Shown here: positions 1 to 64,000 of the stretch, piece after piece
How positions within the stretch are numbered: the stretch's first letter is position 1
Layout of the letters: the number at the start of each line of letters is the position of its first letter
Assembly (NCBI RefSeq): GCF_000469155.1
Contig: NZ_AWXE01000004.1
Location: 806,001-870,000, forward strand
DNA length: 64,000 bases
Source of the DNA: Candidatus Micropelagos thuwalensis
Lineage (GTDB): Bacteria; Pseudomonadota; Alphaproteobacteria; RS24
Direction of reading: 5' to 3'
Notes under the pieces: generated by a model
The model's input: only the letters and a program-made list of their open reading frames with translations
Told to the model about the DNA's origin: nothing
The model's database searches: none
Translations under genes and position numbers: made by a program

Positions 1-1894
1 TGGAAATCATTTCCTTTCTTTCTGCCGCGCTGACGCGCCCGGCGCGGACAGCATTTTCAACAATCACCTTAAATGTATCGACCATACGGCGCGGATCATA
101 TTCGACATAGCTCAAAACTTCAGAAACCGTATCGCCTTCTTGCTCATGCATCATCTCGAAACTTCCATCTGGTTTTAACTCAATGGTTACAACATTCGTA
201 TCGCCAAAAAGATTGTGCAAATCACCCAGAGTTTCCTGATAGGCGCCGACAAAAAATACACCCAGATAATATTCTTCACCTGCCATAAGGTCATGCACAG
301 GGAGGGCGTTGGATACGCCTTTTTCGAGGACAAAGCGATCAATTTTGCCGTCGCTATCGCATGTAATGTCACTAAGAATAGCTTCTCTTTGAGGTTTTTC
401 ATTTAACCTTTGTAAGGGTGCAATAGGGTGAATTTGATCTATCGCCCATATATCTGGCAAACTTTGGAATAGAGAGAAATTGCAATGGAAAATATCGGCA
501 GCTTGTTCTAGCGCATTAACCATATCTTCACCAATGCTGGTTGTATCGCATTGATGGGCGGGTAGAAGCAGGTTTTTAATCCTGTTCATCAAATACAAAT
601 ATGTCCGTTCGGATTTTGCGGTCATTGCTAGATTGATCTGATTGCTTTGGAAAAGACTCCGCACCTCATCGCGGTAATATTGCAAATCGTTCCAGCATTC
701 TTGTAATCTTTCATGTGTAAGATAGGTCTCAATTTCTAGCATTTTCGTTAAAAGCGGATGGTCATCATCTGCCGCATCAACCTTTAATGTGCTGTCAAAA
801 TGGGTTGCTTCAAGAACGTTGAATAACAGCATTGAGGATTGCGCAACACAGGCGCGCCCGCTTTCCGTAACAATCACAGGATGCGGCAGGTCATGGGAGT
901 CCATCATATCTTTCACGGTCTCAATAATATTCAAACAATATTCACTCAAAGAATAATTTACCGAATTTGCAGAGGCGACATGTTCACCCGTATAGTCAAC
1001 CCCAAGACCGCCGCCAAGATCGAGGTGAGTCAGCGGTGCGCCCTCGCGTTGCAATTCGACAAAAAACCGAGCCGCTTCCTGTGTGGCGTGACGGATTTCA
1101 ATAATATTAGGTACCTGACTGCCCAGATGCGAGTGTTGCAGGACCAGCCAATCAAGCGCGTTATGCTGGCGAAGTTTTTCAACAACATCCATGACCTGTG
1201 GAATACTTAAACCGAAAGTGCTGCGATCCCCGCTGGATTTTGCCCAGTTGCCGCTGACAGTATAAGTCAGTTTCACGCGGATACCGAGTTGCGGGATAAT
1301 GTCTGTTTCTTTTGCAACATCAAGCACCAGATCGAGTTCGCGTGGGCTTTCGAGCACCAGAAAACAATTATAGCCCAGCTTTTGCGCCATGAGGGCAAGT
1401 CTAACAAATTCACTATCTTTGATACCGTTACAGATAATCGCGGCTTCTTTTGAGAGATTATGCGACAGGGCAATCAAAAGTTCTGCTTTAGAGCCGACTT
1501 CCAGACCAAAATCATAGGGCCGCCCAAATTCAACAATCCTGTCTACGACAGGGGCTTGCTGGTTCACTTTGACCGGAAATACACCGCGATATTTGCCTTT
1601 ATAGGCCAGTTCATCAATCGCTGCGTTGAATGAAATGTTAATTTGGTCAATACGGCTTCTGAGGAAATTTGTGACACGCAATAAAACTGGGGCCGTAATT
1701 CCCCGCTGGTCAAGGTTCTTGATAATCTCGGTTAGGTCGGTTGGTATACTGTCAGGCTTTTCGGGTTGGCACAGGCCGATATGACCATTTTCCAGTATTG
1801 TGATAAGGCCATCACCCCAGCGGGAGATACCGTATATATCCTCGGTTAGTAGGTCTTTATCGAAATAATCAGAAATAGTGATGCCAGCAGACAT
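1..1894 (-). CDS. speA: biosynthetic arginine decarboxylase, 3' end outside window
   Basis: Converts arginine to agmatine and CO2 in polyamine synthesis and uses PLP. I translated the minus strand from the ATG at 1894; the frame stays open to base 1, so about 631 residues are visible and only a short C-terminal tail is missing. The PLP-lysine segment reads VFPVKVNQ and the glycine-rich phosphate-binding segment reads LDLGGGLGVDYTG; both are typical of the SpeA (fold III) family. The upstream stretch reads GAGGAGGGCGTTATG, giving a strong ribosome site. It lies downstream of the amt terminator on the same strand, so it probably has its own promoter in the short gap 1895-1960. Family assignment is firm; in vivo role is inferred. 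Confidence 0.95.
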   Translation of the reverse strand, partial: MSAGITISDYFDKDLLTEDIYGISRWGDGLITILENGHIGLCQPEKPDSIPTDLTEIIKNLDQRGITAPVLLRVTNFLRSRIDQINISFNAAIDELAYKGKYRGVFPVKVNQQAPVVDRIVEFGRPYDFGLEVGSKAELLIALSHNLSKEAAIICNGIKDSEFVRLALMAQKLGYNCFLVLESPRELDLVLDVAKETDIIPQLGIRVKLTYTVSGNWAKSSGDRSTFGLSIPQVMDVVEKLRQHNALDWLVLQHSHLGSQVPNIIEIRHATQEAARFFVELQREGAPLTHLDLGGGLGVDYTGEHVASANSVNYSLSEYCLNIIETVKDMMDSHDLPHPVIVTESGRACVAQSSMLLFNVLEATHFDSTLKVDAADDDHPLLTKMLEIETYLTHERLQECWNDLQYYRDEVRSLFQSNQINLAMTAKSERTYLYLMNRIKNLLLPAHQCDTTSIGEDMVNALEQAADIFHCNFSLFQSLPDIWAIDQIHPIAPLQRLNEKPQREAILSDITCDSDGKIDRFVLEKGVSNALPVHDLMAGEEYYLGVFFVGAYQETLGDLHNLFGDTNVVTIELKPDGSFEMMHEQEGDTVSEVLSYVEYDPRRMVDTFKVIVENAVRAGRVSAAERKEMIS

Positions 1895-1961
1895 AACGCC
1901 CTCCTCATAAACATGTTTTCGCATAAATCTTTGCAAGGATAAGGTCAACAATAAATAAAAA

Positions 1962-1984
1962 CCCCGGGAGCATCGCTCCCGGGG
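1962..1984 (-). terminator. intrinsic terminator after amtB
   Basis: A perfect 9-bp stem (CCCCGGGAG with CTCCCGGGG, loop of 5) is followed on the minus strand by TTTTTATTT. It sits 46 bases past the amtB stop and separates the ammonium operon from speA. Its GC-rich arm is almost the same as that of the terminator after the other amt gene. Confidence 0.9.
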
Positions 1985-2030
1985 TCAAACTTAACAGGAA
2001 GGAGGGTGGACCTGTTGTTTTGAGCTAAAC

Positions 2031-3347
2031 TTAACGAGTAAATTCCGGATAGGCTTCAATGCCCAATTCAGATTTATCTAGCCCGTTTAGCTCTTCTTCT
2101 TCACTGACGCGAATACCGACAGTAAATTTAAGGAGCATCCAACCAATGGCACTCGCAATAACCGCGAAGACTCCGATGGAAACCACGCCGAGGAATTGAG
2201 TGCCAAAAGCTGCGCCTGAATTGCTCAATGGTACAATCATCGTACCCCAAATGCCGCAAACCAAATGTGCTGGAATTGCGCCGACAACATCGTCAATTTT
2301 AAGCTTGTCTAGCAATGGAACAGCAAGAACAACTAAGATGCCGCCGACTGCACCAATAAATAGGGCTTGACCTATTGACGGCGCCAGTGGTTCAGCCGTG
2401 ATGGAAACCAGACCACCAATCGCGCCGTTAAGAGCCATTGTGAGGTCAACTTTGCCATAAAGAAGCTGTGTTGCAATCATCGCGGCTACAACGCCCGCTG
2501 CAGCGGCCATATTTGTGTTGATGAAGATATCTGCAACGGCTGCTGCATCAATGGCTGAGCCCAGGGCGAGTTGTGAACCGCCATTAAATCCGAACCAGCC
2601 AAGCCACAAGATAAATGTACCCAATGTCGCGAGTGGCATTGATGAACCAGGGATAGGTGTTACGGATCCGTCAGCACCATATTTTCCAGCGCGTGCGCCG
2701 AGCAGAATTGCTCCTACGAGAGCAGCCCAACCCCCCACAGAGTGAACGAGTGTTGAACCAGCGAAATCTGAGAAACCTGCAGCAGAAAGCCAGCCGCCGC
2801 CCCAAACCCATGAGGCCTGAATTGGGTAAATAAATGCAGTCAACAAAATAACAAAGCCTAGGAAAGGCCAGAGCTTGATACGTTCAGCGACTGTTCCTGA
2901 TACGATAGAGGCGGCTGTTGCCACAAACACCATCTGGAAGTACCAGTCTGAGCCTGTAGAATAGCCCCCTGAGAAATCAGGTGTGTCAGCTGTAAGAGCA
3001 GAGTCATCGCCACCCCAAATGCTGAGGCTGCCGAGATAACCGCCTTCGTCAATACCATAAAGAAGGTTGTAACCAACCAGATAGAACATGATGCCTGCAA
3101 CTGAATAGAGCGAGATATTCTTGACACAAATCGTGCCGACATTTTTTGCTCTAACCATGCCGCTTTCGAGCATGGCAAAACCTGCGGCCATAAACATGAC
3201 AAGAAATCCACACATAAGGAACAGCAATGTATTAAATACATAAGCAGACTCCGCTGCTGTAGTTTCAGCCTGAACTGGTCCAGCGAAGAGAACGAGTCCG
3301 AGTGTAGTGACCGATAGGCATGTAAGGAATTTCGGTAAATTAATCAT
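2031..3347 (-). CDS. amtB: ammonium transporter, Amt family
   Basis: Inner-membrane ammonium channel of 438 residues. The N-terminus carries a signal peptide ending near VQAE, then the eleven-helix Amt core. Both pore histidines can be seen, in GSTLVHSVGGWAAL and in VVGAIPAHLVCGIWGT. The gene starts 9 bases after glnK, the classical glnK-amtB pairing in which PII plugs the channel when nitrogen is plentiful. A second, closely similar Amt is encoded just upstream. The C-terminal tail ends LGIEAYPEFTR, the cytoplasmic region that in this family transmits PII binding. Confidence 0.97.
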   Translation of the reverse strand: MINLPKFLTCLSVTTLGLVLFAGPVQAETTAAESAYVFNTLLFLMCGFLVMFMAAGFAMLESGMVRAKNVGTICVKNISLYSVAGIMFYLVGYNLLYGIDEGGYLGSLSIWGGDDSALTADTPDFSGGYSTGSDWYFQMVFVATAASIVSGTVAERIKLWPFLGFVILLTAFIYPIQASWVWGGGWLSAAGFSDFAGSTLVHSVGGWAALVGAILLGARAGKYGADGSVTPIPGSSMPLATLGTFILWLGWFGFNGGSQLALGSAIDAAAVADIFINTNMAAAAGVVAAMIATQLLYGKVDLTMALNGAIGGLVSITAEPLAPSIGQALFIGAVGGILVVLAVPLLDKLKIDDVVGAIPAHLVCGIWGTMIVPLSNSGAAFGTQFLGVVSIGVFAVIASAIGWMLLKFTVGIRVSEEEELNGLDKSELGIEAYPEFTR

Positions 3348-3356
3348 TTTTTTCTC

Positions 3357-3716
<360 letters not shown>

Positions 3717-3726
3717 TTATCGTTAA

Positions 3727-3759
3727 AAAAAACCCCGGGAGATAGATCCCCCAGGGCAA
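3727..3759 (-). terminator. intrinsic terminator between amt and glnK
   Basis: Read on the minus strand, an imperfect 10-bp stem (CCCTGGGGGA with TCTCCCGGGG, two G-U pairs) precedes a run of eight T. It lies between the upstream amt stop and the glnK start, where there is little room for a separate promoter. It may act as a partial terminator that lowers glnK-amtB expression relative to the first amt. Confidence 0.8.
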
Positions 3760-3771
3760 TAATGTGGACTA

Positions 3772-5091
3772 TCAGGACTTAGAAAATTCCGGATAGGCCT
3801 CTAGACCGAATTCGGTAACATCCATACCTGCAAGTTCATCTTCGACTGTCACACGCAGACCGATGGTATATTTTAGCACCGTCCATGTAATGAAGCTGGC
3901 AACAAAGGCGAAGATTGCAACACTAATAACGCCCACAAACTGACCGAAATAGCTCGCATCGCCATTTGTTAGTGGGACAATCATGGTGCCCCAAATTCCG
4001 CAAACCAAGTGAGCAGGAATAGCGCCAACAACATCGTCAATTTTCATTTTCAGCAATAGTGGTGTCGTGACAGCCACAAGTATACCACCTACGGCACCGA
4101 TGAATACGGCCGCGCCAATACTAGGGGCAAGAGGTTCGGCTGTAATAGCAACCAGACCACCAATAGCACCATTAAGGGCGACTACAATGTCAACCTTGCC
4201 GTAAAGGAGTTGTGAGGTAATCATTGCAAACATCACACCTGCAGCAGCAGCAAGGTTGGTATTAATGAAAATATTAGATATAGCGACTGAGTCCAGTGCT
4301 GAACCCAATGCAAGCTGTGATCCACCGTTAAAGCCGAACCAGCCGAGCCACAAGATGAATGCACCAAGTGTTGCTAGCGGGATTGACGAACCGGGAAAAG
4401 ATGTTACTGACCCGTCTTCATTGAAGCGACCTGTACGTGAGCCAATGACGATTGCACCAGCAAGAGCTGCCCAACCACCTGTAGAGTGTACCAAAGTTGA
4501 ACCAGCGAAATCAGAGAATGCAAAGTTAGCATCCAAGAAACCGCCGCCCCACTCCCATCCTCCAACAATCGGATAGATGAAACCAGTTAGAACAAGCGTG
4601 AAGATAAGGAAAGGCCATATTTTTAGACGCTCGGCTATTGTTCCTGAGACTATTGAGGCAGTTGTTGCGCAGAAAACCATCTGGAAATACCAATCAGAGC
4701 CAGATGCATAACCACCAGAATAATCTGGTGTCTCAGCCCCAACAGCCAGATCATCAGCTGTCCAAACACTTAAACCTCCGACAAATCCACCTTCATCGAC
4801 GCCATACATAAGGTTATAACCAACGAGCCAATAAAGAAGGCCTGCTGTGGAATACAGCGAGATATTCTTGATACAAATCGCTGCAGCGTTTTTAGATCGA
4901 ACACTACCTGCTTCCAACATGGCGAAGCCTGCAGCCATAAACATGACCAAGAAACCGCACACAAGGAAGAGGAAAGTATTGAATACATATTGGGTTTCAG
5001 CGCTTACCTCTGCATGGGCAATTCCGGCAATTAATGCAAAAATTCCAAAGAAGATAAAAAACTGAAATCCAGGTTTTTTAATAAAAGACAT
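3772..5091 (-). CDS. amt: ammonium transporter, second Amt paralogue
   Basis: Second Amt channel, 439 residues from the ATG at 5091; an ATG one codon upstream is possible, but the AGGGAG ribosome site fits the second better. It has the same plan as the neighbouring AmtB: signal peptide, eleven membrane helices, pore histidines in GSTLVHSTGGWAAL and VVGAIPAHLVCGIWGT, and the tail LGLEAYPEFSKS shape. The two proteins match over most of their length, pointing to tandem duplication around glnK. A predicted porin lies 55 bases upstream with no terminator between, so the two are probably co-transcribed. Confidence 0.95.
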   Translation of the reverse strand: MSFIKKPGFQFFIFFGIFALIAGIAHAEVSAETQYVFNTFLFLVCGFLVMFMAAGFAMLEAGSVRSKNAAAICIKNISLYSTAGLLYWLVGYNLMYGVDEGGFVGGLSVWTADDLAVGAETPDYSGGYASGSDWYFQMVFCATTASIVSGTIAERLKIWPFLIFTLVLTGFIYPIVGGWEWGGGFLDANFAFSDFAGSTLVHSTGGWAALAGAIVIGSRTGRFNEDGSVTSFPGSSIPLATLGAFILWLGWFGFNGGSQLALGSALDSVAISNIFINTNLAAAAGVMFAMITSQLLYGKVDIVVALNGAIGGLVAITAEPLAPSIGAAVFIGAVGGILVAVTTPLLLKMKIDDVVGAIPAHLVCGIWGTMIVPLTNGDASYFGQFVGVISVAIFAFVASFITWTVLKYTIGLRVTVEDELAGMDVTEFGLEAYPEFSKS

Positions 5092-5146
5092 CATTTACTC
5101 CCTATTATTAAAATGAAAATACAGTCGTTAAAAAATTAAATGATTG

Positions 5147-5821
5147 TTAGAAACCAATTCCGTAAGAGACGAAGATTTTCATGTCTTCATCGTTGGCGAA
5201 AAACTCATCATCAACTTGACTAAATGTGAGTGAAAAATCGTCTTTGGAAATTGTCATTCCGAAGTCAGTTTGCTCATCTGCCTCGGAGTCTTTGTCATAA
5301 ATTCCGTAATGGAGGCTAACACCGAAATCGCCAGCCAATGGAAGTTCATAATCGAATGACAAGTATGTTTCGTCTCCGCTATCAGCATCATAATCTGCAT
5401 CTACAAGATATGAGTATGTTAATGAAAATCCTGATGCCCCGACTGAGAGGTATACTTCTGAGAAATCGAGGTCGTCACCGCCTGAATACATGTAGGCAAT
5501 GTAACCAACGTCATAACTAAAATCTCCAGCATCACCGGCGTAACCGAAGTAAACATCTTGTTCAGAGTTTGTATCATCTGCAAAATCAACGTTCGATGCC
5601 CAAGTGCCTGCATAGAAGCCTCCAGCAGAGAAATCTAGCCCACCAGATATGGCTGCTTGGTCATCGGTCTGAGTCATACCGCGCCAAACGTAATTGTTCG
5701 TGAAACCGATGTTACCCTCTAGTGAAGACTCTGCTTTTGCTGGGGCTGCCAAAGATGCAGAACCAAGCAAAAGTCCAATTGCTGTTGTTTTTACCAAATG
5801 GTCTTTGAGTGAAATTAACAT
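5147..5821 (-). CDS. TorF/Gcw_chp family putative outer-membrane porin
   Basis: Protein of 224 residues. I chose the ATG at 5821 because AAAGGA lies 8 bases ahead and a signal peptide follows directly, ending at PAKAESS. The mature part starts NIGFTNNYVWRGMTQTDDQ, the signature of the Gcw_chp (TIGR02001) family, and consists of alternating beta strands ending in an aromatic residue (SYGIGF), as expected for a small beta-barrel. This family is commonly found with glnK and amt genes in Proteobacteria. I infer that it lets a small nitrogen solute cross the outer membrane; the substrate is not shown by the sequence. Confidence 0.8.
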   Translation of the reverse strand: MLISLKDHLVKTTAIGLLLGSASLAAPAKAESSLEGNIGFTNNYVWRGMTQTDDQAAISGGLDFSAGGFYAGTWASNVDFADDTNSEQDVYFGYAGDAGDFSYDVGYIAYMYSGGDDLDFSEVYLSVGASGFSLTYSYLVDADYDADSGDETYLSFDYELPLAGDFGVSLHYGIYDKDSEADEQTDFGMTISKDDFSLTFSQVDDEFFANDEDMKIFVSYGIGF

Positions 5822-6114
5822 TTTTAAAATCCTTTCAATGTTGTTCAATATGCAAGGAGGGCTTGCATGTACGTGTATATTCACGAACTGTGCCAAAAAT
5901 TTATTATGTGAGGGTTATATTTTATAAATAATTGATATTATTGATTAAATTTCAAATAAATGGCTTCCAGATAGTTTTTTAAGCCTATATGATGCTTCTG
6001 AAGACCTGTATATTTTGCCTATTAATTAATCAAATAAGATATATGATTAAATATTGAGCATATTTTAAACGGTTCGGCTGACAAGTTTAGATTAATGAAA
6101 ATAACGCGTGATCA
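5822..6114. other. AT-rich gap upstream of the porin-amt operon
   Basis: No gene or RNA is visible in these 293 bases. It must hold the promoter of the porin-amt-glnK-amtB block and the end of the iron-binding protein transcript. A sequence reading TTGGCACAGTTCGTGA on the minus strand (5882-5897) matches the -24 part of a sigma-54 promoter but lacks the GC at -12, so I do not call it. Confidence 0.4.
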
Positions 6115-7188
6115 TTATCTATCATAGCCAACAATATCGACTAATCGGCTCGCTTTTGTCCGGTTAGCGGCAATATCAGCCGCATGGGTCGTGTCTGGAT
6201 TCAGTATGCCCCATGATTGAAGAAGCGGCGAGGGTAAGGTATCGGCTCTGACGGGGTATTCGTAGTTTAAATTTGCATAAATTTTCTGGGCTTCCTTCGA
6301 AACTAGAAATTCCATGAGTTTTTGCCCATTATCTTTATTAGGCGCATAACGAGCCATCACCATCCCGGACAAATTAACATGTGTTCCTGTGGTGTGATTA
6401 TCCGGAAAAACCATATGAACGGATTTGGCCCAGTCTTTTTGCTCCGGGTTTTTGTCATTTTCAACCATGGCTCCCATGTAATAAGTGTTGCCGATGGCGA
6501 TATCACATTCCCCGGCATATACCGCACGGACTTGCGCCCTATCGTTGCCTGAAGGCTTGCGGGCGAGGTTTTGTTTCAGGCCGCTAAGCCATTCTTGAGT
6601 TGCCGCTTCGCCATGTTTGGTTAGATAAGCGGCAAACATGGCAAGGTTATAAGGATGTTGCCCGGAACGGGTGCATATCTTCCCTTGCCATTTGGGATCT
6701 GCCAAATCGGTATAGGTGAGTTGTGTTACCTCCGGCAAGCGATTGGAAACAAAGGCTACCCGGGCGCGTTGTGTCAGACCGAACCAGCGATTTTGTTGTC
6801 CGCGAAAAGCTGGTGGGATGTGTTGTATTAAAACATCCGAGTTTACTTCTTGTGCAATCGTCTGTGATGCTTCGAGAAGTCGGGTAATATCCACGGTCAG
6901 TAGAACATCTGCAGGACTGCGCCGCCCCTCAAGTTTGATTTTCTCCAGCAGGCCTTTTTGGGCAAATATGACGTTGACCTTAATCCCAGTTTGGCTCGTA
7001 AATTTGTCAAATAAGGGTTTCACCAGAAAAGGTTGGCGATAAGAGTACACATTTACTTCTTTTTTCAACTCTTCAGCGGATAAGAAACTTGCTATGAAAG
7101 ATGATATTAATAGAAAATAAACAATAAAGAGTTTGCTATGGAGTAAATTTAAAAATATTTTTTTCTCACGAATAATGGATGTAAGCAT
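6115..7188 (-). CDS. ferric-iron ABC transporter substrate-binding protein
   Basis: Periplasmic binding protein of 357 residues in the FbpA/FutA family. A signal peptide spans roughly the first 38 residues, cleaved near SAEE, and the mature protein opens with VNVYSYRQPFLVKPLFDKF, the usual start of Fe(III)-binding family members. The Tyr pair near the C-terminal half (IGNTYYMGAM) matches the tyrosines that coordinate iron in FutA-type proteins. The ribosome site is GGAG, 8 bases before the ATG. No permease or ATPase gene lies beside it, so its transporter partners must be elsewhere. Gap 7189-7332 contains an imperfect AT-rich inverted element resembling a Fur site, too weak to call. Confidence 0.9.
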   Translation of the reverse strand: MLTSIIREKKIFLNLLHSKLFIVYFLLISSFIASFLSAEELKKEVNVYSYRQPFLVKPLFDKFTSQTGIKVNVIFAQKGLLEKIKLEGRRSPADVLLTVDITRLLEASQTIAQEVNSDVLIQHIPPAFRGQQNRWFGLTQRARVAFVSNRLPEVTQLTYTDLADPKWQGKICTRSGQHPYNLAMFAAYLTKHGEAATQEWLSGLKQNLARKPSGNDRAQVRAVYAGECDIAIGNTYYMGAMVENDKNPEQKDWAKSVHMVFPDNHTTGTHVNLSGMVMARYAPNKDNGQKLMEFLVSKEAQKIYANLNYEYPVRADTLPSPLLQSWGILNPDTTHAADIAANRTKASRLVDIVGYDR

Positions 7189-7332
7189 TTTGAAATCTCC
7201 ACTTGAGAAGTAAAACCTAATTCATCCATTATTCTAATTGATAATAAGTTGCAATAGCAATCTTATTTCATTTACTATTTTTAATAATGTGCTCTCGCAA
7301 AAACCTTAAATTGAAACCAAATTTCAGTGGCA

Positions 7333-8151
7333 CTAAGGATTTAATCCCCGCGTTAGACCCAGATATTTTGCATAACGCGCGGGGAAAAGTCTTCTCATAA
7401 TATCAATATGCATTGCATCGCGTCCGATGAGAATTCGTGGACTTTCTTTTTCTATGCCTTTAACAATAATTTTACCTGCATCCATGGGTGTCGTGAAGGC
7501 CATCTGATTGAACCCTTTTTGCAGTTCACTGCGGGCTTCCTCGGTGTCTTCATCTTGGGGGAGGCGGGTGCGTGTGGCGATTTTGGTTCTTACACCTCCC
7601 GGGAAAACAGTTGAGACGCGAACATCATGCTCCAGCATTTCGAGGCGAAGCGCTTCAGAGAAACCGGCAACGGCAAATTTAGCGGCATTATAAGCCGATT
7701 GTGTGGACATGCCGATTAATCCAAGAATGCTTGAGACATTAATTATATGTCCATTATTTTCTTTGATTTGAGAAAGAAAAGCCTGAGTGCCATTAAGAAC
7801 GCCATAGACATTAATGCCCATCATCCATTCCATTTCTTCCATTGTCATTTTTTCAACAGTTACGCGCATGGATACGCCCGCATTATTTAGTAAGAGATCG
7901 GCCCCACCGAAATCTGTTTCGACACGCTTGGCAAGTTCAAACACGGCATCTCTATCGGTAACGTCAAGCTGGAAGTGATCAGCTTTTCCGCCATCATTTT
8001 GAATTAGCTTCGCGGTATCCTCTGCCGCCACTGGATTGAGGTCGTTAACAATGATATGGGCGCCCTTTTGGGCTGCGACTTGGGCTGTTGAGCGACCAAT
8101 GCCATCGCCGCTCCCGGTAATGACGAAAACTTTTCCATTGAGCTGAGTCAT
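7333..8151 (-). CDS. SDR family NAD(P)-dependent oxidoreductase
   Basis: Short-chain dehydrogenase of 272 residues. The ATG at 8151 is preferred over an in-frame TTG two codons upstream because AAGGGG sits 7 bases before it. The Rossmann glycine motif is TGSGDGIG, NNAG is present, the catalytic Ser is in NVSSILG and the Tyr/Lys pair is in YNAAK. Classical SDR architecture is complete. The C-terminal end (IDIMRRLFPARYAKYLG) resembles SDRs that act on lipophilic alcohols or ketones, but the substrate cannot be told. It lies 42 bases downstream of gcrA on the same strand. Confidence 0.93.
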   Translation of the reverse strand: MTQLNGKVFVITGSGDGIGRSTAQVAAQKGAHIIVNDLNPVAAEDTAKLIQNDGGKADHFQLDVTDRDAVFELAKRVETDFGGADLLLNNAGVSMRVTVEKMTMEEMEWMMGINVYGVLNGTQAFLSQIKENNGHIINVSSILGLIGMSTQSAYNAAKFAVAGFSEALRLEMLEHDVRVSTVFPGGVRTKIATRTRLPQDEDTEEARSELQKGFNQMAFTTPMDAGKIIVKGIEKESPRILIGRDAMHIDIMRRLFPARYAKYLGLTRGLNP

Positions 8152-8193
8152 ATACAATCCCCTTTTTAAAGCTTCAGGAGATTACCACGAAGA

Positions 8194-8685
8194 TTAACCT
8201 TGCCCTGAACTTTTTCTGCGACGTCGTTCGACTGGTTGATAAGCCAAAACAATATGAGTTTCGCAATAAGGGCTACCATGTTTGCTTCTCGCGCCACAAA
8301 AATGAAAGCTAGACGTGCCCGGATCACCGATTGGCCATTTGCAGGTATGTTCCGTAAGATTCAACACGCTGGCACGTTCTTCTGGCGATAAAATTGGCTC
8401 AGGCGCGGGGTCATATTTCATTTCGTGTAAACTCTCATCTTTATCATAGGAGAGCTTAGTTCCGGCAATGCTTGGTTGGGACTGCCGTGTTCGAGTGGTC
8501 TGGGTACCTACTTTGGCGGTTGATACCCGCGCAGGTGTCGCACGACCTGAGAGACCAAGACGATGCACTTTACCAATTACCGCATTGCGTGTCACTCCGC
8601 CCATTTGCCTGGCTATCTGGCTCGCACTTAAACCTTCTGTCCAAAGTTTCTTGAGTAATTCTACTCTTTCTTCTGTCCAAGCCAT
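8194..8685 (-). CDS. gcrA: GcrA cell cycle regulator
   Basis: Master cell-cycle transcription factor restricted to Alphaproteobacteria. It binds sigma-70 holoenzyme and promoters with CcrM-methylated GANTC sites. The 163-residue protein has the N-terminal helix-turn-helix (MAWTEERVELLKKLW, then QIARQMGGVTRNAVIGKVHR), a variable linker, and the C-terminal sigma-interacting part with Cys and His residues (HTCKWPIGDPG, FHFCGARS, SPYCETH). The CTCCTGAAT context gives a GGAGACAATC ribosome site. Upstream lie a likely -35/-10 pair, a palindrome and a perfect DnaA box. DnaA control of gcrA is known in Caulobacter. Confidence 0.97.
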   Translation of the reverse strand: MAWTEERVELLKKLWTEGLSASQIARQMGGVTRNAVIGKVHRLGLSGRATPARVSTAKVGTQTTRTRQSQPSIAGTKLSYDKDESLHEMKYDPAPEPILSPEERASVLNLTEHTCKWPIGDPGTSSFHFCGARSKHGSPYCETHIVLAYQPVERRRRKSSGQG

Positions 8686-8758
8686 GATTGTCTCCTGAAT
8701 GCTGCGCGTCTGATACCGATATTGAAAAATTTACTACATCTAGTGGTTAATGTCTTAA

Positions 8759-8786
8759 AATCTACAAGATGTAGAAATAACGTCAA
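8759..8786 (-). promoter_or_regulatory. predicted gcrA promoter
   Basis: On the minus strand TTGACG (8781-8786) is followed after 16 bases by TAGATT (8759-8764). The -35 is close to consensus and the -10 is weak. The spacer contains the palindrome CTACA-AGA-TGTAG (8762-8774). Inferred from sequence only. Confidence 0.45.
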
Positions 8787-8800
8787 TATACTGAAGACCA

Positions 8801-8809
8801 TTATCCACA
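8801..8809 (+). promoter_or_regulatory. DnaA box upstream of gcrA
   Basis: TTATCCACA is a perfect match to the DnaA box consensus TTATNCACA. It lies 116-124 bases before the gcrA start and about 15 bases upstream of the predicted -35, a position suited to activation. The ABC-2 permease gene on the other side starts 91 bases away. Confidence 0.7.
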
Positions 8810-8899
8810 GATGAAATGTTAAGAAACATAGTTTTCCCCAGATTTAAACCCCCAAAATCGGCTATTGCCTGAAACGCGGAGATAATTTATGGCTAAGAC

Positions 8900-9742
8900 A
8901 TGTCATCTGAACTGCAGAACACGGATAATTCAACTTTTCACCATACCTGGCCCGCCCAAGGTGCTAGACGCTTTGGCTTTGTGAATTGGGTCGGGTTATG
9001 GACGCTATACCTGCGTGAAGTTCGGAGATTTTGGAAAGTCGTTTTTCAGACAGTGGGTGCGCCGGTTGTAACAACCTTGCTATTTTTAGCAATTTTTTCT
9101 CTGGCTCTGGGTGGCTTACGCCCCGATATTAGCGGTACACCTTTCACAAACTATCTCGCACCGGGTTTGGTGATTATGGCAATGTTGCAAAATGCTTTTG
9201 CCAACACCTCGTCATCTTTATTAATCGGTAAAGTTCAGGGTAATGTGGTTGACATTCTTATGCCGCCTTTATCTGCTGGCGAACTAACCACGGCGATTGC
9301 GTTGGGCGGGCTGACAAGGGGGCTGATTGTCGGCATTTTTACCTTTATAGGTATGACCTTTTTTGTCGATTTCTCTCTGAGCCATACATGGGCGGTGCTT
9401 TACTTTGCAGTATCCGGCTCGCTGTTAATGTCATTTTTAGGCATGTTGGTTGGAATTTGGGCTGAAAAATTTGATCATATGCAGGCAATAACTAATTTTA
9501 TTGTTACGCCTCTGACATTTTTATCCGGTACTTTTTACTCAGTGGAACAATTACCTGAACCGGCGCAGGTGTTTTCATCCTTTAATCCCTTCTTTTACAT
9601 GATTGATGGCTTCCGCTATGGCTTTATTGGACAGCCGGAAGGAAATTTATTGGTTGGGGTGCTTCTTCTGACCGCATTGAATATCATTCTATGGATGAGT
9701 TGCTACATCATGTTTGCTCGCGGTTATCGTATTAAAGCCTAA
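8900..9742 (+). CDS. ABC-2 type transporter permease
   Basis: Inner-membrane permease of 280 residues with an amphipathic N-terminal segment (LWTLYLREVRRFWKVVFQT) and six predicted membrane helices, the ABC-2 (YadH-like) layout. The NPFFYMIDGFRYGF segment near the C-terminus is characteristic of this family. ABC-2 exporters usually sit next to an ATPase gene; none is found here, so the partner must be elsewhere. The start is not well supported: the nearest GGAG is 18 bases upstream and precedes an out-of-frame ATG at 8891. Substrate unknown. Confidence 0.88.
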   Translation: MSSELQNTDNSTFHHTWPAQGARRFGFVNWVGLWTLYLREVRRFWKVVFQTVGAPVVTTLLFLAIFSLALGGLRPDISGTPFTNYLAPGLVIMAMLQNAFANTSSSLLIGKVQGNVVDILMPPLSAGELTTAIALGGLTRGLIVGIFTFIGMTFFVDFSLSHTWAVLYFAVSGSLLMSFLGMLVGIWAEKFDHMQAITNFIVTPLTFLSGTFYSVEQLPEPAQVFSSFNPFFYMIDGFRYGFIGQPEGNLLVGVLLLTALNIILWMSCYIMFARGYRIKA

Positions 9743-9768
9743 ACTCGATCTCACAACCCCTTAATTCA

Positions 9769-9798
9769 TTGACAAAGCTGAGGTTTTTCAGGGATAAT
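9769..9798 (+). promoter_or_regulatory. predicted sigma-70 promoter for argD-argF
   Basis: TTGACA (9769-9774), an 18-base spacer and GATAAT (9793-9798) make the best housekeeping-type promoter seen in the window. Transcription would start near 9805, leaving a leader of about 80 bases before argD. Confidence 0.6.
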
Positions 9799-9822
9799 AG
9801 GATTTGTTGGATTTTTATTAGT

Positions 9823-9854
9823 CGCCCTGCCCTAAACAGTGTCGGGCGTTTTTT
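9823..9854 (+). terminator. terminator-like hairpin in the argD leader
   Basis: CGCCC (9823-9827) pairs with GGGCG (9844-9848) and six T follow directly. It may end the ABC-2 permease transcript. It also lies downstream of the predicted argD promoter, so it could attenuate argD. The stem is short and the loop long, so strength is uncertain. Confidence 0.5.
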
Positions 9855-9883
9855 GTTTCAATCTAATTTGGTCTTTTACAGAT

Positions 9884-11113
9884 ATGCAAACGCACAACGA
9901 TAATGGGATTAACCCGGTTATGGGTACTTATAATCGCAGTCCTCTGTCATTTGTCAGGGGGGATGGCGCGTGGCTGGAAACAGAAACTGGTGACAAATAT
10001 CTAGATTTTACTACGGGCATTGCAGTCAATTCGCTAGGACACGGGCATCCAAAACTTGTCGCTGCCCTTAAGGTTCAAGCTGAGAAGCTTTGGCATGTCT
10101 CAAATCTATATACTGTGCCGGAACAACAAGCGTTGGCGGCGAAGCTCACAGAGCTCACATTTGCTGAGAAAATCTTTTTTTGCAATTCAGGTGCTGAAGC
10201 CATTGAAGGCTCAATTAAAACGGCTCGGAAATATTTTGCCGATAAAGGTGAGGATAGTCGTTATGAAATAATCTGTTTTGCGGGGGCTTTTCATGGGCGT
10301 ACGCTGGCAGCGTTGGCAGCCACGGGTAATGAGAGTTATCTTAACGGTTTCGGCCCGCCTTTGGCAGGTTTCAAACATGTTGATAGCTTTGATATAGAAC
10401 TTGTTAAAGCGGTTATTACCCCTGCCACGGCGGCGATATTAATTGAGCCCATTCAGGGTGAGGGCGGGGTTGTGCCAGTGCCTTTTCCTTTTTTAAAAGA
10501 CTTAAGAGAGCTTTGCGACTCACATGGTTTGCTCCTTATTTTTGACGAGGTGCAATGCGGCATTGGCCGGACGGGGAAACTTTTCGCGCATCAATGGACA
10601 GATATCACACCTGATATAATGTCCGTTGCCAAAGGTATAGGGGGAGGTTTTCCCCTCGGTGCGATACTTGCAACCGAAGAGGCGGCGGCTGGTATGGTTC
10701 CGGGCACACACGGGTCCACCTATGGCGGTAATCCACTGGGGATGGCTGTTGGTAAAGTTGTTATCGACACGATTGCCGCGCCTGAAATGCTGGAGACAAT
10801 TTGTCAAAATGGTTTGGCGTTAAAACAGAAAACTGATTCAGTCATCGACCGCTTTCCAGATATTCTCTCTGAAATACGCGGTGAAGGTCTGATGCTCGGA
10901 CTAAAGGCCGTGATTGAAAATAAAAAACTTGTTGAGGCGCTACGGGGTCAAAAACTGCTCACAGTTGGCGCGGGGGACAATGTGGTAAGACTTTTGCCCC
11001 CCCTGACCATAACGCTGGAAGAAGTAGATATTGCTGTGAAAGCGCTGGAGTCGGCATGCGAGGATTTACGCGCTACTGAGAAGACGATGGATAAGAAAGT
11101 GGAGGAGGTTTAA
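9884..11113 (+). CDS. argD: acetylornithine/succinylornithine aminotransferase
   Basis: PLP-dependent transaminase that makes N-acetylornithine in arginine synthesis and may also act as succinyl-diaminopimelate aminotransferase in lysine synthesis. It has 409 residues from the ATG at 9884; an upstream GTG at 9839 lies inside a hairpin and adds residues not seen in the family. The start MQTHND...NPVMGTYNRSPL and the PLP-lysine segment MSVAKGIGGGFPLGA are typical. The segment IIFDEVQ-like LLLIFDEVQCGIGRTG holds the cofactor Asp. argF begins 3 bases after the stop, so the two are one operon. Confidence 0.95.
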   Translation: MQTHNDNGINPVMGTYNRSPLSFVRGDGAWLETETGDKYLDFTTGIAVNSLGHGHPKLVAALKVQAEKLWHVSNLYTVPEQQALAAKLTELTFAEKIFFCNSGAEAIEGSIKTARKYFADKGEDSRYEIICFAGAFHGRTLAALAATGNESYLNGFGPPLAGFKHVDSFDIELVKAVITPATAAILIEPIQGEGGVVPVPFPFLKDLRELCDSHGLLLIFDEVQCGIGRTGKLFAHQWTDITPDIMSVAKGIGGGFPLGAILATEEAAAGMVPGTHGSTYGGNPLGMAVGKVVIDTIAAPEMLETICQNGLALKQKTDSVIDRFPDILSEIRGEGLMLGLKAVIENKKLVEALRGQKLLTVGAGDNVVRLLPPLTITLEEVDIAVKALESACEDLRATEKTMDKKVEEV

Positions 11114-11115
11114 GT

Positions 11116-12045
11116 ATGACCCCGAAGCACTTTTTAGATTTATCTGATCTAACTGCGCATACCGTCAGAGACATTGTTGACGAAGCCAGACATCGTAAAG
11201 AGGCACGCGCTGGTTTGCCAAATGGCACACCTGACGCAGATCAACCCCTTGCCGGGAAGTTACTCGCCTTGGTATTTGACAAACCTTCCACGCGGACGCG
11301 TGTGTCTTTTGATCTTGCCATGCGGCAGCTGGGCGGGGACACCCTGATGCTAAACCATAATGATATGCAACTTGGCAGAGGTGAACCACTCTCGGATACG
11401 GCAAAGGTGCTCAGTCGTTATGTAGATGCCATTATGGTGAGAACGGGCCCACATGAAAATCTGACGGAGCTTGCGGCAGAGGCGAGTGTCTCGGTGATAA
11501 ACGGGCTCACTGCTTTCAGCCATCCTTGTCAAATTCTCGCAGATATTTTGACGATTGAAGAACACCGCGGTCCCATAAAGGGTCAAAAAATTGCTTGGCT
11601 GGGTGATGGCAACAATGTGTCCGTTTCGTGGATACATGCGGCAAGCCTTTTGGATTTTGAATTGCACCTTGCCGTACCGGAGAATTTCAGACCGCCAGAG
11701 GATGTCTTGTCATGGGCTGCCGAGAGAGATGCTAAAATTGTTTTTTCTAACTCACCCGAAGCAGCAGTGGATCAAGCAATAGCGGTTAATACGGATTGCT
11801 GGGTGTCTATGAGTGATAACCCTGAGGAAGCGGCGGCAAGGGCTAAGGCTTTTGAACCTTACCGCGTGACTGAAGCATTAATGAACTTGTCGGATAATGG
11901 TGTCTTCTTGCATTGCTTGCCAGCCTATCGTGGTAATGAGGTAGAAGCGCGTGTCATAGATGGGCCGCAATCGGTGGTATTTGACGAAGCGGAAAATAGA
12001 AACCATATACAAAAAGCAATTCTGCTTTGGTGTTTTGAAGGATAA
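11116..12045 (+). CDS. argF: ornithine carbamoyltransferase
   Basis: Joins carbamoyl phosphate and ornithine to give citrulline in arginine synthesis. The 309-residue protein has the carbamoyl-phosphate motif STRTR (in FDKPSTRTRVSFDLA), the HPCQILAD motif and the ornithine-side loop HCLPAYRG, all complete. GGAGGAGG lies just before the ATG inside the end of argD, so translation is probably coupled. The argD-argF-hslO order is conserved in many Alphaproteobacteria. Confidence 0.97.
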   Translation: MTPKHFLDLSDLTAHTVRDIVDEARHRKEARAGLPNGTPDADQPLAGKLLALVFDKPSTRTRVSFDLAMRQLGGDTLMLNHNDMQLGRGEPLSDTAKVLSRYVDAIMVRTGPHENLTELAAEASVSVINGLTAFSHPCQILADILTIEEHRGPIKGQKIAWLGDGNNVSVSWIHAASLLDFELHLAVPENFRPPEDVLSWAAERDAKIVFSNSPEAAVDQAIAVNTDCWVSMSDNPEEAAARAKAFEPYRVTEALMNLSDNGVFLHCLPAYRGNEVEARVIDGPQSVVFDEAENRNHIQKAILLWCFEG

Positions 12046-12059
12046 GCCTCCGGCACAAT

Positions 12060-12956
12060 ATGGATAATATTTCTCTCCCTTATAAAATCGAGAATGTCAG
12101 TGCGCATGGTCGTGTGGTCAGGCTGGGCTCAGTCATTAATGAAATACTCTCGCGCCATGATTACCCTGAGCCTGTTTCGGCTTTGTTGGGCGAAGCAGTT
12201 GTTCTCACCGCTATGATGGCTTCAATTCTGAAATTTGAGGGTCGATTTGTCATTCAAACTCAATCTGACGGGCCCGTTTCAATGCTCGTTTGCGATGCCC
12301 GGGCGGATGGCAGTTTGCGGGGTTATGCCAAGCTTGATGAAGAAGCTTTTGCGGCGCTTGGCGAAAGCCCGACCCAACAGGATATGCTGGGCACTGGGCA
12401 TATTGCTTTCACTGTCGATCAAGGTGCGGATATGGAGCGGTATCAAGGTATTGTGCCGCTAGAAGATAATTTGTTGACGGCGGCGCTTGCTTATTTTGCT
12501 GGTTCGGAGCAGGTGCAGACCCATGTGAAGCTGACAGCGATGCCTCTGTTCCGGCCTGGCGGGGATATGGAGTGGCGCGCAGGGGGAATTATGATTCAGC
12601 AGACCGCGCTTCAAGGTGGCTCTGACACAGGAAGAACAAGCACACAGGATGATTGGGTGAGGATGCAAACTTTAATGGAAACGACTGAGCCGGACGAATT
12701 GCTGGATCCTGAGCTAAGTCCCGAACAGCTTGTTTATCGTCTTTATAATGAAGATGGAGTTAGGGTTTTTGACGTTAAAGATTTCAGTTTCAATTGCGGT
12801 TGCTCCCGAACGCGCATACAAAATATGCTAAATTCTTTTCCGGAAGAAGATATTCTGAGTATGCAGGAAGATGGTCTCGTCACCGTCACATGTGAGTTTT
12901 GCAGTGAGGTTTATCAGTTTGATGCACAATTGCTTAAGGATGATCCGATTACATAA
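12060..12956 (+). CDS. hslO: Hsp33 family redox-regulated chaperone
   Basis: Cytoplasmic holdase that is switched on by oxidation and unfolding. The 298-residue length is normal. The zinc-binding redox switch is present at the C-terminus: CxC in FNCGCSRTR and CxxC in VTCEFCSEVY. The gene follows argF after 14 bases and belongs to the same transcription unit; this neighbourhood is common in the class and does not imply a role in arginine synthesis. Confidence 0.95.
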   Translation: MDNISLPYKIENVSAHGRVVRLGSVINEILSRHDYPEPVSALLGEAVVLTAMMASILKFEGRFVIQTQSDGPVSMLVCDARADGSLRGYAKLDEEAFAALGESPTQQDMLGTGHIAFTVDQGADMERYQGIVPLEDNLLTAALAYFAGSEQVQTHVKLTAMPLFRPGGDMEWRAGGIMIQQTALQGGSDTGRTSTQDDWVRMQTLMETTEPDELLDPELSPEQLVYRLYNEDGVRVFDVKDFSFNCGCSRTRIQNMLNSFPEEDILSMQEDGLVTVTCEFCSEVYQFDAQLLKDDPIT

Positions 12957-12996
12957 TATCTTTGCCAGTCTTTTTCTGGAAAGTTTCTCGAAATAT

Positions 12997-13575
12997 ATGA
13001 CAAGAGCGCTGATTATATGTCCTTTCATTTTAGTACTTATATCTTGTGCATCAGCTCCTCCCGCGCCACCAAGTTATGAATTGACATATCAACATCTGCC
13101 CAGATTACAAATTGCAGCTGGGTCGATTGTGTTGAAATCTGCTTATCAGCCGGATGAGGCAGAAAATCACATAGACACAAAAAAGCCGCAAAATCCGACC
13201 ATGGTGGTAAAGCAATGGGTAAATGATCGTCTGGAAATTCAGTCCGGGTCATCTGCAAAGCTGGTTTTGACCGTGATTGATGGGCGGGTTATAAGAACGG
13301 AGGAGACAAATCAATCAACTTTTGGGTTCTTGGCGTCCAAAAAACAGATTTTTTCTGCTAATCTGGTGGTGGATGTGGCTTTCTACCCCCTTGAACAGGA
13401 TATTAATCAGGGATTGCGGAGTGATTTGCGTGTTAAAATCGTGTCAGATAAGGCCGTTTCTGGGGCTTATAGCCTAAATATGCTTGATGAGGCATATTTT
13501 ATGCTAATCAGTGATCTGGCTGTTGAATTTGATAAACAAATGCAGGGCGTGCTTAAAAAACTAAAAATAATATAG
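12997..13575 (+). CDS. putative lipoprotein of unknown function
   Basis: I do not recognise the family. The ATG at 12997 gives a 192-residue protein with a short signal peptide and lipobox VLISC; the residue after the Cys is Ala, which predicts outer-membrane sorting. The open frame extends upstream into hslO, but those residues look like a shadow and would bury the signal peptide. The mature part is mixed alpha/beta with no recognised motif. It follows hslO by 40 bases on the same strand and may share its transcript. Confidence 0.7.
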   Translation: MTRALIICPFILVLISCASAPPAPPSYELTYQHLPRLQIAAGSIVLKSAYQPDEAENHIDTKKPQNPTMVVKQWVNDRLEIQSGSSAKLVLTVIDGRVIRTEETNQSTFGFLASKKQIFSANLVVDVAFYPLEQDINQGLRSDLRVKIVSDKAVSGAYSLNMLDEAYFMLISDLAVEFDKQMQGVLKKLKII

Positions 13576-13640
13576 AAAGCCGAGTTGTAGGAACTGGTAA
13601 TCAGCAATACGGGCGTTATATAATCACTAGGACGGCGAAT

Positions 13641-14849
13641 ATGTTGGTAAAACTTGAAAATTTATGGAGACAGTATGTATTTCCTGCAGTGCAAAATCTT
13701 GCACAGCTGGTCTATAGACTTTTGTCACCATTACCTGAAAAGGCGCGGCTTCCTGTATCAATAATTAGTGGTTCTGTACTGTTTTATGCCCTTATGGTGG
13801 TTACAAACCCAAAAACAAAAACTTTTGAACCGCGTGAACAAAGCTGGGATGTTAAGGCTCATAGTGTCGTTTTTGGTGCTACAATTCCAGAGTTTAAATC
13901 ATTCGGCGAGGTAATGGCTGAAAGAAATATTTTTCTCCGTGCTCTGGTTGATGGTGAAGTAATTTCTGTATCCGATGATTTACATGAGGGAGCATTTATT
14001 AAAAAGGGAGAAAAACTTCTAACTATTGATCCGTTTGAGTATGAAAACGCCCTTGGAGAAGCCAAAGCTCAGCTTATAAGTGCGGAGGCCTCTTTAAAGA
14101 TGAGCCGTCAAGATTACGAGCGGGCTGAGAAATTGTTTGAAAAAGGAACAGTTGCGCTAAGATATCTTGATGAGAAAAAAACAGATTTGACAGTAAAAAG
14201 AGCAAACGTTGATCGTCTTAAAATTGTTGTTAGGCGCGCACAAAGAAACTTAGACAATACTAAAGTTGTTGCACCATTTGATGCATATGTTAGCAAAGTC
14301 ACAGTTGATGAAGGTAGGCTAGTTAATAGAAATGATCACATTGCACTTTTGAGTGATGCCTCTAGTTATGAGATACGCTTTAATTTATCAGATAGTGAAT
14401 ACGGATCATTACTTTCTACGCAAACACATATTTTAGGCCAACCAGTAATCGCACTTTGGAAGGTTGGTAATAAAGAAATTTCTTTAGAGGGTAGTGTTAA
14501 ATATGTCGGCGCCCGCATCGACCCGTCTATTCGTGGTGTAGATGTTATTGCAGATGTTAAAGATGTAGGTAATTCTCAAATTCGTGGTGGGGCATTTGTT
14601 GAAGTTATTATGCAAGGCAATAAATTAAATAATGTTGCCTCAATCCCTGAGGATGCACTTTTTACAGATAATGAAAATGTTGAATTCGTTTACGTAATTA
14701 CTAACAATCGTCTTGAGGTGCGAAGAGTAAAAAGCTTGATGAAGGTGGGCGGAAATATTCTTATTTCTGAGGGTGTTTTAGATGGAGAGAATGTTTTAAC
14801 CACAAGGTTTACAGAAGCCGCTGAGGGTGTACTGGTAAATATTCCATAA
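13641..14849 (+). CDS. efflux RND transporter periplasmic adaptor (HlyD family)
   Basis: Periplasmic membrane-fusion protein of 402 residues that links the RND pump to an outer-membrane channel. It has an N-terminal membrane anchor (SIISGSVLFYALMVV), then a lipoyl/barrel-sandwich segment with a central alpha-hairpin (about residues 135-200, ending near KVVAPFDAYV), then beta-barrel and membrane-proximal domains. Its stop overlaps the pump gene start in TAATG. The first 200 bases use codons like the neighbours, after which the gene turns AT-rich with many AGA, AAA and ATA codons. No outer-membrane factor gene is adjacent. Confidence 0.92.
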   Translation: MLVKLENLWRQYVFPAVQNLAQLVYRLLSPLPEKARLPVSIISGSVLFYALMVVTNPKTKTFEPREQSWDVKAHSVVFGATIPEFKSFGEVMAERNIFLRALVDGEVISVSDDLHEGAFIKKGEKLLTIDPFEYENALGEAKAQLISAEASLKMSRQDYERAEKLFEKGTVALRYLDEKKTDLTVKRANVDRLKIVVRRAQRNLDNTKVVAPFDAYVSKVTVDEGRLVNRNDHIALLSDASSYEIRFNLSDSEYGSLLSTQTHILGQPVIALWKVGNKEISLEGSVKYVGARIDPSIRGVDVIADVKDVGNSQIRGGAFVEVIMQGNKLNNVASIPEDALFTDNENVEFVYVITNNRLEVRRVKSLMKVGGNILISEGVLDGENVLTTRFTEAAEGVLVNIP

Positions 14850-17800
14850 TGAACGATAACATCACTCATGAAACTCCTCCATCCTCAGAAGTTCCAAAAG
14901 ATGAGAGGCATTCAACATTTAACGAGCTTGTGAGATTTTTCATTTCACATAGAAATGCTGCTCACTTGCTTATGTTGTCGATGATCATCTTTGGCTTTCT
15001 GGGTTTAAGAGAACTTAACACCCAATTTTTTCCAGAAATAGAAATTGAAGTTGTTGGTGTTACAATTGTTTGGCCAGGTGCGAGTGCAGAAGATGTTGAT
15101 GTTAATATTGTGGAACCTTTACAGGCACAATTACGTTTTCTAGCAGGTGTTGATGAACTTGAGAGTAGGTCCCGATTTGGGTTAGCAACCTTTAATATTA
15201 ATTATAAACGTGGCTTTGACATGTCTCAGGCAACAAATGATGTTGAAGCCGCTATCAGTCAAATTACAACATTACCAAAAGACATAGAAAGACCAATTGT
15301 AAGGCAATACGTAAATTATGATCCTGTAGGAAACATTTTATTAAGTGGTAAGTTCCCAGAGCGTGCGCTTAAGAGTTACGCCTTAAAGTTAAGAGATGGT
15401 CTTCTTGACGCAGGTGTAGATAAAGTCGATGTAGTTGGTGCAAGAGATGAAGAAATATGGGTTGAGGTAAGAATAGACCAAATTAGAAGGTATGACTTAA
15501 CTATTAATCAAATTGCAAGTGCTATTCGCTCCAGTTCTCTGGATATGCCGGGAGGGTTGGTTCGTGCAGAAACAGAAAAACAAATTCGTGCAACAGGATT
15601 AAAGAAAACAGCCGAGGAGATAGGTCAAATTGAAATTCGAGCACTGACAAGCGGAGAGCGTGTGCTAGTCAAAGATGTAGCAAGGGTTTCAGAAAATTTT
15701 AACAGTGACCAGTCTACTGGATGGACTGATGGAAAACGTGCTGTTCAGTTAAAGGTTTTCCGTTCAGAGACATCGGACTCACTTGATACATTAAATATAC
15801 TTCGAGAGTTTGCTTCAGAAGCAGAGACAAAACTTCCTCAAGGTATGGAATTGAAAGTCTATGATACCCTGGCCGATAAAATTGCTCAACGTCTAGGATT
15901 GCTTCTTCGCAATGGTCTGGGCGGCATGGTACTCGTGCTAATTACATTGTTTCTATTTTTAAATGCTCGCATTGCCTTCTGGGTGGCTTTGGGAATACCT
16001 ATTTCTATAATGGCTACATTAGGCTTTATGTGGCCGCTTGATCGCACATTAAATATGCTTTCTATGTTCACTTTCATTATGACACTAGGAATTATTGTAG
16101 ACGATGCAATTGTTGTTGGGGAACACTCAGCAACTGTTTTTAAAAGAGGAACAACCCCTGAATATGCAGCTGAACGGGGTGCAATTAGAATGTCTAAGCC
16201 AATTTTTGCGGCAGGCTTAACAACTCTAGCTGCTTTTTTCCCAGTTCTTACATTAGATAATATTTTTGGAGATTTAGTTCGTCCAATTCCGATAATAGTT
16301 TTTGCGGTTTTGGCAGCAAGTTTAATTGAATGTTTCTTCATTTTGCCATCACACTTAAAACATGCATTAACTCAACCTGAAAAACCTCCTACAGGTTTTA
16401 GAAAACGTTTCCTTGATAAGTTTGAGGAGTTTCGTCATGGACGCTTTAAGCAATTAACAATATATGCATATAAGAACCGCTACACGACACTCAGTATTGC
16501 TGTAGCGTGTTTTATTATTGCAATTTCGTTATTTGCTGGAGGAAGATTGCAATTTAGGTTTTTCCCTGCTCCAGAAATGGAAAGAATAGCTGCAACAATT
16601 ATTTTCCACTCTGGAACACCAAGAGAAATTACAAAAAAAGGTATGGAAGCAGTGGAGCTGGCCCTTCATGAAACTGATAAACAACTTAGAAATGGTAATA
16701 AGTCCCTAATAAATGAACATTTTTCACGTTTAGGAAGTATAGGGTATAGCTCAGGTAATCACTTGGCTTACATAGAAACAGAGCTAATTGCCTCAGAATT
16801 GAGAACTGTAAGAACTAAAGATTTTATAAAAAAATGGAAAGAAAACTTTCCGCCAATGGCTGGAATCCGATATACAACTGTTGAGGAATTAGGAGATGGT
16901 CCCGGGGCTTCACCAATAGAGTTAAGACTTCAGGGAGACTCATTAATCAATTTAAAAAAAGCATCAGGAGAAGTTGTTGAAGATCTTAAGCTTTTCCCGT
17001 CAGTAATTTTTCCTTGGGATAATTTATTCTTTGGAAAACAAGAAATTTTAATAGAAGTTAATGCAAATGGCGCCGCGCTTGGTTTTACAAACCAAATAGT
17101 AGGGCAACAACTTAGAAATGCATATGAGGGCGCTATAGCGCGAAGATTTGCACGTGGTGATAATGAAGTTACAATTCGGGTTATGTTACCCCGTGATTTT
17201 GGAAAACCACAAAGTCTTGATAACTTCTTTTTGGCTGTGCCAGGAAGTTCACCTATTAGGTATGTTCCTTTTGCGCAAGTTGTTGATGTATCAGAAAAAC
17301 CTGGATTTGCTTCTATCCAGAGGGCTGGAGGAGCTAGAGAGGTTGTAATTCGGGCAGGATTTGCAGACAATTCAGGTAATCCAGCAGATGTAATTAGAGA
17401 ATATTCTAAAACTAAGTTACCAGCTATTTTGGAAAAATATGATGTCCAACAAGTTGTCAGAGGGGAACAGGAGGATATGAATGAAAGCTTTCTTCAACTT
17501 TTAATTGGTCTTTTTATAGGCTTAGGTCTTATCTACATAATTCTTGCACTTGTATTTTCGAGCTACTCAAAACCCCTGGTCATTATGTCAGTAATCCCAT
17601 TTGGAATGATTGGAGCAATACTCGGCCATTATGTGCAGGGGTATGAGTTTAATTTCTTGAGCATGATTGCACTTCTTGGTCTATCGGGAATTCTAGTTAA
17701 TAATTCAATTATTCTAATTAGCCGAATAGATGAACGTATTTCGAGTGGAGAAGATTTCGAGGACTCGGTCATAAATGGTGTAAATGATAGACTAAGAGCA

Positions 17801-18022
17801 GTAGTTTTGACATCAATGACTACCGTTCTGGGTTTGACACCAATGCTGTTTGAAACCAGTACTCAAGCGCAGTTTCTTCTACCAATGGTCATAACAATGG
17901 CATGGGGTCTTGCTTCATCTGCATTTCTGGTGCTTTTGCTGGTTCCAGCTATTTTGGGTATTCAATGTGATATTAGTAACTATTTCCAGCAGCGGAAGCA
18001 ACGGCGCGCTCTCGCAGAATAA
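14849..18022 (+). CDS. efflux RND transporter permease subunit
   Basis: Proton-driven inner-membrane exporter of 1057 residues with the duplicated RND layout: two sets of membrane helices, each with a large periplasmic loop. The paired acidic residues of the proton relay are present in helix 4 (LGIIVDDAIVVGEH). The subfamily looks like acriflavin/HAE-type transporters with unknown substrate. Codon use is strongly AT-biased (AGA and AGG for Arg, ATA for Ile) compared with the flanking genes, which suggests transfer. The 3' end carries an 18-base duplicated stretch that includes the stop codon. Confidence 0.94.
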   Translation: MNDNITHETPPSSEVPKDERHSTFNELVRFFISHRNAAHLLMLSMIIFGFLGLRELNTQFFPEIEIEVVGVTIVWPGASAEDVDVNIVEPLQAQLRFLAGVDELESRSRFGLATFNINYKRGFDMSQATNDVEAAISQITTLPKDIERPIVRQYVNYDPVGNILLSGKFPERALKSYALKLRDGLLDAGVDKVDVVGARDEEIWVEVRIDQIRRYDLTINQIASAIRSSSLDMPGGLVRAETEKQIRATGLKKTAEEIGQIEIRALTSGERVLVKDVARVSENFNSDQSTGWTDGKRAVQLKVFRSETSDSLDTLNILREFASEAETKLPQGMELKVYDTLADKIAQRLGLLLRNGLGGMVLVLITLFLFLNARIAFWVALGIPISIMATLGFMWPLDRTLNMLSMFTFIMTLGIIVDDAIVVGEHSATVFKRGTTPEYAAERGAIRMSKPIFAAGLTTLAAFFPVLTLDNIFGDLVRPIPIIVFAVLAASLIECFFILPSHLKHALTQPEKPPTGFRKRFLDKFEEFRHGRFKQLTIYAYKNRYTTLSIAVACFIIAISLFAGGRLQFRFFPAPEMERIAATIIFHSGTPREITKKGMEAVELALHETDKQLRNGNKSLINEHFSRLGSIGYSSGNHLAYIETELIASELRTVRTKDFIKKWKENFPPMAGIRYTTVEELGDGPGASPIELRLQGDSLINLKKASGEVVEDLKLFPSVIFPWDNLFFGKQEILIEVNANGAALGFTNQIVGQQLRNAYEGAIARRFARGDNEVTIRVMLPRDFGKPQSLDNFFLAVPGSSPIRYVPFAQVVDVSEKPGFASIQRAGGAREVVIRAGFADNSGNPADVIREYSKTKLPAILEKYDVQQVVRGEQEDMNESFLQLLIGLFIGLGLIYIILALVFSSYSKPLVIMSVIPFGMIGAILGHYVQGYEFNFLSMIALLGLSGILVNNSIILISRIDERISSGEDFEDSVINGVNDRLRAVVLTSMTTVLGLTPMLFETSTQAQFLLPMVITMAWGLASSAFLVLLLVPAILGIQCDISNYFQQRKQRRALAE

Positions 18023-18042
18023 GTCGCGCTCTCGCAGAATAA
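18005..18042 (+). repeat. tandem 18-bp repeat at the RND gene end
   Basis: CGCGCTCTCGCAGAATAA occurs at 18005-18022 and again at 18025-18042, 20 bases apart. The first copy encodes the last residues and stop of the RND pump; the second fills the gap up to the convergent trkH stop. Confidence 0.95.
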
Positions 18043-19491
18043 TTAGTTGCGCCAAAACCGAGGTGTCAGCATCACTAATACGCTGAACAGTTCCAGCCTC
18101 CCCAGAAGCATTGCGAGACATAATACCCATTTAGCCGCAATCGGAAGCTCTGAATAATTTCCTTGCGGACCGATAACCTCACCCATGCCAGGACCGACAT
18201 TCGCAATACCTGCGGCGGCAGCTGAGAGGGCTGTCAGTGCATCTAATCCCAGCATGCCTAATACAAGCGCAATGAGGCCAAATAGAGTGAAATAGGTAAA
18301 AGCAAATGTCAGTACCGACGCTGTCACCGTATCTGGCAGGGCGTTACCATTATATTTCATCACAAACACACCATTGGGGTAAGCTAATTCTTGCACTTGA
18401 CGGCGCAGACTTTTAAGCACGACCTGAACACGGAACACCTTGAGGCCGCATGAAGTTGATCCAGCGCACCCGCCAATAAACAAAACTATAAACAGCAGGC
18501 AAATCGCGAAATTACCCCATTGACCGTAATCGCTCGAAGCGTAGCCGGTGCCTGTCAGCAATGATGTCGTGTTGAAAATCACCTCTCGCAAGGCTGTTGC
18601 AGCGGAAACATCCTGTGTAAGTATGCGATATAGCCACAAGGTCGTGATGATGGTCACGAGCAGAGATAAAAACCCTCTTATTTGGGCATCAGTGAAAAGC
18701 GGCTCTCGATTGCCTTGTATCGCCTGCAGATATACGACAAATGGCAGGCTGGAAATTATCATGAAGAACACGGCGACGGACTCGATACCCAAACTATTGA
18801 AATGTCCGAGTGAGTTGTCAGATGTCGAGAAACCGCCTGTCGAAATTGTCGTCATGGCGTGAGTAATGGCATCAAACAAGCTCATCCCTGCAATGAGATA
18901 GGCAAAGGCACATAATAACGATATGAGCAGATAGATTTTTGCAATTGATCCGGCAATTTCAGTTGCGCGGGGTAATATTTTTTCGGAATTGTCTGAGGAC
19001 TCAAGTCTGAAAAGTTGCATACCGCCAACATTCAGCATGGGTAAAACGGATATCGCCATCACAATAATTCCGATACCGCCAAACCATTGTAACATAGCGC
19101 GCCATAATAAAATTTCTGGCGGCGTTGTAACCAGCCCGGTTATGATTGTTGCGCCGGTTGTTGTTAAGCCTGACATTGCTTCAAAAAAACTATCTGTATA
19201 AGTCAGGCCAATAAGGCTGAAATTCAAAGGCAATGCTGCAAATGCCGTGAGCGTCAACCATGAGAATCCGGTCAACACAAAAGCCTGCTTAACCGTCAGT
19301 GGGCGCAACTCACCACGACTTGTCAAAATGAGTGCAACGGCAAAAAAACCAGTAATACAAGCACTGATGATAAAGCTCTGCCAATCGGGGCTGGTTTGAA
19401 AAAGTCCTGTCACAGCAGGGACAAGCATGCCGACGGCAAGACTGCCCAGCATCAGGCCGATAATAAACAATACTGTGCGAAACTCATTCAT
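18043..19491 (-). CDS. trkH: TrkH family potassium uptake protein
   Basis: Potassium-translocating membrane subunit of 482 residues. Four pore-loop repeats of the SKT superfamily can be traced, for example SGLTTTGATIITG, TTISTGGFSTSD, and the region around SCGLKVFRVQVVLKSLRRQ near the third repeat. TrkH normally works with the cytoplasmic NAD-binding TrkA, which is not in this window. The start overlaps the apaG stop by one base (TGATG), so the two are translationally coupled. It is convergent with the RND pump, with only 20 bases between stops. Confidence 0.93.
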   Translation of the reverse strand: MNEFRTVLFIIGLMLGSLAVGMLVPAVTGLFQTSPDWQSFIISACITGFFAVALILTSRGELRPLTVKQAFVLTGFSWLTLTAFAALPLNFSLIGLTYTDSFFEAMSGLTTTGATIITGLVTTPPEILLWRAMLQWFGGIGIIVMAISVLPMLNVGGMQLFRLESSDNSEKILPRATEIAGSIAKIYLLISLLCAFAYLIAGMSLFDAITHAMTTISTGGFSTSDNSLGHFNSLGIESVAVFFMIISSLPFVVYLQAIQGNREPLFTDAQIRGFLSLLVTIITTLWLYRILTQDVSAATALREVIFNTTSLLTGTGYASSDYGQWGNFAICLLFIVLFIGGCAGSTSCGLKVFRVQVVLKSLRRQVQELAYPNGVFVMKYNGNALPDTVTASVLTFAFTYFTLFGLIALVLGMLGLDALTALSAAAAGIANVGPGMGEVIGPQGNYSELPIAAKWVLCLAMLLGRLELFSVLVMLTPRFWRN

Positions 19492-19883
19492 CAGTGAAGC
19501 GCGGTTTTGGCAAATGGGCTGACCAGCGAGAAGGCTGGTATTTCAACATCAAAATCTCTTCCGCTTGCCGTTCGCATTAAATAACGACCAGTCATAAAAC
19601 CGCTGGACGTGGTGAGGGGTGTTCCGGAAGAATATGTATAATCCGCCCCCGGGAGGAGTGTTGGCTGTTCGCCCACTACGCCATCACCTTTAACCTCTTT
19701 AAGACGGCCTAAGGCATCTGTGATTTTCCAGTGACGGGCAAGTAATTGGACAGTCTCATCACCTAAATTGACAATCGTTATTCTGTAGGCCCATACATAA
19801 TATCCCTCATCAGGGTCAGACTGGTCGTCAATAAAACGGGTTTCCACAATAACCTTGATATTTTCTGTTATGGCTTCAAACAT
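19491..19883 (-). CDS. apaG: ApaG family protein
   Basis: Single-domain ApaG protein of 130 residues with a fibronectin-III-like fold. The conserved core is visible (YVWAYRITIVNLGDETVQL, ARHWKITDALG, VVGEQPTLLPG, and TSSGFMTGRYLM). The family is linked to Co2+/Mg2+ resistance in enterics and to diadenosine polyphosphate metabolism by gene order, but its molecular function is not settled. It is coupled to trkH, and metZ ends 39 bases upstream on the same strand. Confidence 0.93.
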   Translation of the reverse strand: MFEAITENIKVIVETRFIDDQSDPDEGYYVWAYRITIVNLGDETVQLLARHWKITDALGRLKEVKGDGVVGEQPTLLPGADYTYSSGTPLTTSSGFMTGRYLMRTASGRDFDVEIPAFSLVSPFAKTALH

Positions 19884-19922
19884 TTTCCCGACCGGTTAAG
19901 AGGCGCCATGAGGAGACGCATT

Positions 19923-21143
19923 TTAAGACCCAAGTAACTCCAAGGCTTTCACAAAATCATCTATCAAATCTTGAGGATCTTCCAAACCGACTGAAACCCG
20001 CAACGTTCCAGGCGTAATACCGACTTTAAGCCTTTCTTGCTCCTCAAGCTTCAGATGTGTCGTTGTTGACGGATGCGTGATAAGCGATTTAGCATCTCCA
20101 AGGTTATTGGAAATTTTAACAAGCTGCAAATTATTGGCGACTTGAAAAGCGGCTTTTTGCCCGCCTGATACTTCAAATGAAATCAGGTTACCACCACGTT
20201 GCATCTGTTTTTGTGCCAATTTGTAGTGGGGATGATTGGGATTACCCGGATAAATCAGCCGTGAAACTTTTGGATGTGTGCTCAGCACCTCGGCTAGTTT
20301 TTCCGCACGGTCACAGTGTGCGTGAACCCGTAACTCCATAGTTTCAAGAGATTTCAACATCACCCAGGCATTAAACGGACTGATAGAAGGCCCTGTCTGG
20401 CGAATGAAATTGGCAAGATAATCATCTATCCAATCCTTGCGTCCCAACACAATACCGCCGAGACATCTGCCTTGGCCGTCAATATGTTTGGTTGCCGAGT
20501 AAATCACAATATCTGCACCTAAGGTGAAAGGGTTTTGCAAAACCGGCGTAGCAAATACATTATCGACCACCATGAGCGCGTCATGGCGATGAGCAATCTC
20601 AGATATGGCTTCAATATCGAGGATATCAAGCATCGGATTTGTCGGGCTTTCCAGAAAAAAGATTTTTGTTTCGGGCAGGGCGGCGTGCTCCCATGCATTT
20701 AAATCTGTGCCATCTATCAGGGTTGTTTTGATGCCGTAGCGTGGCAGTAAGGTTTCGACAATATAGCGACAGGAGCCAAAAAGTGCCTCGGCAGCAACCA
20801 CATGATCACCTGCTTTTAAATAACACAGCATTGTGGCAGTCACGGCAGCCATGCCGGTGGCAGTCGCACGGGCGTCAATTTCAAAACCAGTATCGGCGAT
20901 AAAATCAGCGCTTTCGATAGCAATCATTCGCTTTTCAAAGCTTCGCACTGTCGGATTCCCGAAGCGGCTATATTGATAACCGTTATCCTCACCCAAAAAA
21001 CGTGCCTGGGCCTGTTCGGCACTGTCATAGACATAGCCTGAGGTTAGAAACAATGTTTCTCCAGTTTCCCCATAGGCCGTGCGCGGTTCGGCTTCATGTA
21101 CAAGATTTGTACTTTTACGCCATTTATTTTTGTCTTTTGACAT
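19923..21143 (-). CDS. metZ: O-succinylhomoserine sulfhydrylase
   Basis: PLP enzyme of the Cys/Met metabolism family that makes homocysteine from O-succinylhomoserine and sulfide. The 406-residue protein starts at the ATG at 21143, with GGAAAG 7 bases ahead; a TTG nine codons upstream is rejected. The PLP lysine lies in YSATKHIDGQGR, and the N-terminal RTAYGETGETLFLTSGYVYD is typical of MetZ. A SAM-II riboswitch and attenuator precede it, which confirms a role in methionine synthesis. apaG and trkH follow on the same strand. Confidence 0.95.
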   Translation of the reverse strand: MSKDKNKWRKSTNLVHEAEPRTAYGETGETLFLTSGYVYDSAEQAQARFLGEDNGYQYSRFGNPTVRSFEKRMIAIESADFIADTGFEIDARATATGMAAVTATMLCYLKAGDHVVAAEALFGSCRYIVETLLPRYGIKTTLIDGTDLNAWEHAALPETKIFFLESPTNPMLDILDIEAISEIAHRHDALMVVDNVFATPVLQNPFTLGADIVIYSATKHIDGQGRCLGGIVLGRKDWIDDYLANFIRQTGPSISPFNAWVMLKSLETMELRVHAHCDRAEKLAEVLSTHPKVSRLIYPGNPNHPHYKLAQKQMQRGGNLISFEVSGGQKAAFQVANNLQLVKISNNLGDAKSLITHPSTTTHLKLEEQERLKVGITPGTLRVSVGLEDPQDLIDDFVKALELLGS

Positions 21144-21185
21144 CAAATACTTTCCGTCGGCCCTTTTCAAAAACAGGCCATTTAT

Positions 21186-21224
21186 AAAAAAACCCGGCCA
21201 AGGGACCGGGGTGTCACCCGGTCC
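21186..21224 (-). terminator. intrinsic terminator/antiterminator pair in the metZ leader
   Basis: Two overlapping stems can be drawn on the minus strand. One pairs GGACCGGG with CCCCGGTCC (21203-21224). The other pairs CCCGGTC with GGCCGGG (21193-21210, loop of 4) and is followed by seven T. They share bases, so only one can form at a time. This is the layout of a transcription attenuator placed directly after the riboswitch. Confidence 0.75.
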
Positions 21225-21279
21225 TTTTAGCCATTTATTTAACGTGGCTGCAAGCCGACCGGCTCAAATCACCACACCC
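21223..21279 (-). ncRNA. SAM-II riboswitch
   Basis: The minus strand shows the hallmarks of the SAM-II (metA motif) aptamer: GTGGTGATTTGAGCC, GCTTGCAGCCACGTTAAA and, after a short loop, GGCTAAAAGG. The P1 stem is GTGG (21275-21272) with CCAC (21247-21244); the pseudoknot strand is GGCTAAA. It lies 80 bases ahead of metZ, a usual target in Alphaproteobacteria, and senses S-adenosylmethionine. Recognised from memory of the consensus; a covariance search would settle it. Confidence 0.88.
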
Positions 21280-21287
21280 ATCTCCGG

Positions 21288-21316
21288 AAAATGACGAAAA
21301 AAACTGTTTTCGTCAA
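21288..21316 (-). promoter_or_regulatory. predicted metZ promoter
   Basis: On the minus strand TTGACG (21311-21316) and CATTTT (21288-21293) are 17 bases apart, so transcription would begin at about 21281, exactly at the riboswitch 5' end. The -10 is poor; position supports it more than sequence. Confidence 0.4.
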
Positions 21317-21420
21317 GTGTGCTGTTATCCACTGTGTATTTTAGCTCAGCCCTTGTTTTGGAAGCTGCGCAACCATTTAATATGGGAAAGCGAATCGTAA
21401 TCGGATTTTCAGGATTTTAT

Positions 21421-22569
21421 ATGCAACTGTTTCCAGAAGAAGAACAAACACCTTTAACAGCTCCCGGGCAAACGCACGCGACAGGTATATTACCTGCCCA
21501 TGGCATTCGTAACATGATACGCGATCAGCAAATCTGGGCAGTAAATGGTCAAAAATCAGGGGTTCTGGATGACCAGATACAGCCGGCAAGCCTGGATTTG
21601 CGGTTGGGTGACACGGCCTATCGGATTCGAGCAAGTTTTCTGCCTGGTGTCTCTGGTCAGGTGATGCAAAAGCTTGAAACGCTAGCATTTCATAAAATTG
21701 ATTTAACGGATGGTGCTGTGCTTGAGACCGGATGTGTGTATCTCGTGCCGTTGATGGAAGCACTTGCCTTGCCGGAGCGTACCGGCGGTTTTGCAAACCC
21801 GAAAAGTTCAACCGGCAGAATTGATGTATTCACGCGTGTGATTACGGATTTTGGTGTTGAATTCGATAAAGCTCCGCCTGGTTATAAAGGTCACCTATAT
21901 CTTGAAGTTAGCCCCCGCACGTTTCCTATTCTGGTGCGGGCGGGATCGCGGTTATCTCAAATTCGGTTTCGGCGCGGCAATCCCGCCCATTCAGATGCCG
22001 AAATTAAGCGTTTGCATCAGGAAAGTGCACTGGTTGACGGGCATGCTAATATTGATGGTGGGCTGGCGCTGTCGATTGATCTCGCCGGAGATAAGCAAAC
22101 CGGGCTTATTGGTTACCGCGCCAAACGACATGCAGGGCTCATTGATGTGGATCGTGTGAATGCACTCCCATTGAATGAATATTGGGAGCCTATTTATAAT
22201 CATGGTAAGAACCAGCTCATTCTAGATCCAGATGAATTCTATATTCTAGCCTCACGTGAGTCCGTCACCATTCCACCTACACATGCGGCAGAAATGGTGC
22301 CGTTCAATCCGCTGGTAGGTGAGTTTCGTGTTCATTATGCCGGGTTCTTTGACCCCGGCTTCGGGGCTGGCCTTGAAGGCAAAGGTAGCCGCGCCGTGCT
22401 GGAGGTGCGCTCCCGTGAAGTGCCGTTTATTTTGGAACATGGACAGATTATAGGGCGGCTGATTTATGAACGCTTGACGGACAGGCCGGAAGTGCTTTAC
22501 GGCAAATCGCTTGAGTCAAACTACCAGCGTCAAGGGCTCCGGCTCTCAAAGCATTTTATTCAAGACTAG
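21421..22569 (+). CDS. dcd: 2'-deoxycytidine 5'-triphosphate deaminase
   Basis: Deaminates dCTP to dUTP, feeding dTTP synthesis. The 382-residue protein is the long form common in Alphaproteobacteria, roughly twice the length of E. coli Dcd, with two dUTPase-like domains. The N-terminal half carries QPASLDLRLGDTAYRI and GFANPKSSTGRIDVFTRV, the latter holding the conserved Ser-Arg region. I start at the ATG at 21421 (AGGA 6 bases ahead) rather than the upstream ATG, because the extra residues are unlike the family. A near-consensus DnaA box lies 88 bases upstream. Confidence 0.92.
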   Translation: MQLFPEEEQTPLTAPGQTHATGILPAHGIRNMIRDQQIWAVNGQKSGVLDDQIQPASLDLRLGDTAYRIRASFLPGVSGQVMQKLETLAFHKIDLTDGAVLETGCVYLVPLMEALALPERTGGFANPKSSTGRIDVFTRVITDFGVEFDKAPPGYKGHLYLEVSPRTFPILVRAGSRLSQIRFRRGNPAHSDAEIKRLHQESALVDGHANIDGGLALSIDLAGDKQTGLIGYRAKRHAGLIDVDRVNALPLNEYWEPIYNHGKNQLILDPDEFYILASRESVTIPPTHAAEMVPFNPLVGEFRVHYAGFFDPGFGAGLEGKGSRAVLEVRSREVPFILEHGQIIGRLIYERLTDRPEVLYGKSLESNYQRQGLRLSKHFIQD

Positions 22570-22587
22570 GGGCTGTATTTTTTTCGC

Positions 22588-22765
22588 CTATCTCATACCT
22601 GAATTAATAGGGGTGTGATTTGTCTTTTCCCAGACAAACGGTTTCCAAAAAAGTTGTGCTAAGGCGCGACAGGTGATGAAACCAGCAAGAAGCCAGATAG
22701 AAAACAGGCCAAGAATGTCTTTGATGAAGTCATAGCGATTATTGCGATTTGTATGAATGCATGCC
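22588..22765 (-). pseudogene. possible C-terminal remnant of a family 2 glycosyltransferase
   Basis: Beyond the terB stop, another minus frame encodes DIVKD-like DFIKDILGLFSIWLLAGF, a membrane helix, then ALAQLFWKPFVWEKTNH. A last membrane helix followed by a W-x-KT-x-H tail is how many membrane glycosyltransferases of family 2 end. No start codon fits and nothing of the catalytic domain is present, so I read it as a decayed tail. It could instead be a small membrane protein. Family link is from pattern memory only. Confidence 0.35.
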
Positions 22766-23191
22766 TCACTGTGGTAATTTGTGAAATCTGGCGCGGGCGC
22801 CACGCTCAATCGCGGCTGCGGCAAGCTTATCTACTTTTAAAAAATCTCTGATCATATCAAGAAGGTGAAGTTCCTCCGGCGTGACCGTCAGATCTGCAGC
22901 GGCAATTTCAACAGCCAGCGCATAAGCGGTTTCATGCAATTCATCAGGTAAAGTGTTGGCAAGCAGGGTCATCAAGCTGTCGAGTCCTTCCTCCACTGAC
23001 ATTAATTCGACAAAACTTTCTGTGACAATATCCAGATCTTCGGGCGGAAAATTTTCAAATACCGGCAAAAAATCAATCAATCTTTCTACCCGAGACAACT
23101 CGGCATCGCTGATTGCCTCATCGGCTGCGGCCATAGCCAGCATTAGATGAATAAGAACCTGTTGTTCTGTCATAGGGGTCTGAATAGTCAT
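22766..23191 (-). CDS. TerB family tellurite resistance-like protein
   Basis: All-helical protein of 141 residues. The acidic helix starts LMLAMAAADEAISDAELSRV and the repeat VEIAAADLTVTPEELHLL are the two TerB half-motifs, which can bind metal through their Asp and Glu residues. Single TerB proteins like this are widespread and are not shown to act on tellurite; no other ter genes are nearby. It is divergent from lysS across 116 bases. Confidence 0.85.
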   Translation of the reverse strand: MTIQTPMTEQQVLIHLMLAMAAADEAISDAELSRVERLIDFLPVFENFPPEDLDIVTESFVELMSVEEGLDSLMTLLANTLPDELHETAYALAVEIAAADLTVTPEELHLLDMIRDFLKVDKLAAAAIERGARARFHKLPQ

Positions 23192-23307
23192 GTCTCTTCC
23201 TTAAATTTATGGTGACGGACATAATGTTGTTTGACAAGCTTTTCTCAATCGCTAGTTTCTCGCATATATTTGAAATATTGCCGACTGAAATCTAAGAAGA
23301 TATTTAT

Positions 23308-24903
23308 ATGACATCAGATTTGGAAAACTGGAAAACTCTGGCTGCCGACAGTAAAGTTTGGCCTTTTGAGGAAGCACGAAAAATCCTGAAACGCATAGAA
23401 GCATCAGGCCGAGGAGATGTGCTGTTTGAGACAGGTTACGGGCCGAGTGGCCTCCCTCATATTGGCACATTTGGGGAAGTGGCCCGTACCACCATGGTAC
23501 GCCAGGCTCTTGAAACGCTGGCACCGGATGTGAAAACGCGACTAATTTGTTTTTCCGACGATATGGATGGCCTCCGAAAAGTCCCTGATAATGTGCCAAA
23601 TGCCGATATGCTGGCGGCGCATCTTGAAAAGCCCCTGACCCGTGTGCCTGACCCATTTGAAACACATGATAGTTTTGGCGCTCATAATAATGCCCGCTTA
23701 CAGGCGTTTTTGGACAGATTTGAATTTGACTATGAATTCGCCAGTGCCACTGATTATTATTTTTCAGGCCGGATGGATGAAACATTACTGAAAATTCTCG
23801 CAAATTATGAAGCCGTCACTGGTATTATTCTGCCTACGCTAGGCGAGGAACGCCGCAAAACATACAGTCCGTTTCTGCCGATTTGCCAGACAAGCGGAAA
23901 AGTTTTGATGGTGCCGTTAACGGATCGCGACGAAGCGGCAGGAACCATAAGTTACACCCACCCTGAAAGTGGTGAAGACATAACAACACCTGTCACTGGC
24001 GGCGCTTGCAAATTGCAATGGAAAGCTGATTGGGCGATGCGCTGGGTGGCGCTTGGCGTGGATTATGAAATGGCTGGTAAGGATTTAATCGAAAGCGTAA
24101 CGCTTTCTTCAAAAATTTGTCGCGCGATAGGTGGTTCACCACCTGAAGGGTTTAACTATGAGCTTTTTCTGGATGAAAATGGCGAGAAAATCTCTAAATC
24201 TCGCGGTAATGGTATAACCATTGAAGAGTGGTTGACTTATGCAGCGCCAGAGAGCTTGTCGCTTTATATGTTTCAAAGCCCGCGTAAGGCAAAACGGTTG
24301 CACTTTGATGTTATTCCAAAAAACGTTGACGATTATTTGACATTTTTAAATAAGTTTCCGACTCAATCAGCAGAAGAGCAACTGACGAATCCAGTATGGC
24401 ACATTCATGGCGGTCAGCCCCCGTCTGGTGATTTGCCGGTCAGTTTTGCGCTGTTGTTGAATCTCGTCAATGTCAGCAATGCAGATGATAAAAATGTACT
24501 CTGGGGCTTTATCAAGAATTATGCGCCGGAGGCATCTCCCGAAGAGCTGCCCATGTTGGATGCGATGGCAGATTATGCCGTGGCTTATTATCATGATTTT
24601 GTAAAGCCGACGAAAAGCTATCGCGATCCAGACGATACTGAAAAGCAAGCCATGATAACTTTAAGGGACAAGCTTGCAGATTTATCAGATGACTTGGATG
24701 CGGAAGCAATCCAGACCGAAGTTTATGCGATTGGTAAAACCTATTTTGAGGATAATTTGCGAGACTGGTTCAAAGCGCTTTATGAGGTTCTGCTGGGGCA
24801 ATCACAAGGGCCACGCTTTGGTTCATTTATCGCTGTCTATGGGCTGGAACGCACGTGTGAACTGATTAATCAAGCTTTGGATGGTGATTTAACCGGTGAT
24901 TAA
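23308..24903 (+). CDS. lysS: lysine--tRNA ligase, class I
   Basis: Charges tRNA-Lys. The 531-residue enzyme belongs to the archaeal-type class I LysRS, which replaces class II LysRS in many Alphaproteobacteria. Both class I ATP-binding signatures are visible: HIGH as PHIGTF (in [13 protein letters not shown]) and KMSKS as KISKS (in [11 protein letters not shown]). The C-terminal helical anticodon-binding region follows. DUF952 begins 35 bases after the stop. Confidence 0.97.
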
Positions 24904-24938
24904 TCAGGGCGGCGCAATTAGAAGGATGAGACAGGCGC

Positions 24939-25313
24939 GTGACTTCTAAAGTGATTTTTATCTACAAAATATGCCCAGAACAGGATTGGCGTTCTGCAGT
25001 CGAAAAGGGTGTTTTTACTGGCACACAAATTGACATTGAGGATGGGTTTATCCATTTTTCTCCGCCTGAAGAAGTCGAGACGACAGCGGCAAAATATTTT
25101 GCCGGTCAGGATGGGTTGGTGCTGGTGCGCTTTCCAGTAGCCAGTTTGAGTGCGGCGTTAAAATGGGAAGCATCGCGCGACAATATTTTGTTTCCACATT
25201 TTTATGCGCCGTTGGATCCGCGACTTGCAGATAGAGTCTGGTCTTTACGGCTGAACGGTCGTAAACATATTTTTCCTGAAGATATGACAAGAGAAACGGC
25301 CTATCAGGAGTAA
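24939..25313 (+). CDS. DUF952 domain-containing protein
   Basis: Small cytoplasmic protein of 124 residues covering one DUF952 domain, with the conserved IYKICPEQDW start, GFIHFSPPEEV and FPHFYAPLD segments. The function of DUF952 is not established; members resemble a mono-ADP-ribosyltransferase-like fold by some descriptions. The start codon is GTG, the only sensible start in the frame. It sits two bases ahead of pyrD, and this DUF952-pyrD pairing is common in the class. Confidence 0.88.
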   Translation: MTSKVIFIYKICPEQDWRSAVEKGVFTGTQIDIEDGFIHFSPPEEVETTAAKYFAGQDGLVLVRFPVASLSAALKWEASRDNILFPHFYAPLDPRLADRVWSLRLNGRKHIFPEDMTRETAYQE

Positions 25314-25315
25314 TA

Positions 25316-26755
25316 ATGCGATTATATAAAATAATACGCCCGTTAATTTTCTGCTTGCCCGCCGAGATGGCGCATCGCTTGACCGTTCGCGTGTTATCGA
25401 CAATAGGTAAGTTTATTCCTACTCCCGGACGCGATGATTATATCCTCTCAGTCTCGGCGATGGGTCTTAAATTTTCAAACCCGTTTGGTATGGCGGCTGG
25501 GTTTGATAAAAACGGTGAGTTGCCTGAAGCTGTCAGTCGGCTGGGTTTTGGCTTTACCGAAATCGGAACAGTAACCCCTCAACCTCAGGACGGTAATCCA
25601 ACGCCGCGCATTTTCCGTGTGACCAGAGATGAGGGCATTATTAACCGACTTGGGTTTAATAATGAAGGGCATCAGATTGTTCGGACGAGATTGTCTTCAT
25701 ATAAAGCACTTTTGCCGCATGGGTTTCCGGTGGGTGTAAATATCGGTGCCAATAAAGACTCATCTGACCGTATAGATGATTATCGCATCGGCGCAGAAGT
25801 TTTCTCTGAGCTTGCCGATTATCTGACAATAAATGTGTCTTCTCCCAACACACCGGGTTTGAGGGATTTACAAACTGCTGAAGCGTTGACACAAATTATT
25901 ACTCAGGTGAAAAAAGTTGCCGGTGATGTGCCTGTAGTCCTGAAAGTTGCACCAGATTTAACGGATAACGACATTGCAGAGATTGCTAAAGTTGCCCTCA
26001 AGGTGAAACCGGCGGCTCTTATTGTCTCAAACACCACGATCGATCGTGATGGGCTTAAAAGCTCTCCTTATAAATGGGAAGAGGGCGGTTTGTCGGGACG
26101 ACCTTTAATGCAAAAATCCACGGCGGTTTTGCAAGAATTCTACAAACATACAAAAGGTAAGTTAACGCTGATAGGTGTCGGCGGGGTTAGCGATGCTGCC
26201 GATGCTCTGGCAAAAATTAAATCAGGTGCGTCGCTCATTCAACTTTATACGGCAATTGTCTATCAAGGCCCGGGACTGATTAAGAAGCTGAATCGCGATT
26301 TGGCTGAGTTATTGCGCGAAGAAGGCTTTGAGTCGCTCGAAGATGCGATAGGCGTTGATGTCTCACCTGAAAGTTCAAATGAGACAAAAGAGAAGGGGAC
26401 ACAAATGAAAGTGAAAATCTTACATAATCCGAGATGTACAAAATCGCGGCAGACGCTCGCCCTTTTAGAAGAAAATGGAACGAGCCCAGATATTGTTGAA
26501 TATCTCAAAACGCCATTAACTGAAAAGCAAATTAAAGCGCTTTTGAAAAAACTCGGTCTTTCGGCGCGTGATGCCATGCGTAAAAATGAAAACTTGTATA
26601 AAGAATTAAAGCTTGCTGAGGTTGATGACGAGGCCGTTTTGATAAAGGCCATGTCGGAAAATCCGATTTTGATTGAGCGACCCATTGTTGAGACGCCCAA
26701 TGGTGCAGCAATTGGGCGACCTCCAGAGAATGTATTACCTCTTTTGTCTGCATGA
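25316..26755 (+). CDS. pyrD: fused dihydroorotate dehydrogenase (class 2) and ArsC-like reductase
   Basis: One 479-residue frame holds two proteins. Residues 1 to about 350 are a full class 2 dihydroorotate dehydrogenase, the quinone-linked pyrimidine enzyme: membrane-binding N-terminal helix, FGMAAGFDKNGE, GTVTPQPQDGNPTPR, catalytic Ser in NVSSPNTPGLR, and the FMN-site VGGVSDAADALAKI. After a linker, Met364 begins a complete ArsC/YfgD-like protein: NPRCTKSR with the active Cys, then RPIVETPNGAAIGRPPE. AAGGGG precedes the internal ATG at 26405 by 6 bases, so the ArsC part (26405-26755) may also be made alone. Elsewhere these are usually two adjacent genes. Confidence 0.9.
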   Translation: MRLYKIIRPLIFCLPAEMAHRLTVRVLSTIGKFIPTPGRDDYILSVSAMGLKFSNPFGMAAGFDKNGELPEAVSRLGFGFTEIGTVTPQPQDGNPTPRIFRVTRDEGIINRLGFNNEGHQIVRTRLSSYKALLPHGFPVGVNIGANKDSSDRIDDYRIGAEVFSELADYLTINVSSPNTPGLRDLQTAEALTQIITQVKKVAGDVPVVLKVAPDLTDNDIAEIAKVALKVKPAALIVSNTTIDRDGLKSSPYKWEEGGLSGRPLMQKSTAVLQEFYKHTKGKLTLIGVGGVSDAADALAKIKSGASLIQLYTAIVYQGPGLIKKLNRDLAELLREEGFESLEDAIGVDVSPESSNETKEKGTQMKVKILHNPRCTKSRQTLALLEENGTSPDIVEYLKTPLTEKQIKALLKKLGLSARDAMRKNENLYKELKLAEVDDEAVLIKAMSENPILIERPIVETPNGAAIGRPPENVLPLLSA

Positions 26756-26812
26756 AATACAGGGTAAGAGAAGAAAATAGAGAGTATAGTCAAAAGACGT
26801 TTCGGAGGGGAT

Positions 26813-27427
26813 ATGTCTAAAACCGAAGCCGTTGTCGCTGGAAAAAGAGCCACAACGCGCGCAAATAATAAAGATGCCATTTTGATTGCGGCGCGTGAGG
26901 TTTTTACCGAAATCGGATTTGGTGGCACAACGGTGCGCGATATCATCCGGCGTACGGGGCTGGCAAGCGGAACGTTTTATAATTACTTCACTGGTAAAGA
27001 AGAAGTTTTTGTAGCTCTGATTGACGATATTGGTGCAAGATTGCGCGCGCAGCTGCGGTCAGTTCGCGCCGATGCGAAAAATTTTGAAGATTTTATTGAA
27101 ACAAGCTTCCTCGCTTATTTTTCCTATTATGCAAATAATCCAGATGATTATGGCTTGCTTCGTTCAAATCGTGGACGCGAGGGGGGGTATTTGTCCGGAC
27201 CGCAAACCCGTGCGGGTCTAGAGGAGTTACGTGAGGATTTGTTGCAAGCCATTCAGGCTGGCATTGTTCCAGATTTGGATGTGGATTTTATGACATCCGC
27301 CATTAGTGGCTCGGCCTTTTCCATACTTGATGAAATGATGACACGAACCCCGCCTGACCCGGTTCAGACTGCCCGCTTTGCGTCTCGGCTTTATCTTGGC
27401 GGCGTTCGTTCTTTTGTGACTAAATAA
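26813..27427 (+). CDS. TetR/AcrR family transcriptional regulator
   Basis: DNA-binding repressor-type protein of 204 residues. The N-terminal helix-turn-helix reads IGFGGTTVRDIIRRTGLASGTFYNYF, typical of TetR. The C-terminal ligand domain is variable; its target and inducer cannot be told. GGAGGGG lies 6 bases ahead of the ATG. The gene stands between pyrD-arsC and a convergent membrane protein gene and may regulate either side or act elsewhere. Confidence 0.92.
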   Translation: MSKTEAVVAGKRATTRANNKDAILIAAREVFTEIGFGGTTVRDIIRRTGLASGTFYNYFTGKEEVFVALIDDIGARLRAQLRSVRADAKNFEDFIETSFLAYFSYYANNPDDYGLLRSNRGREGGYLSGPQTRAGLEELREDLLQAIQAGIVPDLDVDFMTSAISGSAFSILDEMMTRTPPDPVQTARFASRLYLGGVRSFVTK

Positions 27428-27443
27428 AGCGCGAGTTATCGTT

Positions 27444-27914
27444 TCACGCATTCGCCGCGAGATAAAAATTCAAAGCAATTGATAATAATGATGATACAGC
27501 GCCCAGCGTAAGTCCTGCGCGCAAACGCGCATACCAGACCGGCAACATGCCATTTCGTGCGGCGCTGATATCGGACAGCCCCTGCACACTATGGCATGCG
27601 GCTAGAAGCAAAGGCCCTAACGGGATGGCCGGGAAAACCAAAACACCATATGCCAGCAAAGCGGGGAAAACACTCAATATGAAGGTGCGGCTATCCAGAT
27701 GGTTCAACGCGCCACCCCATCGGACACCGCCCAGGAATGACAGAATAATTGCGCCGTAAACCATACCAAAAGTACCAGCAATGCCTTGCCAGCCCTGTGA
27801 TGGGGGCATCCAGATAAGCAATGCGGGCGCGAGGAATGGAATGAGGCCACCTATCCCAAGCCATAAAGCTATTGGCGGAATGGCCTCTGTGTCTTGCAGG
27901 GTGTCTTCCATCAT
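27444..27914 (-). CDS. DUF3429 domain-containing membrane protein
   Basis: Integral membrane protein of 156 residues with about five helices. The segments GGLIPFLAP, YGAIILSFLGGVRWG and LLLAACHSVQGLSD-like residues are typical of DUF3429; function is unknown. It follows ccdA by 8 bases on the same strand and is probably co-transcribed. Two ATG codons in tandem could serve as start. Confidence 0.85.
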   Translation of the reverse strand: MMEDTLQDTEAIPPIALWLGIGGLIPFLAPALLIWMPPSQGWQGIAGTFGMVYGAIILSFLGGVRWGGALNHLDSRTFILSVFPALLAYGVLVFPAIPLGPLLLAACHSVQGLSDISAARNGMLPVWYARLRAGLTLGAVSSLLSIALNFYLAANA

Positions 27915-27922
27915 CTTTTAAA

Positions 27923-28678
27923 TTAGCCAAGTTTAGAGAGCGCAGGAAACCAATCCAGAAGATAGGTGGCGAGGTTTTGAAGTGAACCAGAAAAAATCAG
28001 AATTCCGGTTGTAATCAGCAAGCCACCGGTTATTTTTTCCAATAGGCCTAATCTCTGTTTGATTTTAGGTGAGCTTTGCAGAAAATATCCCACGCCAACT
28101 GCCGATAAAACAAAAGGCACACCGAGACCTGCCGCATAAGTTGCCAATAGTCCGACGCCTTGTTGCAAGCTGTCGCTGGATGCCGCAAGCGTTAGAATAG
28201 TTGCCAAAATAGGGCCTATGCATGGCGTCCAGCCAAATGCAAAGGCGAGGCCGAGACCGAAAGCCGTTAAAAGCTGTTTTTCGCCTTTATTCTCGCCACT
28301 ATTGACAGGTTTGGTGACGCGAAGTTCGCGTTGTAAAAAAGAAATTCTAAAAATACCCGCCATATGAAGACCGAGTATGACGATAAAGACGCCAGCAATT
28401 TTGGCGAGTAAATCCTTATGACCCAAAATAAACGGATTGATTGCAGCTGCGCCTGCGCCGAGAGAAATAAAGACGACTGAAAAGCCCGCCACGAAGGCCA
28501 GCGCACCAGGGAGAATACGTCCCCAGATGACGTTTTCATCCGCTTCTGTTAGCTCTTCAAAACCAATACCTGCAGCAAAACAGAGATAGCCAGGTACAAG
28601 TGGAAGGACACAAGGCGAGAGAAAACTCAGCAAACCTCCTAGAAAAGCTGCCCCGAGGGAAAACCCGAATTCATCCAT
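27923..28678 (-). CDS. ccdA: CcdA-type cytochrome c biogenesis protein
   Basis: Six-helix membrane protein of 251 residues that moves reducing power from cytoplasmic thioredoxin to periplasmic thiol proteins. Both redox cysteines are visible, in LSFLSPCVLPLVPGY and GWTPCIGPILATIL. This small form matches CcdA rather than the DsbD fusion. It probably supports cytochrome c maturation or reductive repair; the secreted MsrB encoded at 31564-32115 is one possible user of reducing equivalents, which is inference. Confidence 0.93.
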   Translation of the reverse strand: MDEFGFSLGAAFLGGLLSFLSPCVLPLVPGYLCFAAGIGFEELTEADENVIWGRILPGALAFVAGFSVVFISLGAGAAAINPFILGHKDLLAKIAGVFIVILGLHMAGIFRISFLQRELRVTKPVNSGENKGEKQLLTAFGLGLAFAFGWTPCIGPILATILTLAASSDSLQQGVGLLATYAAGLGVPFVLSAVGVGYFLQSSPKIKQRLGLLEKITGGLLITTGILIFSGSLQNLATYLLDWFPALSKLG

Positions 28679-28718
28679 GTATCACCATTATTAAACCTCT
28701 TGTTATTAGTTTTGTGCT

Positions 28719-29477
28719 CTAGTTTCTGCGGCGGAAAAGTACTGTTGCTATCCATCCAAAAAAGACGGCAATCAATACACCTGTGATACCATATAGAATG
28801 GGAAGCTGATGCGCCAAGCGGTGAAGGAATTGTTCAAAGCCCGCAATGCCGACAATTATCGTGTTATTATGCATGCTGAGAACTTTTCCGGCGTCAAATA
28901 AGATGATTTTTGCGTCATAGCTTCCCATTGGTACGCCCGGAGGAAGTGCAATTTCGGTTCTGAAGAGACGGTTGCCGATAATTTTCACACCGGATGGGTT
29001 TTCAGAATATAGATCACGGCTTTGTTTGTTGCGGATAAGACCTTTAAGAAATAAATCATTATCTTTATGGGTTGAGGCAAGCTTTGTGGGCACATAATCC
29101 AGACCGATACCCATTTCTTGTCGTGTTGCAGGAGAGGCGATATCAGCTAATCCCCGCGATGCGGCAACTGCATAATAAGAGGGTGTTGAGGAGATCGATA
29201 GCGACTCAGCGTTCACCCATAAACCGAAGATTTTGCCCTTGCGTCTGACTTTTAATTCTTCATCAGGCCCGCGCAGTATCACCACAATATCCGGCGAAGC
29301 ATTTTTCCTTGAGGTTTCAAAAGCGCCAAAAAGTAAAACTGTTTCACCGTCAAAATTTGCCTGAATGTCAACTTCGGACGTGGAGAGGTCGGTTACAAGC
29401 TCATTCCCCATGACCGCTGATACAGGGACGGTAAGCAACATACATACTATAAGGCATGTGGTGATACCCCCGCGCAT
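28719..29477 (-). CDS. TIGR02186 (alph_Pro_TM) family protein
   Basis: Protein of 252 residues with a signal peptide (VSAVMGNELVTDLSTSEV), a beta-rich periplasmic part and one C-terminal membrane helix followed by RRRN. This is the alph_Pro_TM family, known only from Alphaproteobacteria, of unknown function. Its start overlaps the stop of the TauE/SafE gene in TAATG, and this pairing is conserved, so the two probably work together in anion or sulfur-compound export. That role is inferred from the neighbour. Confidence 0.88.
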   Translation of the reverse strand: MRGGITTCLIVCMLLTVPVSAVMGNELVTDLSTSEVDIQANFDGETVLLFGAFETSRKNASPDIVVILRGPDEELKVRRKGKIFGLWVNAESLSISSTPSYYAVAASRGLADIASPATRQEMGIGLDYVPTKLASTHKDNDLFLKGLIRNKQSRDLYSENPSGVKIIGNRLFRTEIALPPGVPMGSYDAKIILFDAGKVLSMHNNTIIVGIAGFEQFLHRLAHQLPILYGITGVLIAVFFGWIATVLFRRRN

Positions 29478-30403
29478 TATGGCATCATCCCTAGTGATGA
29501 AAGTGAGTAAATTTCGGCAGGCATGAAAAGTAAATCACACAGCATTTTAAGGCCTACGCCCAGTACAATGAGGGCCAGCAAGGCTCTTAATTGTTCGCCT
29601 CTGAGTTTTTGTCCGAGACGGGCACCTATCTGCGCGCCCACGACACCGCCGATTATCAAGATGGTGGCTAACACGACATCAACCGTCTGGTTTTTCACAG
29701 CATGCATAATCGTCACTGCTGCCGAAACGAAAATAATTTGAAACAAGGATGTGCCTATCACCACATTTGTCGGCATACGTAGCAGATAAATCATCGCTGG
29801 AACCATGATGAAGCCTCCGCCGACGCCCATAATTGCCGCCAGGATACCGACAAAAAAACCGATAAGAATTGGCGGGATAATACTGGTGTAAAGATGAGAA
29901 ACCTTAAACCGCATTTTAAAAGGCAGACCGTGTATCCAATTATGTTGCCCGGGCCTTCTTGCGGGTATGGGACGTCCAATTTGTCGGGCATGGATGGCGC
30001 GAATACTCTCTATCATCATGAGTAAGCCGATAACACCAAGAAAAACCACATAACAAAGGGATATCATGAGATCTATCTGACCTATTTCCCACATCACAGC
30101 ATAAAGCTGAACGCCAACAGCCGAACCCAACAACCCACCAGCCAACAAAACGCATCCCATGCGTATATCAACGCCGCGTTTCTGAAAATGAGCCATTCCG
30201 CCAGAGATAGAAGAAGCCAAAATTTGATTGGCCTCACTCGCAACAGCTACGGTAGGGGGGATGCCGACAAAAATTAAAAGCGGGGTCATAAGAAACCCGC
30301 CGCCAACACCAAACATGCCGGATAAAAAGCCTACGAGGCCACCAAGACCCAACAGCAAGTATATACTAACGCTGGTCTCTGCAATGGGTAAGTAAATTTG
30401 CAT
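29477..30403 (-). CDS. TauE/SafE (TSUP) family sulfite exporter-like permease
   Basis: Membrane protein of 308 residues with two similar halves, each bearing the TSUP glycine motif: LSGMFGVGGGFLMTPLL near the N-terminus and LAAIMGVGGGFIMVPAM in the second half. Members export sulfite, sulfoacetate or other organosulfonates, but the substrate here is unknown. It is the first gene of a pair with the alph_Pro_TM protein and is divergent from an alpha/beta hydrolase gene. Confidence 0.92.
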   Translation of the reverse strand: MQIYLPIAETSVSIYLLLGLGGLVGFLSGMFGVGGGFLMTPLLIFVGIPPTVAVASEANQILASSISGGMAHFQKRGVDIRMGCVLLAGGLLGSAVGVQLYAVMWEIGQIDLMISLCYVVFLGVIGLLMMIESIRAIHARQIGRPIPARRPGQHNWIHGLPFKMRFKVSHLYTSIIPPILIGFFVGILAAIMGVGGGFIMVPAMIYLLRMPTNVVIGTSLFQIIFVSAAVTIMHAVKNQTVDVVLATILIIGGVVGAQIGARLGQKLRGEQLRALLALIVLGVGLKMLCDLLFMPAEIYSLSSLGMMP

Positions 30404-30625
30404 CTGGTTTTGTTGTGTTGTGGTTCAAAGTTATGATTTATCACGCAGGTCTCGATTTGCATAGAGAGCTTAAGGTGCAGAGTTTTGGGTTCTCTTAAAA
30501 GTTATAGGAAATAATGTGCTGTGCATTTTGGGGGCAAATATCCGCTTTTTAAACTCGCCGCGCCGATAAATAAATCTATTTATGTTTTTAAGCTTGAATT
30601 TTTATTTAGTAAGGTGGAGAAGAAC

Positions 30626-31543
30626 ATGTCACCTCTATCAGCTCAAAAACAACAAATGCCATTGCACGGTCAACCAAACGGCTATTTCGAGGACAGTATA
30701 AATTATTTGCATTGGGATGCTCATAAAAATGCACCTGTTATGCATTGGGCTCATGCGAATGGTTTTAGTGGTGGCACCTATGCGCCGTTACTTTCAAGAC
30801 TTACCGATATTGCTCATATTTATGCCTGGGACGCTCGCGGCCACGGGTCGACCAAACTACCTGCTAATCCGAAAGACCTAAAAAGCTGGAACATCTATAA
30901 GGACGACATGATTCGTTTTGTGGAGAAACTTGCAGATAGGCACGGACAAAAAATCTATCTCACGGGTCACAGTCTCGGAGCGACAACATCTATCCTTGCT
31001 GCTGCCGAACGGCCTGATCTTGTCGCGGGGCTTGTGCTCGTTGATCCAGTTATTATTCCTTATCATCTTGGCTGGCTCTCCGGCTTTTTACATCAACTCA
31101 AGCTTCCGCATCCCGTTGGTCATCTAATTCGTCGATCCAGCCGCCGCCGCAAAATTTTTAAATCTCGTTCTGAGATTGCACAGTCCTATTTCGGGCGCGG
31201 CGCTTTCACGACAGATGATGACGGGTTTCTTAATGCCTATCTCGACTCAGCGATTGAACCTAAGGCGGGTGGCGTAGGTCTTTGTTGTCAACCTGAATGG
31301 GAGGCACAGAACTACATTGCTCAGCGGCACAATTCGGCGCGTGCCATCAAAGCGTTGGAATGTCATGTGATGCTGGTGCAAGCGGCAAAAGACTCAACGG
31401 TTTATTCCAATAAGCCGTTTTTGAAAACCCGTCAGCCTGTGACGTTTAAAACAGTCGAGGACACGACGCATTTCCTTCCATTTGAAAAACCGGATGCTGT
31501 TGCGTCACATATTGCCTCACTGATAACCGATGAGACAGCCTGA
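30626..31543 (+). CDS. alpha/beta hydrolase
   Basis: Serine hydrolase-fold protein of 305 residues. The ATG at 30626 has GGAG 7 bases ahead; the frame extends upstream but without support. The nucleophile elbow is GHSLGA, the oxyanion region reads HWAHANGFSGGTY, an acidic residue follows LVQAAKDSTVY, and the catalytic His is in VEDTTHFLPFEKP. It is unusually rich in Arg and Lys in the cap region (RRSSRRRKIFKSR). Substrate unknown. It converges with msrB. Confidence 0.9.
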   Translation: MSPLSAQKQQMPLHGQPNGYFEDSINYLHWDAHKNAPVMHWAHANGFSGGTYAPLLSRLTDIAHIYAWDARGHGSTKLPANPKDLKSWNIYKDDMIRFVEKLADRHGQKIYLTGHSLGATTSILAAAERPDLVAGLVLVDPVIIPYHLGWLSGFLHQLKLPHPVGHLIRRSSRRRKIFKSRSEIAQSYFGRGAFTTDDDGFLNAYLDSAIEPKAGGVGLCCQPEWEAQNYIAQRHNSARAIKALECHVMLVQAAKDSTVYSNKPFLKTRQPVTFKTVEDTTHFLPFEKPDAVASHIASLITDETA

Positions 31544-31563
31544 TTTAGTGAAGGGCTGAGGTT

Positions 31564-32115
31564 TTATTGTTCTGATGATGCAAAAGGTGCGAGATAATTC
31601 TCATAACCTTCAGTCGCCATGTCCTCCACAGGAACGAATCTCAGGGCTGCTGAATTAATACAATATCGCAAACCAGTTGGGTCAGGGCCGTCGTCAAACA
31701 CATGCCCTAAATGACTGTCCGCATGTTTGGAGCGTAATTCCGTGCGTTCTATGAAAAGGAAATTATCCGGCTTCTCGACAAGATTGCCCGGCGCGAGGGG
31801 GCGGATAAAAGACGGCCAACCGGTTCCACTTTTATATTTGTCTTTAGAGGAAAAAAGGGGTTCTCCAGAAACGACATCGACATATATGCCGTCGCGTTGT
31901 TCGTTCCAGTAAAGATTGTCAAAAGGCTTTTCCGTGCCATCTTCCTGCGTAACATAATATTGTAATGGGGTGAGTTGCTTCTCCAGGGTTGCGTCATCAG
32001 GTTTGACATAACCCTGTGCTTCCCAGGCTACGGAAGGCAGAGCAAAGCCGGCAAAAATAAAAAGGACAATTATCACGAGTGGCTGCATAGGTTTCATTTT
32101 TGGCTTTTTTGTCAT
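31564..32115 (-). CDS. msrB: peptide-methionine (R)-S-oxide reductase, secreted form
   Basis: Repairs methionine-R-sulfoxide in proteins. The 183-residue protein begins with a signal peptide ([21 protein letters not shown]), so it acts in the periplasm. The MsrB core shows [25 protein letters not shown] and catalytic Cys in RYCINSAAL. The usual CxxC zinc pairs are missing (DVVSGEPLF at that site), so it is the zinc-free type. A periplasmic electron donor is needed, and the CcdA encoded 3 kb away could be on that path (inference). Confidence 0.94.
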
Positions 32116-32272
32116 GTAAGTCTCCTTATGAATAGATAACGGTTTTGGCTTCCCGTCTCATCTATGTATTATTGTTTAAATAAGGGATGTGGTTTTTTTA
32201 TGTCCCTGATTGTGACGAAATTGTGCAGTCCTAAAATGCTGCCTACCGTTTGAAAGAAATTGGGTGGATATA

Positions 32273-32572
32273 ATGTCTCAAAAATTAAAAATTATTGTTG
32301 GTTTTGCTTTGTCTATTTTCTTGGTGGCTTGTGTGCTGGCTTATCTGGCAGTCGGGTGGAGTGGCTTTGACAAAGTGCTTGCGGAGCCGTGGGGGCTAGT
32401 AACCATACTGGATCTGGTGCTCGGGGTTGTGTGTATGACTGCAGTTATTTTTACAGTTGAAAGTGACTGGAAAAAAGCGGCCATGTGGTCCGTGCCGATT
32501 TATTTTCTCGGAAATATCGTCACGGCTGTCTGGATTCTGACCCGTTTAGACCAAATCACTGATTCAAAATGA
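32273..32572 (+). CDS. small three-helix membrane protein, unknown
   Basis: Protein of 99 residues from the ATG at 32273, with GGTGG six bases ahead; a GTG three codons upstream is less likely. Three hydrophobic helices are clear (IIVGFALSIFLVACVLAYLA, then the segments around LDLVLGVVCMTAVIF and YFLGNIVTAVWIL). I do not recognise the family with confidence; it resembles small DUF1475-like membrane proteins. A DnaA box begins three bases after its stop codon. Confidence 0.65.
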   Translation: MSQKLKIIVGFALSIFLVACVLAYLAVGWSGFDKVLAEPWGLVTILDLVLGVVCMTAVIFTVESDWKKAAMWSVPIYFLGNIVTAVWILTRLDQITDSK

Positions 32573-32574
32573 CC

Positions 32575-32583
32575 TGTGGATAA
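32575..32583 (-). promoter_or_regulatory. DnaA box upstream of nrdA
   Basis: TGTGGATAA is the exact complement of TTATCCACA, a perfect DnaA box. It lies 364 bases ahead of nrdA. DnaA regulation of nrdAB is known in E. coli and nrd genes are in the Caulobacter DnaA regulon. Confidence 0.6.
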
Positions 32584-32730
32584 GTCGCTTCAATTGTTTC
32601 AGGACTATGAATGCGTTTAGGTGAAATTTTTTTTAAGAATATTTTCCAGTAATTTCAATGACTAGGGCATGAGTCTTAAAAAATATAAAAAAAAACATAT
32701 ACTACCTGTTGACGCATCAAATGGTTTGAG

Positions 32731-32746
32731 ACACTATATCTTGTAG
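32731..32746 (+). promoter_or_regulatory. NrdR-like box in the nrdA promoter
   Basis: ACACTATATCTTGTAG matches 13 of 16 positions of the NrdR box ACACWATATATWGTGT. It overlaps the place where a -10 would fall relative to TTGACG at 32709-32714, so bound NrdR would block transcription. NrdR represses ribonucleotide reductase genes when dATP is plentiful. A poorer copy lies 35 bases upstream. Confidence 0.6.
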
Positions 32747-32946
32747 TTTTTGCTGATTTGTCGGATTTTGTGACGGGTCAGATTTGGGGACTAATTCTTG
32801 GCCATGATTGACGTTTTTCATGGTGTGTATGTACGCACCTGCCGGTAAATTGCCCCCAAATTTAGACCTAAAATATGGCAATACACAGCTTATTAAGATG
32901 AATTTTCGTCTGATCGGAATTTATCTTTGGCACTGAGGACGGGTGA

Positions 32947-34917
32947 ATGTTTAATAATACCGACAGAAAAGATGGTCAGATAGAGGCTGCCGAGCAGCAG
33001 GTTCAGGACGTGTTGAAAACAGCATCGCAGGAATTGAGAGGCAGCCGTAAGGCCGAAGGTCATGATGTGACCGCGCAACCTCAGATGGATTTTGAACGGG
33101 GCAGTCAAACTGTCCAGTTTGAAGACCGTCCGAGCGTTAAAATTGATTCTTCTCGCGACGCTCTTTTGACTGAATTTGGTAAAGCTACACTGACAGATCG
33201 TTATTTGATGCCCGGTGAGACTTATCAAAGTCTATTTGCGCGCGTTGCATCTTTTTATGGTGACGATGAAGCGCATGCTCAGCGTCTTTATGACTATATT
33301 TCAAAGTTGTGGTTTATGCCTTCAACTCCTGTTCTATCGAATGGGGGTACAAATAGAGGTCTGCCGATTTCCTGCTTTCTCAATGAAGCCAATGACAGCC
33401 TTTCAGACATTGTCGATCTTTGGAATGAGAATGTCTGGCTTGCCGCACGTGGTGGCGGTATTGGGTCTTATTGGGGGAATTTACGCTCGATTGGTGAGAA
33501 GGTTGGTCAAAACGGTAAGACCTCCGGCATTGTGCCGTTCATTCGTGTTATGGACAGTTTGACCCTTGCAATTTCCCAAGGTTCGTTGCGTCGTGGTTCG
33601 GCGGCGGTTTATTTACCGGTCGACCATCCCGAAATTGAAGAATTTATTGAAATCCGACGTCCGACCGGTGGCGACCCGAATCGTAAAGCTTTAAATCTGC
33701 ATCACGGAATTCTGATTTCTGATGCTTTTATGCGTGCCGTTGAAAATGACGAGGACTGGGCGCTTCGCAGTCCTAAAGACAATTCAGTGCAAGCCTCTGT
33801 AAAAGCGCGCGATTTGTGGATTCGTATGCTTACAGCACGTATCGAGACAGGCGAACCTTATATGATTTTCCGGGATACGGTGAATAATCAACGTCCAGAG
33901 CATCAAAAGCTGTTGAATCTTGAGATTAAAACATCAAATCTGTGTGCTGAAATAACGCTCCCTACCGGCGAAGACCATTTGGGTGAAAACAGAACAGCCG
34001 TTTGCTGTCTGTCATCCGTTAATGTCGAGAAATTTGAAGATTGGCAGGATGACCCAAACTTCCTGCCGGATGTCATGCGTTTCCTTGATAATGTCCTTGA
34101 GGATTTTATCCAACGTGCGCCCGATAGTATGGCAAAAGCGAAATATGCCGCGATGCGCGAGCGTAGCGTCGGGCTCGGCGTGATGGGGTTCCATTCCTAT
34201 TTGCAAGCCAACATGATTCCATGGGAATCGGTCATGGCGAAAGTTTGGAACAACCGTATTTTCTCTCACATTAAAGAGCAGGTTGATCATGCTTCACGCG
34301 TACTGGCAGAAGAACGCGGTGCGTGTCCGGATGCGGCGGAATGTGGCATGCAGGAACGTTTTTCGAATAAGACAGCGATTGCGCCAACGGCATCTATCTC
34401 AATTATTTGCGGGGGAGCGAGCCCAGGTATTGAACCGATTGCCGGTAACAGCTTTACGCATAAAACCCTTTCAGGCTCATTTAATGTCCGTAACCGCCAT
34501 CTGGCTAAATTGCTGGATGAAAAAGGCCGTAATGATGACGATACATGGTCATCAATTGTGACCAGTGGTGGCTCGGTTATGCACCTTGATTTCCTGACAG
34601 ATGAAGAAAAAGCTGTATTCAAGACAGCTTTCGAAATTGACCAGAGATGGCTGATTGAATTTGCTGGCGATCGTGCACCGCTGATTGATCAGGCGCAATC
34701 TCTCAATGTATTCTTACCTGCTGATATTCATAAGCGTGACCTCCATCAAATTCATTATCAGGCATGGAAGCGCGGTGTGAAGAGCTTATATTATTGTCGC
34801 TCACTCTCTATTCAACGTGCTGAAAGAAGTGACAGCGAAACGCCTACCGATCAGGATGCTGCAAAAACTGTTGCTGTGTCGACCATTGATTATGAAGAAT
34901 GTGCTTCCTGCCAGTAA
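32947..34917 (+). CDS. nrdA: ribonucleoside-diphosphate reductase subunit alpha
   Basis: Large subunit of class I ribonucleotide reductase, 656 residues. The active-site Cys lies in SCFLN (GLPISCFLNEAND), the substrate loop reads RGGGIGSYWGNLRS, the partner Cys is in NLCAEITLPT and the C-terminal thioredoxin-exchange pair is CASCQ. The first 75 residues are polar and lack the ATP-cone signature, so dATP activity control may be missing. nrdB follows after 66 bases. DnaA and NrdR-like boxes lie upstream. Confidence 0.96.
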   Translation: MFNNTDRKDGQIEAAEQQVQDVLKTASQELRGSRKAEGHDVTAQPQMDFERGSQTVQFEDRPSVKIDSSRDALLTEFGKATLTDRYLMPGETYQSLFARVASFYGDDEAHAQRLYDYISKLWFMPSTPVLSNGGTNRGLPISCFLNEANDSLSDIVDLWNENVWLAARGGGIGSYWGNLRSIGEKVGQNGKTSGIVPFIRVMDSLTLAISQGSLRRGSAAVYLPVDHPEIEEFIEIRRPTGGDPNRKALNLHHGILISDAFMRAVENDEDWALRSPKDNSVQASVKARDLWIRMLTARIETGEPYMIFRDTVNNQRPEHQKLLNLEIKTSNLCAEITLPTGEDHLGENRTAVCCLSSVNVEKFEDWQDDPNFLPDVMRFLDNVLEDFIQRAPDSMAKAKYAAMRERSVGLGVMGFHSYLQANMIPWESVMAKVWNNRIFSHIKEQVDHASRVLAEERGACPDAAECGMQERFSNKTAIAPTASISIICGGASPGIEPIAGNSFTHKTLSGSFNVRNRHLAKLLDEKGRNDDDTWSSIVTSGGSVMHLDFLTDEEKAVFKTAFEIDQRWLIEFAGDRAPLIDQAQSLNVFLPADIHKRDLHQIHYQAWKRGVKSLYYCRSLSIQRAERSDSETPTDQDAAKTVAVSTIDYEECASCQ

Positions 34918-34983
34918 GTCTATGATAAGGTTTACTTTTTTGGATGCAGAACAGACAAAAATCAAACTAAGAGGACGTGTGTC

Positions 34984-35943
34984 ATGTCACTTCTAGAAGA
35001 CCGTATTGTATATAAACCATTTCTTTATCCGTGGGCGTATGACTCTTGGCTCACCCAGCAACGTATTCACTGGTTGCCCGAAGAAGTTCCTCTTGCTGAG
35101 GATGTTAAAGATTGGCACAAAACCCTGACAGTAAGTGAAAAAAACTTGCTGACGCAGATTTTCAGGTTTTTCGTACAGGCAGATGTGGAAGTGAATAATT
35201 GCTATATGAAGCACTATTCTCAGGTTTTTAAACCCACAGAAGTACAAATGATGCTATCTGCTTTTTCAAATATGGAAACCATTCACATTGCCGCCTATTC
35301 GCATTTGCTCGACACAATCGGCATGCCTGAAGTTGAATATGAAGCCTTCCTCAAATATGGCGAAATGAAAGACAAATATGATTATATGCAGGAATGGGGT
35401 GTGGAAACCAAAACCGACATCGCAAAAACGCTTGCGGTTTTTGGTGGTTTTACAGAAGGCCTGCAGCTTTTCGCCAGTTTTGCGATTTTGATGAATTTCC
35501 CGCGTTTCAATAAAATGAAAGGCATGGGACAAATTGTAACCTGGTCTGCTCGGGATGAGACCTTGCATACCAACTCTATTGTTCGTCTGTTTAACACTTT
35601 CGTTAATGAGAATCCTGAAATCTGGACGGAAGAAACGAAAAAAGATTTGTACAAGGCTTGTGAAACAGTCGTTACACATGAGGATGCCTTTATTGACCTC
35701 GCTTTTGAGATGGGTGGTGTTGAAGGTCTGGAGCCAAGTGAAGTGAAAGATTATATCCGCTATATCGGCAATCGTCGTCTAACCCAACTTAATCTGAATC
35801 CGATTTACGACATCGAAAAAAACCCCCTTCCTTGGATGGACGAGATGTTAAATGGTATCGAGCATACTAATTTCTTCGAGAACCGTGCCACGGAATATTC
35901 GAAAGCATCTACAACGGGCACTTGGGACGAGGCCTTCGGATAA
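34984..35943 (+). CDS. nrdB: ribonucleoside-diphosphate reductase subunit beta
   Basis: Small radical-generating subunit, 319 residues. The metal and radical residues line up with E. coli NrdB: Glu98, His101 and radical Tyr105 in METIHIAAYSHLLD, with an acidic ligand in QADVEVNN, and the later HE pair near WSARDETLHTNS. Like the alpha subunit it has no ATP-cone. GAGGACGTGTGTC precedes the ATG. An intrinsic terminator follows, closing the nrdAB operon. Confidence 0.95.
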   Translation: MSLLEDRIVYKPFLYPWAYDSWLTQQRIHWLPEEVPLAEDVKDWHKTLTVSEKNLLTQIFRFFVQADVEVNNCYMKHYSQVFKPTEVQMMLSAFSNMETIHIAAYSHLLDTIGMPEVEYEAFLKYGEMKDKYDYMQEWGVETKTDIAKTLAVFGGFTEGLQLFASFAILMNFPRFNKMKGMGQIVTWSARDETLHTNSIVRLFNTFVNENPEIWTEETKKDLYKACETVVTHEDAFIDLAFEMGGVEGLEPSEVKDYIRYIGNRRLTQLNLNPIYDIEKNPLPWMDEMLNGIEHTNFFENRATEYSKASTTGTWDEAFG

Positions 35944-35968
35944 ACGCATAAGCCAAAACCCACAGCAA

Positions 35969-36008
35969 ATCAGGATGAGCCTTAATGGCTCCCTGATACT
36001 GCCTTTTT
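35969..36008 (+). terminator. intrinsic terminator after nrdB
   Basis: ATCAGG pairs with CCTGAT and GAGCC with GGCTC around the loop TTAAT, giving an 11-bp stem with a small bulge. Five T follow six bases later. It lies 26 bases past the nrdB stop. Confidence 0.75.
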
Positions 36009-36112
36009 GTCATACATGTATATGTCGGCTAATTGTCTTATAGCGGCTGACTTTAGCCCCTTGTAAGTCCCTGAAATTCAGGTCATCATTGCCTTTGATT
36101 ATGAGGTAACGA

Positions 36113-36799
36113 ATGATTGATTTATATACATCTCCAACTCCGAATGGATATAAAGCTTCCGTCACGCTTGAAGAGCTTGAACTCGATTATAATTTTCATG
36201 TGATTGACATTCAGGCGGGTGATCAAAAGAAACCTGAGTTCCTTGCCATTAACCCGAATGGACGGATTCCGGCTATTATAGATCGCGATTTGAACGACCT
36301 AAGAGTGTTTGAAAGCGCTGCGATTATGATCCATCTGGCTGAAAAAACTGGAAAGCTTTTGCCCACAGAAGCGGAAGGCCGGGCCGAGGTAATGTCGTGG
36401 TTGATGTTTCAGATGGGCGGCATTGGCCCAATGATGGGGCAGGCTAATGTCTTCTTCAGATATTTCCCAGAAAAAATACAGCCAGCGATTGACCGTTATC
36501 AAAATGAGGTACGGCGTCTTTTTGAGGTGCTTAACACCCATCTGGATGGACGTGAGTGGCTGGCAAAGGATTTCTCCATTGCTGACATAGCGAATTGGTG
36601 CTGGATACGGACGGCGAGTTGGTCAGGTGTTGAAAGCCGCGATTTAGATCATCTGCAGCGTTGGCAAAATGCCATGGAAGCTCGGCCAAAATGCGTGGCG
36701 GGAACAAAGATACCATTTGATATTACTGAACTTTTAAAGGCTGAAGGCAAGGATGCAGAGCAATTCGCCAAAGAAGCCGAAAAGCTGGTGCAGAAGTAA
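36113..36799 (+). CDS. glutathione S-transferase family protein, YfcG-like
   Basis: Soluble GST of 228 residues. The N-terminal thioredoxin-fold half reads [20 protein letters not shown], with NPNGRIPAI (cis-Pro loop) and [12 protein letters not shown], which holds the Glu-Ser glutathione contact. The pattern YTSPTPNG is typical of the Ure2p/YfcG group (nu class), which has disulfide reductase activity on glutathione. The C-terminal helical half is normal ([13 protein letters not shown]). No operon partner. Confidence 0.92.
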
Positions 36800-36840
36800 C
36801 CGGAGAACCGGGCATGGCGCGTGAGGTAAAATCTGGGAAA

Positions 36841-36915
36841 TGGTGCTGCCGGAGAGAATTGAACTCTCGGCCTCTCCCTTACCAAGGGAGTGCTCTACCC
36901 CTGAGCTACGGCAGC
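36841..36915 (-). tRNA. tRNA-Thr (GGT)
   Basis: 75 bases with CCA encoded. The acceptor stem is GCTGCCG with CGGCAGC, the D arm is GCTC/GAGC, the anticodon stem CTCCC/GGGAG encloses TTGGTAA, which places GGT at 34-36, and the T arm GAGAG/CTCTC encloses TTCAATT. All arms pair fully. Confidence 0.96.
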
Positions 36916-36991
36916 TTGTTATTAAGGCCTTTAACTGCCACAGCACGTTCAATTAGGCAAGTCTCATTCAAATCACTTTTAACGGTTTCAA

Positions 36992-37129
36992 ATGTCACCA
37001 TCTAATAATTCATCAGGGTCAAAGCCTGATCGCAAAGAAAGACTGGGTGCGGCACTGCGGGCCAATCTTCAGCGTCGCAAAGAGGGGCGGAAAAAGGCTC
37101 AAAAACAGGCAGGTAAGGAAAAAGAATAA
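36992..37129 (+). CDS. small basic protein upstream of murA
   Basis: A 45-residue frame begins at the ATG at 36992 and ends in TAA overlapping the murA ATG by one base (TAATG). The product is very basic; its core RKERLGAALRANLQRRKEGR resembles small unnamed proteins that I recall ahead of murA in other Alphaproteobacteria. The coupled stop-start and codon use support a real gene. Function unknown; an RNA- or ribosome-binding role would fit the charge but is a guess. The ribosome site is weak. Confidence 0.7.
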   Translation: MSPSNNSSGSKPDRKERLGAALRANLQRRKEGRKKAQKQAGKEKE

Positions 37130-38403
37130 TGGATAAAATTGTCATAAATGGCGGCAACAGATTGATCGGCAGTTTACCAATAAGCGGATCAAAAAATGCT
37201 GTTTTGCCACTTATGATATTGGGACTTTTGACTGATGAAACGCTCAAGCTTGTGGGTACCCCTCGGCTGGCTGATACAACAACACTCGGCCATGTTTTAG
37301 AAGAGTTGGGCGCGCGGGTTGAGCTTTTCGGACAAGGCAAGGGCGAGGGGCTTACAGTTCACGCCCCTAACATTGCACAAACCATGGCTTCATATGAACT
37401 GGTGTCAAAGATGCGGGCGAGCTTCTGGGTAATCGGCCCGCTCCTCGCGCGTTGTGGTCAGGCCCGCGTGTCTCTCCCTGGGGGATGTGCGATTGGTACG
37501 CGCCCTGTAAATCTTTATTTGCAAGGTCTAAAGGAAATGGGCGCAGATATTGATGTTGTTGATGGCTATGTGAATGCCAAGTCAATCTCGCCATCTAATC
37601 GCTTGACCGGCGCACAAATTAATTTTCCCTTCGTTTCTGTGGGGGCTACTCATGTGATGATGATGGCGGCAAGCCTGGCGGACGGGCAAACCATTATCAA
37701 TAATGCGGCGAGTGAACCTGAGGTTATGGATGTCGGACGATGCTTGCAGGCCATGGGTGCGCGAATTGAAGGGCTGGGGACACGCACACTGATTATTGAT
37801 GGCGTTGAAAAGTTGAATGGGACGACTCATACTGTTATTCGCGATAGAATTGAGGCGGGCGCCTATGCCTGTGCGGCTGTTGCGTCAAATGGCGAAGTGA
37901 CGCTAACGGGAGCAGATGAAGATTTGCTGGGGGCTTTAGCGCCTGTGTTGCAACAAGCAGGCGCCACTTTTGAAACAAAAGCTGACGGATTATTGGTCAA
38001 AGGCACATTAGATATACGTCCTGTGAATGTCGTGACGGAACCCTATCCGGGTTTTGCCACTGACTTACAGGCACCTTTTATGGGTTTGATGTGCGTTGCG
38101 GATGGGGTGAGCCATATTAGAGAAACGATTTTTGAGAATAGATTCATGCATGTGCAAGAACTCGCACGGCTGGGGGCTGACATTCAGCTGCAAGGAGATA
38201 CGGCGCGGGTAACTGGTGTGCAGGCACTTAAAGGCGCACCCGTTATGGCAACTGATTTGCGTGCCTCGGTGACTTTGGTAATTGCAGGTTTGATTGCCGA
38301 AGGCCAGACGACGATACAACGCGTATATCATCTTGATCGAGGTTATGAAAATCTTGAGAAAAAACTGTCTGGCTGTGGAGCGGATATCAGCCGAATTTCT
38401 TGA
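37129..38403 (+). CDS. murA: UDP-N-acetylglucosamine 1-carboxyvinyltransferase
   Basis: First committed step of peptidoglycan synthesis: transfers enolpyruvate from PEP to UDP-GlcNAc. The 424-residue length is normal. The substrate Lys is in [10 protein letters not shown]-type residues ([13 protein letters not shown]), the catalytic Cys is in [13 protein letters not shown], which predicts fosfomycin sensitivity of the enzyme, and the [14 protein letters not shown] loop is complete. It is coupled to the small basic protein upstream and followed by DUF2948 after 27 bases. Confidence 0.97.
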
Positions 38404-38430
38404 GGATGGCAGAGAGGTCTAAAAAATAGA

Positions 38431-38880
38431 ATGAGCTCATATAAACCGCTTCATCTGGTAGCCTGCGATAAAGATGATTTAAAAGTCATCTCTGCCATGA
38501 TGCAGGATTGCATTATTAACGCCTCAGATATGGTATTTGATAAATCTATGCGGCTTTTTGCGGTAATGGGGAACCGTTTTTGCTGGGAGGTCGAGGATGA
38601 GGATACTCAACAACGGGTAAGGGTAGGGGTGCATTTTACGGATGTGCGTAAGGTTTCCTACCGCGATGTTGAGTTTGGTCGTGATCAGATTTTATCTTTG
38701 CTGGCGATGGAATTTGTGGCGCAAGAACCTCCTGGAGGTATTTTGCGTATAATTTTTTCTGGGCGATCTGAAATTCGTCTCACAATAGACGCATTGAATA
38801 TGGTAATGCAGGATGTTACGCCCGGATGGTCTGCTTCAAGCAGACCACAACATGATGATGAGCCGAGAAACGAGAACTAA
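38431..38880 (+). CDS. DUF2948 family protein
   Basis: Cytoplasmic protein of 149 residues found almost only in Alphaproteobacteria, nearly always between murA and hisD. The conserved core reads LVACDKDDLKVISAMMQD, RLFAVMGNRFCWE and VRVGVHFTDVRKV. Function unknown. The gene order here matches that seen in Rhizobiales and Rhodospirillales and supports an essential-gene operon. Confidence 0.9.
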   Translation: MSSYKPLHLVACDKDDLKVISAMMQDCIINASDMVFDKSMRLFAVMGNRFCWEVEDEDTQQRVRVGVHFTDVRKVSYRDVEFGRDQILSLLAMEFVAQEPPGGILRIIFSGRSEIRLTIDALNMVMQDVTPGWSASSRPQHDDEPRNEN

Positions 38881-38881
38881 T

Positions 38882-40180
38882 ATGGTCTTGCGACTAAATA
38901 AGACAGATACAGATTTTGACTCTGACTTCACCCGACTTCTTAATATGAAACGGGAACAGGATGAGGACGTCAATCTTGCTGTGAGCGATATTATTAATGA
39001 TGTTCGCGAACGGGGTGATGCGGCTTTATGTGACTATACACAGCGTTTTGACCGCAATGATATGACCCCAGAGATGTTGCGCGTATCGGCTGATGAGATT
39101 GACCGTGCTGAAGCAGAATGTGAGCAAGAAACCCTGCAAGCGCTGGATGTTGCGTCAAAAAGAATTGCGGATTTTCATGCGCGTCAAAAGCCACAGGATG
39201 AACGCTTTACAGATGCGCAGGGGGTCGAATTAGGCCATCGCTGGACGGCGGTAAGCGCGGCAGGCATTTATGTACCCGGCGGACTGGCGAGTTATCCCTC
39301 ATCTGTGTTGATGAACGCATTACCTGCAAAAGTCGCTGGGGTTGAGCGCCTCGTTATGGTTGTTCCTATGCCTGACGGTAATGTTAATTCGCTTGTGCTC
39401 GCGGCAGCAAAACGTGCCGGTGTAGATGAGATATATAAAGTCGGCGGGGCGCAAGCCGTTGCAGCGCTTGCTTATGGCACGGAAACAATCCAGCCAGTTG
39501 ATGTGATTGTCGGCCCGGGCAATGCTTATGTGGCAGCAGCAAAAAAACAGGTTTTTGGAAGTGTTGGCATTGATATGGTTGCGGGCCCTTCGGAAATTTT
39601 GGTTGTTGCTGATTCTGAAAATGACCCTGCTTGGATTGCTGCTGATCTTCTATCCCAGGCAGAGCATGACAGCGTGGCGCAATCTATTTTGATGACCGAT
39701 GATGAGGTGTTTGCTGAAACCGTCTGTGGCGAAGTGGAACGTCAATTAAGTGAATTACCGCGTGAAGAGATTGCCCGTCAAAGCTGGGAAAATTTCGGTG
39801 CGGTAGTTCTTGTGCCGGATTTAACACAAGACGGGCCAGTGCTAATTGACCGATTGGCGCCGGAGCATCTTGAACTGGCGGTGAGAGACCCGGAAAGTTT
39901 GTCTGATAATATAAGGAATGCCGGTGCTATTTTTCTGGGGCGTTATACGCCGGAAGCTATTGGTGATTACATCGCCGGGCCTAATCACGTCCTGCCGACA
40001 GCGCGTGCTGCAAGATATGCATCAGGTCTTTCCGTTTTGAATTTTATGAAACGCAGTTCGCTCGTTTCGTGTTCGGTGGATAGTTTAAGAGAAATTGGAA
40101 TGGATGCTATTCGTCTAGCTGAGTCCGAGGGGCTTTCTGCGCATGCGCGATCTGTTGCGATAAGATTGAACAAAAACTGA
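38882..40180 (+). CDS. hisD: histidinol dehydrogenase
   Basis: Carries out the last two oxidations of histidine synthesis, zinc-dependent. The 432-residue protein starts at the ATG at 38882, one base after the DUF2948 stop; earlier starts lie inside that gene. The signature [15 protein letters not shown] and the zinc-ligand segments [16 protein letters not shown] and APEHLEL are present, with the C-terminal [20 protein letters not shown]. Its stop overlaps the UPF0262 start in ATGA-type fashion. Confidence 0.96.
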
Positions 40181-40668
40181 TGAATGACGCACCGGAAGAT
40201 AGCCCGAATAGAATTGTTCATCTATCTTTGGATGATCCCGCGCTGATTGCCCGAAATCCTGATGTTGAACATGAACGCCGTGTTGCTATTTTCGATTTGC
40301 TGGAAGAAAACAGTTTTTCGCCTAAAGACTGCGCACCCGGCCCCTATCGTGTCACACTTTCTCTCACCGAAAAGGGTCTTAATTTCCGTCTGTGTGACCT
40401 TGAGGATAACCTTTTGAAGGATATTGAACTTTCTCTGATGAGTTTCCGGCGGCTTGTGAAGGATTATTTCCTGATTTGTGAAAATTATTATCAGGCGATC
40501 CGGTCTGCTTCGCCCGATAAAATTGAAACAATAGATATGGGACGCAGAGCCCTGCATAATGAAGGCTCAACCTTACTTCAAGAGAAGTTGTCAGATGTGA
40601 TTACAATGGATTTTGATACGGCACGTCGCCTTTTTACCCTGATTTGCGTATTGCAAATGAGGGGTTGA
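40180..40668 (+). CDS. UPF0262 family protein
   Basis: Protein of 162 residues in a family limited to Alphaproteobacteria and always near hisD and infA. Conserved segments include [31 protein letters not shown] and [13 protein letters not shown]. Function unknown. It overlaps hisD by one base. In many relatives a low-molecular-weight phosphatase gene follows; here infA comes next instead. Confidence 0.93.
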
Positions 40669-40717
40669 TTTTAACTTATTTTATGGTCATTCTCCGGCAA
40701 TTAAACAGGAAAAATAT

Positions 40718-40936
40718 ATGGCTAAAGAAGAATTACTTGAATTTCCGGGAATTGTTGTTGAGCTTTTGCCGAACGCAACCTTTCGTGTGAAATTGGAAAA
40801 TGATCATGAAATCATTGCCCATACTGCTGGAAAAATGCGGAAAAACCGTATTCGTGTTCTGGCTGGCGACAAGGTTCTTGTAGAAATGACTCCATATGAT
40901 CTTACAAAAGGGCGCATCACCTATAGATACAAATAG
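40718..40936 (+). CDS. infA: translation initiation factor IF-1
   Basis: 72-residue S1/OB-fold protein that binds the ribosomal A site during initiation. The sequence is canonical ([48 protein letters not shown]). The AGGAAAAATAT context provides a ribosome site. The 3' end overlaps the predicted maf start by 41 bases. Confidence 0.99.
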
Positions 40937-41534
40937 GCAGAAATTATGGCTCGCCAGCGCATCACCGCGTCGGCTTGACCTGCTTGCTCAGATAGGTATC
41001 AAGCCCGAACATGTTGGCCCTGCTGATATTGACGAGACACCTAAATCTGCTGAAACGCCCAGAGAATTGGCGCGCCGCCTCGCTTTAGAAAAGGCTGCTG
41101 CCGTCCTGACGCATATTCCCGAAAATGAAGACTGGGTTATTCTGGCGGCAGATACAGTCGTGGCACAGGGACGTAGAATTTTGCCAAAAGCAGAGACACA
41201 GGAAACTGCAAAAGCGTGTCTTAAACTGTTATCAGGGCGGGCGCATAGGGTTTTTAGCGGTGTTTGTCTCATATATAAAGGTAAGAGCATGCTCAGGGTT
41301 GCAGATACACGCGTGGTCATGAAAAGATTGTCTGCCGAGGAGATTACGACCTATCTGGACAGTCAGGAGTGGCGTGGCAAGGCGGGCGGTTACGCAATTC
41401 AAGGGCGGGCGGATGCATTTGTAAAATCCTTAAATGGATCCTACTCAAATGTTGTCGGATTACCTTTATATGAAACATCTTCGCTGTTAGCTGGTATCGG
41501 TTTTAAGGGCGGACAAAATGAACATAATGATTGA
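40896..41534 (+). CDS. maf: Maf-like nucleoside triphosphate pyrophosphatase
   Basis: Hydrolyses non-canonical or pyrimidine nucleoside triphosphates to monophosphates. The 212-residue protein shows [24 protein letters not shown], and the Maf core [16 protein letters not shown] plus [13 protein letters not shown]. The only in-frame start is the ATG at 40896 inside infA, giving a 41-base overlap; no ATG, GTG or TTG occurs between it and the first conserved residue. The stop overlaps the next frame. Confidence 0.93.
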
Positions 41535-41554
41535 GGGTTATTGAGGAGAAGCGC

Positions 41555-42787
41555 ATGGGGCATGAAGTTTTAATGTCAGTTGAGTATGGCCATGTATTCG
41601 TTGCAAATGTTAACGACGGAAAACTTATTGATTTGCGTATTGAGCCGGTTGGATCTGACAATCAAGATGTCGGAAAGATTTATCTTGCAAAAGTTGCGCG
41701 TGTTGTGCCGCGATTGCAGGCGGCGTTTGTCAATATTGGCGAAGACTCAGACGGGTTTCTCGGTGCGCGTGAAGCCCGGACGCTTCTCGTCAATGCTGAC
41801 CGCGACACCCCGATTGAAGATTGTGTGCATGATGGCGATACGGTTCTGGTTCAGATTAACCGTCCAGCCGATGGTGATAAGGGGCCACAACTGACTGCAG
41901 ATATTAGCCTGCCTGGGCGTTATGCAGTTCTTACGCCTTGCCGTACAAAAGTTTCCGTTTCGCGTTCTATAGAAGATGACAAAGAGCGACAAAGATTGAT
42001 TGATCTTGCCGAGACGGTACGCGATCGGTTGGGTATTGAAGGTATGGACGGGCTTGCCGGTTGGGTGTTGCGAACAGCGGCAGAGGGTGTCGATAATGAA
42101 CTGCTCGAAAAAGACATGGAAATGATTGCCGGTATCTGGACAGATATTCTGGATAAGGGGGATGATAATGACCCGCCCTGCCTTTTACATCAGGATTTGG
42201 GTGGGGTTGAGCGTGGGTTGCGTGATTTTATCCGCCCCGATACGGCATCTGTTATAATTCAAGGCGAAGCGGCTTTCCGAATGGCGCGAAGCTATTGTCA
42301 GAAAGTCATGCCACAGGCCGAAGCGCTTATCACGCAGAGCGAGTCCGGTGAAATCCTGTTCGACCGTTATGATATTAATGGTACAATCGACAAGGCACTC
42401 AGCCCACGTGTTGATTTGCCATCGGGGGGCTGGATAACGATTGAGACCACTGAGGCCATGACAACGATTGACGTGAATTCCGGTAGTCACAGTGATCCGG
42501 CGCTCGCGATTAATCTGGAAGCGGTTACCGAGATTGCCAGTCAGATTCCGTTACGCGCTATTGGCGGGCTGATTGCAATTGATTTTATTGATATGCAGGA
42601 CGAAGCCGACGGTAAAAAAATAGAAGACAGTCTGCTGGCAGCATTTGAAAATGATCGTGTGCCAGTGCGTATTGGTCAAATGTCTAATTTCGGTGTGATT
42701 GAAATGACCCGCAAGCGTGACCGTCTTTCTTTGTTGAAATCTTTGCCAGCAGGGTATTTTGATAATACAGAGGGTGAAGATGACTGA
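41555..42787 (+). CDS. rng: ribonuclease E/G family protein, short form
   Basis: Endoribonuclease of 410 residues. The ATG at 41555 has GAGGAG 7 bases ahead; an in-frame TTG at 41531 is rejected. An S1-like domain near residues 30-100 (GKIYLAKVARVVPRLQAAFV) precedes the catalytic part with Mg-binding Asp residues in TTIDVNSG and IDFIDMQDEADG. It lacks the C-terminal scaffold of RNase E and the Zn-link CPxCxG, so it is closer to RNase G. A separate longer RNase E is expected elsewhere. yacG overlaps its end by 8 bases. Confidence 0.9.
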   Translation: MGHEVLMSVEYGHVFVANVNDGKLIDLRIEPVGSDNQDVGKIYLAKVARVVPRLQAAFVNIGEDSDGFLGAREARTLLVNADRDTPIEDCVHDGDTVLVQINRPADGDKGPQLTADISLPGRYAVLTPCRTKVSVSRSIEDDKERQRLIDLAETVRDRLGIEGMDGLAGWVLRTAAEGVDNELLEKDMEMIAGIWTDILDKGDDNDPPCLLHQDLGGVERGLRDFIRPDTASVIIQGEAAFRMARSYCQKVMPQAEALITQSESGEILFDRYDINGTIDKALSPRVDLPSGGWITIETTEAMTTIDVNSGSHSDPALAINLEAVTEIASQIPLRAIGGLIAIDFIDMQDEADGKKIEDSLLAAFENDRVPVRIGQMSNFGVIEMTRKRDRLSLLKSLPAGYFDNTEGEDD

Positions 42788-42980
42788 GAGTACCAACAAG
42801 CCTGTAACCTGTCCGATATGTAAGGAGAATTACAGCGTTCAATCCTTTAAGCCATTTTGTTCTGAACGATGTGCCAATGTTGACTTGCATCGCTGGTTGG
42901 GAGGGCATTACAGTGTGCCGGCTATTGAGCCGCCCGATCATTTTTCAGATGATGAAGACACGTTTAGTGAAATTCATTAA
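42780..42980 (+). CDS. yacG: DNA gyrase inhibitor YacG
   Basis: 66-residue zinc protein that binds the GyrB C-terminal region in E. coli. The four zinc Cys are seen in CPICKENY and FCSERC. The tail WLGGHYSVPAIE is typical. The start at 42780 overlaps the ribonuclease stop; GAGGGTGAAG supplies the ribosome site. The infA-maf-RNase-yacG-tRNA-Phe order is common in the class. Confidence 0.95.
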   Translation: MTESTNKPVTCPICKENYSVQSFKPFCSERCANVDLHRWLGGHYSVPAIEPPDHFSDDEDTFSEIH

Positions 42981-43093
42981 TCATATCGAATTGCGGGTAA
43001 ACCTCTCATTTTGATGGTGGACAGAACCACACCAATTTCCTATAAACACGCGGTGGTAACGGCTCTATGGCTGTACGCATCACTTTTAAGAGT

Positions 43094-43168
<75 letters not shown>

Positions 43169-43275
43169 CAATTTTCTCAAATTAATATTGATGCCTTTCA
43201 AAGGAAAATGCTTTCTCTTCGCTATTGCAATGGGATGAGCGTGACAGTTGGGTAAGCATCTTTTAAGTTTAAATA

Positions 43276-44352
43276 ATGACACTACTTATTTTTTACTTAC
43301 TGCTCGCAGTGCTGGTTTCTTTTTTCTGCTCTGTGGCAGAGGCTGTCCTTCTTTCTGTGCGTCCTTCTTATATAGCTTTGCTGGAGGCCCAAGGGTCGGG
43401 AAGTGGTAAGAAACTCAAAAAATTATGTAATAATCTTGATCGGCCTCTTGCAGCAATCCTTACGGCAAATACGATTGCTCATACGGTTGGTGCGGCAGGT
43501 GTTGGCGCACAAGCAGCGGTTGTCTTTGGTAATCAATATATTGGTCTGACATCTGCAATTCTGACTTTTTTAATCCTCATATTTTCTGAAATAATTCCTA
43601 AAACTTTGGGGGCTGTATATTGGCGGCAACTGGCTCCCTCTTTTGCTGTTCTTATAGAGGGGCTGACGCAACTTTTGCTTCCATTTGTCTGGTTGTCTGA
43701 AAAGCTGACACGCATGTTATCTCGGTCGCGAGCCGGTAGTCATGCTTTCAGTCGCGACGAATTTGAGGCTATGGCTCAAATAGGGGCTGATGAGGGCTTG
43801 TTAGAGTCAAAAGAGTTGAAAATAGTGATGAATTTGATGCGCCTGCGTCAATTATCAGTTCGTGACATCATGACCCCGAGGCCGGTTGTTTTGTCTGCTT
43901 CAGAAAAAATGACTGTTAGAGATTTTTTCACTACTCATTCGAAAAATGCTTTTTCCCGTATTCCGGTATATGCAGAAAACGAAGATGATATAACGGGTTA
44001 TGTGCTTAAAAATGATTTGCTGATGGCTCAAGCGAGAGATGAATTTGACAAATCACTATCAGAGTTTCGTCGGCCCTTTTTAATGTTTTTGGATGTGTTG
44101 GATGCATCAACCATTTTCGATCGTCTGATACATGGAAAAACTCAAATTGCTTTAATTCTTGATGAATACGGCACGATGCAGGGTATTGTGACAATGGAGG
44201 ATGTTCTGGAAACCCTTATCGGTTTGGAGATTATTGATGAGTCGGACAAGGTAGATGATATGCAAAAGTTGGCGCGCAAACGCTGGCGGGCGCGTATGGA
44301 AAGCATGGGTATTAACCCCGAGAATATGGAAATGACTAAAAAGAAAGACTGA
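43276..44352 (+). CDS. CNNM/DUF21 and CBS-domain membrane protein (hemolysin-type)
   Basis: Membrane protein of 358 residues. Residues 1-150 form a DUF21 (CNNM) transmembrane domain with FSEIIPKTLGAVYW, the acidic-helix hallmark. Residues 195-320 hold a CBS pair (RDIMTPRPVV, FSRIPVYAEN, ALILDEYGTMQGIVTMEDV). The C-terminal CorC/HlyC domain found in many relatives is missing. The family includes Mg2+ and Co2+ transporters; the hemolysin label is historical. It ends 72 bases before the Pho box of the lipoprotein operon. Confidence 0.92.
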   Translation: MTLLIFYLLLAVLVSFFCSVAEAVLLSVRPSYIALLEAQGSGSGKKLKKLCNNLDRPLAAILTANTIAHTVGAAGVGAQAAVVFGNQYIGLTSAILTFLILIFSEIIPKTLGAVYWRQLAPSFAVLIEGLTQLLLPFVWLSEKLTRMLSRSRAGSHAFSRDEFEAMAQIGADEGLLESKELKIVMNLMRLRQLSVRDIMTPRPVVLSASEKMTVRDFFTTHSKNAFSRIPVYAENEDDITGYVLKNDLLMAQARDEFDKSLSEFRRPFLMFLDVLDASTIFDRLIHGKTQIALILDEYGTMQGIVTMEDVLETLIGLEIIDESDKVDDMQKLARKRWRARMESMGINPENMEMTKKKD

Positions 44353-44424
44353 CAACCCTTAAAAATGCTTCACTTTCATTGAGAAAAACTTTTAAAAAGA
44401 TAATTATTCCCTGAAAAAAACAAA

Positions 44425-44453
44425 TTGTTACATGAGTGTAAAACTTCTGTAAT
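44425..44453 (+). promoter_or_regulatory. Pho box upstream of the lipoprotein-TBDT operon
   Basis: Three heptamers lie at an exact 11-base period: TTGTTAC (44425-44431), GTGTAAA (44436-44442) and CTGTAAT (44447-44453), with 4-base spacers. Each keeps the TGT core of the PhoB half-site CTGTCAT. An AT-rich -10-like stretch follows. Weaker in sequence than the gspD box but identical in layout. Confidence 0.6.
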
Positions 44454-44508
44454 GTTCTAAAGTTTTATTGAGCCCATTAATTGGTACAACATTCCATTGG
44501 AGGGCAAA

Positions 44509-47370
44509 ATGCCATCTTTCACTCTTTTTCGTAAATTTATGATGTCGGCCGTTCTAGGTCTGGCAGTTGCCGCATGTGATGGCGACAGTAATACCGAACT
44601 GGCCTCTCTTGGCACGGTCGGTCCTAACCCCGGCGCAGGTGGTACTACTTCTGGCGGTAGTTCTAGCGGTTCCAGTGGCGCAACTGCCAATTGTGAAGAC
44701 GGGTTAACTCAAGTCACACTAAGTAATGATGATGAAGTTTGCTCTATTTCTGGCACGATTGCTTCCGATCTGACACTCAGCGCCTCGAACATTTATATGT
44801 TGGACGGTAAAGTAGTCGTCGGTGAAAATGAAGCCAAAGATGGTACAGGCGGCACTAATGCTGTTCTGACCATTCCAGCCGGAACAAAAATTATCGGTAA
44901 GCAAACGCCGACCTCTGGTGTGACCTCTTACCTTGTTATTACCCGTGGTTCTCGTTTGGAAGCTACTGGTTCTGAAACACAACCAATTATCTTCACCTCC
45001 GAACAAGATCACCTGCGTGGTCGTACATCTCCAATTGCCCTTGAAGAATCTGAAACCGGTGAATGGGGCGGGATTGTGGTTAATGGTCTAGCAACTATTA
45101 ACAAAGGCACCGATTGTGAGCTTGCTGCCAACATTTGTGAGCGTGAAGGTGAAGGCGATAGCGGCCTTTACGGTGGTGACGATGACACGGATAACTCCGG
45201 TACATTCCGTTACATGCAGGTCCGTTACGCGGGGTTTGCGTTTACAGCAGATAATGAGCTGAATGGTATTGCCTTCCAGGGGGTTGGTTCCGGCACGACG
45301 ATTGAATATGTTCATGTTCATAATGGCGCGGATGATGGTATCGAATTCTTCGGTGGTACAGCTAACGCAAAATATATTGTTGTAACCGGTGCAGATGATG
45401 ACAGTATCGACTGGACAAATGGTTATCGCGGTTACATCCAATATGCGATCGTCATGCAAAACCCTAACCAAGCAAATACAGACCAAGGTATTGAGGCTGA
45501 CAGTAACTCTTCTGACAATGATGCTAAGCCGCGTGCTCGTCCTGTATTGTCAAACGTGACACTCGTTGGTGCGCGTCCTGCTGAGTCTGACATCGGGATT
45601 TTGCTTCGCGAAGGTACTGGTGCGGGCATCTATAACTCTGTTGTTTCCAATTTTGAAGACTGCTGGGATATTGATGGGACAGCAACTTACACAAACAGCA
45701 CAACAGCAACAGGCATTACTTTGAAATCTGTATTGTTTGATTGTGAGGACTCTTTCAAAGATGACACAGGTGCTGGCGAAGATGATACAGCCGCAGGAAC
45801 AGGTCTTGCTGCTAAATTCGCCGCCGGAGCCAATAATGTTGAATTGGCCAGCACATTGTCGAATGGTTTCATTAACGGTAATAATGAAAACTCTGTAACT
45901 TCCGTAAATGTTAACACTGAAGAAACACTGACATGGTTCGAATTTGCAACCTATATCGGTGCAGTGAAAAGCTCTTCAGCTACTGATAACTGGACCCTCA
46001 ACTGGACATATGGCATCAACCCGACGCCATCTTGCCCAACCGGAACAACAGCTATCGGTTCAACAGGTTGTGAGCTTTCAGGCGTTATTACAGATGACAT
46101 TAATTTAGTATCTGGTCTTAGTTACTTCTTGCGCGGCAAGGTTGTCGTTGGCGTCGATTGTGGCCCCGACAAAGATAACGAGCTCGCAACTTGTGACAAA
46201 GCTGAGCTGACAATTGATCCGGGTGTCTCTGTGTTTGCTCGCGAAAACCCGCTTTCTTATCTAGTTATCGCACGCGGTTCTAAATTGAACTCAAACGGTA
46301 CAGCATCCGCACCTGTAACCTTTACGGTTGAAGATGACTCTTCAAGAAACATTGACTCGGATACGGGTCTTTGGGGCGGACTAGTTATAAATGGTCGTGC
46401 GCCAATCAACAAAGGGACAAACTGTGAGGTTCTTACCAATCTGTGTGAGCGCGATGGTGAAGGCGATAGCGGTAAATACGGTGGTAACGATGCTGCCGAT
46501 GATAGTGGTCAAATTTACTACACAGTCGTCAAATATGCAGGTTATGCATTTACCGCAGATAACGAGCTGAACGGCATTGCCTTTGAAGGTGTCGGTTCCG
46601 GAACGGAAGTAGATTACGTCCAAGTCCATAACGGCGCTGATGACGGTATTGAGTTCTTCGGCGGCACGGTAAATGCCAAGCACCTTGTCGTGACCGGTGC
46701 TGATGATGACAGTATCGATTGGACGAACGGTTATGTTGGTAATATCCAATACGCAATCGTTGTTCAAAACGGTGCCAATCAGGGTAACACCGATCAGGGT
46801 ATTGAAGCGGACAGTAACTCATCCAACAATGATGCTCTGCCACGGGCCTTCCCATCCTTGTCAAACTTGACACTTGTCGGTTCCTTCCCAGCCGCAACTG
46901 GTGCAGAATCCGATATCGGTATCCTGTTACGAGAGGGTACGGGCGCTAATATATACAATACTGTAGTGGTTGGTTTCCAGGACGGTATCGACATTGACGA
47001 TGCAGCAACTTACGCAAATCGTGATAGTGCCACAACTGGTATCAATCTTAAGTCCGTGTTTATTGATGCAGATACGGCTTTCGGTGATGATACAGCTGCC
47101 GGTGAAGACGATACAGCCGCTGGCTTTGATCTCGGGGCTTGGTTTGCAGCTGAAGACGCCAATAATGACAGCACGACGGCTAACTCTTTAACCACTCTCA
47201 GCGGTGCGACGACTGGACAGAAGCGCTACATTAACGGTGCAACTGAAAACGGTATTACTGATACCGATCCAACAGCTCTCGGTACCTTCTTTGAAGATGC
47301 TGGTTTTGTTGGAGCCGTACAGAGTTCCGACAACTGGACGTCCGGTTGGACGGTCTGGTTGAACGACTAG
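44509..47370 (+). CDS. large acidic lipoprotein with two homologous beta-helix-like halves
   Basis: Lipoprotein of 953 residues. GGAGGG lies 4 bases ahead of the ATG. The signal peptide ends in lipobox AVAAC (Cys23); Asp follows at +2. A Gly/Ser/Thr linker leads to two homologous halves of about 436 residues each. The copies share GDGEGDSG-type residues, FTADNELNGIAF, VHNGADDGIEFFGG, VTGADDDSIDWTNGY, NTDQGIEADSNSS and DIGILLREGTGA. Short repeating strands rich in Asn, Gly and Asp suggest a right-handed beta-helix with bound calcium; that is inference. It is followed by a TonB-dependent receptor and gspC. It may be related in role to the phosphate-induced surface lipoprotein ElpS of Caulobacter, encoded beside a T2SS. 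Confidence 0.85.
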   Translation: MPSFTLFRKFMMSAVLGLAVAACDGDSNTELASLGTVGPNPGAGGTTSGGSSSGSSGATANCEDGLTQVTLSNDDEVCSISGTIASDLTLSASNIYMLDGKVVVGENEAKDGTGGTNAVLTIPAGTKIIGKQTPTSGVTSYLVITRGSRLEATGSETQPIIFTSEQDHLRGRTSPIALEESETGEWGGIVVNGLATINKGTDCELAANICEREGEGDSGLYGGDDDTDNSGTFRYMQVRYAGFAFTADNELNGIAFQGVGSGTTIEYVHVHNGADDGIEFFGGTANAKYIVVTGADDDSIDWTNGYRGYIQYAIVMQNPNQANTDQGIEADSNSSDNDAKPRARPVLSNVTLVGARPAESDIGILLREGTGAGIYNSVVSNFEDCWDIDGTATYTNSTTATGITLKSVLFDCEDSFKDDTGAGEDDTAAGTGLAAKFAAGANNVELASTLSNGFINGNNENSVTSVNVNTEETLTWFEFATYIGAVKSSSATDNWTLNWTYGINPTPSCPTGTTAIGSTGCELSGVITDDINLVSGLSYFLRGKVVVGVDCGPDKDNELATCDKAELTIDPGVSVFARENPLSYLVIARGSKLNSNGTASAPVTFTVEDDSSRNIDSDTGLWGGLVINGRAPINKGTNCEVLTNLCERDGEGDSGKYGGNDAADDSGQIYYTVVKYAGYAFTADNELNGIAFEGVGSGTEVDYVQVHNGADDGIEFFGGTVNAKHLVVTGADDDSIDWTNGYVGNIQYAIVVQNGANQGNTDQGIEADSNSSNNDALPRAFPSLSNLTLVGSFPAATGAESDIGILLREGTGANIYNTVVVGFQDGIDIDDAATYANRDSATTGINLKSVFIDADTAFGDDTAAGEDDTAAGFDLGAWFAAEDANNDSTTANSLTTLSGATTGQKRYINGATENGITDTDPTALGTFFEDAGFVGAVQSSDNWTSGWTVWLND
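44680..47365 (+). repeat. internal duplication in the lipoprotein gene
   Basis: The two halves align with an offset of about 1308 bases. For example GGTGAAGGCGATAGCGG occurs near 45147 and again near 46456. The central parts (about 45145-45620 and 46453-46940) are the most alike at protein level. Confidence 0.9.
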
Positions 47371-47383
47371 TCCTTACGGATAC

Positions 47384-47412
47384 TGGCCGTCGCAGTTTTG
47401 CTGCGGCGGCCA
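47384..47412 (+). promoter_or_regulatory. strong intercistronic hairpin
   Basis: TGGCCGTCGCAG pairs with CTGCGGCGGCCA over 12 bp with one G-U pair and a 5-base loop. It lies between the lipoprotein stop and the receptor start. No T run follows, so it is more likely an mRNA-stabilising or processing element than a terminator. Confidence 0.75.
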
Positions 47413-47453
47413 ACTCACTCTTCGGTTTATGCCTTCAAAATCAGGTTGCCAAA

Positions 47454-49991
47454 ATGACAAATTTTAAACAAATAAATTCCAGCTTAGCCGCTTTTGCTTT
47501 GCTGGTATCTTTTCCGGCTCTTACTAATGCTCAGGATATTGATGAAATTCAGGTCATAGGGGTTTTTATTCCCGATGAAAAACGTAATACCTCCGAGATT
47601 TCCAATGTTCTGGAAGCTGAGGACTTTTCACTCGCTGGAGATAGCGATATAGCTGTCGCCTTGACGCGCCTTCCGGGTCTTTCTCCTGATACGACGGGTA
47701 AATATGTCGTCGTCAGAGGTTTGGTAGAAAGATATACATCCACCCTTCTGAATGGCACACAATTGCCATCACCTGACCCTTTGAAAACAGCTGTTCCGCT
47801 TGATATTTTTCCGACAAGTATTATCGGAAATGTTCTTGTCCAGAAAACATATTCTGCTGAATATCCTGGCGCTTTTGGTGGCGGTGTTATTGACCTTAGG
47901 ACAAAAAGTGTTCCAGATGAACCGTTTTTAAACATAAGCTTATCAACGGGTTATAATTCAGAATCGACTTTAGAAGACGGACTTTCCTATTATGGCAGTG
48001 ATCGTGACTGGCTGACTTTTGATGATGGTCATAGAGAACTTCCAAGCATATTCAGAAATGATTATCAGCTTACCAGTCAGACACCTGCGTCTTTAGAGCA
48101 ATATGGTGAAGCAATCCCGAATATTTGGTCTATCGATTTTGATGAAAATCTTCCTGATGTTTCGGCCAAAATTTCTGGTGGTACTAACCGTGATACCGAT
48201 AATGGAAGAATTGGGGTAATTTTTGCCCTCGATTATACCAGTGAATATCGTAACCATTTTGGTGAGCAATTTTCTTATTCCGCAACTGATGCCGGTCTGG
48301 TTATTCAACAAAACTTTTCAGATAGTGTTTGTGTAGGCCAGGGTGTGAGTACCGAATATTGTGGTTTTAATACAACCTCATGGAACACAAATTTGAACGG
48401 ACTGTTGTCTGTTGGCTGGGAAATCGACGCGAATAGTGAGATTAAATATACAGGTGTTTTGCTTCGTTCGAGCCAGAAGCAGGTACAGATAAAAGGCGGG
48501 TCTACCGACTCCAATGATCTTGAAAATACGACACGTCTGGATTGGAAAGAGCGAGAAGTTATTTCTAATGCGGTATCGGGTGAACATACGTTTGATCTAA
48601 TTGATGCTGGCGAGACAATGCTTGATTGGTCGCTCAATATAACCAACGCTTCTCGGGATGTTCCGTTACGTCGTCGTTATAAATATTTCTACGATGACGG
48701 TCCTGGTGCTTTTCGTATCAGTACTCGGACAGATGGTAATCTAACCGAATATGGTTATATGGAAGATGAGTCCCGCGACTTTGTTGTTAATCTCACGCAG
48801 GCTACGAATCTGTTTGGTTTTGAAACGGACATTAAAGCCGGTGCGGCTTATAACGAAAAAGAGCGTTCTAGTTACTACCTGACTTACCACTATAATATGG
48901 GCCAGGTTACGAACCGTGATTTACTGTTCCGTGTTCCTGAAGTAATTTTTGGTTCAGTCAATATCGACCCAAATGGGATTTATTTACAGTCTTTAACACG
49001 TGCTGCCGACAGTTTCTCTGCTGATTTTAAGAATGACCAAGCCTATTGGCAAATCGACACGCGTTTGACAGATACTATCCGCATATCATCCGGTTATCGT
49101 TACGAAGACAGCGAGCAATTGGTGCGTGCGACTGATCGGTCTACGCTTACACCTATTCTCGTTACACAGCAGATAGAGTCTTTCCTCCCGTCAGCAACTC
49201 TTACTTGGGAATTTGCAGATAATATGCAATTGCGCTTTGGTTATTCGGAAACCATTAACCGTCCTGATAGCCGTGAGTTATCTCCTGCCCGTTTCATTCG
49301 TGAAGATGGCCGGACGGAAGAAGGTAATCCAAATTTACAATTTGCTGAAATCAAGAACTACGATATTCGTTATGAGTGGTACTTTGGTGATAGTGACTCT
49401 GTAACTGTTGGAGTGTTCTACAAGGACATCACAAATCCAATCGAGTACTCCATTGCTTCCATCGGCGGTGAGGGTCAGCTTGATACAGTGGCAAATGCCG
49501 ATGAAGCTGAGCTTTCAGGTATTGAAGTCGAGATAGAAAAGCAACTTGGTAAATATATGAATCGCGATTTATTCTTAAAAGCCAATACGACATATATTGA
49601 CTCAGAAGTGATGCGTAGCGCTGCCAATTTTGGTGAGGTAACAAATCTCGTGGGTCCTATGCAGGGCCAGTCTGAGATACTTGCCAATATTCAGTTTGGC
49701 TTTGAGAATATTGAGCATAACGAATTCTTTAACGTCGTGCTTAACTATGTCGATGAACGGGTTTATCGCTTGGGTACAAACTCGCGACCTGACCTAATTG
49801 AAAAACCGCCTTTCGAGCTGAATCTGGTTTACAGCCGTGATATTTATACAGCTTATGACCGCCCTGTTGGTTTGTCTGTAAAGGTCAAGAATCTTCTGGA
49901 CGAAGGGGCTGAGAGGCTTCAAGGTTCAGAGATAGCTGAATCCTATGATATTGGCACAACACTTTCTATCGGTCTGAATTACTCATTCTGA
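47454..49991 (+). CDS. TonB-dependent outer-membrane receptor
   Basis: Outer-membrane active transporter of 845 residues from the ATG at 47454. A signal peptide ends at TNAQ; the TonB box is DEIQVIG directly after it. The plug domain follows (LPGLSPDTTGKYVVVRGLVE, NGTQLPSPDPLKTAVPLDIFP, YPGAFGGGVIDLRTKSVPDE), then a beta-barrel ending in aromatic Phe (GLNYSF). It belongs to the CirA/Fe-type receptor superfamily, but the substrate need not be iron. It is encoded 83 bases after the acidic lipoprotein and 28 before gspC, so these three are one operon. I infer that the lipoprotein captures or helps deliver its ligand. Confidence 0.92.
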   Translation: MTNFKQINSSLAAFALLVSFPALTNAQDIDEIQVIGVFIPDEKRNTSEISNVLEAEDFSLAGDSDIAVALTRLPGLSPDTTGKYVVVRGLVERYTSTLLNGTQLPSPDPLKTAVPLDIFPTSIIGNVLVQKTYSAEYPGAFGGGVIDLRTKSVPDEPFLNISLSTGYNSESTLEDGLSYYGSDRDWLTFDDGHRELPSIFRNDYQLTSQTPASLEQYGEAIPNIWSIDFDENLPDVSAKISGGTNRDTDNGRIGVIFALDYTSEYRNHFGEQFSYSATDAGLVIQQNFSDSVCVGQGVSTEYCGFNTTSWNTNLNGLLSVGWEIDANSEIKYTGVLLRSSQKQVQIKGGSTDSNDLENTTRLDWKEREVISNAVSGEHTFDLIDAGETMLDWSLNITNASRDVPLRRRYKYFYDDGPGAFRISTRTDGNLTEYGYMEDESRDFVVNLTQATNLFGFETDIKAGAAYNEKERSSYYLTYHYNMGQVTNRDLLFRVPEVIFGSVNIDPNGIYLQSLTRAADSFSADFKNDQAYWQIDTRLTDTIRISSGYRYEDSEQLVRATDRSTLTPILVTQQIESFLPSATLTWEFADNMQLRFGYSETINRPDSRELSPARFIREDGRTEEGNPNLQFAEIKNYDIRYEWYFGDSDSVTVGVFYKDITNPIEYSIASIGGEGQLDTVANADEAELSGIEVEIEKQLGKYMNRDLFLKANTTYIDSEVMRSAANFGEVTNLVGPMQGQSEILANIQFGFENIEHNEFFNVVLNYVDERVYRLGTNSRPDLIEKPPFELNLVYSRDIYTAYDRPVGLSVKVKNLLDEGAERLQGSEIAESYDIGTTLSIGLNYSF

Positions 49992-50019
49992 TAGTTTTTA
50001 TGGAAATCTTTTGGATAAT

Positions 50020-50847
50020 ATGACCGCCGCTGAATCACCGTCGACAAAGTTTATCGTTAATGCGCTAGAAATTGTCCTTGTTGTTTCGGCGGCGTTTCTT
50101 TTGGCTCATTATGTCGCGACATTTCTGGACGACAAGAGCCGCCTTAAGATTTCTGCTTATCAAACACCCGTCGCTAAGGATATGCAGCAATTTTCGCAAT
50201 CCTATGACTTTAAAAATATGTTCTTCCCCGAATTGACTGCGGGTGAAGATAAAATTGTGAAGGTGCGTGCCGCAGAGTCTTCATTGGATATTAGATTATT
50301 TGGTCTTCGCGCAGACGGTAACGGCATGGGAAGCGTTATTTACAAAATAGGTGCTCAAGAACAGCAAAACGTTCGTGTCGGTGAACAAATGGCCGATAAG
50401 ATTAAATTACTTGCCGTTTTTAATGACCGTATAGAAATCAATAATAATGGGCGTTTTGAAACTGTAACATTCGGCAAGGTCAACTCACGTTTGCGTGGTT
50501 TGCTGGAGCCGACGCCGCCGCCCGAACAAAACGAAAATGTTAAAACAGACCAGGCACAACCGCCTTTTTTAACGACCAGCTATTTTAAACCTGTAAAAAA
50601 TGAGAATGGCGTGACGGCGGGTTTTATCCTTCAACCTGAATATGCAGCTATGCTGTCCGGCACGGCTTTTATGCTTGATGATGTCATTATGGAAATAAAT
50701 GGTGAACGTGTCCACAATTATGAAAATTTGTCCGAAGCTCTTGAAGGTATCCGTTTCGGGCAGAAAGTTAATATGACGATTGAGCGGCGCGGGAACAAAC
50801 AAAGCATGTCATTTATGGTCCCGGCACCAAGCACTGCAAACCGTTAA
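50020..50847 (+). CDS. gspC: type II secretion system protein GspC
   Basis: Inner-membrane clamp of the T2SS, 275 residues. One membrane helix near the N-terminus (ALEIVLVVSAAFLLAHYVAT), a homology region that binds secretin (LDIRLFGLRADGNGMGSVIY to VRVGEQMADKIKLLAVF), a Pro-rich linker, and a C-terminal PDZ-like domain (LDDVIMEINGERVHNYENL). The ATG at 50020 is favoured over a TTG three codons upstream. It is co-transcribed with the receptor, and separated from gspD by a Pho box. Confidence 0.88.
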   Translation: MTAAESPSTKFIVNALEIVLVVSAAFLLAHYVATFLDDKSRLKISAYQTPVAKDMQQFSQSYDFKNMFFPELTAGEDKIVKVRAAESSLDIRLFGLRADGNGMGSVIYKIGAQEQQNVRVGEQMADKIKLLAVFNDRIEINNNGRFETVTFGKVNSRLRGLLEPTPPPEQNENVKTDQAQPPFLTTSYFKPVKNENGVTAGFILQPEYAAMLSGTAFMLDDVIMEINGERVHNYENLSEALEGIRFGQKVNMTIERRGNKQSMSFMVPAPSTANR

Positions 50848-50893
50848 AATCATATTGGTACGTTAATTTCCACCATTCACAATAAATGTTAAT

Positions 50894-50922
50894 CTGTCAC
50901 ATGATTGTCACAAAACTGTCAT
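50894..50922 (+). promoter_or_regulatory. Pho box upstream of gspD
   Basis: CTGTCAC (50894-50900), TTGTCAC (50905-50911) and CTGTCAT (50916-50922) repeat at an exact 11-base period with 4-base spacers ATGA and AAAA. This is a near-perfect three-half-site PhoB site. A -10-like TATTTT starts at 50930, 8 bases after the last half-site, as in PhoB-activated promoters that lack a -35. Confidence 0.85.
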
Positions 50923-51044
50923 GAACAAGTATTTTACTCTCCATCGTCAGATCTTTTATCGAATTCAGATCTTAATAATTAATAGTGGCCATGTGTCACC
51001 AGGTTGTTTCTAGAAATTACAATAAGTAAAAGGATTTGGTACTC

Positions 51045-52976
51045 ATGAAAATTTTATTCGTTTTGTTGTTTACACTTATATCGTTTACCGCAAACGCACA
51101 AATTTCAGGGGGGCTGAATTACAAGGACGCGGATTTGCGAGAATTCATCGAAGATGTCGCCCTCGCCACACGTAAAACATTCATTATCGACCCAGGTGTC
51201 GCCGGCAAGGTTAATCTTGTTTCTAGTAAAAATGTTGACGCCGAATTACTGTTTGAAATTTTTCTTTCAGTGCTGAAAGTCAATGGGTATGCGGCTACAT
51301 CCACGGTTGATGGTGGTTATAAAATAATTCCTGTAAATATTGCTTTTAAAGATAGCGTTGAGGAGGACGCGAAGGGTGATCGTATTGCCACCAAAGTCTT
51401 TTTTCTTCGTTATGCCGATCCGGTAAAAGTTCTGGGGGTTGTGCAACAATATGTTAATCCTAAGGGATTAAGTTTTGCGCGTGAGGGATTGCAAGCCATT
51501 GTCGTATCGGATTATGCGCATAATCTTACACGCATTCAGTCAATAATCGCCGAAATTGATGTCGATAATTCGGTTGTTAAAATCGTTAAGTTGAAAAACA
51601 CATCTGCCCGTGAAATGGCGGATGTAGCCCGTCAGATAGCCAGCGAGAATTCTAATAATCAATCAAGTTATCAATCAGTCAAAGCCATACCTATAATTGC
51701 AAGTAACTCTTTAATATTGAAGGGTCAATCACAGACAGTGGAGAGATATTTTCCTATCATAGAAAAGCTCGATCTTGAAAATGCATCAAACGGTTCGCTA
51801 AAAGTTGTGAAACTGAAATATGCAAATTCTGAAACCTTGTTGCCGACTTTACAGGCGCTTTCAGACAGCATTGCCGCACCTGATGTAGGGGTTAATAAAT
51901 TTTCTGCAGAAAAAATTATAATCTCAAATTACGTAGAGGCTAATGCAATTATCATTAAGGCAAGTGCTGATGCCCAAAAGAAAATTATTGATTTAATTTA
52001 CTCTCTCGATACACCGCGCGCGCAGGTGCTTGTCGAAGCAATCATTGTCGAAGTTTCCAATAATGCGGCCAAGTCACTTGGCGTGCAATATGTTCTCGCC
52101 GGGGGCGAAGACAGTAAAGTACCTTTTACAGTTTCTAATTACAGCAATACATCACCTAATATTCTCGCTGCGACTGGAGCGTTGGTGCTGGATGATTCGT
52201 CAGACAGTAGCAGCTCTGCTACGGTGGAAAATCTGTCGGGCGTTCTGCGTTCTGCCGCTATTGATAGCATGCTTGGCATTAACGGGCTGGCGGTTGGTGC
52301 CGCGGGGACGCGAAGTGATGGCGGCATTTTCGGGGTTATTCTGAATGCATTATCCGGAGACGTGAAAAGTAATATCCTCTCCACACCGTCGATTATGACT
52401 TTGGATAATGAGCCTGCTAAATTCATTGTTGGTCAGGAAATTCCCATCACGACGGGTGAGGCGCTTGGGTCTTCCAATGCTAATCCATTCCGTACGATAG
52501 ACCGTAAAAATGTCGGGGTACAGTTGGAGGTTGTTCCTCAAATTAATGAAGGCGATGAAATCCGCCTTAAGATTAGGCAGGAGGTTTCCTCTGTCTCCGG
52601 TCCTATAGCAACGACCTCGACTGAGTTGATAACAAATAAACGAGAAATGGAAACCACCGTCAGGGTTGGCGATGGAGAAATAATTGTGCTTGGTGGTCTT
52701 ATCCAGCAGGACGAGACCATATCAGTCGACAAAATACCTCTGCTCGGAAGTATTCCTGTACTTGGTAAAGCTTTCAGTTCAGAGCAAAAATCAAAATCTA
52801 ACACTAACCTTATGGTTTTCCTGCGCCCAACAATCGTAAGAACATCAGAAGATGCTCGTGCAGTGACGGAACTTAAATATGGTTATATTTCGGACAGCCA
52901 GAAAAAAGCTAAAACAAAACTCTCCCTGGATGACATGATGCAAGATGTCGTGGGCGTCACCTCGGAACAGGAGTAA
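51045..52976 (+). CDS. gspD: type II secretion secretin GspD
   Basis: Outer-membrane channel of the T2SS, 643 residues. Signal peptide ends at TANAQ. N0-N3 periplasmic domains follow, with repeats such as VVKIVKLKNTSAREMADVAR and LKVVKLKYANSETLLPTLQ. The secretin core has VLVEAIIVEVSNNAAKSLG, NILSTPSIMTLDNEPAKF and VGQEIPITTG. It is the first gene of the second T2SS unit, directly behind the Pho box. No GspS-like pilotin site is evident at the C-terminus. Confidence 0.95.
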   Translation: MKILFVLLFTLISFTANAQISGGLNYKDADLREFIEDVALATRKTFIIDPGVAGKVNLVSSKNVDAELLFEIFLSVLKVNGYAATSTVDGGYKIIPVNIAFKDSVEEDAKGDRIATKVFFLRYADPVKVLGVVQQYVNPKGLSFAREGLQAIVVSDYAHNLTRIQSIIAEIDVDNSVVKIVKLKNTSAREMADVARQIASENSNNQSSYQSVKAIPIIASNSLILKGQSQTVERYFPIIEKLDLENASNGSLKVVKLKYANSETLLPTLQALSDSIAAPDVGVNKFSAEKIIISNYVEANAIIIKASADAQKKIIDLIYSLDTPRAQVLVEAIIVEVSNNAAKSLGVQYVLAGGEDSKVPFTVSNYSNTSPNILAATGALVLDDSSDSSSSATVENLSGVLRSAAIDSMLGINGLAVGAAGTRSDGGIFGVILNALSGDVKSNILSTPSIMTLDNEPAKFIVGQEIPITTGEALGSSNANPFRTIDRKNVGVQLEVVPQINEGDEIRLKIRQEVSSVSGPIATTSTELITNKREMETTVRVGDGEIIVLGGLIQQDETISVDKIPLLGSIPVLGKAFSSEQKSKSNTNLMVFLRPTIVRTSEDARAVTELKYGYISDSQKKAKTKLSLDDMMQDVVGVTSEQE

Positions 52977-52984
52977 CCCTCCAC

Positions 52985-54505
52985 ATGGTAAGATCGTCAC
53001 AGATTATCTCCAATGCAGAGGCAGAACGTTTTTCTGAGATATTACCTTATGCTTTCGCCAGGGATTATGGGTTGGCTCTATCATCTGAAAAAAAAGGTTT
53101 TTGCCTGAACCTGTCACAAACCGTTGACCGGGGAATGATTGCCGAAGTGTTTCGGGCTTATCGTGACGTCAATATAGTTAAGACACTTTCCGATGAAGAT
53201 TTTGAAAGCCTACTTTCTACAATGTATGCGAGCCGCGGTATTGACGCCGAGGTTGATAGCTTGTCTGAGGCAAACGGGGACGACCTGGATAGTGTCTTGC
53301 AGGGTGTTGAGCGATCTGCTGACTTACTTGCTGGGGATGATGATGCGCCAGTTATCCGGCTTCTCAATAGCTTGTTTAGTGAAGCTGTGCGTGCCGGGGC
53401 GTCGGATATTCATCTTGAACCATTTGAGGACAAAGTTGCTGTCCGATTGCGCATAGACGGGCTTTTGACAGAAATCGCAGCATTATCAGCCAAATTGGCT
53501 CCCTATCTTGTTTCGCGTGTAAAAGTGATGGCACGGTTAGATATTGCGGAAAAACGGCTTCCGCAAGATGGTCGCCTGTCTTTGACTCTTGGCGGCAAAA
53601 GCTATGATGTGCGGGTTTCTACGTTACCAATCCGATATGGTGAGCGCGTGGTAATGCGTCTTCTCGATAAGGATCAGGCATTTTTGAGTCTTAGTGATCT
53701 CGGCATGGCGGATAAAATATGTAAACGTTTTGAGGGCGCTTTATCAGAACCAAACGGAATTTTGTTGGTAACCGGACCGACTGGGGCGGGTAAAACTACA
53801 ACTCTCTATGCTGCCTTGGGACTTTTGAACGACCAATCGCGCAACATAATGACTGTTGAAGATCCTATTGAATATGCTTTGAAAGGGGTCAGCCAGACTC
53901 AGGTGAATAACAAAGTCGGCATGACATTTTCAAGTGGTTTGCGGTCTATTCTCCGTCAGGATCCGGATGTGGTGATGGTGGGAGAGATACGAGATGCCGA
54001 GACAGCCGAGATTGCCGTTCAAGCCAGTTTGACAGGGCATTTGGTTTTGTCCACCGTCCATACCAATAGTGCGGCGGCTGCCATTACACGGCTAGTCGAT
54101 ATGGGTGTTGAGCCGTTTTTACTTGCCTCATCTGTAAAAGCTGTGCTTGCACAGCGACTGGTGCGGCAATTGTGTGGATCATGTAAGCAACCTTATCAAG
54201 CTTCCAAAGACACTGCGGCAAAGCTTGGACTGAAAAGCCGTCAGCTTAAGTTATATCGACCGACTGGCTGTCTTGACTGCCAAAATACAGGTTATCGCGG
54301 CCGTGTCGGAATATATGAGCTCATTATGGTGAACGACGATATTCGTCGCATGATTCAGAATGGTGCCGGTGAATTGGATATCGAGGCACAGGCTATTGCC
54401 GAAGGTTTGCCTGTTCTTGCCGATAGCGGACGTGAGCTTGTATTGTCGGGTGAAACTACGCTTGAGGAAGTATTGCGGGTCTCTCGGCTCAAGGGGTCGG
54501 AGTAA
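52985..54505 (+). CDS. gspE: type II secretion ATPase GspE
   Basis: Cytoplasmic hexameric ATPase of 506 residues that powers pseudopilus assembly. Walker A is GPTGAGKTTT, the Asp box is VEDPIEYAL, Walker B is DVVMVGEIRDAETAE, and the His box is TGHLVLSTVHTNSAA. A tetracysteine zinc site follows (LCGSCKQPY and CLDCQNTGYRGR). Its stop overlaps the gspF start in TAATG. Confidence 0.97.
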   Translation: MVRSSQIISNAEAERFSEILPYAFARDYGLALSSEKKGFCLNLSQTVDRGMIAEVFRAYRDVNIVKTLSDEDFESLLSTMYASRGIDAEVDSLSEANGDDLDSVLQGVERSADLLAGDDDAPVIRLLNSLFSEAVRAGASDIHLEPFEDKVAVRLRIDGLLTEIAALSAKLAPYLVSRVKVMARLDIAEKRLPQDGRLSLTLGGKSYDVRVSTLPIRYGERVVMRLLDKDQAFLSLSDLGMADKICKRFEGALSEPNGILLVTGPTGAGKTTTLYAALGLLNDQSRNIMTVEDPIEYALKGVSQTQVNNKVGMTFSSGLRSILRQDPDVVMVGEIRDAETAEIAVQASLTGHLVLSTVHTNSAAAAITRLVDMGVEPFLLASSVKAVLAQRLVRQLCGSCKQPYQASKDTAAKLGLKSRQLKLYRPTGCLDCQNTGYRGRVGIYELIMVNDDIRRMIQNGAGELDIEAQAIAEGLPVLADSGRELVLSGETTLEEVLRVSRLKGSE

Positions 54506-55776
54506 TGCCTGCATATCAATATGAGGCGCTGGATGCGCAAGGGAAAAAGAAAAAAGGTGTGATCGCTGCTGATAGTTTGCGTGATGCAAGAAAACGCCTG
54601 CAATCGAAAACATTATTTCCGGTCAGTCTAACTGAGGGCGGGCGCGCAGAATCTTCTGATAGGTTGGCGTCAACGTCACTAACCGCACGTCTATCTTCAC
54701 TTCTGTCTTCTCTGAGTTCAAATTCAACACGAAGCGCAAAAATATCGTCACGCGATCTTGCCATGGTAACGCGTCAAATGGCGACTATGGTTGGAGCAGG
54801 CTTGCCAGTGGATGAAACTTTGCAAGCTATTGCAGCGCAAAGTGAGAAAACGTTAATACGCGATGTATTGACCAATATCCGGAGTCGTGTTGTCGAAGGG
54901 GAAAAACTCTCTGAAGCGATGAAAGTGGAAGCAACATCTTTTGATGATTTATACCGGGCGATGATTGCCGCCGGAGAAGCGTCTGGTGATTTGGACGGCA
55001 TTCTGGCGCGGATTTCTGAATATTGCGACAAATCTGAAGATGTAAGAACCAAGGTGCAAGCGGCCATGGTTTACCCAGCGGTTTTGAGTGTAATCGCTAC
55101 CGGTGTTCTTGTACTTCTCATGACATTTGTAGTGCCTAAAATTGCCGTTCAATTTGAGTCCTTTAATGCTGAATTGCCCGCTTTGACTCGCTTTGTTATT
55201 GGCTTGTCAGACATCCTGACGCATCTTGGCCCTGCTTTTTTGCTGATTATCATTGCGGCTGGTATTGGTTATACTGCCGCCATGAGACGCAAGCCTTTAC
55301 GCCTGAAGGTGCATGGCTTCTGGCTCCAACTCCCTTTGATCGGCAGATTATTGCGTGTCGTCGCGAGCGCACGGTTCGCCCGTACATTGGGGACGCTGGT
55401 TGAAGGCGGTAGTCCTGTGCCTGAGGCTATATTGGCTGCTCGTGAAACCCAGTCCAACCAAGTTGTCCGCGACGCTGTTGATGGTATTTATAAAGATGTC
55501 CGTGAAGGTAGCGCTCTCGCTAATGCATTCCGTAAAAGTGGGATTTTTGCGCCTTTACTGGTTTATATGGTGGCGATGGGCGAAAAAAGTGGCTCACTAC
55601 CTCATATGCTAACAAAGACAGCCGACTATCTTGAAGGTGAGTTTGACGGGGTCACGCGCACCCTAATGAATCTTCTTGAACCAGCTATTGTTGTGATTAT
55701 GGGCCTTATGGTTGGCGTGATTGTCATGTCTATTATGTTACCGATTATGCGTCTAAACAGTCTTGTTTTATCTTAG
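54505..55776 (+). CDS. gspF: type II secretion inner-membrane protein GspF
   Basis: Platform protein of 423 residues with two repeated cytoplasmic domains and three membrane helices. Typical segments are MPAYQYEALDAQGKKKKGVI, TRQMATMVGAGLPVDETLQA, KVQAAMVYPAVLSVIATGVL, and the terminal helix AIVVIMGLMVGVIVMSIMLP. Translationally coupled to gspE. Confidence 0.96.
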   Translation: MPAYQYEALDAQGKKKKGVIAADSLRDARKRLQSKTLFPVSLTEGGRAESSDRLASTSLTARLSSLLSSLSSNSTRSAKISSRDLAMVTRQMATMVGAGLPVDETLQAIAAQSEKTLIRDVLTNIRSRVVEGEKLSEAMKVEATSFDDLYRAMIAAGEASGDLDGILARISEYCDKSEDVRTKVQAAMVYPAVLSVIATGVLVLLMTFVVPKIAVQFESFNAELPALTRFVIGLSDILTHLGPAFLLIIIAAGIGYTAAMRRKPLRLKVHGFWLQLPLIGRLLRVVASARFARTLGTLVEGGSPVPEAILAARETQSNQVVRDAVDGIYKDVREGSALANAFRKSGIFAPLLVYMVAMGEKSGSLPHMLTKTADYLEGEFDGVTRTLMNLLEPAIVVIMGLMVGVIVMSIMLPIMRLNSLVLS

Positions 55777-55787
55777 GGAAAGAAGAA

Positions 55788-56237
55788 ATGACCATACATT
55801 GCCACTCTCAACCAAATTTGAAAATACCCAGGGCTAATGGATTTTCCTTTATCGAACTTATGGTTGCCGTTGTGATTATGGGGCTTTTGACATCCGTTGT
55901 GGTGTTGAATGTGCTGCCGAGCCAAAATCGCGCTATGGTCGAAAAAGCCCGCAGTGATGTGGCTCTGCTATCGCAGGCGATAGAAATGTATCGTATGGAG
56001 ACCCTTCGATATCCAGCTATGGAAGATGGCTTGGATGTTCTGACTCGTGCCCCTGCTGGTGATACATTTCGCCAGGAAGGGTTTGTCAAATCCCTCCCCA
56101 AAGATCCTTGGAATAATCCCTATCAATATCTTGTTCCTGGAGAATTCGGACCTTATGATGTTTTCTCTTTTGGTGCTGACGGACGACTAGGTGGCACTGG
56201 ATTGGACGCAGATATTGGCAACTGGCTGGACGAGTAA
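55788..56237 (+). CDS. gspG: type II secretion major pseudopilin GspG
   Basis: Main pseudopilus subunit, 149 residues. Prepilin peptidase would cut after Gly18 before FSFIELMVAVVIMGLL, with the conserved Glu at +5. The calcium-binding C-terminal part is present (LPKDPWNNPYQYLVPGEFG, VFSFGADGRLGGTGLDADIG). The leader is longer than usual. Confidence 0.96.
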   Translation: MTIHCHSQPNLKIPRANGFSFIELMVAVVIMGLLTSVVVLNVLPSQNRAMVEKARSDVALLSQAIEMYRMETLRYPAMEDGLDVLTRAPAGDTFRQEGFVKSLPKDPWNNPYQYLVPGEFGPYDVFSFGADGRLGGTGLDADIGNWLDE

Positions 56238-56242
56238 TCATT

Positions 56243-56617
56243 ATGGCTGGCACTCCGACATCCGCGCAGGGCTTTTCTCTGCTCGAATTGCTGGTCGCCG
56301 TATCCATTCTGGCTCTTGCTGCTATCCCGATACTTGTCAATCAAAGCCAAAGCGTGCGTATGGCGTCACATATGCAGGAAAAAGTGTTGGCACATACAGT
56401 GGCTGAAAACATCATCGTATTGCTTTCGATTAAATCTGGCGTCAGTGCTGGTATTTTGATGGGCGAACAGCGGCAAGGTGGCGCGGAATTTTTATGGCAG
56501 GCTGATATTTCTCGAACAACAGATGGTGGCCCTCTCATGATGTCAGTATCGGTGTCCCGTCCTGGTAGTACGACAAAGCTGGCGCATCTGACGGGCTTTA
56601 GAGAGGCAGGACGATAA
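56243..56617 (+). CDS. gspI: type II secretion minor pseudopilin GspI
   Basis: Minor pseudopilin of 124 residues. Cleavage is expected after Gly10 before FSLLELLVAVSILALA, with Glu at +5. The segment AENIIVLL-like residues (VLAHTVAENIIVLLSIKSG) and length fit GspI rather than GspH. It follows gspG directly, so gspH is missing from its usual place. Its stop overlaps the gspJ start by one base. Confidence 0.85.
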   Translation: MAGTPTSAQGFSLLELLVAVSILALAAIPILVNQSQSVRMASHMQEKVLAHTVAENIIVLLSIKSGVSAGILMGEQRQGGAEFLWQADISRTTDGGPLMMSVSVSRPGSTTKLAHLTGFREAGR

Positions 56618-57294
56618 TGTCGGAAAAAGGCTTCAGTCTTGTCGAGACGCTTTTGGCTATGTTTCTGTTATCTCTTGTGTCGATGACAGCTCTGGTCATG
56701 TTGAATGGTTATTTTCGTGGTTCGGCGGCGATTGGAACGGCAAGTTCACGCCTTTCACAAATGATGTCAGCGCGTGAACAACTTGCAGATGATTTGCTCC
56801 ATGCTGTAATCCGCCCTTCTGGTGAGGCTGAGATGCCGGTTATATTTTATGGTGATATACGCGATACTTGTTTTTTACGTCTGACGCGTCGGGCGGGATC
56901 AACAGCGATTTATGATCCGCGCGGGACGGATATCGAGTCTGTTCGCTATTGTTTGGAAAATGGGAGGTTGATACGTCAAGCTTATACCCGCCCTGATGCA
57001 GTGCGCGATACCCCTAAGCGGCACTACAGTCTTATTGACAATTTAGAGACGGTGGAAATTAGATTTCTTGTAAATAATGCTTGGGTGCGCGAGTGGCGAA
57101 TTACAACGCAAAATGTTTATAGCCAAATAGATATTGGACTACTTAACCCCGAAGGGGTCAACGGCATAAGCACGGATGATTTGCCTAGTCTTGTAGAAGT
57201 GAGTTGGGTGGTAACAGATGATGGCATCTCGCGGGACTATGTGCATTATTTCCGTACCGGTCAGAGTCCCGCAAGAAGTCCCGGGGGTGCATGA
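56617..57294 (+). CDS. gspJ: type II secretion minor pseudopilin GspJ
   Basis: Minor pseudopilin of 225 residues with cleavage after Gly5 before FSLVETLLAMFLLSLVSM, Glu at +5. The mature domain includes SRLSQMMSAREQLADDLLHA and a beta region with YCLENGRLIRQAY. GspJ sits with GspI and GspK at the pseudopilus tip. gspK overlaps its end by four bases. Confidence 0.9.
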   Translation: MSEKGFSLVETLLAMFLLSLVSMTALVMLNGYFRGSAAIGTASSRLSQMMSAREQLADDLLHAVIRPSGEAEMPVIFYGDIRDTCFLRLTRRAGSTAIYDPRGTDIESVRYCLENGRLIRQAYTRPDAVRDTPKRHYSLIDNLETVEIRFLVNNAWVREWRITTQNVYSQIDIGLLNPEGVNGISTDDLPSLVEVSWVVTDDGISRDYVHYFRTGQSPARSPGGA

Positions 57295-58322
57295 TGGTCG
57301 GTAGAAATAAACTTTTTTCTGTCGCTTCGGTATCTCGGTGCCAGGGTAGGCAAACGGGTGCAGCTCTGATTATTGTGTTGGGTTTGGTGTCTGTTATGAG
57401 TGTGACGGCGGTTGTGGCCTTTGATATGTTTAGTATGTTTGTTCGCAAAACCACTAACAGTCAGATATTGTCGCAAGCGCGTGAATATGCGCTGGCCGGA
57501 GAAATGCTCGGTGCTAAACGTGCCGGAACTTTCATCAAAGCTAATGAGTTATTTGGCATTAACGATGCTGTCAATGACGCTGAGAACCGTCTGAAAGTTG
57601 ATATGCCGATTGATGGTGGACGCATTAAAGGTGCGTTAAAAGAAAGTACAAATTGCTTTAATCTCGCGACACTGGTTCGTAAAATGCCGGATGGATCATT
57701 TGTGGCTAATGTGACGGCCATGCAGCAATTTTCTAACCTGTTACAGGCCATGGGTGTTGGCAAAACAGAAGCGACATCTTTGACGGCTGCTCTAACGGAC
57801 TGGCAAGATAGTGACACAAGGCCTCTGCCTATGGGGGCCGAGAGTGCCACCTATAATCAACTTGATCCACCTTACCGGACATCCGATAGTCGACTGGTGA
57901 GTATTAAGGACTTGCATTTAATCCGTGACTTCTCGGTTGATCTTGTCGAAGCGTTGACCCCATTGGTTTGCATTGACCCGCTGGATACGCAAACCGTGCT
58001 TAATCTTAATACCCTGCAACCGCATCACTCCTTACTGGTTAAGGCATTGCTCGGTGATGTGATTACCATGCAACAGGCATCGCAATTGATAGCTGCCCGC
58101 CCGCGGGGAGGCTATGACCATAATCGTCGGTTTTGGCAAATGAAGATGTTTGAGGATAAGGCAATCCCGGAGACAGTGCGCGGGCAATTTATCACCACGC
58201 CGAGACGTTTTCTTCTGACTGTCGATGTGTATTTGAACTCGGCGCTTACACGGTTGAACTCGGCGCTACACTTTAACCCCGATGGGTCATATATTATTAC
58301 CTCTCGCTACTTTGGGGCATAG
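57291..58322 (+). CDS. gspK: type II secretion minor pseudopilin GspK
   Basis: Large tip pseudopilin of 343 residues. The cleavage site is Gly before AALIIVLGLVSVMSV, without Glu at +5, as is typical of GspK. The alpha-domain inserted in the pilin fold contains LTDWQDSDTRPLPMGAES and YRTSDSRLVSIKDLHLIR, the usual GspK signature with a calcium-binding region. Two ATG codons (57291 and 57294) could start it. Confidence 0.93.
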   Translation: MMVGRNKLFSVASVSRCQGRQTGAALIIVLGLVSVMSVTAVVAFDMFSMFVRKTTNSQILSQAREYALAGEMLGAKRAGTFIKANELFGINDAVNDAENRLKVDMPIDGGRIKGALKESTNCFNLATLVRKMPDGSFVANVTAMQQFSNLLQAMGVGKTEATSLTAALTDWQDSDTRPLPMGAESATYNQLDPPYRTSDSRLVSIKDLHLIRDFSVDLVEALTPLVCIDPLDTQTVLNLNTLQPHHSLLVKALLGDVITMQQASQLIAARPRGGYDHNRRFWQMKMFEDKAIPETVRGQFITTPRRFLLTVDVYLNSALTRLNSALHFNPDGSYIITSRYFGA

Positions 58323-58341
58323 GAATTCAGGAACGCAATTT

Positions 58342-59385
58342 ATGGCGCGTGCACAAATTGAATTTATTAAAATAGCCGAAAACCTAACCGCTAATTTGGG
58401 TAGTAATGCGGTAGCGGTCATAGCCGGGGACACTGTGAGCAGTTTCCGTGTGACCTTGCCAGCACTGTCTGCGAGAAAATTGAGAAAGACGCTTCCATTT
58501 TTGGTTTCGGATCTGCTGGTGACGGATATAGAGGATATGCATCTGTGTTTGGTCGAGACGGAAACACCAAATGACTACCTCTTATTGGCTTGTGCCAAAA
58601 CTGTTATGCGCGAGATGCAGGATAAGGCACTGGCAGAGGATTTAACCCTGAAGGCCGCATGGCCCGACTATATGTTGATTGCGCCACCCGATGAGGGTGT
58701 TATCCTGGAGCATGAAGGTGGTGATATCTTATGTCGCCGTGCAGACGGCACAGGCTTTCGTATGCCGAAAAAAATCGCAGAAGCGGCTTTAAGTGATGTG
58801 CCAAAGGATGCCCGTAAAGATGGTAACCGCGGCAACTTACCAGAAGAAGGGCAGGGCTTGGCAACCGGTATTTTTGGCCCACAATTTCCGTTTATGAGTT
58901 ACCTGCCTATTTTTAAACGCCCGGCGATTTTGGCGGCATCAATCTTATGCATTTGGGTCATTGGTACATTTGCACAAATTGGTCGACACCAGGCGACGCG
59001 CGCGGATTATGAAGATGCCTCAATACAGTTGTTCAAACAGGCTTTCCCCGATGTAACCCGTGTTGTTAATGTCGAAGCTCAGCTTATGAACAAAATGATG
59101 TCGTCCAATACTTTGCCAGCACGAAACTTTTTATATCTGACGGATACGCTTTTTCAGGCAATTGACGATGTTGAAAATATCGGAATAGACAGGCTGAATT
59201 TTGACCGGACGGATATACGCCCTTTGCAGGTCACCCTACGTGCGCAGAATTTTTCGACTCTGGAGCTTGCCAGACAAAAGCTCGTTGATGCCGGTTTTGC
59301 CGTTATCGAAGGAAAAAGTAGTCAAACTGTGAGTGGCGTGACTGGTGATTTCGCCTTGTCCCGCACAGCAGGAATTCGCCAATGA
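58342..59385 (+). CDS. gspL: type II secretion protein GspL
   Basis: Inner-membrane protein of 347 residues that recruits GspE. A cytoplasmic actin-like part (LPALSARKLRKTLPFLVSDL) leads to one membrane helix (ILAASILCIWVIGTFAQIG) and a periplasmic ferredoxin-like domain. The ATG at 58342 has AGGA 9 bases ahead; a longer frame reaching into gspK is rejected. It overlaps gspM by four bases. Confidence 0.87.
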   Translation: MARAQIEFIKIAENLTANLGSNAVAVIAGDTVSSFRVTLPALSARKLRKTLPFLVSDLLVTDIEDMHLCLVETETPNDYLLLACAKTVMREMQDKALAEDLTLKAAWPDYMLIAPPDEGVILEHEGGDILCRRADGTGFRMPKKIAEAALSDVPKDARKDGNRGNLPEEGQGLATGIFGPQFPFMSYLPIFKRPAILAASILCIWVIGTFAQIGRHQATRADYEDASIQLFKQAFPDVTRVVNVEAQLMNKMMSSNTLPARNFLYLTDTLFQAIDDVENIGIDRLNFDRTDIRPLQVTLRAQNFSTLELARQKLVDAGFAVIEGKSSQTVSGVTGDFALSRTAGIRQ

Positions 59386-59891
59386 GGGATACGCTGAACA
59401 ATATGTTGAGGAGTGCGAAGGCAACTTTTGCGGGTTTTTGGCGATCTGTGACACTGCGAGAACAAATCGCTTTTTTGATCGCTGGTACAGCCATCATTCT
59501 ACTCTTGCTTTATGTTGGCTTGATAAGACCACTGGATATGAAACTGGAAAAAAGTCGCGCTTCTCTGTCTATAGAAAAAGCACGTTTTGAACGTATTGCC
59601 GAGCTTCTTTCGCGTGCCGGTAATCAACCAGATGTAACATCTATCAGCGATAAGCCTTTAAGGGCAACGCTAACGGAAACAGCGAAACGCATCAATATCG
59701 GACTAAGTATCATTCAGCCCGGTGAGGGTGGTAGTGTGATGTTGCGAATTAATAAGACCAGCAGTGCAGCCCTTATGCGTTGGCTTTCGACGCTTCAATC
59801 CGAGCATAATCTTCAGGCGGACGAGGTTTTGATACAGAAAAATATGGATGAGAAAAGCCTGAATGTACGCGCTGTTTTTGGCCGAGAATGA
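59382..59891 (+). CDS. gspM: type II secretion protein GspM
   Basis: Small inner-membrane protein of 169 residues that binds GspL. The N-terminal helix reads QIAFLIAGTAIILLLLYVGL, preceded by a basic cytoplasmic tail. The C-terminal ferredoxin-like part ends in KSLNVRAVFGRE. Assignment rests on helix position, length and order after gspL. Confidence 0.85.
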   Translation: MRDTLNNMLRSAKATFAGFWRSVTLREQIAFLIAGTAIILLLLYVGLIRPLDMKLEKSRASLSIEKARFERIAELLSRAGNQPDVTSISDKPLRATLTETAKRINIGLSIIQPGEGGSVMLRINKTSSAALMRWLSTLQSEHNLQADEVLIQKNMDEKSLNVRAVFGRE

Positions 59892-59910
59892 GACTATAGG
59901 AGCCTGCTGA

Positions 59911-60771
59911 ATGAAAGATATTATTAAGCTGGCTTCGGCTTTATTGAGGCATTTCTCTGCTGTCACCGGTCATATTGTACCTCTTATACGCGGCCTGTCT
60001 GAAACGCGTTTAAGCCATGCCAGCCTGGGTAAACTGTTTGCTCTTGTTTTTATTATAAACCTGGTCATTCAATTACCGGCGTCACTTGGGGTGCGCATGC
60101 TCCAACCACAGGGTCTAAATGCGCAGAGCATATCCGGCAGTCTTTGGGACATTCGGCTCAAACAGTTTGTCTATGCGGGGCGTCAATGGTCGTTCGGACG
60201 TTTCGAAATAGCTGTTTTGCCTTTATTAATTGGGCGCTTTGGCGGCGATTTTTCTTTGTCGGGGACGGACGGTGTTTTTAAAGGGTCTATAAAACATGCT
60301 GAGTCGGACAAGGTAATTTTTCACAGCCTGGATGGAAAATTCAGCTCATATTTTCAGTCTACTGAAATCAATGGCACGACCATTCAAGTGCCAGTCAATG
60401 TGGCCTTTGAAGGACGTAAGTTGGATTTGGACAAAATCGGCACATGTTACGACGGGTCGGCGATGCTTACCCTATCTACAGACAATGCAGTTGTAGGCAG
60501 TTTGCTGCCTGCCAGTCTGTTATGGAACGGAAAAGCCAGGTGTACGGATGGGGTAATACGTTTTGACCTGACTGCTGAAACTTCTCAGACCACAAAGATT
60601 GACAATATCCGTATAGCTGGCAGGCTAGAAGCGATGCGCTTAAAGGCAGACATTATCGTGAACTTGTCCATGTCAAGCCAGAATGATGACGCTATTTTGA
60701 ATGTTTTGCGTTTCTCCGGTTTTGAGGCGCGACCGGATGGGTGGGCGTTACAGTTAGATGGAGGGATTTAA
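59911..60771 (+). CDS. gspN: type II secretion protein GspN
   Basis: Inner-membrane-anchored periplasmic protein of 286 residues. One N-terminal helix (KLFALVFIINLVIQLPASLG) is followed by a beta-rich domain beginning LNAQSISGSLWDIRLKQF, as in GspN proteins. The role in the T2SS is unclear and the gene is missing from many systems. AGGAGCC precedes the ATG. Confidence 0.83.
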   Translation: MKDIIKLASALLRHFSAVTGHIVPLIRGLSETRLSHASLGKLFALVFIINLVIQLPASLGVRMLQPQGLNAQSISGSLWDIRLKQFVYAGRQWSFGRFEIAVLPLLIGRFGGDFSLSGTDGVFKGSIKHAESDKVIFHSLDGKFSSYFQSTEINGTTIQVPVNVAFEGRKLDLDKIGTCYDGSAMLTLSTDNAVVGSLLPASLLWNGKARCTDGVIRFDLTAETSQTTKIDNIRIAGRLEAMRLKADIIVNLSMSSQNDDAILNVLRFSGFEARPDGWALQLDGGI

Positions 60772-60772
60772 G

Positions 60773-61342
60773 ATGAACAGACTATCAAAGTCCTTAACAA
60801 TGTTTGTATCGCTTAGTTTGGCGAGTTTCTTGAGTGGGTGTGCGAATTTGCTTGTTCCCGTTGTCATTGCGACCACACCCATGGTTCTCCCATCACCCGA
60901 AAATGCCGCGAAGAAAAATACTTCCGCCGGTCAATCGGATAGTGAAGTAGTGAAAACGATTCCTGAAGGTCAGCTTGTATTCGGTAGTTTGCCACCGCAA
61001 CTGCTTCCAGAGGGCCAGTGCGGGTTGTTTCTGTGGGGCGCAGGGGAAGGCCGCCCTTTATATTTTTTCCAAAACACCGCTGAGGCGCGGGCGATTATTC
61101 CTGTTAATGGAAAAAATATCATTATCCACCGAAACGCCGCCGCTAGACAAATTGTTGAGGGGTTTTTTGCCCGTCAAAGTTTCATTGTCGGTGACATTAA
61201 AATCTCAGTTAACTTGCAACCTGATCAGGGACGAAACGTTCTCAAAGGCATTGTCATTCCTTCGGGAGTTATAAATGTCACTGAAAATTCAGGCCGTCAG
61301 TCAGTCTTGTCTGTTGTTGGGCTATTTAACTGTAAGCTATAG
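60773..61342 (+). CDS. putative lipoprotein at the end of the T2SS operon
   Basis: Protein of 189 residues with signal peptide and lipobox SFLSGC; Ala follows at +2, predicting Lol transport to the outer membrane. GGAGGG precedes the ATG and the gspN stop is one base before it, so it is co-transcribed. The mature part has no recognised domain; two Cys remain (GQCGLFLWG and LFNCKL) and could form a disulfide. It could be a pilotin for GspD or another accessory part. Family not recognised. Confidence 0.72.
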   Translation: MNRLSKSLTMFVSLSLASFLSGCANLLVPVVIATTPMVLPSPENAAKKNTSAGQSDSEVVKTIPEGQLVFGSLPPQLLPEGQCGLFLWGAGEGRPLYFFQNTAEARAIIPVNGKNIIIHRNAAARQIVEGFFARQSFIVGDIKISVNLQPDQGRNVLKGIVIPSGVINVTENSGRQSVLSVVGLFNCKL

Positions 61343-61501
61343 TTTTAAACCAAAGAGATGTCATAGACCTTATCGCCCAGATTATAATGCTTGCTTCTTA
61401 TGCTGGTGCTTTTGTAAATGGTATAGTTTGTCAGTGGATGGCGCACTCACCACAGCATGTATATTGATTAGAACAAAGCTTGTGAAACAGGAGATTAACA
61501 A

Positions 61502-62113
61502 ATGTTGAAATTACATTTTGCACCCAACTCGCGTGCCGGACGGATTGTCTGGCTGCTTGAAGAGCTTGGTTTACCCTACGAGATTAACAAGATGGCGTTT
61601 CATCCAGAAGCGCTAAAATCTGATGAGCACCGTCAGCGTCATCCACTTGGGCGGGTGCCAGTGCTAGATGATGGGGATGTCTCGATTTATGAGTCCGGTG
61701 CGATCGTTGAGTATATTCTTGAGCGCCACAAAAATGGTGGCTTGAAGCCAGCTGTTGAGGCACCTGAATTTCCGGCATATTTGCAATGGTTTCATTATTG
61801 TGAGGGCATGACCATGCCCCCGATCAATACGATTGTCGTGCATACGCTTATTCTTCCTGAGGAGCGCAGAGATGCGACAGTTCTAGGGCAAGCGCAGCGT
61901 CTTCTCACCAAATCACTTGTTCCTGTTAATGAAACTTTGGCTGAAAAAGATTACCTTATCGGTGACTTTTCGGCTGCAGATATTATGTTAGGTCACTCTG
62001 TTTATATGAGTAACCGATTTGGCTGTGTCACTGATGATATGGTGAATATCAAAGCATACATCGAGCGCATCGAAGCGCGCCCGGCTTTCCAGACTGCCAT
62101 TACGATGAAATAA
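61502..62113 (+). CDS. glutathione S-transferase family protein
   Basis: Soluble GST of 203 residues. The N-terminal domain reads MLKLHFAPNSRAGRIVWLLE, with HPLGRVPVLDDG (cis-Pro loop) and IYESGAIVEYILE (Glu-Ser contact). The helical domain ends FSAADIMLGHSVYM. Substrate unknown; it is closest in form to beta- or theta-like bacterial GSTs. It stands alone between the T2SS operon and typA. Confidence 0.9.
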   Translation: MLKLHFAPNSRAGRIVWLLEELGLPYEINKMAFHPEALKSDEHRQRHPLGRVPVLDDGDVSIYESGAIVEYILERHKNGGLKPAVEAPEFPAYLQWFHYCEGMTMPPINTIVVHTLILPEERRDATVLGQAQRLLTKSLVPVNETLAEKDYLIGDFSAADIMLGHSVYMSNRFGCVTDDMVNIKAYIERIEARPAFQTAITMK

Positions 62114-62134
62114 CCGATTATAGGGAAGTTTAAG

Positions 62135-62172
62135 GACAATTTTTATCTGGCTTTAATTGTCTGTATTTTTTT
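62135..62172 (+). terminator. possible terminator after the GST gene
   Basis: GACAATT (62135-62141) pairs with AATTGTC (62155-62161) and seven T follow at 62166-62172. The stem is AT-rich and the loop 13 bases, so it is a weak call. It lies between convergent gst and typA. Confidence 0.4.
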
Positions 62173-62175
62173 CTT

Positions 62176-64000
62176 CTATTTGGCTTCTTCCATCTGGCGG
62201 CGGAATTTCTTGCGTTCATGTTCGAGCAGATAACGCTTGCGAAGCCGTAGGCTGGTCGGCGTGACTTCCAACAATTCATCAAACTCGACATAGGCCATCA
62301 TTTCTTCCAACGACATGCGGCGCGGAGGTGTTAAAATAACAGCTTCATCCGAACCAGAGGCGCGGATATTGGTCAGCTTCTTGCCCTTCAGCACATTAAT
62401 CTCCAAATCATTATCGCGGCTATGTTCGCCGACAATCATGCCGTGATAAACGGGGGTTTGCGGGTCAATAAACATGACACCGCGGTCCTGCAGATTGAAA
62501 AGTGCATAGGCGACTGCTGTGCCGGTTTCGCTAGCAATTAGTGCGCCGTTTCGACGGCCGGGAATATCGCCGCTATAGGGCGCGTATTCATGGAATACAC
62601 GATTCAAAACACCCGTGCCCCGTGTCTGGGTCAGAAAACGGCTTTGATACCCAATCAGACCTCGCGACGGCGCATGAAACACAATTCGAGATTTTCCTGC
62701 GCCAGCTGACCGCATATCCATCATTTTAGCCTTACGGCGGTTCATGCTGTCGACCACGGTGGATGAAAACTCTTCATCAACGTCAATCGTGACTTCTTCT
62801 ACTGGTTCAAGTTTCTGACCGTTTTCATTGCGGAGCAGAACTTTTGGGCGTGAGACATTCATCTCAAACCCTTCGCGGCGCATAGTTTCAATCAAAACGC
62901 CCAGTTGCAATTCGCCACGCCCACCAATTTCAAACGCATCTTTATTGTCGCTTTCGGCAAATGTGATGGCGACATTGGTTTCAACTTCTGCGAGCAATCT
63001 TTCGCGGATAACTGTAGAGGTCACTTTTTTCCCCTCTTGTCCTGCAAAGGGGCTGTCATTCACCGTGATGGTGACGGACATTGTAGGCGGGTCAATCGGG
63101 GTTGAGGCAAGTGCATCGGTAATACTCGGATCGCCGATTGTGTCAGCCACAGAAGCTTTTGTGAGACCTGCAACACATATCAAGTCCCCGGCCTGGACTT
63201 CATCAACCGGCACACGCTTAGTACCTTCAAAGCGCAATAATTTTGTTAAACGGCCTGTTTCAATCTGATCGCCATTGAGGTTAATAGCCTTCACTGCTGC
63301 ATTAAGTGTTGCTTTACCTTGTAGGACGCGTCCTGTTAGACAACGGCCAATATATGGGTCGCTGTCCAGCAGTGTCGCGAGCATGGCAAAGGGTTTATCG
63401 GGTTCGACAATGGGTGGCGGCACATGGGCGAGGATTATATCCAGAAGCGGATGGAGGTTGTCACGCGCATCATCCAGCTCCGTGGCGCACCAGCCATCGC
63501 GACCAGAGGCATAGAGAATAGGGAAATCCAACTGCTCAGGGCTGGCATCCAATGAGACAAATAAATCAAAGACTTCATCGACAACTTCATCAGGTCGTCC
63601 GTCAGGTCGGTCAACTTTATTAATGACGACGATGGGGCGAAGACCCTGCGCGAGTGCCTTGCCGAGTACGAATTTGGTTTGTGGCATCGGGCCTTCTGCT
63701 GCATCGGTGAGCAGTATCACGCCATCTGCCATATCCAGAACGCGCTCAACTTCCCCTCCGAAATCCGCGTGACCCGGAGTATCTATAATATTGATGCGTG
63801 TGTCTTGCCAGGTGATGGAGGTTGGCTTAGCGAGAATGGTAATGCCGCGCTCTTTTTCCAAATCCCCGGAATCCATAACGCGTTCATCGACTGCTTGGTT
63901 ATCGCGGAACAGGCCGGATTGTTTCATAATCGCATCAATGAGTGTGGTTTTGCCATGGTCAACATGGGCAATAATGGCAATATTACGCAGATTTTGCGCC
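62176..64000 (-). CDS. typA: translational GTPase TypA/BipA, 5' end outside window
   Basis: Ribosome-binding GTPase linked to 50S assembly and stress growth. About 608 residues are visible; only a few N-terminal residues are missing. G1 is AHVDHGKTTL, switch I region EKERGITILAKP, G3 DTPGHADFGGEV and G4 NKVDRPDGRPDEV. The C-terminal part has the TypA-specific region (APSRGLIGYQSRFLTQTRG and RGVMFIDPQTPVYHGMIVGE). Confidence 0.97.
   Translation of the reverse strand, partial: AQNLRNIAIIAHVDHGKTTLIDAIMKQSGLFRDNQAVDERVMDSGDLEKERGITILAKPTSITWQDTRINIIDTPGHADFGGEVERVLDMADGVILLTDAAEGPMPQTKFVLGKALAQGLRPIVVINKVDRPDGRPDEVVDEVFDLFVSLDASPEQLDFPILYASGRDGWCATELDDARDNLHPLLDIILAHVPPPIVEPDKPFAMLATLLDSDPYIGRCLTGRVLQGKATLNAAVKAINLNGDQIETGRLTKLLRFEGTKRVPVDEVQAGDLICVAGLTKASVADTIGDPSITDALASTPIDPPTMSVTITVNDSPFAGQEGKKVTSTVIRERLLAEVETNVAITFAESDNKDAFEIGGRGELQLGVLIETMRREGFEMNVSRPKVLLRNENGQKLEPVEEVTIDVDEEFSSTVVDSMNRRKAKMMDMRSAGAGKSRIVFHAPSRGLIGYQSRFLTQTRGTGVLNRVFHEYAPYSGDIPGRRNGALIASETGTAVAYALFNLQDRGVMFIDPQTPVYHGMIVGEHSRDNDLEINVLKGKKLTNIRASGSDEAVILTPPRRMSLEEMMAYVEFDELLEVTPTSLRLRKRYLLEHERKKFRRQMEEAK

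Follow-up and report, generated by a model that had tools for sequence, protein, structure and literature searches.

A locus in the analyzed DNA of Candidatus Micropelagos thuwalensis (a 64,000-nt stretch, NZ_AWXE01000004.1 positions 806,001-870,000, hereafter the window, in whose positions coordinates are given) belongs to the ElpS type, probably serves this marine alphaproteobacterium of the PS1 clade in phosphate starvation, and is of a kind that has already been described. The gene of a 953-residue lipoprotein is followed by that of a TonB-dependent receptor, by gspC, and then by gspD, E, F, G, I, J, K, L, M, and N (Table 1). A sequence-only reading had proposed this gene content and order, which was confirmed at the same place by open reading frames and by Pfam and NCBIfam matches. 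The locus is probably raised by PhoB, with the surface lipoprotein and the receptor capturing and importing a phosphorus compound and the T2SS secreting other proteins.

Table 1. Features of the ElpS-type locus (window positions).
Feature	Position	Strand	Evidence or remark
Pho box upstream of lipoprotein, three half-sites, 11-nt spacing, TTGTTACatgaGTGTAAAacttCTGTAAT	44425-44453	+	2 mismatches to pattern
ElpS-family lipoprotein, 953 aa, two tandem beta-helix domains (predicted)	44509-47370	+	lipobox ...LAVAAC, Asp at +2
ElpS domain 1 (about residues 59-505)	44683-46023	+	AlphaFold2 right-handed parallel beta-helix
ElpS domain 2	46024-47367	+	57% identical to domain 1
RNA hairpin (stem of 13 bp, lacking a U-tract) between lipoprotein stop codon and receptor gene	47384-47412	+	position conserved in relatives
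TonB-dependent receptor	47454-49991	+	Plug E=4e-9, barrel E=3e-27; best NCBIfam TIGR01782, below cut-off
gspC	50020-50847	+	PF11356 E=1.3e-11
Pho box upstream of gspD, three half-sites, 11-nt spacing, CTGTCACatgaTTGTCACaaaaCTGTCAT	50894-50922	+	perfect pattern match
gspD secretin	51045-52976	+	TIGR02517 486.9 bits, cut-off 351
gspE ATPase	52985-54505	+	TIGR02533 654.9 bits
gspF	54505-55776	+	TIGR02120 453.9 bits
gspG major pseudopilin	55788-56237	+	TIGR01710 143 bits
gspI minor pseudopilin	56243-56617	+	TIGR01707 60.6 bits
gspJ minor pseudopilin	56617-57294	+	PF11612
gspK	57291-58322	+	PF21687/PF03934
gspL	58282-59385	+	PF12693/PF05134
gspM	59382-59891	+	PF04612
gspN, weak match	59911-60771	+	PF01203 E=6e-5, below cut-off
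Small putative lipoprotein	60758-61342	+	homologues close related T2SS clusters: L115 (51% identical), L090

The receptor gene starts 83 nt past the lipoprotein gene and gspC 28 nt past the receptor gene, a spacing from which it is plausible that the three form one transcription unit. From gspD onward, gspE to gspG and gspI to gspN follow without large gaps. The T2SS core (secretin, ATPase, GspF, and major pseudopilin) scored above the NCBIfam cut-offs throughout. No gspH was found in the tightly packed gsp cluster, which leaves no room for one, and a prepilin peptidase gene (PF06750/PF01478) is found next to a second secretin system at a distance of about 0.49 Mb. The cluster therefore falls short of a full C-to-O set, with gspN weak as well, and is classed as a T2SS because the core machinery is present. 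The earlier description of the T2SS as complete-looking is thus fair but inexact, the system being nearly complete at this locus. The distant system (L116, C4:359000-375000 of the same genome) is of the secretin type and has GspE-like, GspF-like, and prepilin peptidase genes; it probably supplies the prepilin peptidase to the T2SS. The small putative lipoprotein at the end of the cluster matched no family in Pfam or NCBIfam.

The precedent for this locus comes from Caulobacter, where cc0170 (elpS) and cc0171, encoding a TonB-dependent receptor, lie immediately upstream of gspC; a similar order was reported in Xanthomonas campestris, Sphingomonas alaskensis, and Hyphomonas neptunium (PMC2996285). 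A 2024 study counts the T2SS of Caulobacter among the members of the PhoB regulon (PMC11208175). Since these papers report them, the triad and its link to phosphate were already known, and a literature search on related phosphate-receptor work found nothing closer than the ElpS locus. The ElpS relationship had been suggested from the sequence, and it is supported by family homology and by the same gene order as cc0170-cc0171-gspC. Homology was found by profile and BLAST searches, with 41% identity over the domain to a Brevundimonas protein that has the same gene order, the comparison being with that protein and not with CC0170 itself. By contrast, the suggestion that a receptor had been added to the set here is wrong, as cc0171 already stands between elpS and gspC (PMC2996285). 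The Caulobacter locus and the one described here share gene order, lipobox, and lipoprotein family, and probably the phosphate-starvation link. Unlike Caulobacter ElpS (about 50 kDa), the present lipoprotein is of double length with two domains; moreover, this locus has a second Pho box between gspC and gspD, no gspH, and a non-adjacent prepilin peptidase gene.

To collect relatives, named genomes were scanned once with an ElpS-domain alignment. More than 500 were found, of which the best-scoring 80, a non-random sample, were kept. Going by record titles, these best 80 of more than 500 span Alpha-, Gamma-, and Deltaproteobacteria, Acidobacteria, a Gemmatimonadales MAG, and a Planctomycetota MAG, the nearest being Alpha proteobacterium IMCC14465 of the PS1 clade. 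Two domains are present in 35 and three in 4 of the same 80, so the double-domain lipoprotein is not unusual. The three-domain proteins (L042, L043, L045, and L052) are all gammaproteobacterial. Among the alphaproteobacterial loci of this best-scoring set that have enough sequence, the receptor gene is next downstream in 19 of 19 and a T2SS follows in 16 of 18, and the co-occurrence predicted by the sequence-only reading is therefore conserved. In the other groups of the best 80, the receptor is next downstream in 30 of 50 loci and upstream-adjacent in 6 more; a linked T2SS was found in 2 of 46, both SAR86. In a Sandarakinorhabdus MAG (L090) the T2SS genes lie upstream, not downstream, of the lipoprotein-receptor pair.

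Within the family, the lipoprotein is confined to this genus (4 of 28 genomes). G022 and G410, two genomes that belong to a different genus (loci L114 and L115), carry the T2SS with neither lipoprotein nor receptor upstream of gspC, and no convincing Pho boxes were found there. Because both cluster with this genus in a GspDEF tree (support 1.0), loss of the pair is the simplest account, with some doubt left on its absence by the incompleteness of the MAGs (90-92%). Recent horizontal gain of the T2SS is not favored by the same tree. Retention of the T2SS without the pair in these two relatives indicates that the T2SS has other uses. This also bears on a reading in which lipoprotein, receptor, and T2SS are neighbors through shared regulation only and act separately in phosphate starvation. 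Such a reading would suit G022 and G410 and the 44 of 46 non-alphaproteobacterial loci of the best 80 without a linked T2SS. It would further suit Caulobacter, in which the receptor is reported to be constitutive and elpS to be induced (PMC2996285). However, the adjacency of the receptor, directly downstream in all 19 alphaproteobacterial and 30 of the 50 other loci, exceeds what shared regulation alone would require, and this explanation appears rather unlikely.

The probable linkage to PhoB, which had been proposed from two boxes of three half-sites, is supported by conservation of the boxes and by a comparable box in the pstS promoter of this genome, an internal positive control; the first box is weak genome-wide. 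Across the 1.96-Mb genome, the gspD box alone fits the pattern used without a mismatch; this pattern was chosen after the sites had been seen and is therefore partly tuned. The reversed-pattern control of the genome scan gave 2 hits, 1 per strand, so the lipoprotein box, with its mismatches, is unexceptional genome-wide. When the 157-nt leader of the lipoprotein box was shuffled, an equally good score arose with P=0.00075. Congeners retain both boxes, the first of them with a degenerate middle half-site; in IMCC14465 the gspD box is kept, as are half-sites 1 and 3 of the lipoprotein box, with changed flanks. Upstream of the relatives, the best two-half-site score reached p<=0.05 in 44 of the best-scoring 80 of more than 500 (expected 4), a figure that is indicative as its controls were taken at random from these loci rather than from matched intergenic stretches. 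Promoter and terminator consensus scans gave no excess over shuffles. The genome also encodes a phoR, pstSCAB, phoU, and phoB cluster (in L122, C4:794500-806100), which ends about 3 kb before the window and lies about 48 kb upstream of the lipoprotein gene. Judged from the sites, the locus is probably under PhoB control in Candidatus Micropelagos thuwalensis. Despite the full Pho regulatory set, and in a further difference from Caulobacter, no match to PhoX, PhoD, or PhoA was found in this genome, so the link to alkaline phosphatase that was put forward for ElpS in Caulobacter may not hold here.

The lipoprotein is confidently predicted to adopt a right-handed parallel beta-helix. The AlphaFold2 model of domain 1, made with 67 aligned domains, has a mean pLDDT of 93.8, and the two-domain model a pLDDT of 88.2 and a pTM of 0.73. 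With VIA-align, domain 1 resembles beta-helix proteins at Z of about 19-23 over roughly 250-305 residues, its neighbors being tailspikes, NosD, alginate epimerases and lyases, pectate lyases, and polygalacturonases. The fold match came from VIA-align, as Foldseek alone gave weak matches (E 0.004 or worse). PDB sequence searches returned no solved relative of the lipoprotein or of the receptor. PF13229 was matched weakly by 4 of the 67 family members, with no other covering family in Pfam, and an NCBIfam scan of the members gave stray single matches only. Gly, Asp, and Glu account for most of the invariant residues. Among them, the acidic D217, D218, E221, D239, D240, and D243 are invariant in the 67 domains. 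They belong to the motifs DDGxE and DDSxD, whose location on consecutive turns suggests that a metal or a ligand may be bound. These six residues, together with the epimerases, lyases, and polygalacturonases among the neighbors, could also point to a beta-helix enzyme (lyase, epimerase, or glycosidase-like) that releases a substrate carrying phosphate, the product of which is imported by the receptor. Nevertheless, a fold in common shows no function, and NosD and phage tailspikes are neighbors as well. No invariant His or Lys is present in the domains, nor was any catalytic Pfam family matched, and an enzymatic role is unlikely.

The Klebsiella pullulanase PulA is a lipoprotein with Asp at +2. 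Here, too, a lipoprotein with Asp at this position is encoded near a T2SS. Asp right after the lipobox Cys (CDGDSN, 44509-44600) also occurs in IMCC14465, but it is uncommon in the relatives, where Gly or Ser mostly stands instead. In enterobacteria, Asp at this position is an inner-membrane retention signal (rule cited in PMC2996285). From this it might be supposed that the lipoprotein is a direct T2SS client in the manner of pullulanase, with Asp at +2 avoiding Lol sorting and the T2SS carrying out transport to the surface. The presence of this Asp in the genus (L018, CDGDSNT), the genetic linkage of lipoprotein and T2SS, and the toxicity of ElpS overproduction without the T2SS in Caulobacter (PMC2996285) would all agree with such a role. 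However, Caulobacter ElpS is surface-exposed without the T2SS, so that, in contrast to PulA, its surface export is T2SS-independent; the T2SS is needed only for release, probably via a secreted protease (PMC2996285). Moreover, Gly or Ser stands at +2 in many T2SS-linked relatives, and gammaproteobacterial relatives have the lipoprotein-receptor pair without a linked T2SS. Direct transport by the T2SS is thus improbable, and the earlier proposal that the T2SS secretes the capture protein needs correcting accordingly.

The preferred reading, in which lipoprotein and receptor act together in capture and import, has parallels elsewhere. As in SusD-SusC glycan uptake of Bacteroidetes, the gene of a surface lipoprotein lies beside that of a TonB-dependent receptor. 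Unlike that system, the lipoprotein here is modeled as a beta-helix and the receptor has Plug and barrel only; searches of Pfam and NCBIfam found neither a SusD-type lipoprotein nor a SusC-type receptor at the locus, which places it outside the SusC/SusD families. The expectation of a lipoprotein fold unrelated to SusD is in line with both results. A second parallel is BtuG, a lipoprotein whose fold differs from the ElpS-type beta-helix. In Bacteroides vitamin B12 uptake, this non-SusD surface lipoprotein has been shown to form a complex with the TonB-dependent transporter BtuB (PMC10404256), and the lipoprotein-transporter principle therefore has a precedent. BtuG-BtuB has another ligand and belongs to another phylum, and the complex shown there would be a predicted one here.

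A further feature of the pair is the strong hairpin between the two genes, inside their putative shared transcription unit. The 131-nt region that contains it folds with z=-4.1, and a strong hairpin occurs at the same place in 17 of 19 T2SS-linked loci with unrelated sequences. Values of z<-3 were obtained for 36 of 43 gaps from the lipoprotein gene to the next gene and for 33 of 145 control gaps (Fisher P=6e-13), a P value that overstates independence because the loci are mutually related and the controls, similar-length gaps of the same loci, rest on crude ORF calls. An ordinary intrinsic terminator is not favored, as a U-tract-like run (at least 5 T in the 8 bases after the stem) follows in only 2 of 20 alphaproteobacterial copies. 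The hairpin likely shields the lipoprotein mRNA or lowers read-through, either of which would fit the finding that cc0171 does not follow elpS induction (PMC2996285). The published accounts consulted make no mention of it.

Taken together, the following course of events can be proposed. Low phosphate would activate PhoB, which would bind both Pho boxes and raise lipoprotein-receptor-gspC and gspD-N, control of the T2SS having been reported in Caulobacter. The two-domain beta-helix lipoprotein would be anchored at the cell surface, where it and the adjacent receptor may capture a phosphorus-containing molecule and pass it to import, and the hairpin would probably keep the lipoprotein transcript in excess over that of the receptor. 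The T2SS would export other proteins, among them whatever later cuts the lipoprotein free, as was shown in outline in Caulobacter. This model is somewhat favored: Caulobacter-like gene order, conserved Pho boxes, the pho/pst set, the beta-helix model, and hairpin enrichment argue for it, whereas the lack of cc0171 co-induction with elpS in Caulobacter, the continued production of ElpS there after deletion of cc0171 (PMC2996285), the lack of a PhoX, PhoD, or PhoA match, and the retention signal at +2 argue against it. A broader proposal is more tentative. Across several phyla, ElpS-family beta-helix lipoproteins and adjacent receptors might assemble into a SusCD-like complex for capture and import under PhoB control, with a conserved mRNA hairpin setting the ratio of lipoprotein to receptor and the T2SS as a mostly alphaproteobacterial add-on.

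The ElpS literature consulted assigns no fold or ligand to ElpS. With the triad itself known, the chief gains are the predicted beta-helix fold, the wide occurrence of the lipoprotein-receptor pair, and the hairpin conserved between its two genes. The IMCC14465 group has kept the ElpS system in a genome of about 2 Mb. The beta-helix, the receptor pairing in many lineages, and the hairpin provide a testable model for the surface gathering of scarce phosphorus.

Follow-up and report, generated by a model that had tools for sequence, protein, structure and literature searches.

The island that carries elpS (CC0170), a gene for a TonB receptor (CC0171) and gspC-N has been described in Caulobacter crescentus, where ElpS is made only under phosphate starvation and is released with the help of the T2SS, according to the part of the source available to us (PMC2996285). 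The same 2010 paper, in that part, calls the Caulobacter T2SS constitutive (PMC2996285), and a 2024 paper lists the T2SS, in its section 11, among 47 Caulobacter genes regulated directly or indirectly by PhoB (PMC11208175). On the available text of these two papers, phosphate control of the island is thus not new. They are what a literature search for a Pho box at a T2SS turned up; among the 8 papers listed for the phrase ‘three half-sites’, none contained it.

Another T2SS that serves phosphate scavenging is Hxc of Pseudomonas, whose proteins are seen in P. aeruginosa when phosphate is limiting. It differs in being another operon, with alkaline phosphatases or a DING protein as cargo, and hxcR of P. 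fluorescens is itself not phosphate-induced (available parts of PMC9769906 and PMC2225411). The E. coli Pho box, as given in the available part of PMC4415409, is built of 11-bp units, each of seven conserved and four less conserved bases, with a CTGTCAT core.

We describe a secretion island of Candidatus Micropelagos thuwalensis, of the marine PS1 clade, and a Pho box within it. The window analysed is a stretch of 64,000 nucleotides, C4:806001-870000 of the 1.96-Mb genome. The island resembles that of Caulobacter in its genes, their order, its homologous ElpS and receptor and its phosphate-starvation context. It differs in that ElpS is doubled, the box follows gspC, and PhoX and PhoD gave matches in Caulobacter but not here. 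The kind of control is known; box position, doubled ElpS and missing textbook phosphatases set the PS1 case apart as a variant. The box shares the E. coli unit and core, but its half-sites are odd in number and its spacing from the nearest -10-like element is unusual.

The secretion island and its two arrays

The features of the island, all on the + strand, are as follows.

44425-44453, +, degenerate three-half-site Pho-box-like array, TTGTTAC-atga-GTGTAAA-actt-CTGTAAT, 11-bp period
44509-47370, +, ElpS-like lipoprotein, homologous to Caulobacter ElpS (~37% identity, C. vibrioides locus L133)
47454-49991, +, TonB-dependent receptor, counterpart of Caulobacter CC0171 (~33% identity to C. vibrioides L133)
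50011-50847, +, gspC (PF11356; ATG at 50020), upstream of the gspD box
50894-50922, +, three-half-site Pho box, CTGTCAC-atga-TTGTCAC-aaaa-CTGTCAT, in the gspC-gspD gap, oriented towards gspD
50894-50900, 50905-50911 and 50916-50922, +, its half-sites CTGTCAC, TTGTCAC and CTGTCAT, with starts exactly 11 bp apart
50930-50940, +, putative -10, either TATTTT (50930-50935) or TACTCT (50935-50940)
51045-52976, +, gspD (secretin; PF00263, N0 domain PF21305), first gene 3′ of the box
52985-60771, +, gspE, F, G, I, J, K, L, M and N, one tightly spaced run 3′ of the box
60758-61342, +, small lipoprotein-like ORF that overlaps the gspN 3′ end, probably the run's last gene; no Pfam match

The genes elpS, TonB receptor and gspC-N thus lie in this order on one strand, with gspC starting 19-28 bp behind the receptor gene. 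gspN is assigned on a T2SSN match that falls below Pfam's cut-off, and no gspH was found between gspG and gspI (56237-56243). Within the ElpS-like lipoprotein one stretch is duplicated in tandem (57% identity over 431 aa). A match of similar length exists in a Sphingomonadales MAG (L196).

The gspD box lies between the end of gspC at 50847 and the gspD ATG at 51045, on the strand of both genes, and consists of direct CTGTCAT-like heptamer repeats at 11-bp period, as expected of a Pho box. The three phased heptamers of the original prediction are therefore there in the letters. Its -10-like element, put 8 bases on, needs a small correction: TATTTT starts on the eighth base after the last heptamer, which makes the gap 7 bases, not 8. 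TACTCT lies at a distance of 12, and textbook Pho promoters have 10 bases between the last half-site and the -10. A further half-site-like heptamer, GTGTCAC at 50993, is kept only in part among relatives. Two other candidate elements were rejected: a sigma-70 promoter-like match at 50876-50905, overlapping the box, since such matches occur at chance level (11 found versus 8.1 expected), and a terminator between gspC and gspD, since hairpins do too (3 found versus 3.4 expected, 47300-51100).

With gspC ahead of it, the box could serve gspD to gspN only. Phosphate control of the whole secretion apparatus, as first proposed, is consequently too broad a claim for this box, which does not reach gspC. 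The latter probably depends on a promoter further upstream, perhaps that of elpS with its own degenerate triple array.

The elpS array departs from the consensus at 5 of its 21 positions. By a PhoB weight matrix its right pair reaches 13.7 bits, the fourth-best score in the window. It is kept in outline in two other genomes of the genus, G001 and G002 (15 and 16 of 21 matches); there the first heptamer, TTGTTAC, is identical, the third is CTGTAAT, or CTGTAAC in G002, and the middle one is degenerate. This pattern is suggestive of a weaker Pho box, kept in outline within the genus. Elsewhere a triple array precedes elpS in 1 of 44 loci, so that the PS1 array is not a shared feature.

Rarity, rank and conservation of the gspD site

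The half-site YTGTCAY occurs 50 times in the window, counting both strands. At this frequency the expected number of in-phase triples is 7.6e-6 per window and 2.3e-4 per genome, which bears out the claim that a chance origin is very unlikely. The exact in-phase triple (29 bp) has a single place in the 1.96-Mb genome, the gspD site, while the reversed-pattern control, allowed up to 3 mismatches, gives 0 + 1 places. The pair pattern YTGTCAYN4YTGTCAY has three exact places in the 1.96 Mb, two of them at the gspD site. The third, C4:421841, is antisense to the beginning of an ORF that we take to be sucA-like and for that reason was not counted as a promoter; its letters are not among the 46 places with at most one mismatch listed for four genus genomes, of which 30 were read for gene context.

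A weight matrix was built from nine genus sites (before pstS, a PlcP-like gene and a DUF2490-like gene), without any gspD site. Among the 150 of 544 first-look candidates that were scored, the best sites are those of the PlcP-like gene (18.4 bits), pstS (18.2), the DUF2490-like gene (17.1) and gspD (12.9), followed by one at 9.1. The top three had trained the matrix, which leaves the fourth as the one independent result; the gspD site does rank with that of pstS, as had been foreseen. With a similar matrix the best place in the window is 50905 (23.3 bits, versus 14.5 for the runner-up), and no place in 30 simulated Markov windows reached its score.

Other top sites of the genome scan lie before ordinary Pho genes: pstS, with its box at C4:796554, and a metallophosphoesterase gene, presumably PlcP, followed by a glycosyltransferase gene. 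The regulatory genes are at hand. phoR, pstS, pstC, pstA, pstB, phoU and phoB follow one another at C4:795.4-802.7 kb, ~3.3 kb outside the left edge of the window; PhoB matches above its model cut-off, and PhoR has TIGR02966 as its best match (297 bits, under the 334-bit cut-off).

Separately, among the 150 of 544 candidates scored, one of the genome's three top-ranking Pho boxes belongs to a small secreted-looking protein with weak DUF2490 similarity (L008:797-1396, on contig C3 of this genome, minus strand). Judged by that box, the gene of this protein is a possible new member of the Pho regulon.

We searched 97 genomes, this one included, for gspD. Five others belong to the genus; four have a gspD ortholog, and the upstream DNA is covered in three (G001, G002 and G003). 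In G005 gspD is cut by a contig end, which puts it outside the count. The triple array is kept in 4 of the 4 genus genomes with the gspD upstream region (our own and these three), while bases between and around the half-sites vary. In G001 and G003 the middle half-site reads GCGTCAC and the best pairs at the site score only 11.2 and 12.3 bits; in both, the gspD site again holds the genome's best triple, at 2 mismatches, and G002 has one exact triple place. Downstream of the box, TACT is invariant in all four genomes and TATTTT reads CATTCT in two. In two genomes of the same family (G022 and G027) the gspD orthologs abut or overlap gspC, and no box was found.

Comparison with other T2SS loci

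The comparison set holds 80 gspD loci, 76 of them with a measurable gap between the gspC stop and gspD. The three PS1 loci have a gap of 197 bp, and 71 others have one of at most 75 bp; the values of the remaining two (L154 and L157) are artefacts of a wrongly chosen upstream ORF.

Triple arrays (at least 16 of 21 matches) occur within 300 bp after the receptor gene in 17 of 50 non-PS1 loci, against 3/50 for the reversed and 0/50 for the complemented control pattern (Wilcoxon p = 4.7e-7 and 3.2e-8, respectively; both values are optimistic, given the relatedness of the loci). No triple array was found in the 260 bp before gspD in 75 non-PS1 loci, or inside gspD in 76 loci. A box between receptor and gspC is a variable feature of the relatives; the PS1 loci (L120-L122) carry theirs before gspD instead, so that the PS1 box stands one gene further in. 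What is new here, as read from the compared loci, is a predicted box after gspC rather than before it.

The arrays before gspC in relatives from Caulobacter, Phenylobacterium, Brevundimonas, Sphingomonas and Lysobacterales likewise consist of three half-sites with an 11-bp period; they too lie on the coding strand, next to the same island. They differ in lying one gene upstream, in the receptor-gspC gap, and in having more degenerate half-sites, often CTGTCGC or CCGTCAC. In C. vibrioides and five near relatives (L131, L133, L134, L135, L137 and L138) no array of at least 15 matches was found after the receptor gene, and three of these loci, read in detail, gave no consensus box in the island. 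Together with a T2SS called constitutive in the available part of PMC2996285, this indicates that not every such machine is under phosphate control. From the comparison, triple Pho boxes seem to recur in the ElpS, TonB receptor and T2SS island across Alphaproteobacteria, and to change their place within it.

Readings of the site and the cargo question

The site at 50894-50922 is very probably a PhoB operator, part of an internal promoter from which gspDEFGIJKLMN would be induced when phosphate is short. Its rank beside pstS, its conservation in the genus and the presence of phoB and phoR make a PhoB-dependent promoter likely and give good support to its identity as a Pho box. Several observations count against such a promoter: the 7-base gap to TATTTT where 10 is usual, the altered middle half-site and low pair scores in G001 and G003, the absence of the array before gspD in the 75 non-genus loci, and the Caulobacter data above, with no consensus box in three loci and a T2SS called constitutive. 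Under phosphate scarcity PhoR would phosphorylate PhoB, which would bind the three tandem half-sites, replacing the -35 contact, and recruit sigma-70 RNA polymerase to a -10 just 3′ of the box; the expected outcome is more of the secretin, the ATPase, the pseudopilins and the platform. Transcription of elpS, the TonB receptor gene and gspC would come from upstream, probably also under (weaker) PhoB control through 44425-44453. The lipoprotein ElpS at the cell surface, the receptor and the secretion machine, all products of the island, may then jointly scavenge phosphorus from organic matter.

Beyond the fact that a long sequence had been searched by eye, nothing speaks for a chance resemblance, and with the per-genome expectation given above and the array kept in every genus genome that could be counted, we regard it as extremely improbable. 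The array might also be an operator for another regulator of the OmpR/PhoB family with a common TGTCA core. The genome does encode four further full-length regulators of this type (scores of 144.7-184.2 bits with the PhoB model, none reaching its cut-off); however, the same motif, spacing and matrix put pstS and the PlcP-like gene at the top of the genome, which points to PhoB, and the island is PhoB-regulated in Caulobacter according to the available part of PMC11208175. We therefore think another regulator improbable.

It is about equally improbable that PhoB binds here to little effect, the site being inert or mainly blocking read-through from gspC because of its non-canonical -10 spacing. 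The TATTTT gap fits this, and many E. coli PhoB sites are transcriptionally inert, as stated in the available part of PMC10294691. Those sites, though, are intragenic, whereas the gspD box is intergenic, stands upstream of a gene run, is conserved and has an invariant TACT block downstream. With the operator reading preferred, the gspD box offers a precise predicted promoter for phosphate control of a secretion machine.

PhoX, PhoA and PhoD were not found in the genome (completeness 99.4%); of 14 control genomes, 2 gave matches to PhoX, 7 to PhoA and 3 to PhoD. A PF01663 search for another phosphatase returned one ORF over the cut-off, rejected because its sequence reads as a sulfatase. Three textbook alkaline phosphatase families were thus not found in the genome of this marine PS1 lineage. 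We tentatively consider a wider scheme, somewhat doubtful as a whole, in which PS1 PhoB would act at two points, a weak box before elpS, receptor and gspC and a strong one before gspD-N; the machine could then be increased separately from ElpS and from GspC, its gating subunit, and its phosphorus-scavenging cargo would be something other than PhoA, PhoX or PhoD. If this is true, the cargo of the PS1 T2SS is a good place to seek a new phosphorus-scavenging enzyme.

Two observations lie apart from the island. Two copies of CTGTCACAGTGGTGTCACAG stand ~3.1 kb apart (L011, C5:107404, and L012, C5:110516), one of them just 5′ of an integrase-like ORF; they look like mobile-element attachment-site repeats, not Pho boxes. 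In the window, an alphaproteobacterial SAM riboswitch lies at 21207-21285 on the minus strand.
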